NCBI RefSeq assembly: GCF_000317225.1
Contig: NZ_AJLL01000023.1
Location: forward strand, 1 to 64,000
Direction of reading: 5' to 3'
Origin: Fischerella thermalis PCC 7521
GTDB taxonomy: Bacteria > Cyanobacteriota > Cyanobacteriia > Cyanobacteriales > Nostocaceae
DNA: 64,000 nucleotides
A program made the translations under genes and the position numbers. Positions 1-64,000 of the stretch are shown here, piece by piece (the first letter of the stretch is position 1; each line of letters opens with the position of its first letter). The notes below the pieces were generated by a model. That model was not told the origin of the DNA. It saw only the letters and a list, made by a program, of their open reading frames with translations, and did not search any database.

Positions 1-73
1 GAACACCGATGAAGCCATAACCTTTAATTACATCAGTGACTGTGCGATCGCCTTGGTTAATCAGCACAGCCAT
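1..73 (-). CDS. possible N-terminus of a CDS cut by the window edge
   Basis: On the minus strand an ATG at 73 opens a frame that stays open for 24 codons to the window edge, starting MAVLINQGDRTV. It contains an in-frame GCGATCGC octamer. No clear ribosome binding site precedes it and too little is visible to name a family. It would lie downstream of, and co-directional with, the transglutaminase-fold gene 40 bp away. It may be chance. Confidence 0.35.
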   Translation of the reverse strand, partial: MAVLINQGDRTVTDVIKGYGFIGV

Positions 74-112
74 TGTATAAATTACACCATGAACTAGCCA
101 GTCTTAACCAAA

Positions 113-2467
113 TTAAGTTAACTTTAATTTTTTGGTAGTCTTTTTCATTTCTTGCCATTTTTGTTGCAGTCTCTGCACATCATGATTATGACCACCATAA
201 CGCCAACTGACATAGGCTTGGGAGATTTCCTCTATCACCTTAGCCGTTGCTGTCGCATGATATTGGTATAAAATTGTTGCATACTCTAGCGGTGTTTGGG
301 CTGGGTGTTTCACTAAACCTTGTTCACTTGTCCAACGCAACATTTGCCGATATAGACGTTCCATTGGTGGTAATTTCCTCAAAGCGTAGTGATAGCGCCA
401 CTCCCGCCATCTATCCCAGCCTAACCAACTTAAGAAAGCTGCTGTTGTGGCAAAAATTAAGCCAGTGAAAACACCCAGCCATCCTTGGTAAAATAGCGAC
501 AAAAACCAAGAAAAAGCTTTGCTAGCCCAGGTGAATATAGCCCCAAATACATAATTCAGCAAACCTGTTACAGGAGAGGGTAGCCAGCCTGCAACCCAAT
601 TCCAAAATTGACGCAAAGTGTTGAAAGTCTGCTCATCTTCTACTGAAGGAGGAATTAGGGGGTGGTTGGGAATCGGGTCAAACGCAAACCAGCCATATTT
701 GGGAAAATACACCTCTGTCATTGCATAGGCGTCGGTGTTGCGGACGATGTACATCCCCGTAAAAGGATTAAACTCTCCCGGCGCAAACCCCGCTACCAAG
801 CGTGCGGGAATGCCAATGGAACGTAGCATTACCGTTAAGACTGTAGAGAAATGGTCTGGATAGCCGCCTTTATGTTTGAATAAAAAAGCTTCTACTAAGT
901 CTTCGTTTTCACTCAAATAAGGTAAATCGAGGGGATTTTCCGGGACTTTATAGTTTTGTTTGAGATACTGAGCTAGGTAAAGAGCTTTTTCGTAAGTAGA
1001 GTCTAGTGATTTATTTGATTGTGCGACTCTTTGTTGGTTGTAGTTAGCCAGAATGTCTTCCGTAAGTTTACGTACTTTGGCGGCGGTTTCCGGTGGGATT
1101 TGCAGGTAGTAATTTTTAATACTTTGTGGATATTTATTGGAAGTTTTGCCTAACAAAGTCCGATCGCGATAGGGAACTTGGGAAATGACTGTGTAGGTCA
1201 TACCTTCTGATAATCCTACAGGCGATCGCAATCCGTCTTCTTGATCCACAGCCAGCATGGGTGTCGGGAAGTAAATTTCTTTGGGAAATGCCATTGCTGG
1301 AATCAGGTTTGGCAAATCAGACACCACTGTATAAGTCTGGATAATTTCTTTAGTTTGAACTGCACTGATTGGCGGGTCAAGAAAAATTTGGTAAGACCAA
1401 GGTGATCGCTGTAAGCGTTTAACTTGATCATTGCGAGAAACTTCCCAGCCTTTACCTGTGTAGCGGTCAAAAGCCAACACTCGCCAGAAACCTGCTGCTT
1501 GCGATCGCACCCGCATGACTATTTTGGGTGTCATCTCTCCCCGCAGGTTTTGGTTGATTTGGCTATTAAAACCATAATAAAAGCTATTATCTACTTTCCC
1601 CGGTTGACCGGTTTGGCTGCTGCTGGTACCACTGCTACCATTAGCTTGATTGTTAGGATTACCTTGGCGGACATAGCCAGGGTTAATAATATTACGTCCT
1701 GTAAATTCGCCTTTCGTCTCAATTGGAGAACTGACCGGAAACATCCGCAATTGATATCCTGGTAGGCGGGGTAAAAGGGCAAAGATTACCAGCCCTAGCC
1801 CTACTATCATCACAAAATTAAATATTAAAAATTTTAAATTAAAAACAGAGGAATTCCCCTGTGTAGAGGAATTCCTCAAAATTTGTTCATTCTGAGTATT
1901 TAATTGCTCTAATCCAAGTCGGGAACGGTAATCTACTACTAAAGTGGGCAGGGCGATCGCTAAAAATAACAGTAATATTGGCGCAAATGCCAGAGTTTGA
2001 CTCAGTGTTGCTGCCACACCCAGCAGAATCAATCCAATGAGAATTGAGTAACTCAAGTCTTTCCGACGAGGGAGATCAAAGCAATGCAGTACCTGAAGTT
2101 GGATTAATAGTTCTGCTAAAGTCAGTCGTGTATCGTTCAATTCTCCTAACAATCGCCCTAGGAAAGCACCTAGTGCTACTAACATTCCTATGGCAATACA
2201 GAATTTAACTGGGATATTGCGATCGCGGCGACGATAATAACTCCAAATTGCACCTAATATCGACAGTGGTACTGCCCAGAAACTAGACCAAGTTTCAGCG
2301 GCAATATCCGTCGCTACAATGCCCACAATTACCAACGCTAGCACTAGCACCCGCAAGGTAATTGAATCTTCCACTTCTGCTGTTACAGGGGACTGGAGCA
2401 TATTTTGCCGCCAGTCATGGCCCAAAGGTAGACGCCAAAGCCAATTCATCCTGGAAAAGTTAAACAT
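113..2467 (-). CDS. TgpA-like transglutaminase-fold membrane protein, catalytic residues replaced
   Basis: This 784-residue protein has the architecture of bacterial TgpA proteins: a block of hydrophobic segments in roughly residues 40-240 (DUF3488-like), an extracytoplasmic region with a transglutaminase-like core at about 500-600, another membrane segment near 640-690, and a C-terminal cytoplasmic DUF4129-like tail. Active transglutaminases have Cys, His and Asp in motifs like GYCxxFA, AHAWVE and DPT. Here the matching segments read GGYPDHFST (about residue 535), DAYAMTE (about 580) and FDPIP (about 594), so Cys and His are both absent while Asp remains. I infer a binding or scaffolding role at the cell envelope rather than crosslinking or peptidase activity. 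It lies after patU on the same strand but behind a hairpin terminator, so it probably has its own promoter. Confidence 0.85.
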   Translation of the reverse strand: MFNFSRMNWLWRLPLGHDWRQNMLQSPVTAEVEDSITLRVLVLALVIVGIVATDIAAETWSSFWAVPLSILGAIWSYYRRRDRNIPVKFCIAIGMLVALGAFLGRLLGELNDTRLTLAELLIQLQVLHCFDLPRRKDLSYSILIGLILLGVAATLSQTLAFAPILLLFLAIALPTLVVDYRSRLGLEQLNTQNEQILRNSSTQGNSSVFNLKFLIFNFVMIVGLGLVIFALLPRLPGYQLRMFPVSSPIETKGEFTGRNIINPGYVRQGNPNNQANGSSGTSSSQTGQPGKVDNSFYYGFNSQINQNLRGEMTPKIVMRVRSQAAGFWRVLAFDRYTGKGWEVSRNDQVKRLQRSPWSYQIFLDPPISAVQTKEIIQTYTVVSDLPNLIPAMAFPKEIYFPTPMLAVDQEDGLRSPVGLSEGMTYTVISQVPYRDRTLLGKTSNKYPQSIKNYYLQIPPETAAKVRKLTEDILANYNQQRVAQSNKSLDSTYEKALYLAQYLKQNYKVPENPLDLPYLSENEDLVEAFLFKHKGGYPDHFSTVLTVMLRSIGIPARLVAGFAPGEFNPFTGMYIVRNTDAYAMTEVYFPKYGWFAFDPIPNHPLIPPSVEDEQTFNTLRQFWNWVAGWLPSPVTGLLNYVFGAIFTWASKAFSWFLSLFYQGWLGVFTGLIFATTAAFLSWLGWDRWREWRYHYALRKLPPMERLYRQMLRWTSEQGLVKHPAQTPLEYATILYQYHATATAKVIEEISQAYVSWRYGGHNHDVQRLQQKWQEMKKTTKKLKLT

Positions 2468-2530
2468 TTCGATCTAAAAAGCAGCGGATGGGTACAAAAG
2501 CAAAGCGATAATAGTAGACGCTACTGACGC

Positions 2531-2562
2531 AAAACGAGCGAGGTCAACTTTTACCTCTCTCG
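2531..2562 (-). terminator. probable rho-independent terminator after patU
   Basis: The minus strand reads CGAGAGAGG, a loop, CCTCGCTCG and then TTTT. This gives a nine-pair stem with one mismatch and a short T tract, 150 bp downstream of patU and upstream of the transglutaminase-fold gene. Confidence 0.55.
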
Positions 2563-2709
2563 TATTACAAATCTCCTCACTGTAGCTGCCTGTAGACGCC
2601 CTAATAACCGCTTTTTAAAAAATGGGAACTCTTGCAAAACCAGGATGATATTCATTTCATAACAAAGGCTATTATCAAGTTTCAGTGCTAGCGATCGCTA
2701 ACTATTGAG

Positions 2710-3690
2710 TTATTTTGTGGGAATAATTACAAACAACAAAGGCTGCTGGTCTATTTCTTTCAACTCAACCATTAAGGTATAAGCCTCATCTAGTTGAGTA
2801 CAGCATAATTCCACACTCAAACAACCTGGGCTAGAAGACTCTGCCCTTGCTTGGGAACCACTACCTTGAAGTTTGACAACCCCTTTCGAGGGTAAATCTC
2901 CTCGAATCAGCAATTTCGGCACTGGGCCTTGAGATTGGTATTCTACTCTCAAATTGAGAACACCCACACTAGTTAGCCATTGCCTTTCTAACACTGGGTT
3001 TGTAGTAGAAATTGGCAATGTCAAGCTTTCTAACAGTTGTTGAGCTGCTAGCAACGACACCAGCATCTGTTGCTGTGGTTGTAAATCTGAATAATCGCTA
3101 TCCAGATTCGGCATAGGATTTAGGGTATCTCCATACCGGAGGTTGGCTCTTAGCTGGATTGTCCCTGCTAAGTCGTTTAAGAGTTGAGATTCATTAGGGA
3201 AAAAGCTTTCCACTGCTTGGACTAATTTTGCCCCTAATGGTAAAGAAGATGTTATCAGTGCTTGACATCTGTCAAGCAATTGCCGGAAAATATTCTCCGG
3301 CAGAAGTGTCGGTAAATTCAGTTTGGACTGGTGGGCCACCCACGCCCAGCTAGGAACTAGCTCCATCACTGGTTCATCCACATACTCGGGATAATCTAGT
3401 ATTTGTGTTTCCCAAGGAAATAGCGGAGGCTGGTCTTCAACTTCGACTTTTAACCGACGTTTAAGTACGGCTTGGAAACGTTCTTGCACAGTTGGAATTT
3501 CTCCCAATAAAGATGTTTGGGGCTTCCATCCCTCTTGTTCGCCACTGGTAAATTCTGTGGTTGTTAGCAAAGGTTTGTCTGCCCCGTTGATGTCCTTACA
3601 TTTAACTTGCGTATACTTTCTGGAACTGACAGGATCTGTCAATAACCAAGAGAGTAAATTTTTTTGTAAGGTTTCTGAGTCACTATTCAT
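2710..3690 (-). CDS. patU: PatU-like heterocyst patterning protein
   Basis: This 326-residue soluble protein directly follows hetZ and overlaps its end by 8 bp, so the two are almost certainly co-transcribed and translationally coupled. The ATG at 3690 is preferred over a GTG at 3702. The position matches patU in Nostoc punctiforme, and patU5/patU3, its split form, in Anabaena PCC 7120. Those genes take part with hetZ in heterocyst commitment and spacing. The N-terminal half is acidic and Pro/Trp-rich (FPWETQILDYPEY). The C-terminal half is strand-rich with LNLRVEY- and LLIRGDLP-type segments. No catalytic motif or membrane segment is visible. The name rests on gene order and recollection of the family, and the ORF is a single unsplit one. 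Confidence 0.75.
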   Translation of the reverse strand: MNSDSETLQKNLLSWLLTDPVSSRKYTQVKCKDINGADKPLLTTTEFTSGEQEGWKPQTSLLGEIPTVQERFQAVLKRRLKVEVEDQPPLFPWETQILDYPEYVDEPVMELVPSWAWVAHQSKLNLPTLLPENIFRQLLDRCQALITSSLPLGAKLVQAVESFFPNESQLLNDLAGTIQLRANLRYGDTLNPMPNLDSDYSDLQPQQQMLVSLLAAQQLLESLTLPISTTNPVLERQWLTSVGVLNLRVEYQSQGPVPKLLIRGDLPSKGVVKLQGSGSQARAESSSPGCLSVELCCTQLDEAYTLMVELKEIDQQPLLFVIIPTK

Positions 3691-4870
3691 GAGTAGAAGC
3701 ACTTGATCCGGACACTAGGGAGTTACGAATCTCCCAGGCTTGTTCAAGAATTTTAAACCAACGCTTCTGAAGTTGTGCCATTGATAAACCCAAAGTTTTA
3801 GCTATTTTTTCATCGGTTTGTCCCTGCTGCTTCAGTTCTAATAAAGAGCGTTGCTTTTCGTCAAGCTTTTCGGTATAAGCTTGCCATTGTTGAGGAGTTA
3901 AACCTAAGTTAGTTTGCAAATCCGCTTCTAACCACTCGTGAACTAACTCCCAACGATGCAACAAAGCAAACCGAATTAAATGATACTTGAATCGTTGCTG
4001 CAAGTAATCCCTCTGACGGGGGGTTAAGCCCAAAATTGACTCGATTTCTTGAGCGGACAAATCTTGGAGGCGCAAAGCAAAGTAATCAGCACAATCAGTT
4101 TGTTGGCGTTCTTCTAAATAATTCATTAATTCCGTAACCACAACTGATCGCAGGGTATCTTCTTGGGGCTCTGGCTCAGTCTGTGTAGCCATTGCGCTTC
4201 GCAATTGTTGTACTGCTGGATCTTCCCAAGAACCTTCGGCTTCACCACTACCTTCCGCTGCTTGTTCTATATCTACACAAGTTTCTGGAGGTTGCTGTTG
4301 CGAGAAAGTTTGTGCCCGTAGGATGATCAATTGTTGCTGACGTCCTGGAAGGGGAATGCGTCGCTTGCCGTAGCGTTCCGTAAATGCCATGTACTCTGCT
4401 AATTCCAGCAGTGTACGTGGACGGTAAGTTGGTTCTAACTGATTTTCTCGCCGGAAAGCGTTTAAAGCCTCCAAGTAAAAACTTTGGAGAAAATCTTCAA
4501 TAACAGTTAGTCGTCCTTGATAACTCAATTGCCTTTGTGGCGGATTGATGTAGCGGTAGATGATCGCACTCAAGGTACTATGTAATTCAACCCTGCCGCG
4601 ATTTGAACCCAATTGGTAGTATCTCAGGCACTGTTGCAGGCGATGCTTGGCTAGGGTCATTGCCGAATTTTCTACAGAACCGGAAGCCTGAATACGTTTA
4701 CTTTCATTGCAAATCCGGTAGACCTCGGCAGCAATTCGCATTGCTACGTCACGGCAATTCTGGTCGCAAGCTTTAGTTGACTGCTGAAGTTCTTGGAAAA
4801 GGAATGGAAATATCGCCTCCACGCCGATAGAAAATTCTCCCTGAATAGTTGTGGTTGCGGCTAATTTCAT
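3683..4870 (-). CDS. hetZ: HetZ, heterocyst differentiation regulator
   Basis: HetZ is a DNA-binding-type regulator required early in heterocyst differentiation, in the HetR pathway with HetP and PatU. From the ATG at 4870 the product is 395 residues and begins MKLAATTTIQGEF, close to the about 400 residues I recall for Anabaena HetZ. The frame is open 59 codons further upstream, but that extension looks like non-coding DNA. The C-terminal third has helix-turn-helix-like segments (LGLTPRQRDYLQQRF, and QTDEKIAKTLGLSMAQLQKRW), which resemble sigma-factor region-4 packing. The middle carries a low-complexity acidic stretch. It is followed by overlapping patU and is divergent from a conserved 157-residue gene. 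Its HetR-responsive promoter probably lies inside that gene (see 5315-5343). Confidence 0.88.
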   Translation of the reverse strand: MKLAATTTIQGEFSIGVEAIFPFLFQELQQSTKACDQNCRDVAMRIAAEVYRICNESKRIQASGSVENSAMTLAKHRLQQCLRYYQLGSNRGRVELHSTLSAIIYRYINPPQRQLSYQGRLTVIEDFLQSFYLEALNAFRRENQLEPTYRPRTLLELAEYMAFTERYGKRRIPLPGRQQQLIILRAQTFSQQQPPETCVDIEQAAEGSGEAEGSWEDPAVQQLRSAMATQTEPEPQEDTLRSVVVTELMNYLEERQQTDCADYFALRLQDLSAQEIESILGLTPRQRDYLQQRFKYHLIRFALLHRWELVHEWLEADLQTNLGLTPQQWQAYTEKLDEKQRSLLELKQQGQTDEKIAKTLGLSMAQLQKRWFKILEQAWEIRNSLVSGSSASTHE

Positions 4871-5074
4871 AAGTTTCGTGTCTAAACTGACCCTAACAAA
4901 CTTGTTGACAACCTGTATGACTGCGGGTATTGGGAGGGGTTTTACGTATAAGCTAAACCCAAGGCAGTTTTGCCTTGAGAATGCGGCTGATTTTATGATT
5001 CCCGATTTTTGTTTGATTGTTTGCACAGCCCTTGAAGTTATAGCCAATACTCGATAAGCCGTTTACAGGTAATT

Positions 5075-5548
5075 ATGGACTTAAAAGCACAAATCCAATC
5101 GCTGATTGATAATGCACCCCAAGATGGTATAACACCGACACTGGTTGCAGCAATTGCCCCCGCCCTTAGTGCGATCGCTCATAAGTTAAGCCATTCCCAA
5201 TACTATATTCTCCAAAACTTGGATGAGGAATTGGTCTTAACTACATTAAGCAACCGTGGAAATCCACAAGAAGAAAAGCAGGTAATTTATGCTTTTCCTA
5301 CCTTACAGGATATTCCTAGATCTTATAGTGCTGGGCTTGACCCTCAAGTAATAGCTGCCCCCATACCTGTCACCCATATATTGTTCCAGCTACTGGCACT
5401 AGAACCCGTAGATAGTATAGTCTTTTTTGACACGGCTAGCACCAACACAAATGGAATTGAAGTCAAACGAACTGATTTGCAGCATTTAGTCCAACAGCAG
5501 CTGCAACAAAACCAACCAAAGAATCAAGTTCCACCAGATATTGCTTGA
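5075..5548 (+). CDS. conserved cyanobacterial protein of unknown function next to hetZ
   Basis: This 157-residue soluble protein is divergent from hetZ and convergent with sds. The N-terminal half looks helical (SLIDNAPQDGITPTLVAAIAPAL). A likely alpha/beta part follows, with FPTLQDIP and VTHILFQLLALEPVDSIVFFD, and the tail is Gln-rich. No catalytic motif, signal peptide or membrane segment is seen. A gene of this kind occupies the same place beside hetZ in Anabaena as I recall it. The putative hetZ promoter lies within its coding sequence, which could help explain why the arrangement is kept. I do not recognise its function. Confidence 0.75.
   Translation: MDLKAQIQSLIDNAPQDGITPTLVAAIAPALSAIAHKLSHSQYYILQNLDEELVLTTLSNRGNPQEEKQVIYAFPTLQDIPRSYSAGLDPQVIAAPIPVTHILFQLLALEPVDSIVFFDTASTNTNGIEVKRTDLQHLVQQQLQQNQPKNQVPPDIA
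5315..5343 (-). promoter_or_regulatory. candidate HetR-binding promoter of hetZ
   Basis: The minus strand reads GGGTCAAGCCC at 5343-5333, an exact match to the GGG-N5-CCC core reported for HetR sites. It is preceded by GA, giving GAGGGTC as in the hetP/hetZ sites of Anabaena. Six bases further on is TATAAG (5327-5322), a good -10 element, so the GGG...CCC site covers the -35 region. A start near 5315 gives a leader of about 445 nt before the hetZ ATG. I recall the HetR-dependent hetZ transcript of Anabaena starting a little over 400 nt upstream. The site lies within the coding region of the divergent gene. Confidence 0.6.
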
Positions 5549-5623
5549 GGGAACTAGAAAGTTTAGATTTTGGATTTCAATCTAAAATCCAAAATCTAAA
5601 ATCCAAAATTCTTTCTAATTCCC
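5549..5623. terminator. long shared hairpin between convergent genes
   Basis: A 16-bp perfect inverted repeat (TTTAGATTTTGGATTT at 5562-5577 against 5585-5600) is nested inside AGAAAG/CTTTCT and GGGAA/TTCCC arms. It fills the 80-bp gap between the convergent 157-residue gene and sds, and probably ends transcription from both sides. The core is built from the AAATCTAAAATCC repeat common in cyanobacterial spacers; similar units recur near 36465-36490. Confidence 0.65.
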
Positions 5624-5628
5624 GATCC

Positions 5629-6600
<972 letters not shown>

Positions 6601-7532
6601 GGATTGGCGGACTTTGGCTTAGGTTACGAAAGTTTACATATCCTATACTCATTTTAAGATAACCCAGAATTAGCGCAAAGGTTTTCTCAGGAAGTTCCTA
6701 ATTTTGGGGACAATAAAATAAAATATACTTGTACTAGTTTCAGAAAAATCAACATTTTATTGATAAATTTAATACAGTTATAGTTGCGTATATATTCACT
6801 AAATGCGGTAAACACGTAACTTCGTTAACAAAAAATTTATCTCTACTATATAAAATCTTTAAGTAAATGCGAAAAAAACTACAAAACACTACTGAGAAAT
6901 CGCCTATAAACTATTACACATAAATTATTTCTTATATAAAGAAAAATTTCTGAAATCTTTTGTGCAATAGTTTAGAAAATTTTTGAATAAGCATAAAACT
7001 TACCTGAAAAAGTCAGGGCTATTGTGTTACGCTAAAATCTAGGGATTTTAAAATTTTCAGATGTTCACCACAGCAAGGTAAATAGCCTTTAGGTAAATTT
7101 GCTTAATATGTTGTGAATGAACACGAAATAATCGCAGGTCAAGCCAAAAAATTCATTTTTGTGCTTACACCTGTGATGAGCGAACCTCTAGGTTAGGAGC
7201 TGTGGATTTCCTTTAGAGGAAGCAGAGTGGTTTACACATCTTCGACGCTGTTTTTGTGTCGGCGTCGCTCCTAGCAATTTAAGGTACGCATTCAAGACAG
7301 CAGACTGGGTAGACTGCTGAAACAGTAGTTAAATTTCTCTTAGATTATTTAACTGCTGTGGTAAGTATGGTCTGCGAAAAAATCGTAATAAACACAATCT
7401 ATTAATTCGGAAGGACAAAAGTTCTCCCGCTAGTCTCGTATGCAATATCTAAGCCGCCAGTAATTTGTGTGGCTCAATTCTTGCTAATTTTACTCAATTT
7501 ATATTTCTTTGGCAAAGGCACTGGTAGGAAAA
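6601..7532. other. long AT-rich gene-free region upstream of sds
   Basis: No supported gene was found here. The part next to sds is AT-rich and should hold its leftward promoter. The right-hand part holds a structured segment (7181-7359, listed separately) and the promoter or leader of the small membrane-protein gene at 7533. Confidence 0.6.
7181..7359 (+). other. structured intergenic segment, possible small RNA or leader
   Basis: Several stems can be drawn. CCTCTA (7185) pairs with TAGAGG (7214). GACGC (7244) pairs with GCGTC (7262). AGGAGC (7195) could pair with GCTCCT (7267), competing with or enclosing the others. CAGCAG (7298) pairs with CTGCTG (7314). A 13-pair stem joins 7322-7334 and 7347-7359 over a 12-nt loop. 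The segment is less AT-rich than its surroundings. It does not match 6S RNA, tmRNA, or any riboswitch I can recall with confidence. Strand is a guess from the downstream small gene. Confidence 0.4.
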
Positions 7533-7730
7533 ATGATTTATGGGAAGATGCCTATGATGATCTTCATATTAGCTTCTGGATACTTGTTCACCATCTACTT
7601 GCTATTGGCACTAGCAAAGCGAACAGGCAATAAAACAACATCTAACAATACTGCTTTAACTCATACAGGAAATTATACACAGGAGGTATCGGTAACACCA
7701 AATGTCACTGAAGCCAGTAGTGTACGTTAG
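7533..7730 (+). CDS. small single-span membrane protein, unknown function
   Basis: The ATG at 7533 is preceded by TAGGA and starts a 65-residue protein with one strong hydrophobic segment (about residues 8-30, IFILASGYLFTIYLLLALA), then KR and a Thr/Asn-rich polar tail. The positive residues after the segment suggest a cytoplasmic tail. An in-frame TTG at 7509 is a less likely start. It is convergent with murI. No family is recognised. A small single-span protein amid septal-wall and heterocyst genes is suggestive, but nothing more can be claimed. Confidence 0.5.
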   Translation: MIYGKMPMMIFILASGYLFTIYLLLALAKRTGNKTTSNNTALTHTGNYTQEVSVTPNVTEASSVR

Positions 7731-7820
7731 TTAATGGTCAATTGTCAATTGTCATTGGTCATTTGTTCTTTGTAATGAGTACTAATTATTAATCCATGCC
7801 CAATGACCAATGACCAATGG
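7731..7820. repeat. STRR-type tandem repeats (CAATGAC family)
   Basis: The gap between the convergent small gene and murI is almost wholly degenerate heptamers: TGGTCAA/TTGTCAA on the left and the inverted CCAATGAC units on the right. It can fold into a hairpin and may double as a bidirectional terminator. This is the short tandemly repeated class known from heterocystous cyanobacteria. Confidence 0.75.
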
Positions 7821-8681
7821 CTAATTACTAGAAACTGCTGTATTAGATAAGCATACGACCTCGGCCATAGGAGTAAAACCTAACCATTGCGCGGATGACT
7901 CAGCAAATTGTTGCGGACAACCACTCACAATAAAGCGGGTTGGCAAAGCTGGATAGGTGTTTTTAAGACCTAGTAAGTCTAACTCTTTTGCACAAGCAGC
8001 TACAACATGTACAGCCGGATCAATCAGTTTCACAGAAGTTGAAAGGAGCGATCGCAATACTGGTGCTAGGTGGGGATAATGGGTACAGCCATAAACAAGA
8101 GTATCTATTTGCTGTTGTACTAAAGGCTCTAGATAGGAACGTGCCACTTCAACTGTGTAGGGGTCATGAATGCGATTTTGCTCTATTAGCGGCACAAATT
8201 CCGGGCAACTAACCTGCCAAACCTGGACATCGGGATTTATTTCAATAATAGCACGCTTGTAAGCATTGCTCTTAGCAGTTGCGGGAGTAGCAATTACACC
8301 TATGCGCTTTCCTTGCTGCACTGCTGCCCTTGCCCCTGGTAGAATTAGCCCTAGAATTGGCATAGGAAATTCCTCGCGTACTATCTCTAGTGCCAAGGCA
8401 GAACTCGTGTTGCAAGCCATAATCACCATTTTCACCTGTTGCTGTTGCATCCAGGTGAGTATTTCTCGGACAAACTGGAGAATTTCTGCTTGAGAACGAA
8501 TCCCATAGGGAAGTCTAGCTGTATCGCCAAAATAAATAATTGATTCATTTGGGAGTTGGCGATAGAGTTGTCGCAGTACCGTCAGTCCACCCACACCACT
8601 ATCAAAAATACCAATTGGCGCACGCTGGGGTTCTTGGGAGAAATCGTATAGATTGCCTTCAAACTGAGAAGATGAAATCAC
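7821..8681 (-). CDS. murI: glutamate racemase
   Basis: This cofactor-independent enzyme interconverts L- and D-glutamate, supplying D-Glu for peptidoglycan. Two alpha/beta domains of the Asp/Glu racemase fold are visible. Signatures are IGIFDSGVGGLTV near residues 23-35, FGDTARLPYG near 51-60, the catalytic MACNTSSA with Cys90, and VYGCTHYP with Cys199. At 286 residues it is normal length and intact. It lies 119 bp downstream of an amidase gene on the same strand, so peptidoglycan synthesis and septal wall remodelling genes are neighbours here. Confidence 0.97.
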   Translation of the reverse strand: MISSSQFEGNLYDFSQEPQRAPIGIFDSGVGGLTVLRQLYRQLPNESIIYFGDTARLPYGIRSQAEILQFVREILTWMQQQQVKMVIMACNTSSALALEIVREEFPMPILGLILPGARAAVQQGKRIGVIATPATAKSNAYKRAIIEINPDVQVWQVSCPEFVPLIEQNRIHDPYTVEVARSYLEPLVQQQIDTLVYGCTHYPHLAPVLRSLLSTSVKLIDPAVHVVAACAKELDLLGLKNTYPALPTRFIVSGCPQQFAESSAQWLGFTPMAEVVCLSNTAVSSN

Positions 8682-8800
8682 AGGCAGAATTTGATGTCAG
8701 TATTGCGATATTTTAAGATACAGGATTTTGTAACGATTTGTTCATGGTTGATTGTTGGTAGTGGTTAGCTACAACACCCAAACAACAATTAACTACACTT

Positions 8801-10714
8801 CTATCTTTGCTGTAAGTATTGGAGTATACCACTAGCAATTCCTTCTGCCATCCGATTTTGATATTCAGGGTTTCCTAGTCTGGGGTTGTCTTCCCGACCA
8901 GTCATATAACCTGTTTCCACTAAAATTGAGGGCATGGAGCTTTTTCTCAGGACGTAAAATCTGGCCTTTCTGACACCCCGGTCTTTGAGAGTACTAATCT
9001 TGCTAAGAATAGAATTGTGGACTACTTGGGCCAAGCGGTAGCCACTGTCGTAATAGTAAGTTTCTAGACCATTTACATCCGGGCGCTGATCCACGGAATT
9101 GGCGTGAATGCTAACAAATAAAGTAGCATTAGCCCGCTCTGCGATATCTACTCTTCCCTGTAATTCGACAAAATAGTCAGAATCACGTGTTAAAACTGCT
9201 TGATAGCCATTTTGTTCCAAAATAGCTGCTACTTTTCTCCCAATAGGCAGAACAACATCTTTTTCTAACAACCCGCCTAATCCTGGCGCACCGGAATCTT
9301 TACCACCGTGTCCGGGGTCAACGACTATTACTACTCGTCCTCTAGGTGCTGGACGTGGTGGTTGTGTCTTTGGTAGACCGTCGGAATTATTGGCGTTTGG
9401 TACTGGTAATGGTTGTGGATCTGCTTGTGGTAGGGGAGGTAACACAACAGAAGTACGATTGCGTTGTAGTTCTACAGAGACAAATTGATCACCAATTTGG
9501 TTAACGGGCCCAATTTGCACTCCAGAAGCGGGTTGGACGTAAACAACAACAGTATTAGAGTCTTGTTGTTGCAAGCGCACCCGGAGGATGGGGCTGTTTG
9601 CATCCATGACTGGACCCTTGACAGGTGTAGCCAACTTGGCATTGGGAATGGTGATGCGGAACAGACCGGAGGATCTATCCCAACCACCACTTGCAGTTAA
9701 ATTGCGATCGCCTTTGATAATTAATTGTCTGCCAGTAGCACTCAGTTCCACAGCTTGAATTGTGGCCACATCATTGGTAAGAATGGGCGAAGGGCTGGGA
9801 TTATTAGCTAAGTTCCCTCCTGGTAATCTCGTTACACTACTATTAGGTAAAAGCACTAAACCACCAATTGCACTGGTACTTGCCCGCCAATCAGGACTAC
9901 TCTTATTTACTCGCATTGTTATGCGGACTGTGGGTGGTGTAGTTGTCAGTTGGGTGAATTGGATACTGCCAACACCGTAGCGATTCACATTTACATTCTG
10001 CTGTACTAAATTTGGTGATAAACTAGCGCCAGTAATATCAATATCAACAGTGCTTTTGTCTTGACTACGATTTACCTTTACTTGGGGACGACTACCACTA
10101 GTGCGAACAAAAAAACCATCTCCTGTGATTCTCAAACTTTCTATTTGTGTGGTACTAGTATTGGCACTAACTAGTGTTCCTTTATTTGCAGGAGGAGTAT
10201 TAGAATTTTCTGGAGTTACCACACTATAGATATTTCTAGGAGTGGTAGCAACTTCCTGTCGTTTGGGCTGTGGTAATTGCACCTGCCAGCGATTAGCCGT
10301 CACTCCTTCAAATTTTACTTGTTGGGGATCGAGGGTATAACCGGGATTCAGTTCGACTACTACCCTTGTGGTTTGGGGGTCAAACTGACCGATACGAATG
10401 GCACGAATTGCACCACCAACCGACTGGACAAGCTGTGGACGCCCAAATTTAATCCCGGGTAAATCAATTACTAAGCGTGTGGGATTAAAAACAAGTTGGG
10501 CTGTGGGTTGGACAGCACCATCAGTATTAAGTTCTAATCGATTTTGATTGGCATCAAAACGCCAAGATTGTAAATTCGCTGCATTCGCAGGCGACGATAA
10601 CAGGCAGATACTTAAAAAAGTAGTAGGTATCAACCAGTGGTGTAGTTTCACAATTCTTCTCCTGATTGGCTTTTTAGGGGAGATGTAATTTATCAAGTGT
10701 TGGTTAAGACTCAA
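8801..10714 (-). CDS. amiC2: N-acetylmuramoyl-L-alanine amidase, AmiC2-like
   Basis: This 637-residue exported amidase cleaves the amide bond between N-acetylmuramate and the stem peptide. After an N-terminal signal sequence (about residues 24-45) come three strand-rich AMIN-type segments (about 48-150, 195-275 and 320-420), a Pro-rich linker, and Amidase_3 at 458-637. All zinc and catalytic residues are present: His469 (DPGHGG), Glu484, His537 (SIHANS) and Glu600 (LVETGY). By order it corresponds to alr0093 (amiC2) of Anabaena, which makes the septal-disc nanopores used for cell-cell communication and is needed for heterocyst function. A paralogue lies 397 bp upstream, with a short identical tract shared between them. 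Confidence 0.93.
   Translation of the reverse strand: MSLNQHLINYISPKKPIRRRIVKLHHWLIPTTFLSICLLSSPANAANLQSWRFDANQNRLELNTDGAVQPTAQLVFNPTRLVIDLPGIKFGRPQLVQSVGGAIRAIRIGQFDPQTTRVVVELNPGYTLDPQQVKFEGVTANRWQVQLPQPKRQEVATTPRNIYSVVTPENSNTPPANKGTLVSANTSTTQIESLRITGDGFFVRTSGSRPQVKVNRSQDKSTVDIDITGASLSPNLVQQNVNVNRYGVGSIQFTQLTTTPPTVRITMRVNKSSPDWRASTSAIGGLVLLPNSSVTRLPGGNLANNPSPSPILTNDVATIQAVELSATGRQLIIKGDRNLTASGGWDRSSGLFRITIPNAKLATPVKGPVMDANSPILRVRLQQQDSNTVVVYVQPASGVQIGPVNQIGDQFVSVELQRNRTSVVLPPLPQADPQPLPVPNANNSDGLPKTQPPRPAPRGRVVIVVDPGHGGKDSGAPGLGGLLEKDVVLPIGRKVAAILEQNGYQAVLTRDSDYFVELQGRVDIAERANATLFVSIHANSVDQRPDVNGLETYYYDSGYRLAQVVHNSILSKISTLKDRGVRKARFYVLRKSSMPSILVETGYMTGREDNPRLGNPEYQNRMAEGIASGILQYLQQR
10410..10525. 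repeat. 116-bp tract identical to 12760-12875
   Basis: This part of the first AMIN-domain coding region of the downstream amidase is base-for-base identical to the upstream paralogue over 116 bp. The flanking coding sequence differs every few bases, including silent sites. Confidence 0.9.
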
Positions 10715-11111
10715 ATCTTCACACCGTTATCGCCCAAGTCTTAGCTTATACCTTTGGTGTATCGGTTTGTACTATATAGACAAAGATACTTTATAAAGTT
10801 ACAGCTAATGGCGTCAAGATCTAGTCAAATCCTCTGTGTTTTCGCTGCTGTGAACACAGTAAAAACTGTCTATGAATAGCAGCAAATTACACTAATATAT
10901 AGATAACCCAAATTAACTACTGTTGTTAGTTTTGGTCAACAATATGGTTGGCAGCAAAAAATTTTTGTATTGTGTAGTTTCTGGTAACTTATACATTCAG
11001 CCTGAGAGTAAAACTGGAAAATACCATAGTTTAATTGCTGAAAAAATCTTGCCGCTTCAGCATAAATACGGTAATAGCTACGGTAATCATTTAAAGTATA
11101 TTGTGATCTGA
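10715..11111. other. spacer between the tandem amidase genes
   Basis: This 397-bp spacer is too long for a tight operon and should carry a separate leftward promoter for the downstream amidase. A rightward 62-codon frame within it has no ribosome binding site or family resemblance and is not called. Confidence 0.5.
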
Positions 11112-13001
11112 TTATCTGCGCTGAAGATACTGGAGAATACCACGCGCGATCGCCTCTGCCATTTGATTGCGATAAGATGCACTTTTTAACTTAGCCATAT
11201 CTTCCCGACCAGTCATATAACCTGTTTCTACTAATATTGAGGGCATAGAACTTTTCCGGAGAACATAAAATCTAGCCTTTCGCACTCCTCTGTCTCTAAC
11301 GTTCACACTTTGCAGAATACTCCTATGCACTATACGCGCCAGACTTAAACCAGTATCGTAATAATACGTCTCCAAACCACTGACATCCGGACGACCTGCA
11401 CCTGCTGAATTTGCGTGAATGCTGACAAATACATCCGCATTCACATGTTCAGCCATTTGTACTCTCGCTGGAAGGGTGACAAAGTAGTCAGAACTCCTTG
11501 TTAATACAACTTGTACGCCATTTTTTTGTAAAACCTCTGCTATTTTTTTACTGATAGGTAGAATAATATCCTTTTCTCTAGCTCCGCCAATACCAACAGC
11601 CCCTGAGTCTCTACCACCATGTCCTGGATCTATAAGAACTACCACTTTTCCCTTGACGGGACGTAAGGGTGGGGGTTGATTTGGATTAGGAATTTCTGAC
11701 AAAGGTTGCGGGTTCGGTCTTGGTAAAGGAGGTAAAACAACAGACGGTGGTGTTACTCCATTTGATAATCGATTTGATGATCGGCGTAACTCTAGGGCTA
11801 AAAGCCGACCGCCTGGTTTGTTAAGTTCGCCAATTTGTACCCCTGCTGCGGGTTGGACAAAGACAACGACTGTACGGGGGTCTTGCTGTTGTAGGCGTAC
11901 CCGTAAAATTGGGCTAGTAGCATTTAATTCTGGCCCTTTGACATCGGAAGCTAGGCGTGCATTGGGAATAGTGATGCGGAACAATGTAGAGGCTCTATCC
12001 CAACCAGCATTACCAGATAAAGATTGATCACTTTTAATGAGTAATTGAGTGCCATTACCAGCCAATTCTATAGATTCAATTGTGGCTAGTGAATCATTAT
12101 CATTGTCAGAGTTACGCAGTATTGATGGTTTTTGGTTATCGCCAAAAGAAATACTAGAATTATTACCCCTGGGCAATTTACTCAGCACGGCATTGGGTAA
12201 AATTACTAAACCATCTCCACCACTAACTGTTGCTCGCCAGTCGGGACTATTTCTGTTCACCTGCATTGTCAACCGGACTGTGGGTGGTGTGGTTTCTAGT
12301 TGGGAGAGTTGGATATTGTTGACACCATAGCGATTAATTGGTAAGTTCCGCTGTTGGAGATTTGCTGAGACAGTAGCGTTGGAGATATCCATGTAAATGT
12401 TTGTGCGATCGCTACTGCGTCTTACCTTCACCTCTGGTTTTCTACCACTGGTGCGCACAAAAAAGCCATCTCCTGTGACGCGTAAACTTTCAATTTGAGT
12501 CGCACCAACTGCGGTTTGAACTACTGTCTCCCTATTATTATTGGATGAGTTACGAGATTCGGTTTTGACCACACTGTAAAGATTTCTGTTGAGTGAGTTA
12601 GTTTCCTCACGTTTTGGTTTGGGTAATTGCACCCGCCAGCGATTAGCACTTATCCCCTCAAATTTCACCTTCTGGGGGTCAAGGGTATAACCAGGAGTCA
12701 TTTCAACTACTACCCTGGTGGTTTGGGGGTCAAACTGACCGATACGGATAGCACGAATCGCACCACCAACCGACTGGACAAGCTGTGGACGCCCAAATTT
12801 AATCCCGGGTAAATCAATTACTAAGCGTGTGGGATTAAAAACAAGTTGGGCTGTGGGTTGGACAGCACCATCAGTGTTGATTTCTAACCGATTTTGATTG
12901 CTATCAAAACGCCAAGATTCTAGATTCGCTGCATCAGCAGGCGACAATAGAACAGAGGAGATACTTAAGACAGTACTAGGTATCAACCAGTGTAGTTTCA
13001 C
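11112..13001 (-). CDS. amiC1: N-acetylmuramoyl-L-alanine amidase, AmiC1-like
   Basis: This 629-residue tandem paralogue of the downstream amidase has the same plan: signal peptide (ending near PADAANL, about residue 25), AMIN-type repeats, a Pro/Asn-rich linker and Amidase_3 at 450-629. His461, Glu476, His529 and Glu592 are intact. By order it matches alr0092 (amiC1) of Anabaena. In that organism the pair is involved in septal wall processing, with AmiC1 generally reported as the less critical for nanopores. The two proteins diverge most in the linker and the second AMIN segment, and least in the first AMIN and catalytic parts. A gap of almost 1 kb upstream must hold its promoter. Confidence 0.92.
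   Translation of the reverse strand: MKLHWLIPSTVLSISSVLLSPADAANLESWRFDSNQNRLEINTDGAVQPTAQLVFNPTRLVIDLPGIKFGRPQLVQSVGGAIRAIRIGQFDPQTTRVVVEMTPGYTLDPQKVKFEGISANRWRVQLPKPKREETNSLNRNLYSVVKTESRNSSNNNRETVVQTAVGATQIESLRVTGDGFFVRTSGRKPEVKVRRSSDRTNIYMDISNATVSANLQQRNLPINRYGVNNIQLSQLETTPPTVRLTMQVNRNSPDWRATVSGGDGLVILPNAVLSKLPRGNNSSISFGDNQKPSILRNSDNDNDSLATIESIELAGNGTQLLIKSDQSLSGNAGWDRASTLFRITIPNARLASDVKGPELNATSPILRVRLQQQDPRTVVVFVQPAAGVQIGELNKPGGRLLALELRRSSNRLSNGVTPPSVVLPPLPRPNPQPLSEIPNPNQPPPLRPVKGKVVVLIDPGHGGRDSGAVGIGGAREKDIILPISKKIAEVLQKNGVQVVLTRSSDYFVTLPARVQMAEHVNADVFVSIHANSAGAGRPDVSGLETYYYDTGLSLARIVHRSILQSVNVRDRGVRKARFYVLRKSSMPSILVETGYMTGREDMAKLKSASYRNQMAEAIARGILQYLQRR
12760..12875. repeat. 116-bp tract identical to 10410-10525
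   Basis: This is the partner copy in the upstream amidase gene. Perfect identity confined to one segment inside diverged paralogues suggests recent gene conversion. Confidence 0.9.
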
Positions 13002-13968
13002 AGTGCTTTCTCCTGAGTCGCATTTTATGAGAGCGGTTAAGCGGTTAATCTGTAGAGGTGTTAGTCAATCCAACAGATGGTTACTGCCAATTTTTGGCTT
13101 GGATAAGTAATCTAAATAGCAAGCAGCTACTAGCTATACGATTAAATAAGTTGCTAGAAAAGAGAAATTTCTTTTTGCATACGGTTTCAATCATTAGAGT
13201 TTTATGTATAATTTTGCTCACCTACTTGTTTCATTTGTACTCTAAAAAACGTGATTTTGAACTTAGATAAACTGGCAAATAATGGCGTAAGTTTTAGCAT
13301 GTTACTTACTCTTACCGTGCGTTGGTGACAGGAATATTTCATGTGCAAAGCTCAAATTAAATCAACAAAATAAATGGATAAAATTAACAATAGCAGTCAA
13401 TCACAACGATATACACTTGCGTTGCACAAAGATTTTTTGAATTTTTCGGTTGTTGGCAATTGATGCACCTTCCCTATAAGGAAGCCGAACTAACAGAAGT
13501 AATTGCTAGGGACTGTATAAAAGTCAAAAGCCTTCTTTTGTGAGAGTTCCTTATCTTGTCATTTGATGGGTTGATTTCTCCTATCAGTACTGGCTACAAA
13601 AAATCAGCCTTTCTTAATTGATGACTCAAGACTAGTAGGTGATACTTTTGTCCTTTGTACAACACCAAATGCCTCAAATGACTTAATGATAAATGATCAT
13701 CTCAACAATTTAATATGCAATTTAAATCCATGGCTATTTAGTAATTAAGAAAAGCTCCTCAAAAGCATAACTAGGAGTGACGGGTAGTGCAACATAGAAG
13801 TTTCCTCTCTTCATGAAATCTTCTCGATAACACGGCACGTCGCCCGGTAATAAGTAATGGGTAATAGGAAAGAACTTGTTCTAAATTTTCCAATTACCAA
13901 TTACCGGACAATCTCCGCTACCCTTGCATTGGGCGAATCCCCGTATATTGTATGTCGGGGAGCGTCCC
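13002..13968. other. 967-bp gene-free region between amidase and antiporter genes
   Basis: No supported gene was found. The left part, AT-rich, probably holds the leftward amidase promoter. A TATAAAAG-like -10 element appears near 13516. The right end holds a palindromic repeat (13844-13907) and a small TCCCCG/CGGGGA stem-loop (about 13939-13962) just after the antiporter gene, without a T tract. Confidence 0.5.
13844..13907. repeat. palindromic GGTAAT/ATTACC repeat element
   Basis: CCGGTAA at the left end is matched by inverted TTACCGG at the right. Between them are GTAATGGGTAAT units followed by their inverse CCAATTACC units. The same family is found inside rnpB (36071-36150), before rpmF (about 49835-49905) and between asd and dapA (about 58435-58480). 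Confidence 0.75.
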
Positions 13969-15444
13969 TCAATTAGCTTCTTGAGAATTTGGATTGGCTT
14001 CTAGGCTTTCACTATTAGAGGAATTTATTGCTAATGAAGTTCCAGAGGAAGCATCTAGAAGTAATTCATTGGAGTTTGGTGACACCAATGTTGGTTCTGG
14101 AAAAACGAACCTTAACAAAGGAGGGGCTAAAAAGGTTGTGATAATCACCATCATGATAATTGCTGCCTCCAGTGGTTTCGAGAGAATATTAATACTCGAA
14201 CCAATACCCAGAAACACCAATCCGACTTCGCCCCGAGGAATCATTCCCACACCAATTGCCAAGCGATTGATTTGAGGTTGACCAAACACACTAAAACCTG
14301 TGACAAGTTTACCGAGAATGGCAATTAAGATCAGGAAAAAAGCCATAACTAGACCTTCTCGGTTGGTAGGAACTGCTGGGTTTAGCACACTCAAGTCAGT
14401 TTTTGCTCCTACAGTTACAAAGAAAATCGGCACTAGCATATCAGCAATAGGAACGATTTGCTTTTGGAGTTCTTTACGTTTATCTGTCTCTTCCAAAACC
14501 AAACCGGCTGCAAAAGCCCCCAGAATTGCTTCTAGCTGGATGACGGCGGCAATATATGCCATCACAAAAGCAAAAATGAATGCTGGTATGACCAGTTCGC
14601 CGCGTGTTTTGAGCTTATCAACGATCGCCACAAAAGTTTTGTTAAAAAGGTTACCAAGAGCGATCGCACCCAAAAGAAAACCACTTGCACTGATAATTAA
14701 ATAAACGACCTTGCCGACATCAACAGCGCCGTCTTTGGCAAGGCTGGCCACCACAGCCAGAACAATAATTCCCAGTACGTCATCTATGACAGCCGCACCC
14801 AGAATAATCTGTCCCTCTTTAGAATTGAGACGCCCTAACTCTGACAAAACTTTGGAAGTAATACCAATACTAGTGGCAGTTAGTGCCGCCCCAGCAAAAA
14901 TTGCCGGAACAGCAGGGATACCAAACAAAATCATCAAACCCGCCGTACCAGCAGCAAAGGGTACAGCCACCCCCACTACTGCCACAATAGTAGCTTGAAT
15001 ACCCACTGCCATTAAGTCTTTGAGGTTTGACTCCAGACCAATTTCAAACAGTAGGATAATTACACCCAGTTCTGCTAAAACAGAAATTACCTCTGATTGA
15101 GCAACAAACACACTCTCTGCGGCATCAGGATTCAAGCCAGCAGTGGTTTTTAGAAAGGAGATAATTAAAGAACTAGAACTATCTGCGCCTGTTTCTGGGA
15201 ATACCAAAAAATGCAGAATAGATATACCTACTACTACACCACCTACAAGTTCGCCTAATACCGGTGGTAAGCCGAAGCGATTGGATAATTCCCCACCAAG
15301 TTTACTAGCAAAGTAGATTACTACCAAACTCAGCAGCACTGCTGCCACTACTAGGGAACTATCAGCGGTTTCACCCGTAGTTGCGAGTAAGGGTAACGAT
15401 GAGTTGATTGTACTTAGAAACTGCATTGATTCTGTGGAAATCAT
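13969..15444 (-). CDS. CPA2-family Na+(K+)/H+ antiporter, NhaS3-like
   Basis: This 491-residue integral membrane protein has about 12-13 hydrophobic segments between residues 25 and 455 and a polar C-terminal tail rich in Ser/Asn. The paired aspartates typical of electrogenic CPA2 exchangers are seen in GAAVIDDVLGI, and the entry motif GLPPVLGELVGGVVVG is near residue 58. There is no C-terminal RCK/TrkA domain, unlike KefB/KefC. The closest match I can suggest is the cyanobacterial NhaS3 type, implicated in Na+/H+ exchange at the thylakoid and cell membrane; the ion and membrane are inferred. It stands alone, with repeat-rich spacers on both sides. Confidence 0.85.
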   Translation of the reverse strand: MISTESMQFLSTINSSLPLLATTGETADSSLVVAAVLLSLVVIYFASKLGGELSNRFGLPPVLGELVGGVVVGISILHFLVFPETGADSSSSLIISFLKTTAGLNPDAAESVFVAQSEVISVLAELGVIILLFEIGLESNLKDLMAVGIQATIVAVVGVAVPFAAGTAGLMILFGIPAVPAIFAGAALTATSIGITSKVLSELGRLNSKEGQIILGAAVIDDVLGIIVLAVVASLAKDGAVDVGKVVYLIISASGFLLGAIALGNLFNKTFVAIVDKLKTRGELVIPAFIFAFVMAYIAAVIQLEAILGAFAAGLVLEETDKRKELQKQIVPIADMLVPIFFVTVGAKTDLSVLNPAVPTNREGLVMAFFLILIAILGKLVTGFSVFGQPQINRLAIGVGMIPRGEVGLVFLGIGSSINILSKPLEAAIIMMVIITTFLAPPLLRFVFPEPTLVSPNSNELLLDASSGTSLAINSSNSESLEANPNSQEAN

Positions 15445-15449
15445 TCTTT

Positions 15450-15645
15450 ACTAATGTATATGTTGTTAGTTGTTAGTTGCTCGTTCTTTGGAGAATCAAC
15501 CATCAACTATCAACCTGCAACCAGGAACTTTTAGGTTTAAACGTACGATCGCACCTTTTATCTGAAATCCCCAGTTATGTCTTGGTAGTTGATTTTTAGT
15601 GTTTCACACACCAAACAACAAACAACTATCAACTAAAAACACACG
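15450..15645. repeat. STRR-type repeats (TTAGTTG / CAACTAT)
   Basis: TTGTTAGTTGTTAGTTG at the left, and CAACAAACAACTATCAACTA near 15610-15640, are inverted with respect to each other. A second inner pair reads ACCATCAACTATCAACC. This fills the space before the decayed gene at 15654. Confidence 0.7.
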
Positions 15646-15653
15646 TAATAAAT

Positions 15654-16071
15654 ATGCGACGAATAGGAATTATTGGGGCAGTTGGGTGTTGGTCTTATTG
15701 GTGCAGTTTACGCAGTGACATTGTATAGCGATCGCACTCCAGAAGCGATCCTCAATGGTAAACCTGTTGTTCCCCAATGCACTGCAACTAGAACGTGATT
15801 TAGGAATAAATTTCTGGGATGATGAATTTCCTGGCTGCGATCGATTCCACTTATTGAACATGGTAATCAACGCTTTGATGAGTCATAGATGCAAGGGGTA
15901 TTCGATGAATTTTGGAATTATGCTCAGTACACCCAAACCTTAACTGATTGCTTCTTGAATCCCCCAGAGCATATGCGAGATATCATGGTCGCAATGGCTC
16001 AAAATCCAGAAGTTCTTAAAGATCACTTTGGTCTAGCGCAAGTCCTGGCAATAACTTGTTACAATCGTTAG
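15654..16071 (+). pseudogene. decayed FAD-dependent monooxygenase-like gene (StyA type)
   Basis: The start MRRIGIIGA is a dinucleotide-binding first strand. After a frameshift, codons reading YAVTLYSDRTPEAILNGKP appear. After another shift comes ALQLERDLGINFWDDEFPGCDR. These segments resemble the N-terminus of styrene-monooxygenase-like flavoproteins. The last 60 codons (FDEFWNYAQYTQTLTDCFLNPPEH and on) look like the C-terminus of the same family. The central 250 or so residues are missing. At least two frame changes, stops and the large internal deletion make it non-functional. The family call is from recognition of short segments. Confidence 0.7.
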
Positions 16072-16172
16072 GGCAATTTTTGCCAAAGTTTTGATACACT
16101 TGGGAGAATTTACCTGCGGGAAGGCACTCTTAGGGTGTCTAAATATCCTTGTGCAGTTCGATAATTCTCAAT

Positions 16173-17087
16173 ATGTCTTTTCAACATAAAATTGCGAGTA
16201 TATATACTGATGGTGCTTGCATCGGTAATCCTGGCCCTGGTGGTTGGGGTGTTGTCGTCTACTTTGATGATGGTTCGGTGCATGAAATGGGCAATGCTGC
16301 TGCTGAAACCACGAATAACAAAATGGAAATGCAAGCGGCGATCGCAGCTTTATCTTTCCTCAAAGCATCAGGACAAACTCAACCTATCACTCTCTATAGT
16401 GACAGTGAGTACCTGATTAACTGTGTAACTAAATGGATCAAAACCTGGAAAAGAAAAGGCTGGAAAAAGGCGGATGGTAGTCCTGTTCTAAACAGAGACT
16501 TGCTAGAACAACTTGAGCAACTCAACAGCCGTCAGGTACAATGGCAACACGTCCGTGGTCATGCTGGTAACGTAGGCAACGAACGCTGTGATGCGATCGC
16601 TCGTGCTTTTGCTAGTGGCAAAACTCCGGTGTTACGACAAATTTCTGATATCAGTTTATTGGATGATTTTTTACTGACATCAACTGATTTTGTGGTAGCA
16701 AGTGTATCTGATTCTGATCCCGAATCGATGATAATTAACAAAAACACACGAGAGATCAGTACCCTTGCATCAGAAATAACCATGACGGACACATCGAATC
16801 ATTCAACGACCCTTTCCCATGAAGAATTACCTCGCGAAATGAGGGTAGTACAACTGCGCAACTTAGTTGAAACTCTACGGATTGCTGAAGAAATAGCCGA
16901 AAAAGGTTACTTAATCACTAGTTCGGAATTAGCAGATTTAATGGATGTCCACGCCAGTGCTGTCACTAGTCGCGGTGATCAATGGCGTTGGCGTAATTGG
17001 ATTGTTTCGCGAGTCCGACGAGAAGGTAATCAAATTCTTTGGGAATTGGAGCGTGGTGATCATCTGAGTGATGAAAATGATACTTGA
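16173..17087 (+). CDS. rnhA: ribonuclease HI with C-terminal helix-turn-helix-like extension
   Basis: Residues 1-150 form a complete RNase HI that cleaves RNA in RNA-DNA hybrids. Catalytic residues are Asp13 (YTDGAC), Glu52 (NKMEMQA), Asp77 (YSDSEY) and Asp140 (GNERCD), with His130 in HVRGHAGN. The basic WKRKGWKKADG handle is also present. A further 150 residues follow: a Ser/Thr-rich linker, then a domain at about 215-300 with LRIAEEIAEKGYLITSSELADLMDV and RGDQWRWRNW, which looks like a winged or helix-turn-helix fold. The extension is in frame with normal codon use. The ATG at 16173 is chosen because the RNase H fold begins there. Confidence 0.92.
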   Translation: MSFQHKIASIYTDGACIGNPGPGGWGVVVYFDDGSVHEMGNAAAETTNNKMEMQAAIAALSFLKASGQTQPITLYSDSEYLINCVTKWIKTWKRKGWKKADGSPVLNRDLLEQLEQLNSRQVQWQHVRGHAGNVGNERCDAIARAFASGKTPVLRQISDISLLDDFLLTSTDFVVASVSDSDPESMIINKNTREISTLASEITMTDTSNHSTTLSHEELPREMRVVQLRNLVETLRIAEEIAEKGYLITSSELADLMDVHASAVTSRGDQWRWRNWIVSRVRREGNQILWELERGDHLSDENDT

Positions 17088-17146
17088 TAGTGTTATTTTT
17101 TGCTTGTTACTAGAACCAGCAACTACCAACCCTCAACCACGAACAA

Positions 17147-18337
17147 TTAGTTATAATTTCTTCCTCGCCACTGTCGTGGAGTGCGAAATGCTGATATGAA
17201 AATCCGCATGACGGCTAAGGGGTCAGCCAATGGGGAAAGCCAAAATAACCAACCGCCTCTAGTCTGAGTGCGGTCATAACAAGGTGCGATCGCAAACAGC
17301 ATACCAAAGCGAACTATCAACAAAAATAGGTTCAGTCCCAGTAATAGGAGATGGGGGATTGGGGTGATGGGGAGATGGCGGGAAAGCAATAAGTAACTGA
17401 GGATGATCAAAACAGGTAAAGCTTGAGTTGAAGTTAGTACCCATAAATCAGTCCATAGCTGAGTACGGGAAGAAGCATCTTTTAAATCGAGACTCCGACC
17501 CCATTCTTTCCAAGTCTCTATTGCCCCTTCGTACATCCGCACTTTCAAGACTTTCGACCCATCTAAAAAGCCTACCTTAAAGCCGCAAGCGGCGATGTGT
17601 CGAGCCAAGGTAACATCATCGCAAAAAGAACTTTTGGCACTAGTATAACCATTGACAGCAGCTAAAACAGAACGACGGCATAAAAAGCATTGCCCATTAG
17701 CCATAACTCGTTCTGGTTGTTGCGTATTTACACCCGCAGGATCGAATCTATAAAGCAACGTCATTAACAACGCTGGTTGTAGCCAACACTCTCCTGGATA
17801 CTTAAGGATAAATTTTGGCGAGAGAGAAACTAAATCATATCCTCCAGTTATTGCCGTTTTTACCAAACCCGCAACTAAGCCTGGTGATGGTTGAGTATCA
17901 GCATCCATACCCAAAAACCACTCGCTGGCTTCGCAAGAGTGTAAAAAGCCGTTGTGTAAAGCCCAAGGACGTCCTACCCAAGCGGGGGGTAAAGGATCAT
18001 CGGTAATTAAACGAAAGCGGGGGTCTTGTTTTTGTGCAGCTTTTACTAAATCAGGAGTGTGATCTTGGGAATTACTATCTACAACAATTACTTCCCGGAC
18101 TTCATAACTTTGACGACTTAAACCAGCCAATAGAGGACTGATACGAAGGGCTTCATTCAGGGTAGGAACTACTACACTCACACTACCTAAAAGGTCTGGT
18201 GTTGGGTTTTGTGGCGTAACAGGAGGATGACGTAAAGGCCCTTTCAACAGACGTGACAACAGAATTGCTACTGCTGGTACTTGTATAAGTAGTAGAAAAA
18301 ACGAAAAAGAACTTACTATAGTTAACGAGTCTATCAC
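17147..18337 (-). CDS. cruG: family 2 glycosyltransferase, carotenoid 2'-O-glycosyltransferase CruG
   Basis: This 396-residue membrane-bound GT2 enzyme has an N-terminal hydrophobic anchor (about 5-28), the GT-A core with VSVVVPTLNE and the metal-binding LGMDADTQ, and a C-terminal group of hydrophobic segments (about 305-385). CruG adds the sugar to the 2'-hydroxyl of myxol-type carotenoids. The assignment is supported by cruF 200 bp upstream on the same strand, the arrangement known from Synechococcus PCC 7002. An oddity is HLPITPIPH near residue 320, encoded by a GATGGGG-type repeat (17347-17381), apparently a repeat insertion at the edge of a membrane segment. Confidence 0.85.
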   Translation of the reverse strand: MIDSLTIVSSFSFFLLLIQVPAVAILLSRLLKGPLRHPPVTPQNPTPDLLGSVSVVVPTLNEALRISPLLAGLSRQSYEVREVIVVDSNSQDHTPDLVKAAQKQDPRFRLITDDPLPPAWVGRPWALHNGFLHSCEASEWFLGMDADTQPSPGLVAGLVKTAITGGYDLVSLSPKFILKYPGECWLQPALLMTLLYRFDPAGVNTQQPERVMANGQCFLCRRSVLAAVNGYTSAKSSFCDDVTLARHIAACGFKVGFLDGSKVLKVRMYEGAIETWKEWGRSLDLKDASSRTQLWTDLWVLTSTQALPVLIILSYLLLSRHLPITPIPHLLLLGLNLFLLIVRFGMLFAIAPCYDRTQTRGGWLFWLSPLADPLAVMRIFISAFRTPRQWRGRNYN

Positions 18338-18539
18338 TGTAAAAATACTGAGTTAATATAACGTGAGTTCGATTAATATTATCAGACTAAACAATTGAAT
18401 CACCCGCAAGTAAACTGCGATCATTCCTTTCATCTCCCTACATCGCAAACTCCTTGTCTGCCTTCGTGTTGTATAAACTGTACTCAGCAGACTTTATTCT
18501 CCCGCCATACCGCGACTTCTTCGGCTGGCGGTGGGTAGT

Positions 18540-19448
18540 TTACTTAAGAGCAACTTTTACCGGGGCTATTTGTACTTTATTGCTAGCAGGTTCTACAGCA
18601 GCATCTGTAGAAGTACTTTGAGTCTTCCACCACAAGACTACGGCTGGAACTGCACCTAAGAACAAACCTAGTAAGACGGGGATGGAAAAACCAGCCGCCA
18701 AACTCATGACTGTTGCAAAGCCAAAGTTGCTTAAATAAACAATCAAAGGTAAATTAAGTTGCGATCGCTCTAATTTGATCGGTGTATTCCGCCATAATAA
18801 TGCAGCTACTGTCATAAACACTGAGCCAGTACCAATCCATCCAGCAAAGTTTTGATAAGGCATCCCAAAGAAAGCTCCTGGTTGCTGCCAATACCAAAAA
18901 GGTAGAGATGTTTGGCTCATTGCTGGATCAAGCACAAAGTCCCAAGAAGTCAGCAATAAAGCACCTAAAGCGATCGCGCCTAGATGACGCCACAAACTAG
19001 GTTTTTTATCAACTTCTAAACCAGCACGTGCTAGGAGGTAAGCTACACATCCTACGTAAAACCAAGATAAAGGAATAGTAAAAGGTACTAAACCCGCAAT
19101 TTTATAACCCAACCCACTTAAGTAGCTGTAATGACCGAAAGGAAAGCCAGTACTGGTTCCTAGTAATTCACTGCTTAAAGAAATCAACACCGATGGCAGC
19201 AGAAATGAGAGCCACAAACCTAACCCTAATGTTCTATAAGCATATAAGGAAACTGCTGCTGCTCCCAAAATCATATAAACGACGCCGCCTCCAGCCAAAC
19301 TCCATTGCATGGCGGTTTGTCCAATCTCTGCTAAATTCAAAATTATTTCAGCGTGAGGAACGACCAGTAATATTCCTACCAGTCCAAACACCATTGATAC
19401 AATATGACCAATTAGGCACACGCGCTCAGCGATAACAAGTTGTTTCAT
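18540..19448 (-). CDS. cruF: carotenoid 1',2'-hydratase CruF
   Basis: This 302-residue integral membrane protein of the DUF422 family has about seven or eight hydrophobic segments and conserved features such as FPFGHYSYL, VPFTIPLSWF and SWDFVLDPAMS. CruF adds water to the psi-end of gamma-carotene-type intermediates in myxol biosynthesis. The ATG at 19448 is chosen because AGGA precedes it; the frame extends nine codons further without a better start. It lies upstream of cruG in the same direction, 200 bp apart. Together they make the glycosylated myxol carotenoids of the cell envelope and thylakoids. Confidence 0.9.
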   Translation of the reverse strand: MKQLVIAERVCLIGHIVSMVFGLVGILLVVPHAEIILNLAEIGQTAMQWSLAGGGVVYMILGAAAVSLYAYRTLGLGLWLSFLLPSVLISLSSELLGTSTGFPFGHYSYLSGLGYKIAGLVPFTIPLSWFYVGCVAYLLARAGLEVDKKPSLWRHLGAIALGALLLTSWDFVLDPAMSQTSLPFWYWQQPGAFFGMPYQNFAGWIGTGSVFMTVAALLWRNTPIKLERSQLNLPLIVYLSNFGFATVMSLAAGFSIPVLLGLFLGAVPAVVLWWKTQSTSTDAAVEPASNKVQIAPVKVALK

Positions 19449-19925
19449 AATATTTCCTGAATCAAGATGTGACACGTGGCTATATAACTGCTAACAGTTT
19501 ACAAATGTTTAAGAATATATATAACTTAATTTTGCTGAAATTCTTCTGTTAAATTGCTCAATTGTTTTTTAGCAGAGCATCATCGCCTATTGATTACAGA
19601 CAAGACAAGTCAGAAAATTTTAGTTATTGTTGCAGCTATTTAGCTTAAAAACGGGATTATTAAGTAGCAAGCCTGTAAAAATAAAGTTCTTGAAATAAAG
19701 GTTTTTTAATCCACGTAAGTGGGTTTTATATGTGTAGCAGCGACGTCTAGTCGCCAGGTGTATGACCCCCACGGGCAATTGCCCACAACGAAGGAATGAA
19801 AATTTGACTCCTCCTACAACCCTACACCCATTTTGAAGACAGATATCAAAGATGAAGTATGAAAAATTTTTCATCTTTCTGCCTTCCTAAAAGTATAAAT
19901 CCCTGTGGCAATCACAACTCATCCT
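19449..19925. other. spacer upstream of cruF and a small membrane-protein gene
   Basis: No gene is supported. The cruF promoter should lie near 19490-19560. The palindrome GGGCAATTGCCC sits near 19774. The start of the next gene is uncertain between GTG at 19905 and ATG at 19926. Confidence 0.45.
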
Positions 19926-20372
19926 ATGGCTTTTTTGCAAAGACTTCCTTGGTTTTCTTTAATACTGCTGTTGCTTACGTACACTACCTTTGGCTGGGTA
20001 CTATCAAGATCCAGAACTCAGCCAATATTATGGCTAGCGGTTGCGATCGCTATTGTAATTTTTATTGCTATCTTGACTATTCCTTTATCAAAAATGGCTG
20101 ACTATTCTGTAAGCTTATTTCGATCAAATCTAAGGTCATTTGGTATTGCTGTCTTGGGAGCTTTTTTGTTCTTTCTGATTATGGCCCGTTTTCGTCTATT
20201 TCTTGATACCTTGGTGATTATTGCTGTGACTATGTTGGTAAAAATAGACTTTCAAGCAGCAGGATTTAGCCAAATACTAGCTTTTTGGCTCACAGTGGCC
20301 TTTTCCTTTGCAGGTTTAGCCTTGGGTGTACTAGCAGAAAAGTTGATGTTTAACTATGGTCTAATTTTTTAA
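19926..20372 (+). CDS. conserved cyanobacterial integral membrane protein, unknown function
   Basis: This product of about 148 residues has four hydrophobic segments (about 7-25, 33-52, 66-92 and 110-138) separated by short polar turns such as SRSRTQP and RSNLRS. No transport or enzymatic motif is seen. It faces the rpmA-rplU operon tail to tail across a shared hairpin. The pattern of segments with a Phe-rich third helix does not match a family I can name. The start is uncertain because neither the GTG at 19905 nor this ATG has a clear ribosome binding site. Confidence 0.7.
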   Translation: MAFLQRLPWFSLILLLLTYTTFGWVLSRSRTQPILWLAVAIAIVIFIAILTIPLSKMADYSVSLFRSNLRSFGIAVLGAFLFFLIMARFRLFLDTLVIIAVTMLVKIDFQAAGFSQILAFWLTVAFSFAGLALGVLAEKLMFNYGLIF

Positions 20373-20373
20373 A

Positions 20374-20406
20374 ATTAGGGCAGGTATTACTACCCGCCCC
20401 AAAATT
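20374..20406. terminator. shared hairpin between convergent genes
   Basis: GGGCAGGT and ACCCGCCC form an eight-pair stem with one G-T pair between the membrane-protein gene and rpmA. It is flanked by AATT/TTTT runs, so it can end transcription from both sides, most clearly for rpmA. Confidence 0.6.
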
Positions 20407-20415
20407 ACTGAATAT

Positions 20416-20694
20416 TTAAGATGCAGCAACAGTTTCAGTAGCAGCAGGATAAACGCTGACTTTTTTACGGGTTTTACCCTTGCGTTCAAATTTTACAACA
20501 CCATCCACGAGGGCAAATAGAGTGTCATCGCTACCAATTCCGACATTATTACCGGGGTGAAATTTAGTTCCACGCTGACGCACTAGAATATTACCTGCGC
20601 GAACAACTTGGCCACCATAGCGTTTGACACCTAGTCGTTGAGCATTTGAGTCACGACCGTTACGTGTACTACCTGTTCCTTTCTTATGAGCCAT
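20416..20694 (-). CDS. rpmA: 50S ribosomal protein L27
   Basis: This 92-residue protein of the large subunit reaches the peptidyl-transferase centre with its N-terminal tail. It begins [16 protein letters not shown], the typical cyanobacterial form with no cleaved N-terminal extension. The usual RLGVKRYGG and [13 protein letters not shown] segments follow. The tail is longer and Ala/Thr-rich as in other cyanobacteria. It is second in an operon after rplU, with a 100-bp spacer that contains AACAACAA-type repeats. Confidence 0.98.
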
Positions 20695-20794
20695 GATTTT
20701 CTCCCTTACAAAAATTGTTGTGCGTTGATCGTTAATAGTCGGTTGGAATAACTAACAACCAACAAACAACAATCAACAAGCAACTAATAACAAA

Positions 20795-21190
20795 TTATTC
20801 TGCAGATTCTTGTGCAACCTCGGTTGTTGCTTCACTAGTTACAGAAGTTTCTGCTTCTGAAGCAAGCACAGAACCATTAAGGCTAATAGAATTGATCATC
20901 AGCCTAGTGATTTCTTGGCGATGTCCGCGTTTTTTGCGGGTTTTCTTTTTGGGCTTCATTTTATAGACTAGGACTTTACGACCCCGCAGTTGTCGCATCA
21001 CTGTCCCTTCTACCTTTGCTCCTGTTACTAACGGCTGCCCAATTGTTACTTCGCCGTTGTGTTGCACTAGCAGTACTGATTCTATGCTAACTTTCTCATC
21101 GGGTTGGGCACAAAGCAGTTCAATGTCATAAAAGCGGCCTGGTTCAACTCTTAATTGTTTACCGCCAGTTTCAATAATCGCGTAAGTCAT
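20795..21190 (-). CDS. rplU: 50S ribosomal protein L21
   Basis: This 131-residue large-subunit protein binds 23S rRNA. The L21 signature runs from [16 protein letters not shown] at the N-terminus to [17 protein letters not shown] near residue 85. A 25-residue Ser/Thr/Glu-rich tail follows, as in cyanobacterial L21. First gene of rplU-rpmA. A leader of roughly 140 nt with a stable hairpin precedes it, suggesting autogenous control. Confidence 0.98.
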
Positions 21191-21294
21191 TTAATTGTCC
21201 TTAATGAGGTTGCCGTACAGGTAGCTGGCTTTGGTCTCAGAATAAACGCGATCGCCTGCGTTGTTGGAACTATTTTTGCCAGCTTTTGCAATAC

Positions 21295-21322
21295 GTCTAC
21301 CTGATCCGAGCAGGAATTAGAC
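21295..21322 (-). promoter_or_regulatory. hairpin in the rplU leader
   Basis: On the minus strand GTCTA and CCTG pair with CAGG and TAGAC around a CTCGGAT loop, with a 3-nt bulge. It lies about 110-130 nt upstream of the rplU start, within the presumed untranslated leader. It is a candidate ribosomal-protein leader element; no known family is claimed. Confidence 0.4.
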
Positions 21323-21334
21323 AGACAACCTATT

Positions 21335-21363
21335 AGCTTACTTTACAAATATATATTAGTCAA
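21335..21363 (-). promoter_or_regulatory. candidate rplU promoter
   Basis: The minus strand has TTGACT (21363-21358), a 17-nt spacer and TAAGCT (21340-21335). The -35 is good and the -10 weak. The position fits a leader that begins just before the hairpin at 21322. Confidence 0.4.
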
Positions 21364-21864
21364 GCAAATCACCACATTTGAGGTAGTCCACAAAGGGCGG
21401 TGTTTTAAAGCGTGTGGTATTCAACAGAGGACTTAAAGTTCTCAGGGGTTGCAAAGGCGAGATACCAGACTTTTTTTCAAAAAGTTGGGATCTCGCAGCC
21501 TATCAAAATCAATGTGGTTGAGTAGTAGTGCTTTGTCTCATTAATTACGTGGGGTAAACTCCTTTTTGATTTCTCTTCCTTCGTTTACTTCGCGTCTTTG
21601 CAGTTCCTTTTTTTAACCCTTAAAACTAATGGGACAGACCAGTAGGTTCACTAGAGGAACTGTATCTTGTAATGAATGTTCATCTTGGTAGTGAAATTTT
21701 TTCATTGGGACTGTCCTCTGGCTTTATTTTGTTAAACCCTACAGCACATATTCATACAGTAAATCAATTGTTAACAAACAGTTGATATTTGGAGGCAAGT
21801 TATTCTTATACACCAGCAACAAATGATAAGTAACAATTACAAATGATGATTGTAATTGTATTGA
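21364..21864. other. gene-free spacer with long inverted repeat
   Basis: A 40-bp imperfect palindrome at 21457-21496 has GCGAGAT, CC and ACTTTTT arms pairing with AAAAGT, GG and ATCTCGC. It is probably a dispersed intergenic repeat. Nothing else is recognised. Confidence 0.55.
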
Positions 21865-22062
21865 TTAGTGTTTTGAGTTAAAGCTGTGAATGGTATCTAT
21901 GCTTTCCCAAGAGGGAGCAAAAGATGGAATTGATAAAGGGCAAGCTTTCCATCCAGACTTTACTGCTACATTTAATAGATTACACGTACCCCCGCGCTGC
22001 CCTAAGGGCGTATAATGCCGACAGTAGCGACAAGCAGAAACACAAGATTTTAAAGTTGTCAT
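21865..22062 (-). CDS. small cysteine-rich conserved cyanobacterial protein
   Basis: This 65-residue protein, from the ATG at 22062, has five cysteines. The core pattern is CxxxCRYCRHY, RGGTCNLL and GWKACPLS, followed by the PSFAPSWE tail. Similar small proteins with RYCRxYxPxGRRGGxC and FAPSWE segments are, as I recall, widespread in cyanobacteria and unnamed. Cys spacing could bind a metal or form disulfides; neither can be decided from sequence. There is no signal peptide or membrane segment. It is isolated, with over 500 bp of gene-free DNA on each side. Confidence 0.75.
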   Translation of the reverse strand: MTTLKSCVSACRYCRHYTPLGQRGGTCNLLNVAVKSGWKACPLSIPSFAPSWESIDTIHSFNSKH

Positions 22063-22068
22063 AACCAA

Positions 22069-22557
22069 TTGTTTATGATTAAATAAGCATTCTCACCGGG
22101 AAAAATTTTTCCCCATCAAGTATGGCAATTATTTCCTCAAAAACACACAATAATTGTATGTTTCACTATAAAAACTTTGCATTACTAAACATAAGTTTAT
22201 GTAGTAAGTATTACAAGGTTTTTTGCTTACGTATACTTGGTGAATTTTGTGTAAAGATACGAGAAATTACGGTTATCAATAATTAAATATCAATACTTAT
22301 AATTAGTAATTATCGATAGCATTTATTAACTACCTAAACAAAATTATTAATTACAAATTTTTGTTGTTGGAATAGTAAACAGCGAAACCCTACTCCTGTT
22401 TCCTTATCTAACAGATAAATTAGACCTGCCTTAAAAATGGGTGTAGGGGTATAAGGGTGGAAGGGTGCAAGCGGATGAAATTTTCATACCCTCGTTGTGA
22501 ATTATATTCATGGAGTCTCTTGCAAAATTTATAGATGTTGAATAGTAGGAAATATAT
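22069..22557. other. AT-rich gene-free region
   Basis: No gene is supported. A GTA-N8-TAC string occurs at 22201-22214, but without a correctly spaced -10 on either strand. A GGGTGTAGGGGTATAAGGGTG-type repeat lies near 22439-22460, related to one at about 19815. Confidence 0.5.
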
Positions 22558-22680
22558 ATGAAAAGAATTGAAGTTGAAAAAAGAACTATTTTAATCGGTT
22601 TAGCAGGTAGTCATGGATATGGTTTAAATCGTCCAGAATCCGACTATGATTATCAGGGATTAAAAAATCCTTTTCCCTAA
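22558..22680 (+). pseudogene. truncated nucleotidyltransferase (COG3541-like) remnant
   Basis: With a good AGGA site ahead, 40 codons encode the N-terminus of a predicted nucleotidyltransferase. The hallmark GSHGYGLNRPESDYDYQG (GS...D-x-D) is complete but the frame ends immediately after. The following 110 bp have fragments with stops (FND, KNTQNIDEVNFIKQALQYP) that look like the decayed continuation. The metal-binding motif alone cannot make an enzyme, so it is a relic. Confidence 0.65.
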
Positions 22681-22906
22681 AAGATACATTACCAACTTTA
22701 ATGATTGAAAAAATACTCAGAATATAGATGAGGTTAACTTTATTAAACAAGCGCTGCAATATCCTTATTCTTAATCTTCATCAAGTTATGAATCAAATTA
22801 TTAAGTTTGTAATAACACTTGTTTCAGCTTGTAGGCTAATGCCGGAACTTTGAATCTAAATTGTGTATCCTGAAGACAACTGACATTACAACAAAATGGA
22901 GGTCTG

Positions 22907-23125
22907 ATGACTCCCAAAATTATGCGTCAGCTTTGGTCTGTAATTGAGACTACCCAAACAAAGACGCTACTGCAATTAGATGATGCTAGCTTAGTACAGT
23001 GGTTGGTTAAGCAAACCAAAACGCAAGCTTTGCTAGATTGCCAAGAAACAGATTTTCTCTGTGACTACATTCAATCTCGCTTACCCCTCATCCGCGACCT
23101 TGCTAATGAACGTCAGTATTCATGA
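22907..23125 (+). CDS. small conserved cyanobacterial protein, unknown function
   Basis: A perfect GGAGG precedes the ATG at 22907. The 72-residue soluble, helical protein reads like a short alpha-bundle (MRQLWSVIETTQTKTLL, then DDASLVQWLVKQ, then CDYIQSRLPLIRDLA). There are two Cys residues but no motif. Proteins of this size and pattern are known to me only as cyanobacterial hypotheticals. It is convergent with ribD across a repeat-filled gap. Confidence 0.75.
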   Translation: MTPKIMRQLWSVIETTQTKTLLQLDDASLVQWLVKQTKTQALLDCQETDFLCDYIQSRLPLIRDLANERQYS

Positions 23126-23231
23126 AAATAAGTCATTGGTTATCAGTCATTAATCATTGGTCATGGTTAACAACTACTAACTACTAACCATTAACTCTCG
23201 ATAAATAACAAATGACAAAGGACTAATGACT
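23126..23231. repeat. STRR-type repeats (TCATTGG / CTAACCA)
   Basis: GTCATTGGTTATCAGTCATT, ATTGGTCATGG, then CTACTAACTACTAACCATTAA and AAATGACAAAGGACTAATGA fill the gap between the convergent 72-residue gene and ribD. Left and right parts are inverted to one another and could act as a terminator. Confidence 0.7.
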
Positions 23232-24350
23232 TTATTGAGGTAAATATCCTTCTATTAAACAATCTGCTCCCACTACACGCACCTCTACACGTTCCAAAGA
23301 CAATGCTTCAGTCATAGTGGTTAAACCCAAGTCACCGACGGGTGTAGGAGCATTGCTTCCACCAATTATTTTTGGAGCGATGAATGCTAGGATTTTCTGT
23401 ACTGCTCCTTGAGCGATCGCATTAGCTGCTAGAGTTCCACCACATTCCCACAGCACGCTACAAAAGCCGCGATCATATAAGTAAGCCATTACTTTTTCTG
23501 GTGTCAGTGGCGATAATTCGATTACTTCTACTCCCTGTTTGAGCAGCATTTTTCGAGAAACAGGGTTGGCTCCTACATCTGTCAGCACCAAAGTAGGAGC
23601 CTCTTGAGTATTCCACAGATGAGCTTGTGCTGGTAAATTCAGACTGCGACTCATGACTATCCGCAGGGGATTATGCGCTCCCTGTTGACGACTGGTTAAA
23701 TGTGGATTGTCCAGTCTCACCGTATTTCCACCGACAATGACAGCATCACAGGCTGCGCGCACTTGATGCACTACGCTACGAGCCTCCTGGTTAGTCACCC
23801 AAGCGCTATGACCAGTAGTCGTAGCTATTTTGCCATCTAAGGTCATAGCGTATTTTAATATGCCCAAGGGTCTTTTGTAGAGAATGCGATGGATAAAGCC
23901 TTCATTTAACTTTCGACAAGCTTCTTCTTCCACTCCAACTATGACTTCTATGCCCGCCGCACGTAATTTAGCAATACCACCACCAGCTACCAGGGGGTTA
24001 GGATCAACCATACCGACTACTACCTTGGCCACTCCAGCAGCAATTAATGCTTCTGAACAAGGAGGAGTGCGTCCGTAGTGATTGCAAGGTTCCAGACTAA
24101 CATAGACAGTTGCCCCACGAGCATTTGCACCTGCTGCTTTGAGTGCAAAAACTTCAGCGTGCGGTTCACCTGCACGGGGATGAAAGCCTTCTCCAATAAT
24201 TTCACCATCTTTAACAATCACTGCCCCTACCATCGGATTTGGGGAAGTGCATCCCAAAGCGCGCCGAGCAAGTTCCAAACAGCGCCGCATCATTGCCCGG
24301 TCAAACTCAGTTCCTACTTTTTGTTGGGGATGTGAATCTGATTTAATCAC
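23232..24350 (-). CDS. ribD: bifunctional riboflavin deaminase/reductase
   Basis: This 372-residue enzyme carries out the second and third steps of riboflavin synthesis. The N-terminal cytidine-deaminase-like domain (about 15-160) has the zinc ligands in GEPHAEVFAL (His64, Glu66) and EPCNHYGRTPPC (Cys89, Cys98). The C-terminal reductase domain (about 165-370) has the DGKIATTTGHSAWVT start and the LWECGGTLAANAI segment. Both halves are complete. It stands alone between a small gene and mreD. A second, stand-alone RibD-type reductase is at 41047. Confidence 0.96.
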   Translation of the reverse strand: MIKSDSHPQQKVGTEFDRAMMRRCLELARRALGCTSPNPMVGAVIVKDGEIIGEGFHPRAGEPHAEVFALKAAGANARGATVYVSLEPCNHYGRTPPCSEALIAAGVAKVVVGMVDPNPLVAGGGIAKLRAAGIEVIVGVEEEACRKLNEGFIHRILYKRPLGILKYAMTLDGKIATTTGHSAWVTNQEARSVVHQVRAACDAVIVGGNTVRLDNPHLTSRQQGAHNPLRIVMSRSLNLPAQAHLWNTQEAPTLVLTDVGANPVSRKMLLKQGVEVIELSPLTPEKVMAYLYDRGFCSVLWECGGTLAANAIAQGAVQKILAFIAPKIIGGSNAPTPVGDLGLTTMTEALSLERVEVRVVGADCLIEGYLPQ

Positions 24351-24499
24351 TGAATTTACTATAAGTACATTTTCTTAACTGTGATCAACTAGGGGCTGGA
24401 AATCAATTAAAAACAGAAAATGATAAATTTTTAATTTTCCTAGCCCTGTTCCAACTCTAGCTTTAATCCATCTTGCCAGAGATTGCCAAAATTCCAGAA

Positions 24500-24553
24500 A
24501 AAATTAAGGGTGAGGATAATTTGGGATTGTAGTCTCAAATTATCTCCACCCTT
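24500..24553 (-). terminator. strong terminator of the mreBCD operon
   Basis: On the minus strand AAGGGTGGAGATAATTTG pairs with CAAATTATCCTCACCCTT (one A-C mismatch), followed by AATTTTTT. It is about 100 bp after mreD. The other strand also has a TTTTT run after the stem, so it may work both ways. Confidence 0.85.
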
Positions 24554-24651
24554 GACTTTTTGCCTGGTGGTTCATCGCAAGACCGCTAGTTAGAATCCAG
24601 GTTATCCACACTCCGCCCACAAAGATTTTAAAACTAACTTTTAAACTTGTT

Positions 24652-25287
24652 TTAGGATTGTTGCTCGGCTAATTTCAGTTGTTGCCACCAACGATTCAGA
24701 GGAAAATAAACCACTGGCGCCCAGAGGCTACTAACTATAGCAGAGGCTAGGGCTACCTTTTGATAATAACCCCAGATGTCTGCCGTATTGCGATCGCCCA
24801 TAAAAATTAGTTGTAAAGCAAAAATTGTTTCCACCAAAACCGCCATGCCGAAGACAATTAAGGCGATGGAAATAAAATCTTCTTGAATAAAACGCTGTTT
24901 TTGCAGCAAAGCTGTTAGACAGCCTACCACTGCTAAACTGAGGGCGTGAGTGGGATCTGGTGATGTCATTGCATCCTGAAGTAATCCCAAAACTATACCC
25001 GCTAATGCACCTTGGAAAGGTGTACGCTTGACACTCCAAGCCACTACCCAAATTAATAACCAATTAGGGCCAATGCCTAATAGTTCCATACCAGGAAGAC
25101 GGGTAAGCAGCATCAGCAAGCAGAGGATGACAGAACCAAAAATCACGGCCCAATTTACCATTAGTCGGAGGCGTGGATGCCAACGTGAAATGGGGTTGAT
25201 TTTTATTATGGATTTTCGCGATCGCGATTTTGGCTTATTTTGCCTGCCACCCCGAAATGCAGGAAGTTTCATTTTTTTATTAAACAC
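24652..25287 (-). CDS. mreD: rod shape-determining protein MreD
   Basis: This 211-residue integral membrane partner of MreB/MreC is part of the elongation complex that guides sidewall peptidoglycan synthesis. A basic N-terminus of about 45 residues (KKMKLPAFRGGRQNKPKSRSRKS) precedes five or six hydrophobic segments. PTHALSLAVVGCLTALLQKQRF lies near the middle, as in other MreD proteins. It is the third gene of mreB-mreC-mreD, 62 bp after mreC, with a strong terminator downstream. The basic tail seems long; the ATG five codons in is an alternative start. Confidence 0.9.
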   Translation of the reverse strand: MFNKKMKLPAFRGGRQNKPKSRSRKSIIKINPISRWHPRLRLMVNWAVIFGSVILCLLMLLTRLPGMELLGIGPNWLLIWVVAWSVKRTPFQGALAGIVLGLLQDAMTSPDPTHALSLAVVGCLTALLQKQRFIQEDFISIALIVFGMAVLVETIFALQLIFMGDRNTADIWGYYQKVALASAIVSSLWAPVVYFPLNRWWQQLKLAEQQS

Positions 25288-25349
25288 TCATGTGTAAAGT
25301 ACACAAAAATATAGATATTAATCTTTACCCTTCATCCTTATTTTTGTGA

Positions 25350-26126
25350 TTAGGGATTCTCCTGTTGTTGATTTTCTGGCTTGGGATATACTGTCACCCA
25401 ATCCAAAGATCGAATAGATGGAAACAGTTCTACTTTCGCTACTGAGGCTGGCAGTTTCTTTAAATCTAGGGACTTAATTCTTCCTATAGGCCAACCAGAG
25501 GGAAACTTTTGGCTATAGGTCGATGTGACAACTACATCCCCAGGTTTGACATTGGGAACTTTTTCATAAAACTCCAGTACTGCTTCTGCGGAAGCATCGC
25601 CCCGTACAACTCCTTTGGCTCCTGTACGGCTGATATTTACACCCACCTTACTTTTCAGGTCACTAATTAATAACACACGGCTAGTATTAGGAGTTACACT
25701 CTCTACCAAACCGACTAATCCGCCTTCAGCCTTGACTACAAATCCTTCTTGAATTCCTGCTAGACTACCCCGGTTGAGAATCACTTGTTGCCACCAGTTG
25801 TCTGCACTGCGCCCTACGACCCGTGCTGGGATTGGACGTAACGAAATAGGCTCTTTTTCGACGTAACCCAACAACTGTTGCAGCTTTTTATTCTGGTTTT
25901 CTAATTCTGTTATTTGAGCTTCTAATTCTAATACACGAGCATCTTTCAACCGTTCCTCTGGATTTGTCCCTGGCTGCAATATCTGGAACTGACTGGTAAC
26001 ACCCTGATAAATCTCCAGTAACAGCGCTCCTTGAGTTTGTCTCAGTATCCAGGCTCCACCAACTATTAGAGACAGTATTCCAATGTGTAATCCTTTATGC
26101 TCCCACCAGCGACGTGCTGTAAACAT
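25350..26126 (-). CDS. mreC: rod shape-determining protein MreC
   Basis: This 258-residue bitopic protein has an N-terminal membrane segment (about 15-33), a coiled coil (about 60-88, RVLELEAQITELENQNKKLQ) and two beta-barrel-like domains containing VVGRSADNWWQQVILNRG and VVTSTYSQKFPSGWPIG. It links cytoplasmic MreB to the periplasmic wall machinery. It is somewhat shorter than many proteobacterial forms but complete. It sits 79 bp after mreB and 62 bp before mreD. Confidence 0.95.
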   Translation of the reverse strand: MFTARRWWEHKGLHIGILSLIVGGAWILRQTQGALLLEIYQGVTSQFQILQPGTNPEERLKDARVLELEAQITELENQNKKLQQLLGYVEKEPISLRPIPARVVGRSADNWWQQVILNRGSLAGIQEGFVVKAEGGLVGLVESVTPNTSRVLLISDLKSKVGVNISRTGAKGVVRGDASAEAVLEFYEKVPNVKPGDVVVTSTYSQKFPSGWPIGRIKSLDLKKLPASVAKVELFPSIRSLDWVTVYPKPENQQQENP

Positions 26127-26205
26127 ATATACCTTTATTTAGCCGTGTAAATACTAACAAATTTGGATTATTTACAAACCCAATCTCAGGGATTGCTTGT
26201 TCTTA

Positions 26206-27249
26206 CTACATATTTCGGGAACGACCGCTGAACACTCGTTCTAGCTGTTTGAAATTTTCTAACACGCGACCTGTACCTAATACAACACAGCAGAGAGGAT
26301 CAGCAGCAACGTGGGTGACAATCCCGGTTTCATGGCTTATTAGAGTATCTAGTCCTTTGAGCAAAGCGCCGCCGCCTGCTAGCATAATGCCCCTGTCAAT
26401 GATGTCTGCTGCTAGTTCTGGCGGTGTGCGTTCTAGAGTCCGCTTCACTGCTTCAATAATCACTGATAGCGGTTCCGACATACTTTCACGAATTTCTGGC
26501 CCTTTGATGGTTACAGTGCGCGGTAGGCCAGATAGTAGGTGCAAACCCCGGACTTCCATCATGGCGTCATCATCATCGTGAGTCGGGTAGGCAGAACCAA
26601 TGCGAATCTTAATATCTTCAGCAGTACGTTCCCCGATCACCAGGTTATGAACTTTCTTCATATACTGCATTATTGATTCTGTTAGTTCATCTCCAGCAAT
26701 ACGTACTGATTCGCTCAGTACTGTACCCTGAAGACTCAGTACAGCTACTTCTGTAGTACCACCACCAATATCAATGATCATGTTGCCAGTTGGTTCGGCT
26801 ACGGGTAATCCCGCCCCAATTGCTGCTGCCACAGGCTCATCAATGAGGTAAACTTCTCTGGCTCCCGCTTGTGTTGCTGCATCCATCACAGCTCGTCTTT
26901 CTACCCCTGTGACACCACTGGGTATACCAATGACAATCCGGGGTAATACTAGTGATTTACCTTCATTGACGCGCTGTATAAAGCTTTTTAACATGATTTC
27001 GGCTGTATCGAAATCAGCAATTACACCATCGCGCAAGGGGCGCAGGGCAATCACATTTCCCGGTGTTCGACCGAGCATTTTTTTGGCGTCTTCTCCTACT
27101 GCCAGTGCTACCTTTTCGTTTTGGTCGATGGCAACTACTGATGGTTCTTGAAGAACAATACCTTTACCAGATACATACACTAGGGTATTGGCGGTACCGA
27201 GGTCGATACCCATATCTCGCGATAAGGAAAACTTACTGAAAAGGCCCAC
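26206..27249 (-). CDS. mreB: rod shape-determining actin homologue MreB
   Basis: This 347-residue actin-fold ATPase forms membrane-associated filaments and controls cell width. Motifs are DMGIDLGTANTLVYV (phosphate 1), IIDIGGGTTEVAVLS (phosphate 2) and MLAGGGALLKGLD (adenosine). Length is standard. It is the first gene of mreBCD. A 331-bp gap separates it from divergent ssb and should hold both promoters. In heterocystous cyanobacteria MreB affects vegetative cell shape. Confidence 0.98.
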   Translation of the reverse strand: MGLFSKFSLSRDMGIDLGTANTLVYVSGKGIVLQEPSVVAIDQNEKVALAVGEDAKKMLGRTPGNVIALRPLRDGVIADFDTAEIMLKSFIQRVNEGKSLVLPRIVIGIPSGVTGVERRAVMDAATQAGAREVYLIDEPVAAAIGAGLPVAEPTGNMIIDIGGGTTEVAVLSLQGTVLSESVRIAGDELTESIMQYMKKVHNLVIGERTAEDIKIRIGSAYPTHDDDDAMMEVRGLHLLSGLPRTVTIKGPEIRESMSEPLSVIIEAVKRTLERTPPELAADIIDRGIMLAGGGALLKGLDTLISHETGIVTHVAADPLCCVVLGTGRVLENFKQLERVFSGRSRNM

Positions 27250-27580
27250 GGGTTTTGTCGCCCCCTATTTCGATACTTTTGACTACTACCGTAAGAGAGA
27301 ATCGTGCAGGATTTTATTACTTTTTTTGACCTGAGTCTAGTAAAGCAGGCTATATTTTGTATAACTTTTAGGAATCTTTGCCTTTTTGTGGCTGCTACTG
27401 TTTTATATTCTCTGACTGTAAAGACATATCCGTACACTTTTGTAGTTATAATAGGGTAATTTTTATCATTATAGTCAGTAAATATAATTGTTAATTATTT
27501 AACACAGTTTTTTCAGTTTGAGAATTCGCTATGATGAAAATCATTATGTATGAGTACGTCTGTACTGAAAGGTAACACCC
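27250..27580. promoter_or_regulatory. divergent promoter region of mreBCD and ssb
   Basis: This 331-bp AT-rich gap lies between the two outward-facing genes. No precise promoter is assigned. A GTTATAATAGGG segment near 27446-27457 includes a TATAAT hexamer suitable as a rightward -10 element. Confidence 0.5.
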
Positions 27581-27943
27581 ATGAGCATTAACATCGTCAC
27601 CTTAGTTGGTCGTGTAGGCGGCGACCCTGATATGAAGTATTTTGAGGATAGTGGTAGTGTCAAATGTAAACTAACACTAGCAGTAAGGCGGCGATCGCGT
27701 AGTAGTGATGAACCTGATTGGTTCAATTTAGAACTATGGGGAAATACTGCGGAGATCGCCGGTCGGTTTGTACGTAAAGGAAGCCTAATCGGAGTTAAAG
27801 GTTCCTTAAAATTTGATACTTGGAATGATCGCACCACCGGGGCGCTGCGTTCTTCCCCAGTAATCAGAGTAGATCAACTAGACTTGCTTGGTTCCAAGCG
27901 GGACGAAGCAGAGATGATGGATAATAATCCCGATAATTTTTAA
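27581..27943 (+). CDS. ssb: single-stranded DNA-binding protein
   Basis: This 120-residue OB-fold protein has the usual INIVTLVGRVGGDPDMKYF opening, aromatic residues of the DNA-binding face in DWFNLELWG, and KGSLIGVKGSLKFDTW. The C-terminus is acidic (EAEMMDNNPDNF) and ends in DNF rather than the DIPF of many bacteria. The body is shorter than E. coli SSB, as expected for the small cyanobacterial form. It may be one of more than one SSB in the genome. It is divergent from mreB. Confidence 0.93.
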   Translation: MSINIVTLVGRVGGDPDMKYFEDSGSVKCKLTLAVRRRSRSSDEPDWFNLELWGNTAEIAGRFVRKGSLIGVKGSLKFDTWNDRTTGALRSSPVIRVDQLDLLGSKRDEAEMMDNNPDNF

Positions 27944-28147
27944 TCATTTTGTTGTTAGTTGTTAAGTAGGTCGGTGTTGAAAATTGTCGTTATGACAAGG
28001 CAGGAGGCAGAGGGCAGCTATGCTGAAGGGAAGAGCTTTTTGGGCAACTTTACTTTCCGTTACATAGTTCGGTTTTTTTGCACCGTTCTACTTAGTTGTT
28101 TGTTGTTTGAAAAAATCAATAATCAACAACCAACAACCAACACTTGA
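27944..28147. repeat. spacer with TTAGTTG / CAACAAC STRR units
   Basis: TTGTTGTTAGTTGTTAAG follows ssb. AACAACCAACAACCAACAC precedes the end of the SIMPL gene, in inverse orientation. A 62-codon frame here is not supported. Confidence 0.6.
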
Positions 28148-28894
28148 CTAATAACTAATTTCCAACGTTACCGATGCTTCTACTTGCTGTTCACCACCTT
28201 CTACGGGAGTGGAAGCATTTGCTGTTTGAACCGCATCCGCACGAAACATGGGGCGTGGTGGTGGAGGTGGCGCGCTGGCGCCGTTGATTTGAATGCTTAC
28301 TACTTCTTTACGCTGGAAACCCAAAACACTAAAAACGGCTTCAGCTTGTTGTTGAGCTTCTTGGGTAGCTTCTTTTAATGCTTGCTTTTGGGCTTGAGCG
28401 ATCGCTTCATCAGTAGCCACAAAACTAATACCGCTAATCTGCGTTGCTCCAGCCTTGACAGCTTCATCTAACAACTGGCCAGCTTTATCAGTAGCAATGC
28501 GGAAACTTACAGTATTACTAGCACTATAACCAGTTAGACGTTGAATGTTATCTTTATAACTATATACTGGATTAAGAGTAATGCCAGTAGTTTGTAGTTT
28601 CTCCACATTACGGGTCTTGAGCAGTGTTACCACAGCTGATGATCTCCGAGCAGCCTCTTTTTGTGCTTCTTGAGCAGTTTTAGCCTGCACTTCTACACCT
28701 AATACAACTTCAGCCAGAGTAGCAGGAATTGATTCTACCCCGCGACCAGTAACAGTAAGAATTCGTAACATCCTCTGTTTCTCTTGTGCTAAGACAGGCT
28801 GGCTAAAAGTAATACATAGCAGCATGGCAAATGATAAACTCTTCCACAAGTTCCCAGTCAATAACTGAGAACCCAACAAGGTGGGTTTGTTCAT
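28148..28894 (-). CDS. SIMPL-domain (DUF541) exported protein
   Basis: This 248-residue protein has a signal peptide (about 1-36, ending FSQPVLAQEKQ) and one SIMPL/DUF541 domain. RILTVTGRGVESIPATLAEVVLGV opens the domain and TTGITLNPVYSYKDNIQRLTGY, VSFRI and GATQISGISF follow. The mid-domain helix is very Ala/Gln-rich. A Pro-rich strip (SAPPPPPRP) sits near residue 208. The family is periplasmic or outer-membrane associated with no settled biochemical role; BP26 of Brucella forms channel-like rings. The gene stands alone. Confidence 0.88.
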   Translation of the reverse strand: MNKPTLLGSQLLTGNLWKSLSFAMLLCITFSQPVLAQEKQRMLRILTVTGRGVESIPATLAEVVLGVEVQAKTAQEAQKEAARRSSAVVTLLKTRNVEKLQTTGITLNPVYSYKDNIQRLTGYSASNTVSFRIATDKAGQLLDEAVKAGATQISGISFVATDEAIAQAQKQALKEATQEAQQQAEAVFSVLGFQRKEVVSIQINGASAPPPPPRPMFRADAVQTANASTPVEGGEQQVEASVTLEISY

Positions 28895-29163
28895 AAAATT
28901 TCACTCCTCGAAATTATTTTTTTAGTGGTTGTTAGTTTTTAGTTGTTTGTTATTAGTTGTTTGTTGTTTGGAAGTACTTCTATACAGACGCAACGCTTTG
29001 TGTCCCTACTAACCAATGTACAGACGTGCCATGGCACGTTTCTACAACTACTAACAACTAACTAATTATGTGTCTCTACTTTGACACGTGATTATTACTA
29101 TATCTAGGATGGTTACATTTTTAGAAACTTGAAAACTTCACGACAACTTTTGGAGATGCTTTC
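28895..29163. repeat. repeat-rich spacer with perfect palindrome
   Basis: TTAGTTGTTTGTTATTAGTTG units lie after the SIMPL gene start. ACGTGCCATGGCACGT at 29024-29039 is a perfect 16-bp palindrome within a TACAGACG...CGTTTCTACA pair. CAACTACTAACAACTAACTAA follows. Confidence 0.65.
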
Positions 29164-29571
29164 ATGGCATATTGGTTGCTGAAAACTGAACCGGAGGAAT
29201 ATTCCTACTCAGATTTAGAACACAATGGCAGTACGGTTTGGAATGGAGTGAGCAATGCTTTAGCCCTAAAGCATCTACGGACAATGACCATTGGTGATTT
29301 AGCGTTAATTTATCACACTGGCAAGGAGCGGCGAATTATAGGTGTGGCAGAAGTAACCAGTCAACCTTACCCCGATCCAAAATTAGATGATGTTAAACGA
29401 GTAGTTGTAGATTTGCGGCCTGTGCAAAGACTACCTCTACCAGTTTCCTTAGCGCAAATAAAAAAAGATAGCAGCTTTGCAGACTTTGATTTGCTGCGTC
29501 TTCCCAGGCTATCTGTAGTCCCAGTGTCAGAGTTGCACTGGGAGCGCCTCCTACAGTTATCAAAGCAGTAA
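29164..29571 (+). CDS. EVE-domain protein
   Basis: This 135-residue single-domain protein starts AYWLLKTEPEEYSYSDLE and continues WNGVSNALALKHLRTMTIGDLALIYHTG, the standard EVE signature. EVE domains share the PUA-like fold and bind modified bases in DNA or RNA. The aromatic cage is plausible with Trp4 and the WNGV segment. A free-standing EVE protein of this size is common in bacteria and usually assigned no pathway. The ATG is preceded by a weak GGAG at spacing about 8. Confidence 0.93.
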   Translation: MAYWLLKTEPEEYSYSDLEHNGSTVWNGVSNALALKHLRTMTIGDLALIYHTGKERRIIGVAEVTSQPYPDPKLDDVKRVVVDLRPVQRLPLPVSLAQIKKDSSFADFDLLRLPRLSVVPVSELHWERLLQLSKQ

Positions 29572-29655
29572 TTATTAGACTTTTTGTAAAAGTCGAAATT
29601 AATCCTCCTCTGGCCCTTGAAAGGCGTCCCACCAGATTATCTGTAGTCGAATTAA

Positions 29656-30495
<840 letters not shown>

Positions 30496-30562
30496 AAAAA
30501 ATTATGAATTTATGAATTATGAAACTGGGCTTTCGTCTTTTTCATAATTCATCATTCATAAT

Positions 30563-31642
30563 TCATGTTGCCTTTACCCTCTGCCAAACGGTGAAACCTA
30601 ACAAAGTAATAATACTGAGGGTAGTAGCAATTATAACTACCAAACTCATGCCTCGGATTGTCATCGCCAGCCAGTTGCAAACTAAAGCAATTGACCAAAG
30701 AGTCAAGGCTGCATGGCGCTGAGATAAACCCCAAGCTAGCAAGCGATGATGTAAATGGTCTTTTCCGGGAGTACTTAGGGGGTTTTTCCCTGCCATAAGT
30801 CGCCGCACAAATACTTGGGTAGTATCTAGCACTGGCAAAAGTAAAAACAAAACAGGTGGTACTAAAGAAAAAATTGTAGTGGCTTGTAGTTCACCGACAA
30901 TAGCAGTTGCAGCTAGTACGTAGCCAAAAAAATATGCTCCGGCATCACCCATAATAATGTGTGACGGATGAAAGTTGTGGCGTAAAAAACCTAATGCTGC
31001 TCCTGCTAAGGCTGCCAAAACTAGTGTTGCTGCTGCCCAGTTGGGAAACTGCGCCGAAACAGCTAATAAACTCATAGCAGTGATAAAACTAACTCCTCCT
31101 GCCAAACCATCCATACCGTCCATCAAATTGATGGCATTAGTAATTGCTACCACCCAAAACACCGTTAGCGATGTGGAGAGTAGCGAGTCGAGGGGAGTAC
31201 CAAAAGTAACTTTAATGCTAATGCCATTGCCAACCAACAGCAGGGCCGTCAGAATTTGTACTAACAGACGAACTGAGGGAGGTAAACCGAATTGGTCGTC
31301 AATAAAGCCAACTAGCACCAGTATCGAACCCCCCAAAAGAATAGTTAAAACCTGAGCTAGTACACCTTGAAGTTCAATTGGCCTTAACAAACTTGCCAAG
31401 ATCAAAGCTGCTAGCACTCCTGCGTAGATAGCCAGACCGCCTGCATTTGGCAAAGGTTCTCGGTTTAAACGCCGTGCATTTGGTTGATCAGCCCAACCAA
31501 CTCGTAAGGCAAATTTACGTACCTCTGGAATCAAACGCCACGTTACAACCCACGCCAATAGAAATGTAAACACTACTGCTAACCAGCCGGAACCGCTGGG
31601 TTCAGCAATACCAAGCGCCTCAAGGGAGCTGTATATATTCAT
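30563..31642 (-). CDS. WecA/TagO-type undecaprenyl-phosphate sugar-1-phosphate transferase
   Basis: This 359-residue protein has about ten hydrophobic segments and belongs to the MraY/WecA superfamily. It moves GlcNAc-1-P or a similar sugar phosphate from its UDP donor to the polyprenyl carrier, starting lipid-linked polysaccharide synthesis. Motifs: WADQPNARRLNREPLPNAGG (loop 1), NLMDGMDGLAGG, the nucleotide-binding IMGDAGAYFFGY, and DHLHHRLLAWG (the HxHH-like loop). It lacks the full MraY signature, so a role in envelope or exopolysaccharide synthesis is more likely than peptidoglycan lipid I synthesis. It is convergent with fabG. Confidence 0.88.
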   Translation of the reverse strand: MNIYSSLEALGIAEPSGSGWLAVVFTFLLAWVVTWRLIPEVRKFALRVGWADQPNARRLNREPLPNAGGLAIYAGVLAALILASLLRPIELQGVLAQVLTILLGGSILVLVGFIDDQFGLPPSVRLLVQILTALLLVGNGISIKVTFGTPLDSLLSTSLTVFWVVAITNAINLMDGMDGLAGGVSFITAMSLLAVSAQFPNWAAATLVLAALAGAALGFLRHNFHPSHIIMGDAGAYFFGYVLAATAIVGELQATTIFSLVPPVLFLLLPVLDTTQVFVRRLMAGKNPLSTPGKDHLHHRLLAWGLSQRHAALTLWSIALVCNWLAMTIRGMSLVVIIATTLSIITLLGFTVWQRVKAT

Positions 31643-31882
31643 CTCCCGTTTCCACCATTAATGCCAGTATCCAATATCAGCATCAAGTGTATAACAATCA
31701 TTTTTTTTTCTCACTACAAATATGAGAGTATATGGACTGCCTTATTTGGGTTCTCGTAGCTTGAATTAAGGGAATAGGAGGAAATTTAGATTTTTTTGGG
31801 TGGATTCCCCTACATCCCTAAACCTATATACTCCTATAGCCTAGTAAAGATTAATAAACTCAACAGCTTATGGCTTGTTGAC

Positions 31883-31909
31883 TTAGCACTCTTGGCTTGT
31901 GAGTGCTAA
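31883..31909 (+). promoter_or_regulatory. CIRCE operator (HrcA site) of groEL2
   Basis: A perfect inverted repeat TTAGCACTC-N9-GAGTGCTAA lies 45-71 bp upstream of the groEL2 start codon. CIRCE is the binding site of the heat-shock repressor HrcA. A TTGACT -35-like hexamer (31878-31883) touches its left arm. Confidence 0.97.
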
Positions 31910-31938
31910 ATTGTCTAATGGAAGAACTCACAAATTAA

Positions 31939-33606
<1,668 letters not shown>

Positions 33607-33639
33607 CCTCATACTGTCTGTATCTAATATATTTGTCAG

Positions 33640-33671
33640 CAGTTTGCCTTGCTAAGGCAAACTGTTTTTTT
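33640..33671 (+). terminator. rho-independent terminator of groEL2
   Basis: CAGTTTGCCTT pairs perfectly with AAGGCAAACTG across a 3-nt loop, followed by seven Ts. Confidence 0.95.
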
Positions 33672-33739
33672 CTACAATTTCTCACCCAGTATTATTTATA
33701 TAACAAACTTAGCTATAATGCTGACCAATTCATTATTTT

Positions 33740-33830
33740 AGGACTTATGCACTCTCTATGCATTCTTGGCGTTCTTGGCGTCTTGGCGGTTTGATAAATT
33801 AAGCTTTTTGGCACTTTTCGCATAAGTCCT
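33740..33830. repeat. 91-bp MITE-like palindromic element
   Basis: Terminal inverted repeats AGGACTTATGC and GCATAAGTCCT (11 bp, perfect) bound a non-coding interior that has TTGGCGT tandem units. No target duplication is evident. The ends resemble AGGACTTACGCA-type ends that I recall as common in Nostocales genomes. Probably a non-autonomous element. Confidence 0.6.
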
Positions 33831-33975
33831 GCATTTTCTAAATAATGCATTTTTAATTGTTTAATTAATCTTTTAATCATTAATAACTTTGAATCAAATA
33901 TCCAATGTTAAGATTTTTATTATTCAGCCATTCGTAGCAATAACACTTTATTATTGACTATTTAGGAAAAATAAA

Positions 33976-35115
33976 ATGGCTAAAAAAAAGCATCACTTAA
34001 ATTCAATAGTAACTGAACCAGAGAGTGAAGATTTCTATCATCAACCAGGAACTATACCAGGAACCATTATTGTTGATGCAAACGCACCACCACCAAAGAT
34101 AATATTAATTGACTATAGCCCAACCGAAGCGATTAGCAAAGAAGTGGAAACACCAGAAGATTGTATTCCTTACCTAGATACTGAATCGGTAAGTTGGGTA
34201 GATGTCCGTGGTTTAGGTAGTGAAGATATTTTACAAAGATTAGGGCAGGTTTTTGAGTTACATCCTTTAGTTTTAGAAGATATTGTAAATGTGCCAGAAC
34301 GCCCAAAAGTAGAAGATTACGAAGATCAATTAGTGATTATTGCACGTATGGTCATGCCTAAGAAAAAATCTCATGGGTTTCATAGTGAACAAGTCAGCTT
34401 AGTATTAGGAAAACATTACTTGCTGACAGTTCAAGAAGAACCAAAACGAGATTGTTTTGAAGCAGTGCGATCGCGCATTTTCAAAAATAAAGGTATTATT
34501 TGCAAAAATGGCCCAGATTATCTAGCCTATGCTCTTATGGATGCAATTATTGATGGCTTTTTTCCTGTCTTGGAAAAGTATGGCGAACGCATTGAAGATT
34601 TAGAGGATGAAGTTATCTCTCAACCTACACCTAAAACCTTAAAGAAAATCTATAAAGTTAAGCGAGAATTACTACAACTGCGTCGTGCGATTTGGCCACA
34701 ACGCAACTTACTTCATACTTTGATTCAGGACGAAAATGAAATGATTAGTCATGAAGTACGAGTTTATTTGCGAGACTGTTATGACCATGCAGTACAAGTC
34801 ATAGATATGCTAGAAACCTATCGAGAACTTGCATCAGGTTTAATGGACGTTTATCTTTCGGCGGTCAGTAATAGAATGAATGAAATTATGAAATTGCTAA
34901 CTGTGATTTCAGCAATTTTTATTCCTCTAACTTTTATTGCTGGCGTCTATGGGATGAACTTTAATACAGAAAAATCACCATATAATATGCCTGAGTTGAA
35001 CTGGTATTGGGGATACCCAGCTTGTTTAGCAGTGATGGCAGTCATCGCAGGTATCTTACTATATATTTTTTGGCGCAAGGGATGGCTAGAAAATAGTTCG
35101 AGATTAAACCGTTAA
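33976..35115 (+). CDS. corA: CorA-type magnesium/cobalt transporter
   Basis: This 379-residue protein has the CorA plan: a large acidic cytoplasmic domain, a long stalk helix (about 245-320) and two C-terminal membrane segments around YGMNF, with MPEL in the loop. YGMNF is the GMN selectivity-filter motif of Mg2+ channels. The first 55 residues are extended and acidic. The last few residues are basic (RKGWLENSSRLNR), which fits the cytoplasmic gating ring. It stands alone, followed 71 bp later by the unknown gene at 35187. Confidence 0.95.
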   Translation: MAKKKHHLNSIVTEPESEDFYHQPGTIPGTIIVDANAPPPKIILIDYSPTEAISKEVETPEDCIPYLDTESVSWVDVRGLGSEDILQRLGQVFELHPLVLEDIVNVPERPKVEDYEDQLVIIARMVMPKKKSHGFHSEQVSLVLGKHYLLTVQEEPKRDCFEAVRSRIFKNKGIICKNGPDYLAYALMDAIIDGFFPVLEKYGERIEDLEDEVISQPTPKTLKKIYKVKRELLQLRRAIWPQRNLLHTLIQDENEMISHEVRVYLRDCYDHAVQVIDMLETYRELASGLMDVYLSAVSNRMNEIMKLLTVISAIFIPLTFIAGVYGMNFNTEKSPYNMPELNWYWGYPACLAVMAVIAGILLYIFWRKGWLENSSRLNR

Positions 35116-35186
35116 ATCAGTGAACAGTAAACTGCTAACTGATAACTGTTCACTGCACATGAAAATGTTTACAGGAGTTTATATAC

Positions 35187-35897
35187 ATGGTAGCCAGAAA
35201 TGAGGGGAATTTAATTTTTTTGACGCTGTATATTATCGGCGTCACATATACCTTTACAAAAATGATTGAGTCCATCGACGACAAAATCAAGTTTATTTTT
35301 GAGAAGCAAGTTGTCGATGAGCAACTCAAAGACAAAGACCTGCAAAATGATATCGGTATCTCTTTTAGGCTCAGCCCCTCATATTTTATTGATGAATTGA
35401 AAGAATTATCTGTAAGTATTGAAAATAAATCTCAAAATCTTGCCTTATATGTAGACTGGGATAATTGCTCTTTAGTAGTTGAATACAACAAGCAATCACG
35501 ACGAGTCATTCGCAAATCACCAGATGTCACGCGTGACCTTGGTGTACCGCAAAGTCCTAGCTTAATCGCCCCTAGCAAAACTCTCTCAGCAGCAGTGACT
35601 GCTGAAGATGTTTTTAAATTGGATGAGTTAACAAAAACATACCAAGTCAATACTCCTTTGATTAATATTAGTGCACTGGGAAAAAGCCCTGTGAAAGCGC
35701 AAAGGTTATTATTTCAAGATTTTATGGATGGAAAAAAAGAATTAAAATTTTCTTTGCAGCTAGTATTGAGAATCTCTGAATTGCGGGTTGGTCTAGCTCC
35801 AGGTGAGAATAAACCCCCTATGTGTATTATCGATTGTCCTTTCACAATCAAAAAACTGCCTTGGTATTACGCTATGCCTTGGAATAGAAAACGTTAA
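35187..35897 (+). CDS. membrane-anchored protein of unknown function
   Basis: This 236-residue protein is preceded by AGGAG. A hydrophobic stretch near residues 8-24 (NLIFLTLYIIGVTYTF) would anchor it. The remainder is soluble and looks strand-rich: SFRLSPSYFIDEL, LALYVDWDNCSLVVEY, and LQLVLRISELRVGL. It ends in a basic PWYYAMPWNRKR. No family is recognised. It lies between corA and the RNase P RNA gene, same strand, and may be co-transcribed with corA. Codon use looks normal. Confidence 0.7.
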   Translation: MVARNEGNLIFLTLYIIGVTYTFTKMIESIDDKIKFIFEKQVVDEQLKDKDLQNDIGISFRLSPSYFIDELKELSVSIENKSQNLALYVDWDNCSLVVEYNKQSRRVIRKSPDVTRDLGVPQSPSLIAPSKTLSAAVTAEDVFKLDELTKTYQVNTPLINISALGKSPVKAQRLLFQDFMDGKKELKFSLQLVLRISELRVGLAPGENKPPMCIIDCPFTIKKLPWYYAMPWNRKR

Positions 35898-35927
35898 AAG
35901 GTCATTCAGGACTACACTAGTATTGGT

Positions 35928-36361
35928 AGAGAGTAGGCGTAGGCGGTTGCAGACTAGCCAATTTGTGCATAGTTTGAGGAAAGTCCGGGCTCCCGAAAGA
36001 CCAAACTTGCTGGGTAACGCCCAGTGCGAGCGATCGCGAGGATAGTGCCACAGAAAGATACCGCCAAGAGTAGGTAATGGGTAAAGGGTAATGGGTAACG
36101 GGAAAAAACCAATTACCAATTACCTTTTCCCCAATTACCAATCTTTGGTAAGGGTGCAAAGGTGCGGTAAGAGCGCACCAGCAACATCGAGAGGTGTTGG
36201 CTCGGTAAACCCCGGTTGGGAGCAAGGCGAATGGAACTACGGTTGGTCTTTTACCAGTTCCGCGATCAGAGCCGCTAGAGACGTCTGGTAACAGCCGTCC
36301 CAGATAGATAACCGCCCTCTTGAATTAAGAGAACAGAACCCGGCTTACTACCGACTCTCTA
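35928..36361 (+). ncRNA. rnpB: RNase P RNA (type A) with repeat insertion
   Basis: RNase P RNA is the catalytic subunit that trims tRNA 5' ends. Landmarks in order: the 5' helix AGAGAGTAGGC paired with the 3' GACTCTCT, the conserved GAGGAAAGTCCGGGCTCC (about 35978), ACAGAAAGATACCGCC (P10/11 region), GGTAAACCCCGG, and AGATAGATAACCGCC near the 3' end (about 36304), all type A. The P12 region has an 80-nt insertion of GGTAAT/ATTACC repeats (36071-36150). Ends are given to within a few bases. The rnc gene follows at 36494. Confidence 0.97.
36071..36150 (+). repeat. STRR insertion in RNase P RNA helix P12
   Basis: GTAATGGGTAA-type units are followed by the inverse CCAATTACC units, so the insertion folds into an extended hairpin that lengthens P12. 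This kind of insertion is described for RNase P RNAs of heterocyst-forming cyanobacteria. Confidence 0.9.
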
Positions 36362-36493
36362 CTCAGATGGAATGATAGCAAGCACAAGCTACATTCCATT
36401 CTTTGCTTTGAAGTTCCCTCCGGGACGCTGCACGTAGACGCTGAACGCGTCTACAAAATTTTCGCAAAATCTAAAATCCAAAATCTAAATCGG

Positions 36494-37213
36494 ATGACCC
36501 TCGCTTATCCACGCCGACAACGACAACTTGAAAGTCTAGTCAGAAAATTAGGTTTGGCAGTAGAAGCACCAATTAAATGGCAACTGCTAGACTTAGCACT
36601 AACTCATCCAACCGTATCTGAGTCAGCAAATTATGAACATCTGGAGTTTGTTGGTGATGCTGTGGTGCGGTTGGTAGCAGCAATTGTGTTGTGGGAGAAT
36701 TATCCAAATTGTCCGGTGGGAGATTTTGCGGCAATTCGTTCGGTATTAGTGAGCGATCGCATTTTAGCTCAACTAGCACGCTCTTACGGTTTTGAACTAT
36801 ATTTACTTGTGGCTGGCAGTGCTACTGCTGACAAAGCTGGTCAACAGTCAAGATTAGCAGATGCTTTTGAAGCAGTTCTGGGAGCGCTTTACCTCAGCAC
36901 AAACAACCTAGATTTAATTCGTCCTTGGCTAGACCCTCACTTCAAAGAACTGGCAGCAGAAATTCGCCTCGATCCAGCCAGACTAAATTACAAAGCTGCT
37001 CTGCAAGAATGGACTCAAGCCCAGTTTAAGGTTTTACCAGAATATCGAGTTGTAGAAATTAGTCAGCCTCATAATAATCAAGAGCGTTTCATTGCCCAAG
37101 TGTGGTTGCACGGACAAAAATTTGGTGAAGGAAAGGGCCGTTCCATTAAAGCTGCCGAACAAGCAGCAGCAAAAGTTGCTTTTTTAACTCTAAGTACACA
37201 GGAAAATCACTAA
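36494..37213 (+). CDS. rnc: ribonuclease III
   Basis: This 239-residue double-strand-specific endonuclease processes rRNA and other structured RNAs. The RNase III domain has NYEHLEFVGDAV with Glu51 and Asp55, and DAFEAVLGALYL with Asp123 and Glu126. A C-terminal dsRNA-binding domain at about 165-235 contains NYKAALQEWTQAQF and GKGRSIKAAEQAAAKVA. Both are complete. It lies 130 bp after rnpB on the same strand, so two RNA-processing factors are neighbours. Cyanobacteria often have several RNase III genes; this appears to be a full-length type. Confidence 0.95.
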   Translation: MTLAYPRRQRQLESLVRKLGLAVEAPIKWQLLDLALTHPTVSESANYEHLEFVGDAVVRLVAAIVLWENYPNCPVGDFAAIRSVLVSDRILAQLARSYGFELYLLVAGSATADKAGQQSRLADAFEAVLGALYLSTNNLDLIRPWLDPHFKELAAEIRLDPARLNYKAALQEWTQAQFKVLPEYRVVEISQPHNNQERFIAQVWLHGQKFGEGKGRSIKAAEQAAAKVAFLTLSTQENH

Positions 37214-37610
37214 TTACTTCCAAGCAAAAAGTTAAAATTCCAGGGTTTTTCCCAATTGACGATAGTTATATAGACTACACACGATTGAGTAGAGGCGTGA
37301 TCTTTCTCGTTCACATCTTGCACTAAGCCGTGAACTAAAGTTCACAACTCAAAGCTTAAACCTGTTAAAACAAGCTGAAATTTTGATTTAGTCTGCTTCT
37401 AGTTCTCGTTACCAAGTTCTTCAACTTAGTGACGAGGTTTTGGAGGTTCAGCCTTATAGACCTCTTGCACAAATATTTTGACCCCACCCTAACCCTCCCG
37501 GTTCACGGGGGATTGAGGGGGCTTTCAGGATTCATGCAACAGGTCTAATGACTGCAACTAGTGCAAGACACGAGTTCACGTCTTTATTCTTGACTCTTGA
37601 CACTTGACTA
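37214..37610. other. repeat-rich gene-free spacer
   Basis: It contains the palindrome GTGAACTAAAGTTCAC (37330-37345) and the MITE-like element at 37458-37546. No gene is supported. Confidence 0.6.
37458..37546. repeat. 89-bp MITE-like element with 12-bp inverted ends
   Basis: AGACCTCTTGCA at the left end is matched by TGCAACAGGTCT at the right with one mismatch. The interior is GC-rich (CCCTAACCCTCCCGG, GGGGGATTGAGGGGG). It has no coding capacity. Confidence 0.6.
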
Positions 37611-38720
37611 ATGACTAATCAAATTAAAATTGCTGTCGTTGGAGTAGGACGTTGGGGCGTGCATTTGTTGCGAAATTTTCTAGAAAATCCCCAGGTTGCA
37701 GTTGCAGCAGTGGTAGACCCCAATTCAGAGCGTTTGGCAACAGTACAACGTCAATATTTTTTTAGTAAAACTACGGAAAAAAGCATATTATTAACAACCG
37801 AATGGCAAAAAATTAAGCAAATAACAGATTTAGATGCAGTCGTAATAGCCACTCCTGCTAGCACACATTACTCCCTAATTACTGATGCTTTAGATTGGGG
37901 ATACCATGTTTTAGCAGAGAAACCTTTAACTTTAAACCTAAAGGAATGTCATGAACTCTGTCAGCTAGCCCAAAAACGGCAACGGCAACTCATGGTAGAC
38001 CACACCTATCTATTTCATCCAGCAGTGGAACGAGGACAAGTTGTTGTTCAGGAAGGAGAATTAGGGGATTTGCGCTACGGCTATGCTTGTCGTACCCATC
38101 TCGGACCAGTCCGCCAAGATGTTGATGCCCTATGGGACTTAGCAATTCATGATATTGCTATATTTAATACTTGGTTAGGTCAACAACCAGTGAGCGTACA
38201 AGCATCGGGTAGGGTGTGGCTACAAGAGAAGGTAGGGAAGTTGGGAGAACCGGAGGTGGGGAGAAGCATCACTCCATCTCCCCATCTGCCCATCTCCCCA
38301 TCAGGTTTAGCCGACTTAGTGTGGGTGACACTAACCTACCCTAATGGTTTTCAAGCTTATATTCATTTGTGTTGGCTCAATCCTGATAAGCAGCGACGTT
38401 TAGTAGTTGTAGGTAGTCGAGGCAGTTTAATTTTTGATGAAATGTCAGCTGCATCACCTTTAACGCTGCTGCATGGCGAACTAGAAATGCAAGCCAATAA
38501 TTTTATTCCTGTCAATCAAAGCCAACAAGTGCTGCAAATCGAAAAAAATGAACCATTAAAACGAGTATGCGATCGCTTTGTTCATTGCATCCACAACAAT
38601 ACTCCTTGCATGGTTTCATCTGGTTGGATAGGCACGCAGTTAGTAAATATTCTTGCTGCCCTGACAGAATCACTTAACCAGAATGGCAAACTTGTTGTAT
38701 TGAACACAGATCATTACTGA
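37611..38720 (+). CDS. Gfo/Idh/MocA-family oxidoreductase
   Basis: This 369-residue NAD(P)-dependent dehydrogenase has an N-terminal Rossmann fold with VVGVGRWGVHLLRN (about 9-22) and the family motif AEKPLTLN with the catalytic-type Lys of EKP (about residue 104). A C-terminal alpha/beta domain follows with DLAIHDIAIF near 180. Substrate is unknown; members act on sugars or cyclitols. A low-complexity insert near residues 205-232 (SITPSPHLPISPS) is encoded by tandem CCCCATC-type repeats and would sit in the C-terminal domain. The protein otherwise appears intact. Confidence 0.88.
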   Translation: MTNQIKIAVVGVGRWGVHLLRNFLENPQVAVAAVVDPNSERLATVQRQYFFSKTTEKSILLTTEWQKIKQITDLDAVVIATPASTHYSLITDALDWGYHVLAEKPLTLNLKECHELCQLAQKRQRQLMVDHTYLFHPAVERGQVVVQEGELGDLRYGYACRTHLGPVRQDVDALWDLAIHDIAIFNTWLGQQPVSVQASGRVWLQEKVGKLGEPEVGRSITPSPHLPISPSGLADLVWVTLTYPNGFQAYIHLCWLNPDKQRRLVVVGSRGSLIFDEMSAASPLTLLHGELEMQANNFIPVNQSQQVLQIEKNEPLKRVCDRFVHCIHNNTPCMVSSGWIGTQLVNILAALTESLNQNGKLVVLNTDHY

Positions 38721-38762
38721 GTTCTGGTTTTTGGCTAAGAGAGTTTAATTCTCCCACTCTCC

Positions 38763-40757
38763 TCATACCAAGTTGTGGTCAAGCGTAACACTTTTGGCAA
38801 TGGGGAGATGGGGTGAAATTCTCTCCCCATCAGGAAACTCCCTATCTTCCGATACCTCAGTTACTATTTTTGAATGCAACTTAGTACCATCTTCTGTGTT
38901 CTCCTGATGGGTATCTATCAAAGGTAAAATAATTTTCACTGTTGTACCTTGATTGATACCTTTACTTTCAAGGGTGATCTTACCTCCCATCAGTTCAATT
39001 AAGTTGCGTGAAATAGCCAATCCCAGTCCTGTACCACCAAATTTGCGTGTAGTACCATCATCCACCATGACAAACGGGCGAAATAACTTTTGTTGCTGGG
39101 CGGGATCAATGCCCACACCTGTATCTTGAACAGTAACAATCACCTGGGATTTACCATCAATTTGTTGAATTTCTGTTGTGATTGTAATGCTGCCCTCCTC
39201 AGTAAATTTAGTAGCATTACCGAGAATATTAATTAATACCTGCTTCAGTTTGGCTGAATCAGCATTCACCAATATCAACTCGCTCATCTGTTGAGGAATA
39301 TTTAACTGCAAGCCTTTTTGTTGAATATTCACAGATTGCAAATTGATGACTTCTTTGAGTAATTTTTGCAGGTCTATTGGTTCTAAAGATACAGAGAGTT
39401 TACCAGCTTCTATTTTGGAAATATCAAGCAGTTCATTAATAATACCTAGTAAGTGAATTGCAGTGTCATCAGCACGCTTGAGGAATTCGAGTTCTTCTTC
39501 TCGATCATCACACAAGTCATCTCGAACTAGGCGAATACAATTAATAATAATGTGTAGTGGATTTCTCAATTCATGAGAAGTTGCTGCCAAAAACTGACTT
39601 TTACTCTGGTTAGCGGTTTTTGCTTCTTTCCAAGCTATTTCTACTTCTTCTGCCCAAGCTTTGAGACGTTCTAGCATCTGATCCAATGCTTGAGCCAGTT
39701 GATTGAATTCTCGGATTTTAAAGTTGCGCGGGACTGGTACTGTACTATGGTGACTGTGGAGATTCAGAGCATAGTCGCGCAATTCTTCTACAGGAAGAGC
39801 CAAGCAACGAGCTAAATATAAAGCTGCCAAAACACTGGCACCAATTAAGCCAAATGTCAAAACAATCAAAATTAGTTTGATTTGTCCTAAATCATACAAA
39901 GCATTGTCCAGACTAGTAACCGCTAAAATCACCCACTTTTGCTGTTTTCCTTGGATGATTGGACTGTCAATCGCAGTGTAACCAGCGAGTAATTCTTCTC
40001 CCTCTTTATCAAAAAATAAATGCAGAGTATCTTGCTTACCAGCAATGGCATTTTTCATGATCATTTGCAGACGTGAAGCATCTATATGCTGGGCAATATT
40101 AGTACCAATTCGACTAGCAATTGGATGTGCTAAAATTATTCCATTTTCGGCAATAACTACTGTTGATCCTGTAAGTAGGCCAGGTTTATTTTTGATTTTT
40201 TCGCGTAGAACCGTTGATTTGAAGACTAAATTGTAGCGCCATTGACCAGCAAGATCGTAAACTGGTGCTGATAATAGTAACTTTAGTTTACTTTGTTCAT
40301 CTTTATTTCCGGTAGTGTTCAATTTTGGTGATAATAACTTTACTTCTAATTCCTGATCAGAAAAAGAAGAATTTAATTGACTTATTGGTTCTTTGCCACA
40401 AGTACTAGCACTAATCGTATCGCTATTAGAATCTACTAATTGTATGCATTCAATTTGCCGTGGTTGCTGTTGTGCTAGCTGATGCAAAAACTCTTCTATT
40501 TGGGGAAGTGTACCTGATTGAATTACCTGGGTTTTAGTCGCACTGAGCAAATTTGCTTTTAAAGCAGCGAATGTATCTGCAATCTTTTCTCCCTTGAGAA
40601 CGGCACTTGCGGTTAAATTTTGACGGGCAGTTTCTAGCAGACTATAACGTGCTTTTTGATAGGCAACTATTTCACCTATCAATAATACTGGAACAGACAG
40701 GAGCAAAATCTTTGATACTAAAATCCTTCTAAAGGAGGATTGACGCTGCTTAGCCAT
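38763..40757 (-). CDS. membrane sensor histidine kinase
   Basis: This 664-residue protein, from the ATG at 40757, has a transmembrane segment near 12-34, a periplasmic double-Cache-like sensor domain (about 35-285), and a second transmembrane segment (about 290-315). A HAMP linker, HisKA with SHELRNPLH (phospho-His about 395) and HATPase follow; the HATPase has NATKFTEEGSI (N box), DTGVGIDPAQQQ (G1) and GGTGLGLAISR (G2). No receiver is fused. The tail SPHLPIAK is encoded by a GGGGAGATGGGG repeat (38797-38832). The signal is unknown and no response regulator is adjacent. Confidence 0.9.
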   Translation of the reverse strand: MAKQRQSSFRRILVSKILLLSVPVLLIGEIVAYQKARYSLLETARQNLTASAVLKGEKIADTFAALKANLLSATKTQVIQSGTLPQIEEFLHQLAQQQPRQIECIQLVDSNSDTISASTCGKEPISQLNSSFSDQELEVKLLSPKLNTTGNKDEQSKLKLLLSAPVYDLAGQWRYNLVFKSTVLREKIKNKPGLLTGSTVVIAENGIILAHPIASRIGTNIAQHIDASRLQMIMKNAIAGKQDTLHLFFDKEGEELLAGYTAIDSPIIQGKQQKWVILAVTSLDNALYDLGQIKLILIVLTFGLIGASVLAALYLARCLALPVEELRDYALNLHSHHSTVPVPRNFKIREFNQLAQALDQMLERLKAWAEEVEIAWKEAKTANQSKSQFLAATSHELRNPLHIIINCIRLVRDDLCDDREEELEFLKRADDTAIHLLGIINELLDISKIEAGKLSVSLEPIDLQKLLKEVINLQSVNIQQKGLQLNIPQQMSELILVNADSAKLKQVLINILGNATKFTEEGSITITTEIQQIDGKSQVIVTVQDTGVGIDPAQQQKLFRPFVMVDDGTTRKFGGTGLGLAISRNLIELMGGKITLESKGINQGTTVKIILPLIDTHQENTEDGTKLHSKIVTEVSEDREFPDGERISPHLPIAKSVTLDHNLV

Positions 40758-41046
40758 CGGCACTCTCACTTGGCATTTGCAAACCACAACAGCAACCAAA
40801 TGCAATTAGATTAACTAATATTATTAAGCAATGAATATTGGTTGTTGCCCAAAATTTTAAACCATCATATGACTGGATAGCAAAAAAATACATCTTACAC
40901 AAACACTGAAAGCAACTAGTTGTGATTGCAAATTTAATTTTATGCAAATAAAGCAGTGAAATTAGTTGTAAACAGGAATGTGCCAGTATCATTATTTTTG
41001 ATAATCAAAAGTCAAAAATATTAGAGAAAAAATATACAAAAAATCA

Positions 41047-41730
41047 ATGATCAAATATCGACCTTATACTACGGTGGTTTTAGCCATGAGTGCAGATGGC
41101 AAGATCGCTGATGTTACGCGATCGCCTGCTCGCTTTGGCTCCAATAGCGATAAAGCACATCTAGAAAGCAAAATCGCTGCTGCTGATGCAGTCTTATTTG
41201 GTGCTGATACTCTCCGCGCTTACGGCACAACACTGACAGTAACGAATCCACAACTGCTGCAAAATCGAACACAAGGGGGTAAACCCCTTCAACCAGTACA
41301 GATAGTAATTACACACACTGCCAACCTAAATCCGGAAATTCGCTTTTTTCAGCAGTCGATTAAACGTTGGTTGCTCACCACAACCACAGGGGCGGTTTTT
41401 TGGCATAAAAGACCTGAATTTGAGCAGATTTTGGTATTTGAAACAGAAGAGGGAAAAATTGACATTGCAGCAGCCCTAGAGCATCTAGCAAAATTAGGTG
41501 TAGCACGATTAGCAATACTAGGTGGTGGTGAATTAGTCGCCTCTATGGTGGAATTAGATTTAATAGATGAACTCTGGCTGACCATTTGTCCCTTAATTTT
41601 AGGTGGTACTGGTGCGCCTACACCTGTGGGAGGCAAAGGATTTTCACCAAAATTAGCTCCCCAGCTAAAACTTCTAGAAGTTAATACTGTAGGACAAGAG
41701 GTTTTTCTTCATTATCAAGTTGTTCGTTAG
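41047..41730 (+). CDS. stand-alone RibD-type (dihydrofolate reductase fold) reductase
   Basis: These 227 residues correspond to the C-terminal reductase half of RibD with no deaminase half. TTVVLAMSADGKIADVTRSPARF is the substrate/NADPH entry segment. LFGADTLRAYGTTLTV, RLAILGGGELVASMVELDLIDELWLTICPLILGGTGAPTPV are RibD_C hallmarks. A bifunctional RibD is at 23232, so this is a paralogue that may act in riboflavin or another pteridine-like pathway. It is 50 bp from repeats and upstream of the GNAT-fold gene. Codon use is normal. Confidence 0.88.
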   Translation: MIKYRPYTTVVLAMSADGKIADVTRSPARFGSNSDKAHLESKIAAADAVLFGADTLRAYGTTLTVTNPQLLQNRTQGGKPLQPVQIVITHTANLNPEIRFFQQSIKRWLLTTTTGAVFWHKRPEFEQILVFETEEGKIDIAAALEHLAKLGVARLAILGGGELVASMVELDLIDELWLTICPLILGGTGAPTPVGGKGFSPKLAPQLKLLEVNTVGQEVFLHYQVVR

Positions 41731-41880
41731 TTAATGGTTGATAGTTGGTTGTTATTGGTTAGTGGTTAGTGGTTAGTGGTTTTTCACTACCCCTCACACT
41801 CCCCATCACCCCCCAACCCCACAAAGTGGGGACCCCTAGCCCCCCATCACCCCACCCCCAATCCCTCATCAATAGTTGTA
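41731..41880. repeat. STRR and GC-rich repeats
   Basis: TTGGTTAGTGGTTAGTGGTTAG units are followed by CCCCATCACCCCCC-type units and a CCCCACAAAGTGGGG hairpin. The CCCCATC units are the same family that appears inside coding regions elsewhere in this window. Confidence 0.8.
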
Positions 41881-41914
41881 AGATAATTATTAATTTTTGT
41901 ATCGGAAGCTCGCG

Positions 41915-43096
41915 ATGGTGGAACAACTAAAGCCTCGCTACTCTGTTGCTTGGATCAATAAAATTGCCGAAGTTACCCAATCGATTTGGGATGCTTTAGC
42001 ACTACCACTGACAACCCCATTTTTAGAGTGGAACTGGCTGAACAATTTGGAAACTTCAGGTAGCGCCACAGCTAAAACCGGTTGGTTACCTAATCACCTC
42101 ACCTTGTGGCGAGACAGAACACTCATTGCTGCTGCTCCACTTTACTTAAAGGGACACAGTTATGGCGAATTTGTGTTTGATCACCAATGGGCTGATTTGG
42201 CGCAACGTATAGGTGTAGAATATTACCCAAAAATGTTGGGTATGTCACCGTTTACCCCTGCGGAAGGTTATCGATTTTTAATTGCGCCTGGGGAAGATGA
42301 AGATGAGATTACAGCAATTATGGTGCATGAAATTGATGCTTTTTGCTCAAAACATCGTATTTCTGGTTGCCATTTTCTCTATGTAGATCCCCAATGGCGT
42401 CCTGTTTTAGAACGCTGCGGTTTTACTGCTTGGCTGCATCATAGCTATATTTGGCAGAATCTTAGCTTTCAAACTTTTGATGATTATCTAGCAGTATTTA
42501 ACGCTAACCAGCGCCGCAATATCAAGCGAGAACGCAAAGCGGTAGAGAAGGCTGGTTTGCGACTACAACCTTTGTGTGGAGAAGAAATTCCCAAGTCTTT
42601 ATTTGGGTTAATGTACGAGTTTTATGCAGATACTTGCGATAAATTTGGCTGGTGGGGTAGTAAATATCTAACCAAGCGGTTTTTTGAGCAGCTACATGAT
42701 AATTATCGTGATCGCGTTTTATTTTTCGCTGCATATAACGAACACAATCAGCATCAACCAATGGGGATGTCTTTTTGTTTGTTCAAGGGCAATAGGATGT
42801 ACGGGCGCTACTGGGGTAGCTTTCAAGAAATAGATTGTTTACATTTTAATGCTTGTTATTATGCCCCGATTGAATGGGCGATCGCTAACGGTATCCAAAT
42901 TTTTGACCCTGGTGCAGGCGGACGCCACAAAAAACGCCGTGGTTTTCCAGCAATGCCAAACTATAGTTTGCATCGTTTTTACAACAATCGTTTGCGACAA
43001 ATTTTGTGTTCTTACATCGCTGAAGTAAATGAACTCGAACAAGAAGAAATTGAAGCAATCAATGCAGAATTACCATTTTCTCAAAAATATAATTGA
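41915..43096 (+). CDS. GNAT/FemAB-like (COG3146) acyltransferase-fold protein
   Basis: This 393-residue soluble protein, from the ATG at 41915, belongs to the peptidogalycan/FemAB-like family with two GNAT-type halves. Visible segments are PFLEWNWLNNLETSG, HLTLWRDRTLIAAAPLYLKGHSYGEF, NQRRNIKRERKA and FDPGAGGRHKKRRGF. The last is a conserved hallmark of the family. The substrate is unknown; FemAB relatives add amino acids to peptidoglycan precursors or tRNA-linked substrates. The frame could begin at a TTG 18 bp earlier. It sits after the RibD-type reductase, about 185 bp apart. Confidence 0.85.
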   Translation: MVEQLKPRYSVAWINKIAEVTQSIWDALALPLTTPFLEWNWLNNLETSGSATAKTGWLPNHLTLWRDRTLIAAAPLYLKGHSYGEFVFDHQWADLAQRIGVEYYPKMLGMSPFTPAEGYRFLIAPGEDEDEITAIMVHEIDAFCSKHRISGCHFLYVDPQWRPVLERCGFTAWLHHSYIWQNLSFQTFDDYLAVFNANQRRNIKRERKAVEKAGLRLQPLCGEEIPKSLFGLMYEFYADTCDKFGWWGSKYLTKRFFEQLHDNYRDRVLFFAAYNEHNQHQPMGMSFCLFKGNRMYGRYWGSFQEIDCLHFNACYYAPIEWAIANGIQIFDPGAGGRHKKRRGFPAMPNYSLHRFYNNRLRQILCSYIAEVNELEQEEIEAINAELPFSQKYN

Positions 43097-43196
43097 AGCC
43101 TAAAATTCTCCTCTAACAGACTAATTAGACGAAGATAAGAACTAAACTTGAGAAAGGGTAAAAAATCCTTGAGTCAAGTTTAGTTTTACGATACGT

Positions 43197-43580
43197 ATGG
43201 GTTTGAAATTGGAAGATTTAGCGCAAATAGATGATAAACTTTCTCAGCGTCACATTGATCTTGATCCTGGTGGATATTTCATTATTTACTTAGAGCGAGA
43301 AACAGGGCTGATTTGTGCCAAGCATTTCACTAATGTAATTGATGAGCATGGTTTAGCAGTAGATCCAGAAACGGGAAAAGTAATTCCGGCACGAGGAAAA
43401 GTAGAACGAACTCACACAACAGTATTTACAGGGAGGACAGCAAAAGAATTATGTGTGCAAATCTTTGAACAAACAAAGCCCTGTCCCGTGACTCAGCTCA
43501 ACCATGCAGCTTATTTAGGTCGAGAATTTGTTCGTGCTGAGATTGCTTTGGTGACAGGGCAAGAGTATGTTCAAGATTAG
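43197..43580 (+). CDS. DUF4346-family protein
   Basis: This 127-residue single-domain protein fits DUF4346: LDPGGYFIIYLERETGLICAKHFTN, then an HTTVFTGRTAKELCVQI helix segment and HAAYLGREFVRAEIAL. The family occurs in cyanobacteria and some archaea (there alongside methyltransferase subunits); its function is unsettled. No signal or membrane segment is seen. It lies between the GNAT-fold gene and a repeat-filled gap before psb32. Confidence 0.8.
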   Translation: MGLKLEDLAQIDDKLSQRHIDLDPGGYFIIYLERETGLICAKHFTNVIDEHGLAVDPETGKVIPARGKVERTHTTVFTGRTAKELCVQIFEQTKPCPVTQLNHAAYLGREFVRAEIALVTGQEYVQD

Positions 43581-43676
43581 TTGTTGGTTAATGGTTGTTA
43601 GTTGTTTTTTGGTGGTCATTCCATAGACGCGCAAGCGGCTTTCCAGAGGATACAACTAACAACAACCAACAAACAA
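43581..43676. repeat. STRR repeats between convergent genes
   Basis: TTGTTGGTTAATGGTTGTTAGTTG on the left and ACAACTAACAACAACCAACAAACAAC on the right are inverted copies around a short CGCGCAAGCGGC segment. It is a likely bidirectional terminator. Confidence 0.7.
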
Positions 43677-44384
43677 CTACTGACCATCAGAAGATGATGG
43701 TTGGACAGCTAGGTAAATGTAATAAGTCGCCATTGGGATGACAGTGGCAGCAATTAAAAGCCCCACTACCCAGGCGATCGCATTGCCTTTATCGGCTGCT
43801 TCTGTTTTCCCAAAGGTGCCTTCTACCTGCACTTTTTCCACTATTTGGGGTGGACCAGGATCCGGTTCACCAGAAAGTACAGCGACTAAGCGATCGCTAG
43901 CATCTAAAAATGCTTGATTATATTTGTCACCATCTCGCAAAGGTGCCATTAGGGTTTCATCTGCCACACTTTTGGCAATTTCGTCTGTCAGTAAAGACTT
44001 GACGCGATCGCCACTGATAATAGCAGCACCGTTAGTAACGGTATCAATCATTAATAAGGTTTGATTGGCTTGTGCTTCTGTTGTCGGAAACCATTTTTCA
44101 AATAATGCTTTCGTAAAGCTTTCCGGGGTTTCACCATAATCTAAACGACGTACGGTAACAAATCTGACTTCATTTCCAGTTTGCTTGGCTAAATCCTCTA
44201 AGGCACTACTAATTTTGCCTTCATTTACACGACTAAGGACTTCAGCTTGGTCTACAACCCAAGTATTGGGTGTTAAATTGGGCATTTCATATACACCTGT
44301 AGCAAAAGCTGGTGTAGCAAAAAATGCAGAAACCATAAGCAGAAGGCAGAAAGTAGAAATTCTCAATCCTTCTGATTTTGACAT
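43677..44384 (-). CDS. psb32: TPM-domain thylakoid protein Psb32
   Basis: Psb32 belongs to the TLP18.3/MOLO1 (TPM) family and takes part in PSII repair under light stress. From the ATG at 44384 the protein is 235 residues. It has a signal peptide (about 1-28, ending FFATPAFATG), a TPM domain from NTWVVDQAEVLSRV to about residue 165, and one C-terminal membrane segment (about 205-228). The frame extends 18 codons further upstream, which would bury the signal peptide. The combination of lumenal TPM domain and C-terminal anchor fits cyanobacterial Psb32. Confidence 0.85.
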   Translation of the reverse strand: MSKSEGLRISTFCLLLMVSAFFATPAFATGVYEMPNLTPNTWVVDQAEVLSRVNEGKISSALEDLAKQTGNEVRFVTVRRLDYGETPESFTKALFEKWFPTTEAQANQTLLMIDTVTNGAAIISGDRVKSLLTDEIAKSVADETLMAPLRDGDKYNQAFLDASDRLVAVLSGEPDPGPPQIVEKVQVEGTFGKTEAADKGNAIAWVVGLLIAATVIPMATYYIYLAVQPSSSDGQ

Positions 44385-44438
44385 TATCCATTGGATATGT
44401 TTTTTCCAATTCAATAGTTGGCAGAGGAGCTGTTTCAT

Positions 44439-45502
44439 TGGAGTAATGTTATGTATAAAGACGGGCTTTCACCAAAAATACTACATAACTATAGGACAAG
44501 TCTCATCTTTTGCCAGAGTCTTTAGCAGTTAGTAGTTATCAGTTATCTGGGAAAACACCACACCAATTGCTGTCAGGCTTTATGGGTAACGAGTCTGACC
44601 GCTTCCCCTTTAACCAAACCTCTCTATTTTCCTAACGTTTGCCAAGACAAATGCGATCGCTTTGATTATTTTTACCCATAAAACCTGATTTAGTTACATA
44701 TTTTATGACTTTTCAACTTGATTGTATTCATTTTCTGGGTATGCGATCACTGCCGTTAGATCACAACTTGCTATCGTTCAATCACAAGATGATGTCGTTA
44801 GATCGCAACTTGCTGCTATTAAGAATGCAGTTTGAGTCAGAATAAGATTGACCACCAATCTAAGCTAAAATAAACTTCAGCATTGCATGAGGATTGTTAA
44901 ATTACCCAAAAAATCCTTGAGCTAATGCCTTAGCGTTATGCGATTGAAAATCATTACGTTATGTTGCTTTACCAATATTAAAAAGTATGCAATTTATATC
45001 TTCAATTAAAGTTGAGTGAGTGGCTACATATAATCAAGTAAAGATAAACATTTCGATGCAAATTTATGGGCAGCAAAATTATCTTGTTCTCAAAGCTGTG
45101 TATAAATATTGGTCAGATGCCAGTTCATATAGGTAGGACAAATAGCTGGTAAACTAATAATTACTTGACTTTATATTAATATGTGGTTTTTGTTTCCTCT
45201 TCATTTGTTATAAATAGATAGACGTGGCCAAAAATATAATTTTATGTGAGCATAAATGATAGTTGTTTATTGCTTGATAAAAGCAGTAATTAGTATTTTT
45301 TATTTTATGGACTTGATTTCTAACAATTTCTTGCATCAGCATACAAAAATATTTGCATTTTCGTGATTCATTCGCAAAATCATTTTATCATCGATATATA
45401 AAAGTAATAAGAGAGCAAGTGAGAAAAAAGTAGTAAATATAGATATCATTAATACTAATAAATTAAATATTAATTCAACATTACTCAAATTCCTAAAGGC
45501 CA
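44439..45502. other. 1.06-kb gene-free region
   Basis: The first half holds a GGTTAACTG-type repeat remnant and a 21-bp tandem repeat (44755-44817). The second half is very AT-rich, as for the promoter region of the receiver-kinase gene at 45503. No gene is supported. Confidence 0.55.
44755..44817 (+). repeat. three tandem 21-bp units
   Basis: Units start GTTAGATCACAAC, GTTCAATCACAAG and GTTAGATCGCAAC, exactly 21 bp apart. One frame reads VRSQLAI, VQSQDDV, VRSQLAA, then IKNAV and a stop. These are coiled-coil-like heptads with no start or upstream frame. It may be the relic of a coiled-coil protein's C-terminus. Confidence 0.7.
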
Positions 45503-46603
45503 ATGATTACACAATCTTTTAACTCAGACAATATTCTGGTAGTTGATGATTCACCTGATAACGTGTTTTTAATCAAAACCATTTTAGAAGAAGAAGGCTA
45601 CACAGTTACTACAGCAGAAAATGGTGTTTCTGCATTGGCAAAAATTTCTGAAGCTAATTTTGATTTAGTGTTGCTAGATCTGATGATGCCAGGGATGGAT
45701 GGTTATGAAGTAACTAAGCGGATCAGAGAAAATAGGAGTTTGCCATTTATCCCGATTTTACTGATTACAGCCCACGATTCACCCAATGTCGCCCAAGGTT
45801 TAGATTTAGGTGCTGATGATTTTATCCGTAAACCTGTGACAGTGGATGAGTTATTAGCAAGAGTGCGATCGCTGCTGCGATTAAAGCATAGTATAGATGA
45901 AAGAGATGAAATTGCGCGTCAAAGAGAAGATTTTGTTTCTCGTCTCACCCACGACTTACGCACACCTCTAGTTGCAGCAGAACGAATGCTGACACTGCTT
46001 TCGGAAGGTGCGCTAGGGAGTTTATCAGCACCGATGCAGGAAGTGATCACCATCATGGCTCGTAGTAATACCAACCTGCTAGCGATGGTGAATACCTTAT
46101 TGGAAGTATATCGTTTTGAAGCAGGTCGTAAAACCCTAGCCTTTCAACCAGTTAATTTAGAGCAATTACTCAAAGAAGTTGCAGGCGAACTAACTCCTTT
46201 GGCCCAAGCCAAGCAACTGGCAATAAATTTAGATATTGATGAGCATTCTAGCAAAAGTACAATTGTAGGCGATCGCTTAGAACTACATCGCCTATTCACC
46301 AACTTAATCGGTAACGCCATTAAGTTTACCGATAAAGGTTTTGTCACCATAAGTCTTGTACCAATTACCAGTAATGATAGAAGTATTACGATCAAAATAG
46401 CAGATACAGGACCTGGAATTCCTCCTGAAGAACAAGCAACTTTATTTGAACGATTTCGCCAAGGTAGTCACAAGCGTTCTGGTAGTGGTTTAGGACTGTA
46501 TCTTTCTCGTCGAATAGTAGAAGCGCACAAAGGAAGTATCGAAGTAAATTCAGAGTTAGGAAAAGGCAGCATATTTACTGTTAATTTACCCATCAAACAA
46601 TAA
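45503..46603 (+). CDS. response regulator-histidine kinase hybrid
   Basis: This 366-residue soluble protein has an N-terminal receiver domain (about 10-125, phospho-acceptor Asp59 in LLDLMMPG, Lys110 in FIRKP), then HisKA with LTHDLRTPL (His150), then HATPase with NAIKFTDKGFV, DTGPGIPPEEQ and SGSGLGLYLSR. The order is receiver first, kinase second, with no sensor or membrane segment, so input probably comes from another kinase. This plan is common in cyanobacteria. The signal is unknown. No partner gene adjoins it. Confidence 0.93.
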   Translation: MITQSFNSDNILVVDDSPDNVFLIKTILEEEGYTVTTAENGVSALAKISEANFDLVLLDLMMPGMDGYEVTKRIRENRSLPFIPILLITAHDSPNVAQGLDLGADDFIRKPVTVDELLARVRSLLRLKHSIDERDEIARQREDFVSRLTHDLRTPLVAAERMLTLLSEGALGSLSAPMQEVITIMARSNTNLLAMVNTLLEVYRFEAGRKTLAFQPVNLEQLLKEVAGELTPLAQAKQLAINLDIDEHSSKSTIVGDRLELHRLFTNLIGNAIKFTDKGFVTISLVPITSNDRSITIKIADTGPGIPPEEQATLFERFRQGSHKRSGSGLGLYLSRRIVEAHKGSIEVNSELGKGSIFTVNLPIKQ

Positions 46604-46961
46604 CTTTCTAAATTACGTTTGATGTGAATTCAGCGTGCAAAACATTTATTTTGTAGAAAGCGAACACCGACACACGGATGATTCATCTGTGTACATCGGT
46701 GTTCATCTGTGTTCGATATTCACCGATTTTTTGTAGCTTGAATTCATCTCATCGTCCGATAATTTTTGGGAAGACGAACACCGATAAACCAATGGATGCA
46801 GAGCGATTACTCGTTAACAACAGCAGTGAATGCACATTAGATATAAGTTATCAATTAAGTTGAGATACATCTATTTATAACCAAAATGTATTAAAATTTA
46901 TCGATATGGGCATTCTTCAGTTATCCTCATTTAAATTAAACAAAGTTGTTGGAGAAATTAA
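46604..46961. other. spacer with palindromic repeat
   Basis: It holds the CGAACAC...GTGTTCG element (46661-46715) and a lone CGAACACCGA unit near 46775. AT-rich promoter DNA lies before the aldehyde dehydrogenase gene. Confidence 0.55.
46661..46715. repeat. CGAACAC-type palindromic repeat
   Basis: Begins CGAACACCGACACACGG and ends with the inverse CATCTGTGTTCG. Interior ATGATTCATC and CATCTGTGTACATCGGTGTTC segments can pair. A related copy is at 55161-55229. Confidence 0.75.
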
Positions 46962-48347
46962 ATGATTTCTGAAACCTCAATTCATCCAATTCTTGAGCAA
47001 CAACGAGTTTTTTTTCAATCTGGTAAAACTAAATCACTATCTTTTCGTATTTCCCAGCTCAAACTTTTACAACAAAGCGTTAAGGAAAACAAAACAGTAA
47101 TTTGTCAGGCTTTAAAAGCAGATTTAAATAAACCAGAATTTGAGGCTTTTTCCTCAGAAATAATATTAGTTTTCAAAGAAATTGAATATTGTATCAAAAA
47201 TCTTAAGAACTGGACTAAGCCTCAAAAAGCAAAAGTCCCTTGGCAATTAATTCCTGCTTCAGCAAAAATTTATCCAGAACCGTTAGGAGTTGTTTTAATT
47301 ATTGGTACTTGGAACTATCCTTTTCAGTTAGTAATCACACCATTGATTGGAGCGATCGCTGCTGGAAATTGTACTATTATTAAACCATCAGAATTAGCTC
47401 CGCATACATCCAGTGTTATTTCTAAGCTCATAGCTAAATATTTCCAGCCAGAATACATTACAGTTATTGAAGGAGGTGTGGAAACAAGTCAAAAATTATT
47501 GTCAGAAAAGTTTGATCACATATTTTTCACTGGTGGTACTGCTGTAGCTAAAATTATTATGGAAGCCGCAGCCAAACATCTTACACCTGTTACCTTAGAA
47601 TTGGGTGGCAAAAATCCTTGTATTGTTGATACAGATATTCATATTGCACATACTGCTAGACGCATTACTTGGGGTAAGTTTATTAATGCTGGACAAACTT
47701 GCTTAGCACCAGATTATTTATTAGTACATACTAACATTAAAAAAAATTTAATATCTGCAATTCAAAAATGTATCCAAGACTTTTATGGTAATAACCCTGC
47801 CATCAGTCCTGATTATGGCAGAATTATCAATCAAAAACAATTTGATAGAATCATAAGTCTTTTAAAGGGAAATAAAATTATTTTTGGTGGAGAAACAAAC
47901 AGAGAACAACTTTATATTGCTCCTACATTAATAGAGAATGTTTCCTTGACAGATTCTATTATGCAAGAGGAAATTTTTGGGCCAGTTTTACCAATTATCG
48001 AATACACAGATGTATCGGAAGCGATCGCTTTGATCAATTCCCTACCTAAAGCTTTAGCTTTGTACTTATTTTCTAATAACAAAAATCTTCAACAAAGAGT
48101 TTTACAGACAACTTCATCAGGGACTGTGTGTCTCAATGAAACAGTCATGCATATTGGAGTCTCATCCTTACCATTTGGTGGCGTAGGTGATAGCGGTATC
48201 GGCAGTTATCACGGTAAATTTAGTTTTGACACATTTTCTCACTATAAAAGTGTATTACACAATCCCTTTTGGTTGGATTTAAAATGGCGATATGCTCCCT
48301 ACACAAAGGGTAAATTATCTTTTTTAAAAAGATTGATTGGATACTAG
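46962..48347 (+). CDS. aldehyde dehydrogenase (NAD(P)+-dependent)
   Basis: This 461-residue class-3-like aldehyde dehydrogenase has VLIIGTWNYPFQL (113-125), FFTGGTAVAKII (188-199), Glu213 in TLELGGKN and nucleophile Cys247 in NAGQTC. There is no N-terminal targeting peptide. The C-terminus is hydrophobic and basic, FLKRLIGY. Cyanobacterial homologues act on long-chain fatty aldehydes or apocarotenals. The substrate here is inferred only from family length and overall similarity. It is convergent with the GAF gene, just 3 bp away. Confidence 0.92.
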   Translation: MISETSIHPILEQQRVFFQSGKTKSLSFRISQLKLLQQSVKENKTVICQALKADLNKPEFEAFSSEIILVFKEIEYCIKNLKNWTKPQKAKVPWQLIPASAKIYPEPLGVVLIIGTWNYPFQLVITPLIGAIAAGNCTIIKPSELAPHTSSVISKLIAKYFQPEYITVIEGGVETSQKLLSEKFDHIFFTGGTAVAKIIMEAAAKHLTPVTLELGGKNPCIVDTDIHIAHTARRITWGKFINAGQTCLAPDYLLVHTNIKKNLISAIQKCIQDFYGNNPAISPDYGRIINQKQFDRIISLLKGNKIIFGGETNREQLYIAPTLIENVSLTDSIMQEEIFGPVLPIIEYTDVSEAIALINSLPKALALYLFSNNKNLQQRVLQTTSSGTVCLNETVMHIGVSSLPFGGVGDSGIGSYHGKFSFDTFSHYKSVLHNPFWLDLKWRYAPYTKGKLSFLKRLIGY

Positions 48348-48350
48348 TCC

Positions 48351-48890
48351 TTAACTCTCCCGAATACAAGGCGCTGCTGCTAGAACTTGCGCCTCTGTTT
48401 GCATCAGTTCAATATCTGATGACAACCACTGACGAGGTGCTTGACAGTGGTGAGCCACTAATAGTCCCCATAATCCTTTGGGAGTCAAGACTGGTACAAC
48501 CAGGTTGGCGCGAACCTGCAATTGGCGCAGAAAATCTCGGTGACAAGTAGCAATTGCCTCTGATTCAATATCGGGGATTGCGCGTACCCGTCCTGCCAAA
48601 TACATGGCAGCATACTCATCATTAAAACAATCATCAGGTCCTGTTGAACCTAAGATAGAAAATTCTTCAGAACTCAAGGCTTCAAATGTTACCTGTCCTT
48701 GCCATTGATAGTAAAAGTAATACAAAACCACGCGATCCACTTGCAAAGTTTCTCTGAGACGGTTTGTTGTTTGTATGACTAAAGCGTCTCGTTCCATTGT
48801 TCCGATCAGGCGTTCAAGTACTTTTTGCAAACCGCGATCGCGATGCGCTGTGACACTAGGATTAAATTCTGGGTTGGGATGACTTTGCAC
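48351..48890 (-). CDS. single-GAF protein with DXCF and Cys-His motifs, candidate cyanobacteriochrome
   Basis: This 179-residue protein is essentially one GAF domain (about 35-172). DDCF at 86-89 matches the DXCF motif of dual-cysteine cyanobacteriochromes, and Cys116-His117 (ATCHRDFL) matches the canonical bilin-attachment pair. It is followed by the typical VRANLVVPVL and LWGLLVAHHC. VLYYFYYQWQGQV resembles the chromophore-pocket entry. With no kinase, MCP or other output domain, it would have to act through a partner. It could also be a non-bilin GAF that only retains these residues; that is unresolved. It is convergent with the aldehyde dehydrogenase. Confidence 0.8.
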   Translation of the reverse strand: MQSHPNPEFNPSVTAHRDRGLQKVLERLIGTMERDALVIQTTNRLRETLQVDRVVLYYFYYQWQGQVTFEALSSEEFSILGSTGPDDCFNDEYAAMYLAGRVRAIPDIESEAIATCHRDFLRQLQVRANLVVPVLTPKGLWGLLVAHHCQAPRQWLSSDIELMQTEAQVLAAAPCIRES

Positions 48891-49179
48891 TGGTCTGCAA
48901 TAACGACTGATTGACTAACCTTCCATGCTACACATGGCAGGTGATTCTCTTAACTTACCGTTATAAATTCCTGACTCGACAAAATGTTTTAAATTTTTAA
49001 GAATCTATCTAAGTACCATTTCACAAAATTATTGATACAAATTCTTTGTCCCCCTCGTCGCCCTTGTCCCCCCTGACTGCCAAATGCATCAAACTTATAG
49101 TGAAATGGCATAAGTAGCCGTCATGAGGTGCGAACCTCACCCCCCTCCCCTCTCTTGACGGGGTGAGGTTGTCAAATCA
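48891..49179. other. gene-free spacer
   Basis: It holds GC-rich CCCCCTCGTCGCCCTTG repeat-like DNA near 49053. GAGGTGCGAACCTCACC (about 49125) is an imperfect hairpin a little after the Mo-enzyme gene, a possible terminator. Confidence 0.45.
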
Positions 49180-49776
49180 TTAAAAATTACTATAGCGCTC
49201 CTCTGCCCAAGGTTCGCCTCTATGGTGATAACCATTGCGTTCCCAAAAACCCAATTCCTCATTTTGGAGAAATTCTAAGCCATTTATCCACTTAGCGCTT
49301 TTCCAAGCATAAAGGTGAGGAACTACCAGTCGCATTGGTCCACCGTGTTCTGCTGGTAATGGTTCACCAAATAATTTAAAAGCAAAGAAATTTTCTTCTT
49401 TGAGAAAATCTTCCATAGAAATATTAGTGGTGTAACCGCCGTAGCAGTGTTCCATCACATAGACTGCTTTGGGATCAACTTCAATTTGCTTCATGAAGTC
49501 TGTCACCTTAATACCAGTCCATTTGACATCGAGTTTAGACCAACGGGTTACACAGTGGAAGTCAGCAGTAAACTCGTGCTGGGGTAACGCCATGAAATCT
49601 GACCAAGTAAAAGACTTGGGTGTCACCAAACCCCATACCCGAAATTGCCATTCATCTGTGTTGACTTGGGGAGTATCACCATAGGTTAAGACAGGAAAAC
49701 CCTTAGTCAAATATTGACCGGGTGGAACCCGTTCTTTTTCTTCCTGCGCCGGTCTCTGAAAAAACTTTCCTAGCAT
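49180..49776 (-). CDS. sulfite-oxidase-like molybdopterin enzyme
   Basis: This 198-residue protein has the sulfite oxidase/YedY-type molybdopterin-binding fold: WGLVTPKSFTWSDFMALP, the molybdenum-ligand Cys75 in FHCVTRWSKL, and MRLVVPHLYAWKSAKWINGLEF. There is no twin-arginine signal peptide, so it should be cytoplasmic. The compact single-domain form without a dimerisation domain is common in cyanobacteria. Substrate is unknown; it may reduce S- or N-oxides rather than oxidise sulfite. The gene stands alone. Confidence 0.92.
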   Translation of the reverse strand: MLGKFFQRPAQEEKERVPPGQYLTKGFPVLTYGDTPQVNTDEWQFRVWGLVTPKSFTWSDFMALPQHEFTADFHCVTRWSKLDVKWTGIKVTDFMKQIEVDPKAVYVMEHCYGGYTTNISMEDFLKEENFFAFKLFGEPLPAEHGGPMRLVVPHLYAWKSAKWINGLEFLQNEELGFWERNGYHHRGEPWAEERYSNF

Positions 49777-49834
49777 AGCTACCAGAAAAATAGGTCTTCT
49801 GTAGACACTTTAATTTTTATATAAGTATTTGGTA

Positions 49835-49906
49835 ATCAGTCATAGGTAATGGGTAATAGATAATGTATTCTCTCAATTACCAATTACCAATTACCAATTA
49901 GCAGTT
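49835..49906. repeat. GGTAAT/ATTACC repeat after rpmF
   Basis: GTAATGGGTAATAGATAATG is followed by the inverse CAATTACC units, three times. Same family as the P12 insert in rnpB. Confidence 0.75.
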
Positions 49907-50083
49907 TTATGATTCCTCTTCTTCCTCTTCTTCCGCAGACGGGTAGACAAAGGTAGAGCGTCCAGTCAAAATCGACTTACCAAGGGAGAGAGCTTTTTGT
50001 GCTTCCAGGCTAGCTTTACGTCTCCAGGTAGCTCGACGCTTATCACGTTTGGATTTAGATGTTTTCTTCTTTGGAACAGCCAT
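49907..50083 (-). CDS. rpmF: 50S ribosomal protein L32
   Basis: This 58-residue ribosomal protein starts at the ATG at 50083 with [17 protein letters not shown]; a nine-codon upstream extension is unlikely. The signature is the [11 protein letters not shown] opening and [18 protein letters not shown]. The tail is very acidic ([10 protein letters not shown]), as in other cyanobacteria. Cyanobacterial L32 lacks the zinc-binding cysteines of other types, and none is present here. It lies alone between repeats. Confidence 0.96.
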
Positions 50084-50142
50084 ATTAGCGGATAACGCAA
50101 TTTTTGACAACCTTATTATTCTAAGCCATCAAGGCATAATTG

Positions 50143-50243
50143 GTTATTGGTTGTTGGTTGTTAGTTGTTAGTTGTTAACCGTCCCCTTTGTCTCCCTTGT
50201 CCCTTCACACCCCTCACGCTCCCCATCACCCACCTCCCCACTC
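50143..50243. repeat. STRR and CCCCATC repeats
   Basis: TTGGTTATTGGTTGTTGGTTG units, then GTCCCCTTTGTCTCCC and CCCCATCACCCACC units, sit between the exported-protein gene end and rpmF. This is the same GC-rich family that invades coding sequences. Confidence 0.75.
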
Positions 50244-50684
50244 CTACTTCCCAGCTTGGTTATTCGTTGCAGGAGCAGGGGTTGTGAAGTTGTCTCCAAA
50301 ATATAGAAGCGATCGCGCTGTTTTGAAGTATTTTGCCCAGCGTCGTGGATCGGGACGCTGACGCCACTGGGGGCGAGTCACTGCTAATTCTAAAACTGGT
50401 GCGATCGCTCCGTTGTTTTGTACGGAGACAAATATGGAAACATCTGTTACTAAGATATCTTGATCAAAACTACGTTGAGCAGCAGCTCTAGCAGCGGCTT
50501 CTGCTCTTTGCAGTAGGGTTTCGTAGTTTTCTTCTGGTAAGCGATCAATAAACAGGTCTACTCTGGCGGTGTAAGCTCGCACAATTTCGGGTGCGATCGC
50601 GCCCATTGTCAGCCAAATCGGAACCGCAGTACCCAGCAAAACTACTGCCTGAGCTATCCGGATTCTCTTAGCAATTAATGGCAT
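50244..50684 (-). CDS. signal-anchored conserved protein, unknown function
   Basis: From the ATG at 50684 this is 146 residues: a basic start (MPLIAKRIRI), a hydrophobic anchor (about 10-31, AQAVVLLGTAVPIWLTMGA), then an Ala/Arg-rich helix (ENYETLLQRAEAAARAAAQRSF) and two strand-rich segments (ILVTDVSIFVSVQN and VLELAVTRPQW). An in-frame ATG at 50762 would add 26 residues and is an alternative start. No catalytic motif is visible. Proteins of this pattern occur in other cyanobacteria, as I recall, without names. Confidence 0.7.
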   Translation of the reverse strand: MPLIAKRIRIAQAVVLLGTAVPIWLTMGAIAPEIVRAYTARVDLFIDRLPEENYETLLQRAEAAARAAAQRSFDQDILVTDVSIFVSVQNNGAIAPVLELAVTRPQWRQRPDPRRWAKYFKTARSLLYFGDNFTTPAPATNNQAGK

Positions 50685-51021
50685 AAGTTGAATAAGTCTC
50701 CCAGGAATAATTCTATTTCCAAAGAGAATTCTGCATGATGACTGATGACTGTAACTCTTCATAACCTGTATACTCCTCACTATGAAAATTTTTGGTGAAT
50801 CCAAGCACAGTATAATTTCGGTTAATCAAGTAAGAAAAAATACATTTTTTATTCTGTGTCTAAATGAAAATCAACCGGAATTGGGAATTCTGAACAGCGA
50901 ACTCCCAACTCGCAATTGTTTTAGTCACGCAGACTATCAATAAAACACTAGGTTAGCTTTGTTTTTTCAGCAAAGACAACCGCGATTTTAAGTAAGCAAA
51001 ACATAACCGGCAGAAAGTGCG

Positions 51022-52866
51022 ATGGCAAATAACTGGGCGATCGCTATTGGCGTAAATCAATATCAATTCTTTCAACCGTTAGGATGTGCTCAAGCCGATG
51101 CCGAGGCGTTAAAAGATTTCTTGGTAGTAGAAGCAGGTTTTTTACAACAGCAGTGTCTCTTAATGACAGACACTTCACCACCTCTCGGTGATAGATCTAC
51201 TTATCCCACCAAGGAAAACATTCTGCTTTTATTAGAAGATTTAGCTGCGGCATGTTGGCAGCCCCAAGACAGACTGTGGTTTTTCTTTAGTGGTTATGGC
51301 ATCAATCACAACGGACAAGATTACCTGATGCCTATAGAAGCAAACCCTGCTCACATTGAAGAAACTGGCATAGAATTGCGGGCGTTAATGCAAAATCTGC
51401 AACTTGCTAGGCTTGACACATTGATATTGCTGGACATCAACCGTGCTTATGCTAGTCAGGCTAATACTCTCATTGGTCAAGAAGCAATTGAACTAGCACA
51501 AGAATTACAAATTCCTACTATTATTTCTTGCCAACCAGAACAATTTTCTCACGAAAGTACCGAACTTGGTCATGGATTCTTTACAGCAGCAGTATTGGAA
51601 GCTTTGCGTTCTGGCAATGGCAAGACTTTGGATGATCTAGAAAGATACTTGAGTCTGCGCACTCCAGAACTATGTCAACACTACTGGCGTCCAACGCAAA
51701 ACCCTGTTACTATTATTCCCTCCAGGCAACAAGGAATCTTACCGACATCACAAACTAATCATCGTATCAAAAATACAACTTCCCTTAGTTCTAAAGAAAT
51801 TTTAGCTGCTGCTTTGCCCACACCTTCGCTGCATTCTAATTCCCATCAATTAACAGCAAATACAACTACCTGGAATGGAGTGGGGGAAGTAGGGGGAATG
51901 GAGGAAGAAATTTCCAACTATTCATCACTTTCACCCCCAGCAACAACAAACTACTCACAAGCAAAACAAACAGCCACAGCCAGCACCTCTATTTGGAAAC
52001 CACTGCTGTGGTGGGGTGTAAGTACAATGATGGTTATTGGCTTGCTGGCAGTGGTTTTTCTTCGCAATCAGGCAGGTTTTAGAACTGTAGAGATTTCCCC
52101 AGCTGCCACTAAAACTGCTACTGATGACAGTGACACAGAAATTCTGCCTGTACTACCAGAGGTTGCTAGAAATAACAAGATTGTCAAGATTTTGCCAACT
52201 GTTCCACCGCCTCTACAAAATAATCAAATCAAACCACCGACTGTTCCTCTATCTGAATCAGCTAAGCGTCAGCAAGCGCTGTCGGACTTAGCGAAAATGT
52301 CACTGCAACCGAATCAAGCAAGCCATCTCAGCTTGGCGATCGCTAAAGCTAAAAAAATCAAACCTGGAACTCAAGGTTACGAACAAGCACAAACAAATAT
52401 TAAAATTTGGAGTGGCATGATCTTAGACTTAGCTAAAAATCGTGCCAAACAGAGAAAGTATGCCACAGCTGTGGCTGCTGCTGAGTTAATTAATCAAGAT
52501 CAGCCAAATTATCCACAAGCACAAGCAGCAATTCAACAGTGGCGTCAACAAGCCAAGCAATATGTGGCTAACACAACCCTTTTGGATGCTGCAAATGGCT
52601 TAATTCAGCCAGGACAAGCTTCTACTTACAACCGTGCGATCGAAGTCGCTAAGAAAGTTTCACCAGGAGAACCAGGTTCCGATCAAGCGCGAAAATCTAT
52701 AAATAAGTGGAGCGAAATCATTTTGCAACTGGCTATGCGCCGTGCTTCTAGAGGAGAAACCAAAGCAGCAATTGCCACGGCTTCTTTAGTGCCAGAGGGA
52801 ACATCAGCCTATAACAAGGCTCAGCAAGCCATTGAAAAGTGGCAAAACAGAAAGCCGCAAAAGTGA
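51022..52866 (+). CDS. caspase-fold protein (pseudo-orthocaspase)
   Basis: This 614-residue protein has an N-terminal peptidase-C14-like domain (about 1-240), a variable linker, a single membrane segment (about 326-348), and a C-terminal helical region with three repeats of the type LAKMSLQPNQASHLSLAIAKAKKIKPG. In active orthocaspases the dyad is His in FSGHG and Cys in DxCxS. Here the matching segments are FFFSGYGINHNG (Tyr92) and LLDINRAYAS (Asn140), so both are replaced. Cyanobacterial caspase-like proteins with Tyr-Asn pairs have been described. A GGGGGAAGTAGGGGG repeat in the linker (51874-51908) encodes VGEVGGMEEE. Confidence 0.9.
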   Translation: MANNWAIAIGVNQYQFFQPLGCAQADAEALKDFLVVEAGFLQQQCLLMTDTSPPLGDRSTYPTKENILLLLEDLAAACWQPQDRLWFFFSGYGINHNGQDYLMPIEANPAHIEETGIELRALMQNLQLARLDTLILLDINRAYASQANTLIGQEAIELAQELQIPTIISCQPEQFSHESTELGHGFFTAAVLEALRSGNGKTLDDLERYLSLRTPELCQHYWRPTQNPVTIIPSRQQGILPTSQTNHRIKNTTSLSSKEILAAALPTPSLHSNSHQLTANTTTWNGVGEVGGMEEEISNYSSLSPPATTNYSQAKQTATASTSIWKPLLWWGVSTMMVIGLLAVVFLRNQAGFRTVEISPAATKTATDDSDTEILPVLPEVARNNKIVKILPTVPPPLQNNQIKPPTVPLSESAKRQQALSDLAKMSLQPNQASHLSLAIAKAKKIKPGTQGYEQAQTNIKIWSGMILDLAKNRAKQRKYATAVAAAELINQDQPNYPQAQAAIQQWRQQAKQYVANTTLLDAANGLIQPGQASTYNRAIEVAKKVSPGEPGSDQARKSINKWSEIILQLAMRRASRGETKAAIATASLVPEGTSAYNKAQQAIEKWQNRKPQK

Positions 52867-52932
52867 GGTAAGGAGGACGCGGGAGACACGGGGGGAATAA
52901 ACACCTATTCCCAATCCCCGATCTCCGATTCC

Positions 52933-53310
52933 CTAGCAATACTGGGAAACATCCTCGCCGCATTCATCGGCTAGATAGCAAAGCGCTCGGAAACGTAAGC
53001 TCATAACTTCTTCGTATAAGGGGTTCAGCTTACACATTGGTGGGATGTGAAATAAGGTTTTACCAAATAGCTTAACATCGCGCTCAAAGGGACATTGAGC
53101 AGGAATTAGATGACACAAGCGATGTGCGAATTGGCGATCGCTTACTTTAACGTGGTCTAGCCACCGACGTAGAGGCTGGAGAATATCCAAATCAGGTTTA
53201 GAGGCTGGATGATGTGAGTGAATAGCATTGGTATTGCTGGCTTCGGTTGGAGTTAGTGCTACCCAGCTAGCGAAAAAAATCTTTTTTGTGGTATTGTCAA
53301 ATACCTTCAT
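52933..53310 (-). CDS. Mo-dependent nitrogenase C-terminal-domain (Mo-nitro_C) protein
   Basis: This 125-residue protein is dominated by the nitrogenase-associated domain also found at the C-terminus of some NifH-like proteins in cyanobacteria. Its signature is LCHLIPAQCPFERDVKLFGKTL and IPPMCKLNPLYEEVMSLRFRAL. Six of the seven Cys/His in this part look conserved. It has no nitrogenase catalytic motif. Similar small proteins are widespread in diazotrophic and some other cyanobacteria. No nif genes are nearby. The function is unknown. Confidence 0.88.
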   Translation of the reverse strand: MKVFDNTTKKIFFASWVALTPTEASNTNAIHSHHPASKPDLDILQPLRRWLDHVKVSDRQFAHRLCHLIPAQCPFERDVKLFGKTLFHIPPMCKLNPLYEEVMSLRFRALCYLADECGEDVSQYC

Positions 53311-53800
53311 TACCTACTCCTCTTTTTGCTTGAGGGTCTTCACCACTTCGATGAAGATATACAATGTAACAATTGCATTTCCCGGAAAATTCTTGTCCCG
53401 ACACACATGCTACTCGCTATTTCAGTAGTCACTTTGCTCAGAACTGTTCTAACTACGTCAAGTTAATCTCAATTTCCTGGGGATCGGAAGTGGGATTGTG
53501 ATATTTTCTTAATAACTTGACATAGTTAAAATTTTAATAAAGTCATCTGTCTTTAGACAGATATTAATGTAGCATTTACGAAGTTTTTTTGCAGAAAATT
53601 TCTCACTAGAATTTTGCCCAAGTACATGTCTAGTGTGAAAGAAGACTTAGCATCCAGAAATGACTTTTTTGTCATCAGTTGCGATGCTTTTCACGCCGCA
53701 CTGACTGGGGTTATGAGTCTTCTGGTCGCTGTTTGTCGTTTTTTGCCCCTGATTCAACAATTGTGCATTCCTAATTCAGAATTAGGATAACCAGCAAAAG
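53311..53800. other. gene-free spacer with operator-like palindrome
   Basis: AT-rich, with a TGACTTTTTTGTCA hairpin near 53660. CCTAATTCAGAATTAGG at 53770-53786 is a perfect 7-bp inverted repeat just before the transporter start codon. It could be an operator or a translational block. Confidence 0.5.
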
Positions 53801-55003
53801 ATGTTACCACATATATTGAAATTTGCCACCTATATTTTTTTAGGGTTGACCTATCTGGGGTTAGCATTAGGCTACCTGCCTGGTTTACGCATGAATCGTG
53901 CTGCGATCGCCTTGGTGGGTTCTGCCTTTTTAATTGCTTTGGGTGTAGTAAGTTTGCAGGAGGCTTGGCAAGCAATTGATCCCACCACGATAGTGTTTTT
54001 GTTGAGCATGATGGTGGTGAACGCTAACTTAACCTACGCAGGATTTTTCCCTGAAGCATTGTCGCTGCTTTTACGTTTTACTCGCAGTCCTTTAGGGATA
54101 TTGATCGCTTTAACCTTTGGTAGTGGTATTCTTTCCGCTTTTTTTTTGAATGATACCTTGGCACTAATTTTTACACCACTTGTCTTGAGCCTCACTCAAG
54201 CTTTGAGATTGAATCCCATACCCTACTTATTAGCGATCGCAGGTGCAACAAACATTGGTTCTGTCGCTACCTTGAGCGGTAATCCTCAAAACATCCTGAT
54301 TGGCTCCTTTTCAGGTGTCCATTACTTGGATTTTATGAGGGTGATGACTCCAATTGCTGTAACAGGGTTAGCAATTCAAGTAATTCTACTGTGTTTACTT
54401 TACCCAAATGTACGCTCAATTGTCCCCTGCGAACACTTACCCACAGGGAAAAAGCGCATCTTTAGACCTTTGTATAACAAAACCTTAATAATAACCACCG
54501 GATTGTTAATTGCTTTTGCTGTTGGTTTACCTTTAGCAGAGTCAGCTTTAGTAGCTGCTAGCTTATTACTTATCACTAGGCGAGTCAAACCACAGCGCAT
54601 TCTGCAAAAAGTAGATTGGAATCTGTTGGTGATGTTCTCTGGACTATTTATATTGACTAAAGCGGCTCAAAAACTGAATTTACTACAACCCTTTACCTAT
54701 GCAGTGAACTCTGCTGCTGGTTTACTGGGAGTGACAGCTATTTTGTCGAACTTAATTTCTAATGTTCCTGCGGTACTGCTGTTACATCCTCTGATTGCGA
54801 AAGATGATACCCAATCTTGGCTGTTGCTAGCAGCAGCATCAACTTTGGCAGGTAATTTGACTTTGTTTGGTGCAGTCGCCAACTTGATTGTCGTAGAAGC
54901 GGCGGCGGAGTTGGGTTATAAGTTAACCTTTTGGGAGCATCTACGTTTTGGTGTGCCGGTGACGGTGTTAACTTTACTTGTGGTTTATTTGTGGATTCAC
55001 TAG
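53801..55003 (+). CDS. SLC13/ArsB-family anion transporter
   Basis: This 400-residue integral membrane protein has about 11-12 hydrophobic segments. The two conserved repeats of the ion-transporter superfamily are visible: FFLNDTLALIFTPLVLSL (near 105-125) and AGATNIGSVATLSGNPQNIL (near 145-165), then the C-terminal LISNVPAVLLLHPLI and ANLIVVEAAAELG. This fits the ArsB/NhaD/SLC13 group; the substrate may be sulfate, a dicarboxylate or arsenite. No regulator or ArsC-type partner is adjacent, so arsenic is not supported by context. Confidence 0.87.
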   Translation: MLPHILKFATYIFLGLTYLGLALGYLPGLRMNRAAIALVGSAFLIALGVVSLQEAWQAIDPTTIVFLLSMMVVNANLTYAGFFPEALSLLLRFTRSPLGILIALTFGSGILSAFFLNDTLALIFTPLVLSLTQALRLNPIPYLLAIAGATNIGSVATLSGNPQNILIGSFSGVHYLDFMRVMTPIAVTGLAIQVILLCLLYPNVRSIVPCEHLPTGKKRIFRPLYNKTLIITTGLLIAFAVGLPLAESALVAASLLLITRRVKPQRILQKVDWNLLVMFSGLFILTKAAQKLNLLQPFTYAVNSAAGLLGVTAILSNLISNVPAVLLLHPLIAKDDTQSWLLLAAASTLAGNLTLFGAVANLIVVEAAAELGYKLTFWEHLRFGVPVTVLTLLVVYLWIH

Positions 55004-55160
55004 GTTTCTGGCAAAAAGTTTATAGCGATCGCTTAGGTCGCACAGGAGAGGGGGTATTTGGACTAACTGAAGACTTAGAAAATTATCCTGAATTTCTTGA
55101 GCGTGTTGGCAACAGTTCGGAACCATAAGATACCGCCGTCTAAGTTTGATTAATAAAAAT

Positions 55161-55229
55161 CGAACACAGATGCACACAGATACACACAGATGGATTATCC
55201 GTGTGTATTTATGTGTCTGTTGGTGTTCG
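55161..55229. repeat. CGAACAC-type palindromic repeat
   Basis: Begins CGAACACAGATGCACACAG and ends with the inverse GTCTGTTGGTGTTCG. An interior ACACACAGATGG/CCGTGTGT hairpin. It lies between the convergent transporter and rnj genes, so may act as terminator. Related to 46661-46715. Confidence 0.75.
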
Positions 55230-55281
55230 CTTACTCAAAAGCAATTAGAATTTTGCCAACAGATAGGAGATTTTCAATTTC

Positions 55282-57054
55282 CTACGATGCTACCTGAGCA
55301 GCTGTGCGAGTCCGCCGTCTTCTACCATCAGCAACTTTTACAGGCGGTTCATCAGGAATTTGCATCAGCAATGTCAGTGATGGTTGACATTGCAATTCAC
55401 GACGAATGGAACGTGCTAGTTCCCGTTCTAATACTTCTTGCAATCCACCCCAGTCTACTTCTGGTTGATCACTCTCGAAACCTTGGGCAAATTCTGACCA
55501 ACGTACACTGAGGATTTCTTCAATTCGCTGTTTTACCCATTTTTGGAGGAGCGATCGCTCGATACTTGTGACTACACCGCGTAGGTGAATTTCTGGTTTT
55601 ACCATCAGTTTGCCAGTCCAATCTATTGCTGCGGCAATGGTAACAATACCTTCTTCTGCCATTTTCTGCCGTTCTTGCAAGACTTTGGCGCTGACCATAC
55701 CAGAACTAGAAGTATCTACTAGTTCTAAACCAGATGGAACTTTTCCTACAGCACGAATTGATTCTTCTGTCAACTCTACAATATCACCATTCTGGATAAT
55801 CACCATGTTCTCGGCAGGAACACCCATACTCTGGGCTGTTTCGGCGTGCTTCACCAACATCCGATGTTCACCATGAACTGGTAAGAAGAACTTGGGACGA
55901 GTTAAGGCTAGCATGAGTTTTTGGTCTTCTTGACAGCCGTGACCGGAAACGTGAATGCCTTTTTCCCGCCCGTAGACTACATTTGCGCCCTGCATCATCA
56001 ATTTATCGATGACGTTGACAACAGCGATCGTATTCCCAGGAATCGGGTTGGCAGAAAATACGACTGTGTCCCCTGGACGAATTTTGATATGGGGGTGTTC
56101 TTTGTTAGCAATGCGTGTCATGGCTGACATCGGTTCGCCTTGAGAACCTGTTGTCAGAATCAAGACGTTTTCATCTGGCAGATTGCGGATGGAATTTAAA
56201 GGCTGAAGCAAGTCGTCGTTACACTTGATATAACCCAGATTGCGGGCATGGGCAATCAAATTCAGCATCGAACGTCCAACGACTGTAACGACACGGTTAT
56301 GCTTCTGTGCTAACTGCAAAATTATGTTGATGCGGTGGACGCTAGAAGCAAAGGTTGTCACAAACAGTCGTCCTGGTGCTTGGGAAAAAACCCGATCCAG
56401 ATTAGGAAAAACTGAGCTTTCTGAAGGCGTGAATCCAGGTACCTCAGAATTAGTCGAATCACTCATCAAACACAGAACGCCTTTTTCCCCATGTTCGGCT
56501 AAGCGTTGGATATCAAACCGTTCACCATCTACGGGTGTGTGGTCAAATTTAAAGTCTCCTGTGTGGATCAGGACACCGAGGGGGGTATGGATAGCAACGG
56601 TGAAACTGTCAGCAATGGAGTGGGTGTTGCGAATATATTCCACAAAAAAGTGTTTACCAATTCGCACGACGTCGCGGGGAAGGACACTTCTTAATTCTGT
56701 GCGATCGCGTACTCCTGCTTCTTCCAATTTACCCTCTAGCATGGCCATGGCTAAGCGAGGGCCATAAATCACAGGAATTTCAAATTGTTTCAGGTGAAAG
56801 GCTATACCACCGATATGGTCTTCATGACCGTGGGTAACAATCATGCCTTTGATTTTATGGCGATTTTCCCGCACGTAGGTCATGTCTGGCAGAACAATAT
56901 TGACTCCGTGCATTCCATCTGTGGGAAATGCCAAACCTGCATCTAAGAGGATAATTTCATCTTCGTACTCAAAAACGCAAGTGTTTTTACCAATTTCATG
57001 TAAGCCACCCAATGGAATAATTTTGAGGGCGGAATTAGTTTCGTTTTTAGTCAT
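55282..57054 (-). CDS. rnj: ribonuclease J
   Basis: This 590-residue metallo-beta-lactamase/beta-CASP nuclease has the HxHxDH motif in THGHEDHIGG (His75, His77, Asp79, His80), HTGDFKFDHTP, and SGHGCQEDQKLML with the beta-CASP histidine. It has 5'-3' exonuclease and endonuclease activity on RNA in other bacteria. The C-terminal 130 residues are the usual dimerisation domain plus a basic RRRRTRTAAQ tail. The order asd-dapA-rnj is conserved in other cyanobacteria, as I recall, though here about 390 bp separate dapA and rnj. Confidence 0.95.
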   Translation of the reverse strand: MTKNETNSALKIIPLGGLHEIGKNTCVFEYEDEIILLDAGLAFPTDGMHGVNIVLPDMTYVRENRHKIKGMIVTHGHEDHIGGIAFHLKQFEIPVIYGPRLAMAMLEGKLEEAGVRDRTELRSVLPRDVVRIGKHFFVEYIRNTHSIADSFTVAIHTPLGVLIHTGDFKFDHTPVDGERFDIQRLAEHGEKGVLCLMSDSTNSEVPGFTPSESSVFPNLDRVFSQAPGRLFVTTFASSVHRINIILQLAQKHNRVVTVVGRSMLNLIAHARNLGYIKCNDDLLQPLNSIRNLPDENVLILTTGSQGEPMSAMTRIANKEHPHIKIRPGDTVVFSANPIPGNTIAVVNVIDKLMMQGANVVYGREKGIHVSGHGCQEDQKLMLALTRPKFFLPVHGEHRMLVKHAETAQSMGVPAENMVIIQNGDIVELTEESIRAVGKVPSGLELVDTSSSGMVSAKVLQERQKMAEEGIVTIAAAIDWTGKLMVKPEIHLRGVVTSIERSLLQKWVKQRIEEILSVRWSEFAQGFESDQPEVDWGGLQEVLERELARSIRRELQCQPSLTLLMQIPDEPPVKVADGRRRRTRTAAQVAS

Positions 57055-57444
57055 TTTCTCCTGAGATTATTTTGTCGTTAGAATATGAGAATTTAGCGGT
57101 CTTTGAAGACAGTTCAAAGTATCTGTCTATTAAAAGTTCAGCGAGAAGGTGATTGAGTATGGCAGAAAAAAATAAGTAACAAATTGATAATTTTTAATGT
57201 TTTATGAAATTAACTTTTTTCCTCCAACATAGTCACCTTCTGCTTTCTTGTAGTCCTGTTTTTATGAGCTTGTTTATTGCTTAGATATTTTTGATAAAAA
57301 TAACTCTACACCAAAGAATTTATTAGTAATTTTTCTGTGGTAACATAGGCTTTTTGTATGCCACACTTTCAAAATTACTGAGAATTATTATTAAATTCTT
57401 CTAATGTATCTTTGAGTGCCAAAGTAGGTTAGATGCCAGTTTTA
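57055..57444. other. spacer between dapA and rnj
   Basis: AT-rich, 390 bp. Probably holds a separate leftward promoter for rnj. No gene is supported. Confidence 0.5.
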
Positions 57445-58329
57445 TTAGATAAGATTAAGTTCCTTCATCACAACTTCCAACTTCTGAGTAACTTTTGCGT
57501 CAGCTTCGCACAAAGGCGGACGCGTTGAACCAACTTGCCAGTTTTGAAGTTGTAATGCTTTTTTAACTGGAATGGGATTTGTGGTTACAAACAAAGCTTT
57601 AAATATGGGAAAAAGCCGCAGATGAATGTCTATAGCGACCTTCATTTGACCCGAATTAAAGGCTTGAATCATCTGTTGTAGTTCATTACCTACAAGATGA
57701 GAAGCTACACTAACAACACCCTTAGCGCCAACTGCTAACAGTGGCAATGTTAAAGAATCATCTCCAGAGTAAATCTGAAATTCTGTTGGTGTCAAGCGAC
57801 GGATTTCACTTGCTTGATCCAGATTTCCACTTGCTTCTTTTATACCAACAATGTTTTTAATTTCAGCTAACCGAGCAACTGTTTCGGAACTGAGGTTTTG
57901 ACCTGTACGACCCGGTACATTGTATAACAAAATAGGCAAGTCACCAGCTGCTTGGGCTATGGCTTGAAAATGTTGGTAAAGTCCCTCTTGTGGTGGCTTA
58001 TTGTAGTACGGAACAACTTGTAAAGCACCGTGTACTCCTATTTTAGCTGCTTTTTGAGTAGCGGCGATCGCTTCTTTGGTGGAATTGGAACCGCATCCTG
58101 CTATTACCAATGCTTTTCCTGCTACCGCTTCTAACACAACGGAAAATAGCTGATATTCTTCCTCCCAACTTAATGTAGGAGATTCTCCAGTTGTGCCACA
58201 CACCACCACTGTATCAGTACCGTTATTTGCTAGATGCTCTGCTAGTTTTGCTGCTACATCATAGTTAACACTGCCGTCTTCTTTAAACGGCGTAATCATT
58301 GCGGTTAAAACTCTACCAAAATCTACCAC
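57445..58329 (-). CDS. dapA: 4-hydroxy-tetrahydrodipicolinate synthase
   Basis: This TIM-barrel enzyme condenses pyruvate with aspartate semialdehyde in lysine and diaminopimelate synthesis. The start is taken as GTG at 58329, with AGGAG about 12 bases ahead, giving 295 residues, the usual length. The frame runs 42 codons further but that part (QPTTNKQQ..., [12 protein letters not shown]) looks like repeat-derived non-coding DNA. Motifs: [22 protein letters not shown] with the catalytic-type Tyr, and [13 protein letters not shown] with the Schiff-base Lys. It follows asd in the same direction, 140 bp apart, with repeats between. Confidence 0.94.
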
Positions 58330-58424
58330 CCTATTTTTACTCCTGATTTTTTTGTTTTTGTGTTTTGGTGGTTCTTTATTGTAATAACCTATTTGCAAAT
58401 TACTTTCAAGGGTAGATTGTTGTT

Positions 58425-58486
58425 TGTTGGTTGTTGGTTGGTTACCAATTACCAATTACCAATTACCCGTTACCCATTCACCAATG
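58425..58486. repeat. TTGGTTG and CCAATTACC repeats within the asd-dapA operon
   Basis: TTGTTGGTTGTTGGTTGGTT is followed by four CCAATTACC-type units. It sits in the spacer between asd and dapA, where it lengthens a normally short gap and partly overlaps the last codons of asd. Confidence 0.7.
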
Positions 58487-59513
58487 AAGGAATTGGTTTA
58501 AGTAAACTTTTTTCTACTAATAATTCCGCAATTTGTACAGCATTCAATGCAGCTCCTTTGCGGATTTGATCACCACATAACCACAGTTCTAAACCGCAAG
58601 CATGGGAAATATCCTGACGTATTCTACCAACTAAAACTTCATCAATTCCGGTGGCATCAAAGGGCATGGGAAAGTAATTTTTCTGCCAATCTTCCACCAA
58701 TTTTATACCAGGAGATTTACTTAAAATTTCTCTGGCTTCATCTGGACTAAATGGACTTTCAAATTCTAGATTAATCGCTTCTGAGTGAGCGCGCAGTACG
58801 GGAACCCGTACACAGGTAGCAGTAATTCTTATCTGTTGATCACCGAAGATTTTCCGTGTTTCGTTGACCATCTTCATTTCTTCTTCGCAGTATCCCCAAT
58901 CATTTAATGGGGAATTGTGCGGAAATAAATTGAAAGCCAAGGGATAGGGAAAGACTTCCGCAGCTGGTTGTTTGCCTTCTAATATAGCTCTAGCTTGAGC
59001 TTGGACTTCTGCCATTGCTTTTGCACCCGCACCACTGGCAGATTGATATGTAGCTGCAACAATACGTTTGATGGGTTTGATTTGGTGTAGAGGCCACACT
59101 GCTACCGCCATTAAAATTGTGGTGCAGTTGGGGTTAGCAATAATACCTTTGTGGTTTGCTGCTACTTGGGGGTTAACCTCAGGAACAACTAAAGGTACTT
59201 CTTCCTTCATGCGAAACGCACTGGAATTATCGATAACAATTGCACCTTTTTCTGTGGCTATCGGCGCCCATGTCTTGGAGGTGGAACCTCCAGCACTCGC
59301 TAGCACTATATCGACATTTTCAAAGGCGCGATCGCTAACTGGCTCTACTAATAAATCTTCTCCTTTGAACGTTAGTTTTTGCCCTGCACTACGTTCTGAT
59401 GCTAATAACTTTAATTCTGAAACCGGGAAATTACGACTTTCTAATAATTCCAACAACTCCCTGCCGACAGCACCAGTCGCACCCAAAATAGCTACACAAT
59501 AGGAATTAGACAA
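58470..59513 (-). CDS. asd: aspartate-semialdehyde dehydrogenase
   Basis: This NADPH-dependent enzyme makes aspartate semialdehyde for lysine, threonine, methionine and diaminopimelate. At 347 residues it has ILGATGAVGRELLELL at the N-terminus (cofactor loop), ASAGGSTSKTWAP near 72-84, nucleophile Cys130 in IIANPNCTTILM and VPVLRAHSEA with the catalytic-type His. First gene before dapA. It is divergent from tig, separated by a 608-bp AT-rich region. Confidence 0.97.
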   Translation of the reverse strand: MSNSYCVAILGATGAVGRELLELLESRNFPVSELKLLASERSAGQKLTFKGEDLLVEPVSDRAFENVDIVLASAGGSTSKTWAPIATEKGAIVIDNSSAFRMKEEVPLVVPEVNPQVAANHKGIIANPNCTTILMAVAVWPLHQIKPIKRIVAATYQSASGAGAKAMAEVQAQARAILEGKQPAAEVFPYPLAFNLFPHNSPLNDWGYCEEEMKMVNETRKIFGDQQIRITATCVRVPVLRAHSEAINLEFESPFSPDEAREILSKSPGIKLVEDWQKNYFPMPFDATGIDEVLVGRIRQDISHACGLELWLCGDQIRKGAALNAVQIAELLVEKSLLKPIPSLVNG

Positions 59514-60121
59514 ACTGGCTTCCTCCTTGAAGTTTCTTTTTGAATTTTTGAGTCAATTTACAATTTACGCATCTATTAAAACTACAGACTCTTAATAATT
59601 TTACAAACCTTGATGATTTACCTTAATAAAGTTTATTTATTAATTTAATACATTTGTTTTTTACTGTTACAAAACCTATATTGTACTTTACAACAATTAA
59701 TAACTATTAATTTCTTTAATATTTTATAGATCGTATATTATACAGCAAGATCCCTTTTTAGTGTTAGTCATTTTACTATGGCTCGATATTAACTGAGCAA
59801 AATGCTTATAAGCAGCCATTATTAACTGTGTACACAGGATGAATAAAAATATGACTCTGACGACACCCCAATACCCTCACTTCCCTACACCTCTTTGTTA
59901 GGGTTATAGATACGTAAACTGATTTGCGCTAAAGTGTCAAGAGCTTTCGCATTAGCAGTAAACTGGATCTCTGTTCATCAACATAGATTCAATAAAGCTG
60001 ATCAAGCCTTGTGGGTAGATTTTCTGCCAATGAGGAACAGCCCAGCAAACGAGAAGTTTGACGTCTGTTGTAGAAGCAATAAGTAAAAAAATACTAGCAG
60101 AAAGCAAATAGAGACTAAAGC
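59514..60121. promoter_or_regulatory. divergent promoter region between asd and tig
   Basis: This 608-bp AT-rich region holds promoters for asd-dapA and tig-clpP-clpX. ATATTATACAGCAAG near 59733 has a TATTAT -10-like hexamer. No specific operator is recognised. Confidence 0.5.
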
Positions 60122-61564
60122 ATGAAAGTTACCCAGGAAAAACTTCCCTCCAGTCAAATCGGTCTGGAAATAGAGATTACACCAGAAAAAACCAAGCAAA
60201 CCTACGAACAAGTCATCCAAAATTTAAGCCGTTCTGCCAACATTCCTGGGTTTCGTAAAGGCAAGGTGCCACGGCAGATACTGCTACAGCGCCTAGGGAC
60301 AACTCGAATTAAGGCAGCAGCGCTAGAAGAACTTATTCAAGATGGCATTACAGAAGCCGTCAAACAAGAAGATATCAAGGCGATCGGACAACCACAATTA
60401 CGTTCATCGTTTGATGACTTGATTAATAATTATGAACCAGGTAAGCCCTTGACTTTTTCGGCGACTGTCGATGTGCCACCAGAAGTCAAGTTGAATCAGT
60501 ACACTGATTTACATATCAAAGCTGAAGAAATCACCTACGACCCCGCCAAAGTGGATCAAGTCCTGGAAAATGAACGCCAACAAATGGCGACATTGATTCC
60601 TGTAGAAGGACGCCCAGCACAGTTGGGTGATATTGTCGTAGTTGACTTTAAAGGCGTACTAGCCAAAGCTGAAGGTGAAGACGAAGCAGCAGAACCAGAA
60701 GCAATACCTGGCGGTGAAGCCACTGATTTTCAAGTAGAGTTACAGGAAGACAAGTTTATCCCTGGTTTTGTCACAGGCATAGTGGGAATGAAGCCCACAG
60801 AAACCAAGGAAATTTCTGCAACTTTTCCAGAACCCTATGCCAATGAAGATTTAGCTGGAAAACCAGCTATTTTCACTGTAACCCTCAAAGAAATCAAAGA
60901 AAAAGAACTGCCAGAGTTGAATGATGACTTCGCCAAAGATGTCAGTGAAAAAGAGACTTTGGCTGAATTACGCACTGACCTAGAAGAGAAATTCCAAAAA
61001 GAAGCGGAACAAAAAACTAAAGAGAACAAGCAGGAAGCCCTGTTAAAGGAACTGCTCAAGCATGTAGAAATTGACTTGCCAGAAACAATGATTGAACGGG
61101 AAGTCGATAACATGCTCACACAAACAGCTATGCGTCTTGCACAGCAAGGGCTAGATGTCAAGAGGTTTTTTACTGCCGATGTGATTCCGCAATTACGTCA
61201 GCGTTCTCGTGATGAAGCCATAGAACGCCTCAAGCGAACCCTAGCCCTAGAAGAAATCAGCAAACGCGAGTCTATTCAAGTTACTGATGAAGAGGTCGCC
61301 AGCAAAGTCAAAGAACTTACCGAACAGTTATCTGGGCAAGATTATGACCCAGACCGACTGCAAGAATACGTCAAAGACGAACTGCTGACCGAAAAAACAA
61401 TCAACTGGCTGCTGGAACATGCAACAGTTGAACTAGTACCCGAAGGTTCTTTGAGTGCAAAAGAAGAATCACCAGCCCCAACAGCCGAAAGCGAGGAACA
61501 GATTACCACAGATGCTGAGGAAATAGCACAAGAGGCAACCCCCCCAACAGAAGAGGCAGAATAA
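60122..61564 (+). CDS. tig: trigger factor
   Basis: This 480-residue ribosome-associated chaperone/prolyl isomerase has the ribosome-binding N-terminal domain with IPGFRKGKVPRQIL (40-53), a central FKBP-like domain containing GDIVVVDFKG and FIPGFVTGIVGM (about 160-240), and a helical C-terminal chaperone arm. The tail is Glu/Ala/Pro-rich. Head of the tig-clpP-clpX cluster: nascent-chain folding coupled to proteolysis. Confidence 0.97.
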   Translation: MKVTQEKLPSSQIGLEIEITPEKTKQTYEQVIQNLSRSANIPGFRKGKVPRQILLQRLGTTRIKAAALEELIQDGITEAVKQEDIKAIGQPQLRSSFDDLINNYEPGKPLTFSATVDVPPEVKLNQYTDLHIKAEEITYDPAKVDQVLENERQQMATLIPVEGRPAQLGDIVVVDFKGVLAKAEGEDEAAEPEAIPGGEATDFQVELQEDKFIPGFVTGIVGMKPTETKEISATFPEPYANEDLAGKPAIFTVTLKEIKEKELPELNDDFAKDVSEKETLAELRTDLEEKFQKEAEQKTKENKQEALLKELLKHVEIDLPETMIEREVDNMLTQTAMRLAQQGLDVKRFFTADVIPQLRQRSRDEAIERLKRTLALEEISKRESIQVTDEEVASKVKELTEQLSGQDYDPDRLQEYVKDELLTEKTINWLLEHATVELVPEGSLSAKEESPAPTAESEEQITTDAEEIAQEATPPTEEAE

Positions 61565-61811
61565 ATTTGGGGATAGAGGATCAGGGATCGGGGATTGGGC
61601 ATGAATTCAGTTAACAGTTAACAGTTTAATTTGATAACTGGTAACTGAATTAGTTCTCTCCTTTCCCCCATATTCATACTGTATTCACACGATAAGAAAT
61701 TATATGAGGCATAATGGTTAACACATACCTAAAATAAAAAACCATTCGCTCATCACAGGCAGCATATGCTGTCTCACCCACTGTTAAATTAAAAGTCAAA
61801 CATTTGTCTGT
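61565..61811. other. spacer between tig and clpP
   Basis: It contains GTTAACAGTTAACAG-type repeats with an inverse copy (TAACTGGTAACTG) near 61613-61650, able to form a hairpin after tig. The second part probably holds a clpP promoter. Confidence 0.55.
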
Positions 61812-62507
61812 ATGCTTGTATCGCAGTCGGGGAATTACCCAATTAGCAGTTTGAGTCCTTTTGAAATTCGCGCCCAGAACGGCCCGAGTAACATCGTGCC
61901 GATGGTGGTAGAGCAATCTGGCATGGGAGAACGGGCTTTTGATATCTACTCCCGCCTACTGCGAGAACGAATTATTTTCTTGGGAACGCCAATAGATGAT
62001 ACCGTTGCTAACTCCATCGTTGCTCAATTACTTTTCCTAGACGCTGAAGATCCCGAAAAAGATATTCAGCTATACATTAATTCTCCTGGTGGCTCAGTAT
62101 ATGCAGGGATGGCGATATATGATACAATCCAGCAAATTCGCCCGGATGTTGTGACCATTTGCTTTGGATTAGCCGCTAGCATGGGAGCATTTTTACTAGC
62201 AGCAGGAACTGCGGGTAAACGTATGTCTTTACCTGATTCGCGGATAATGATTCACCAACCCCTTGGTGGCGCTCAAGGGCAAGCAATTGACATAGAAATT
62301 CAAGCAAGGGAAATTCTTTACATTAAGGGCAAATTGAATCAGTTACTGGCACACCATACTGGTCAACCATTAGAAAGAATAGAAGCTGATACTGACCGGG
62401 ACTTTTTCATGTCGGCTGAAGAAGCAAAAAATTATGGACTGATCGATCAGGTCATCACCAGGCAAAATCTTCCCGCAGCAGGGGAAAACGTCACCATTCT
62501 GAAATAA
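61812..62507 (+). CDS. clpP: ATP-dependent Clp protease proteolytic subunit
   Basis: This 231-residue serine protease has nucleophile Ser123 in [10 protein letters not shown] and His148 in [10 protein letters not shown], with the catalytic Asp further on. The N-terminus is longer than in E. coli ClpP; a start 30 codons later ([20 protein letters not shown]) is possible. Cyanobacteria have several ClpP paralogues; pairing with clpX 9 bp downstream marks this as the ClpX-associated copy, called clpP2 in Synechocystis as I recall. Confidence 0.96.
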
Positions 62508-62516
62508 GAGGCTGGT

Positions 62517-63857
62517 ATGTCTAAGTACGACTCCCATTTAAAATGTTCGTTTTGTGGTAAGTCTCAGGAGCAGGTGCGTAAATTAATCGCTGGACCGGGA
62601 GTCTATATCTGCGATGAATGCGTTGACTTGTGTAATGAAATTCTAGATGAAGAGTTGCTTGACACAAATAGTGCTGCGTCGCAACCAGCACAACGGTCAG
62701 AAGCTCCTCAAAAACGCCGTGCCCGCTCCACCAGTCTCTCGTTCAACCAAATCCCCAAACCACGAGAGATTAAAAAGTATCTAGACGAACATGTAATCGG
62801 GCAAGACGAAGCCAAAAAAGTATTATCAGTAGCAGTTTACAATCACTATAAGCGACTGGCGATCGTTCAGTCTAAAAACAATGGCAAAGGAGCAACTGAT
62901 GATGCCGTTGAACTGCAAAAGTCCAATATTCTTCTAATTGGCCCTACAGGTTGTGGCAAAACTCTTCTTGCCCAAACTCTGGCAAAAATTCTGGATGTAC
63001 CCTTTGCTGTGGCTGACGCTACTACCCTAACAGAAGCAGGGTATGTGGGCGAAGATGTGGAAAATATTTTGTTGCGACTGCTGCAAGTAGCAGATTTGGA
63101 TGTCGAAGAAGCGCAACGGGGAATTATCTACATCGACGAAATCGATAAAATTGCTCGCAAGAGTGAAAATCCCTCGATTACAAGGGATGTATCTGGTGAA
63201 GGCGTACAGCAAGCTTTGTTGAAAATGCTGGAAGGGACAGTTGCCAACGTACCCCCCCAAGGCGGACGTAAGCACCCCTACCAAGACTGCATCCAGATTG
63301 ACACTAGCAATATCTTGTTCATCTGCGGTGGTGCTTTTGTTGGCTTAGAGAAAGTGGTGGAGCAGAGAACTGGTAAAAAGTCAATAGGCTTTGTGCAACC
63401 AGGGGAAGGTCAAACAAAAGAAAAGCGGGCAGCAGATACTCTGCGGCATTTAGAACCAGATGATCTAGTCAAATTTGGCATGATACCCGAATTCATTGGG
63501 CGTGTACCAATGGTGGCAGTGGTAGATCCGCTGGATGAAGAAGCACTGATGGCGATATTGACTCAACCACGTAGTGCCTTAGTCAAGCAGTACCAAAAAC
63601 TGCTGAAGATGGATAACGTCCAGTTAGAGTTTAAACCGGAAGCTTTACGAGCGATCGCTCAAGAAGCCTATCGTCGTAAAACTGGTGCAAGGGCATTACG
63701 GGGTATTGTCGAAGAGCTAATGCTGGAAGTCATGTATGAGTTGCCGTCTCGTAAAGACGTCAGTCGCTGCACAGTCACACGGGAAATGGTAGAGAAGCGT
63801 TCCACTGCTGAGCTATTAGTGCATCCTTCTTCCCTACCCAAGCCAGAATCAGCATAA
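62517..63857 (+). CDS. clpX: ATP-dependent Clp protease ATP-binding subunit ClpX
   Basis: This 446-residue AAA+ unfoldase has an N-terminal zinc-binding domain with [11 protein letters not shown] and CDECVDLC (four Cys), Walker A GPTGCGKT, Walker [12 protein letters not shown], and the [18 protein letters not shown]-terminal sensor segment. A GAGG site precedes the ATG 9 bp after clpP, indicating a tight operon. The linker between zinc finger and AAA+ core is Ser/Gln-rich, as in other cyanobacteria. It feeds substrates to the neighbouring ClpP. Confidence 0.97.
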
Positions 63858-64000
63858 ACTAAAGATACGGGGACACGGCGACAAGGTGACACAGGGAAAA
63901 AAGATTCTGAGCCTCCCCATTTCCCAATGCCCCGAGTTCCCCACCTCTGACTACTCCTCACCACCTCCTCTTGGAGATGTCTTACATTAATGTCCGTGGC
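63858..64000. other. end of window after clpX
   Basis: GACACGG/GACACAGGG-type GC-rich repeat DNA then CCCCGAGTTCCCC. No gene is visible in the last 140 bp. Confidence 0.4.

Follow-up and report, generated by a model that had tools for sequence, protein, structure and literature searches.

The usual picture of a cyanobacteriochrome is that of a sensor domain standing in cis with a kinase, a chemoreceptor or a cyclic-di-GMP enzyme, and a gene that seems to encode nothing but such a sensor raises the question of whether its product is a complete photoreceptor and, if so, how its light state is read. A gene of this kind lies in the analyzed stretch of Fischerella thermalis PCC 7521 DNA (the window, 64,000 nucleotides, a piece of a 5.4-Mb draft genome), where the minus-strand open reading frame 48351-48890 starts with GTG at 48890, stops at 48351-48353 and encodes 179 amino acids. 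We consider it likely that this product is a conserved, full-length, single-domain DXCF cyanobacteriochrome, whose ancestral kinase was lost and which works in trans.

The open reading frame and its cysteine pair

The Pfam GAF domain (PF01590, 70.6 bits) was detected at residues 34-173 of the protein (48372-48791, minus strand), and the scan of the whole frame returned no domain besides it. The typical cyanobacteriochrome architecture, in which a GAF domain is joined to a kinase, MCP or GGDEF/EAL output, was found neither here nor in the orthologs, the whole frame being one GAF domain. An in-frame stop lies only eight codons upstream of the GTG, so there is no in-frame N-terminal fusion to the 179-aa protein. 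The first-pass annotation, which had proposed a stand-alone single-GAF protein lacking any output domain, is borne out by these limits and by the Pfam result, and the missing output moreover proved to be the conserved state of the whole ortholog family. Promoter and terminator signals at the gene were no more frequent than in shuffled sequences.

The translation contains the DXCF motif exactly as it had been read, Asp86-Asp87-Cys88-Phe89 (48624-48635, minus strand), and Cys116-His117 (48540-48545, minus strand). In the phmmer alignment with TePixJ (3vv4), C88 and C116 fall on the cysteines of its DPCF and CH motifs with no gap between them, which upholds the assignment of Cys116-His117 to the canonical bilin site; Cys116 is accordingly the predicted attachment residue and Cys88 the predicted second cysteine, which would link reversibly to C10 of the bilin. 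The WXDXXL motif of the extended red/green (XRG) cyanobacteriochromes is absent from the protein, and the DXCF cysteine is present.

The best solved relatives by sequence profile are cyanobacteriochromes, and the AlphaFold2 model, which was built with 18 orthologs and reached a mean pLDDT of 68 (medium confidence), shows the GAF sheet together with a helix at each end of the chain, the N-terminal one being long (residues 11-49). The model is weak at residues 59-68 and 80-87, the latter stretch having a pLDDT below 50 and lying near the second cysteine. Its top structural matches are miRFP670nano (6mgh; Z 15.8), JSC1_58120g3 (15.7), RcaE (15.0) and TePixJ (4glq; 14.9), and Foldseek concurs, its best folds being chromophore-binding cyanobacteriochromes and phytochromes.

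Spread and conservation of the stand-alone family

Whole-genome searches located a stand-alone ortholog in 132 of the 192 genomes of the same taxonomic family, at 60-99% identity, and in 133 of the 388 genomes of the class; the closest named ortholog is that of Fischerella muscicola PCC 7414 (97% identity). The orthologs are mostly 165-215 amino acids long, with open frames of about 180-216 codons in the family-level search, and the class-level count includes a few partial copies (109-136 codons) and open frames of up to 267 codons. Below the ortholog set of the family search, the next matches fall to about 40-45% identity (1e-39) and lie mostly within long proteins. The plasmid collection contained only relatives below 60% identity, most of them labeled as larger sensors, and among the curated collections neither NCBIfam nor PHROG holds a model for the stand-alone family. 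The gene is absent from many genera and is therefore not essential.

Among 136 distinct orthologs, the residues expected of a bilin site are nearly invariant: C116, H117 and F89 were found in all 136 and C88 in 135, whereas Asp86 is looser (121/136): 15 orthologs lack it, and certain lineages have S, E or A there instead. The cysteines are encoded by TGT or TGC in different orthologs (97 and 38 at C88; 99 and 37 at C116), and the codon changes at these positions are synonymous save for one Ser at position 88. Such conservation of the cysteine, His and Phe positions is not due to chance. Tyr93 is likewise invariant in the family, and A167, L170, A171 and I176 are conserved toward the C-terminus. 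Two groups of natural variants were observed. The Mastigocoleus testarum BC008 orthologs (L014, L015) carry Ser in place of Cys88 (DESF) with Cys116 intact and so lack the second cysteine by nature, and the orthologs at L065, L063, L067 and L077 (genus g27) have the DXCF Asp replaced (GASDCF) with both cysteines kept, a natural experiment on what the Asp does.

At the aligned first codon, 78 orthologs have GTG, 30 have ATG and one has TTG, together 109 of 129, which marks a conserved start, and the pairwise dN/dS between the query and ten relatives ranges from 0.08 to 0.21. The stand-alone family is under strong purifying selection, and the shared length and start, the C-terminal conservation and the dN/dS values together indicate that the 179-aa protein is complete as well as selected. 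These results bear directly on the idea that the gene is what is left of a larger, broken photoreceptor kinase, for which a precedent exists in the same genome (contig C80, L173:1592-2482). Across many families of the class the orthologs agree in length, start and end, no kinase remnant adjoins the gene, and the frame evolves under purifying selection; the remnant reading is refuted by the conserved length, the start codon and the dN/dS of 0.08-0.21, and we regard it as scarcely credible. The precedent itself, at L173:445-2482 (G000 contig C80, about 170444-172481), comprises an OmpR-type response regulator followed, with a 17-base overlap, by a 296-aa phytochrome-type GAF protein with CH, which is interrupted within its second GAF by a short stretch of low complexity, while the remainder of the kinase (GAF-PAS-HisKA-like) follows in another frame; this locus is either a photoreceptor kinase that has broken or an artifact of the assembly.

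Placement among GAF domains

The main tree comprised 44 GAF domains, drawn from family members, solved cyanobacteriochromes, other GAF domains encoded in the genome of the query, and close matches with several domains. In it the orthologs form one clade (100/100), which joins the DXCF GAFs of multidomain proteins at 94/91; this supports placement among the bilin GAFs as a group, the branching order within the bilin GAFs being left unsettled by the tree. AnPixJ, NpR6012g4 and Slr1393 sit in a clade apart from the family. A larger and quicker tree of 126 rows concurs with the main one.

Pfam on its own calls the domain just "GAF", which would also suit an ordinary GAF that binds no bilin and has acquired its motifs by chance. 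The CH and DXCF motifs, both conserved and correctly spaced, argue against this, and approximately unbiased (AU) tests in which the family was forced into each of three groups of non-bilin GAF domains encoded by the same genome rejected every arrangement (p-AU 0.00187, 0.0474 and 0.00287). With all three groupings rejected (rounded, p-AU 0.002, 0.047 and 0.003), the clustering with bilin GAFs that the earlier reading had implied was recovered, and a non-bilin GAF is very improbable. A coarse constraint, which set the family and all non-bilin GAFs against the bilin GAFs, gave p 0.197, and the same test gave p 0.134 for TePixJ; as the constraint is unrejected even for TePixJ, the coarse test has no power.

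A domain scan of ten relatives from outside the family showed a histidine kinase ATPase domain in all nine multidomain ones, the tenth being a short single-GAF protein. On the simplest history, the family arose from a kinase's sensor domain, and the kinase was lost early. Short single-GAF proteins of 272-278 aa, with a bilin-type CH and no output domain, were also seen on a different branch (L217:3785-4618 and L220:3860-4675), and may represent a second stand-alone lineage.

A partner in trans and comparison with known systems

The genomic neighborhood was compared at 95 loci, and no constant neighbor gene was found, the commonest being present at 14 of the 95. The recurrent neighbors, whose names were read from sequence, are a MidA-like methyltransferase (14 loci), an NAD-binding dehydrogenase (14), NdhH (12) and an RsmH-like methyltransferase (8); they look like housekeeping genes, and their recurrence reflects local synteny. 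A co-directional gene lies within 100 bases upstream at 11 of 94 loci and downstream at 18 of 94. The neighbors seen in Fischerella (an aldehyde dehydrogenase, a molybdopterin oxidoreductase and a receiver-kinase hybrid) recur in only three loci. Two genes away in the window, at 45503-46603 (plus strand), a REC-HisKA-HATPase protein with no recognized sensor domain is encoded, and it is linked to the gene only in Fischerella loci. With no conserved neighborhood there is no candidate partner, and any partner would be encoded at another place in the genome.

In DXCF proteins the canonical cysteine binds the bilin at C3(1) and the second cysteine adds to C10, many members isomerize phycocyanobilin to phycoviolobilin, and the two states comprise a blue or violet one with a green, teal or orange partner state (PMC11284453, PMC5578081). 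The first-pass annotation had allowed dual-cysteine sensors only blue/green or violet/green cycles, which is too narrow, since teal and orange products are also known from DXCF members (PMC5578081). For the stand-alone family, bilin binding, color, photoconversion and partner are inferred by analogy with TePixJ-type proteins: Cys116 would attach phycocyanobilin at C3(1), the pocket would probably isomerize it to phycoviolobilin, Cys88 would add reversibly to C10, and light would toggle the protein between a blue- or violet-absorbing state and a longer-wavelength state, green or teal.

The 179-aa protein has no output domain, so its light state would have to be read by another protein; probably it is a genuine light sensor that stands by itself and depends on a partner for its effect. 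Signaling in trans is the less certain, weaker half of the explanation; it might proceed through light-dependent binding to a separate kinase, response regulator or another GAF protein, with contact perhaps made by the long N-terminal helix and the conserved C-terminal end. That these widespread output-less two-cysteine photoreceptors work in trans, as detachable subunits for light sensing, a mode unreported for cyanobacteriochromes in the searchable literature, is to us an evenly balanced proposition.

Two other roles were weighed. The protein might bind and isomerize a bilin and signal nothing, serving as a pigment carrier or store, as an isomerase from phycocyanobilin to phycoviolobilin, or as a redox or pH sensor based on the bilin; the missing output domain, the lack of a linked signaling gene and the retention of both bilin-ligand cysteines would all suit such a role. 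We hold it to be unlikely, as the nearest kin of the family are sensor domains of kinases, and a DXCF bilin stays covalently on the canonical Cys (PMC11284453), which is ill-suited to a carrier. A second possibility is that the protein pairs through its helices with other GAF sensors, for instance as a heterodimer with a multi-GAF kinase, and is a detachable sensor instead of a free messenger. The single long N-terminal helix of the model (residues 11-49) and the origin of the relatives, which are domains of multi-GAF or PAS-GAF kinases, speak for such pairing; no kinase is regularly linked to the gene, and the pairing appears quite unlikely. A conserved, complete DXCF cyanobacteriochrome acting on a partner in trans accordingly remains the preferred reading.

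Neither the fold nor the cysteine pair nor the chemistry is new, and what differs is the architecture as a whole, a conserved orthologous protein made of the sensor only. No natural stand-alone cyanobacteriochrome family was found in the open literature, and a description is possible in subscription papers, which lay mostly outside the search. A conserved sensor-only family would leave many cyanobacteria with a light input that has still to be matched to its target. As the protein is small and naturally independent, its bilin binding and color are accessible in one experiment, and it suggests itself as a small tag for optogenetics or fluorescence.

Among the known systems, the GAF domain of TePixJ (3vv4, 4glq, 4fof) likewise shows the GAF fold, the DXCF Cys and the canonical Cys-His with the same 28-residue spacing, at about 31% identity over the structural alignment. 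It serves a methyl-accepting chemotaxis protein as sensor domain, whereas in the stand-alone family the GAF is the entire protein, and it carries Trp five residues after the DXCF Cys, where the family has its invariant Tyr93. The DXCF GAFs of PAS/GAF histidine kinases (L101, 669 aa; L203, L204, L206, L209 and L212), the nearest in the tree (94/91), are 40-50% identical to the family and mostly share the two cysteines, but they carry a histidine kinase module that the family lacks. The engineered single-GAF bilin proteins, such as miRFP670nano (6mgh), also consist of one bilin GAF with no output, although proteins of the miRFP670nano type are engineered, fluorescent and without the DXCF cysteine, whereas the family is natural and conserved. 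The stand-alone receiver (CheY-like) response regulators offer a functional analogy only, as single signaling domains that need a partner; their fold is unrelated and their input is phosphorylation, whereas the input of the stand-alone GAF family would be light.
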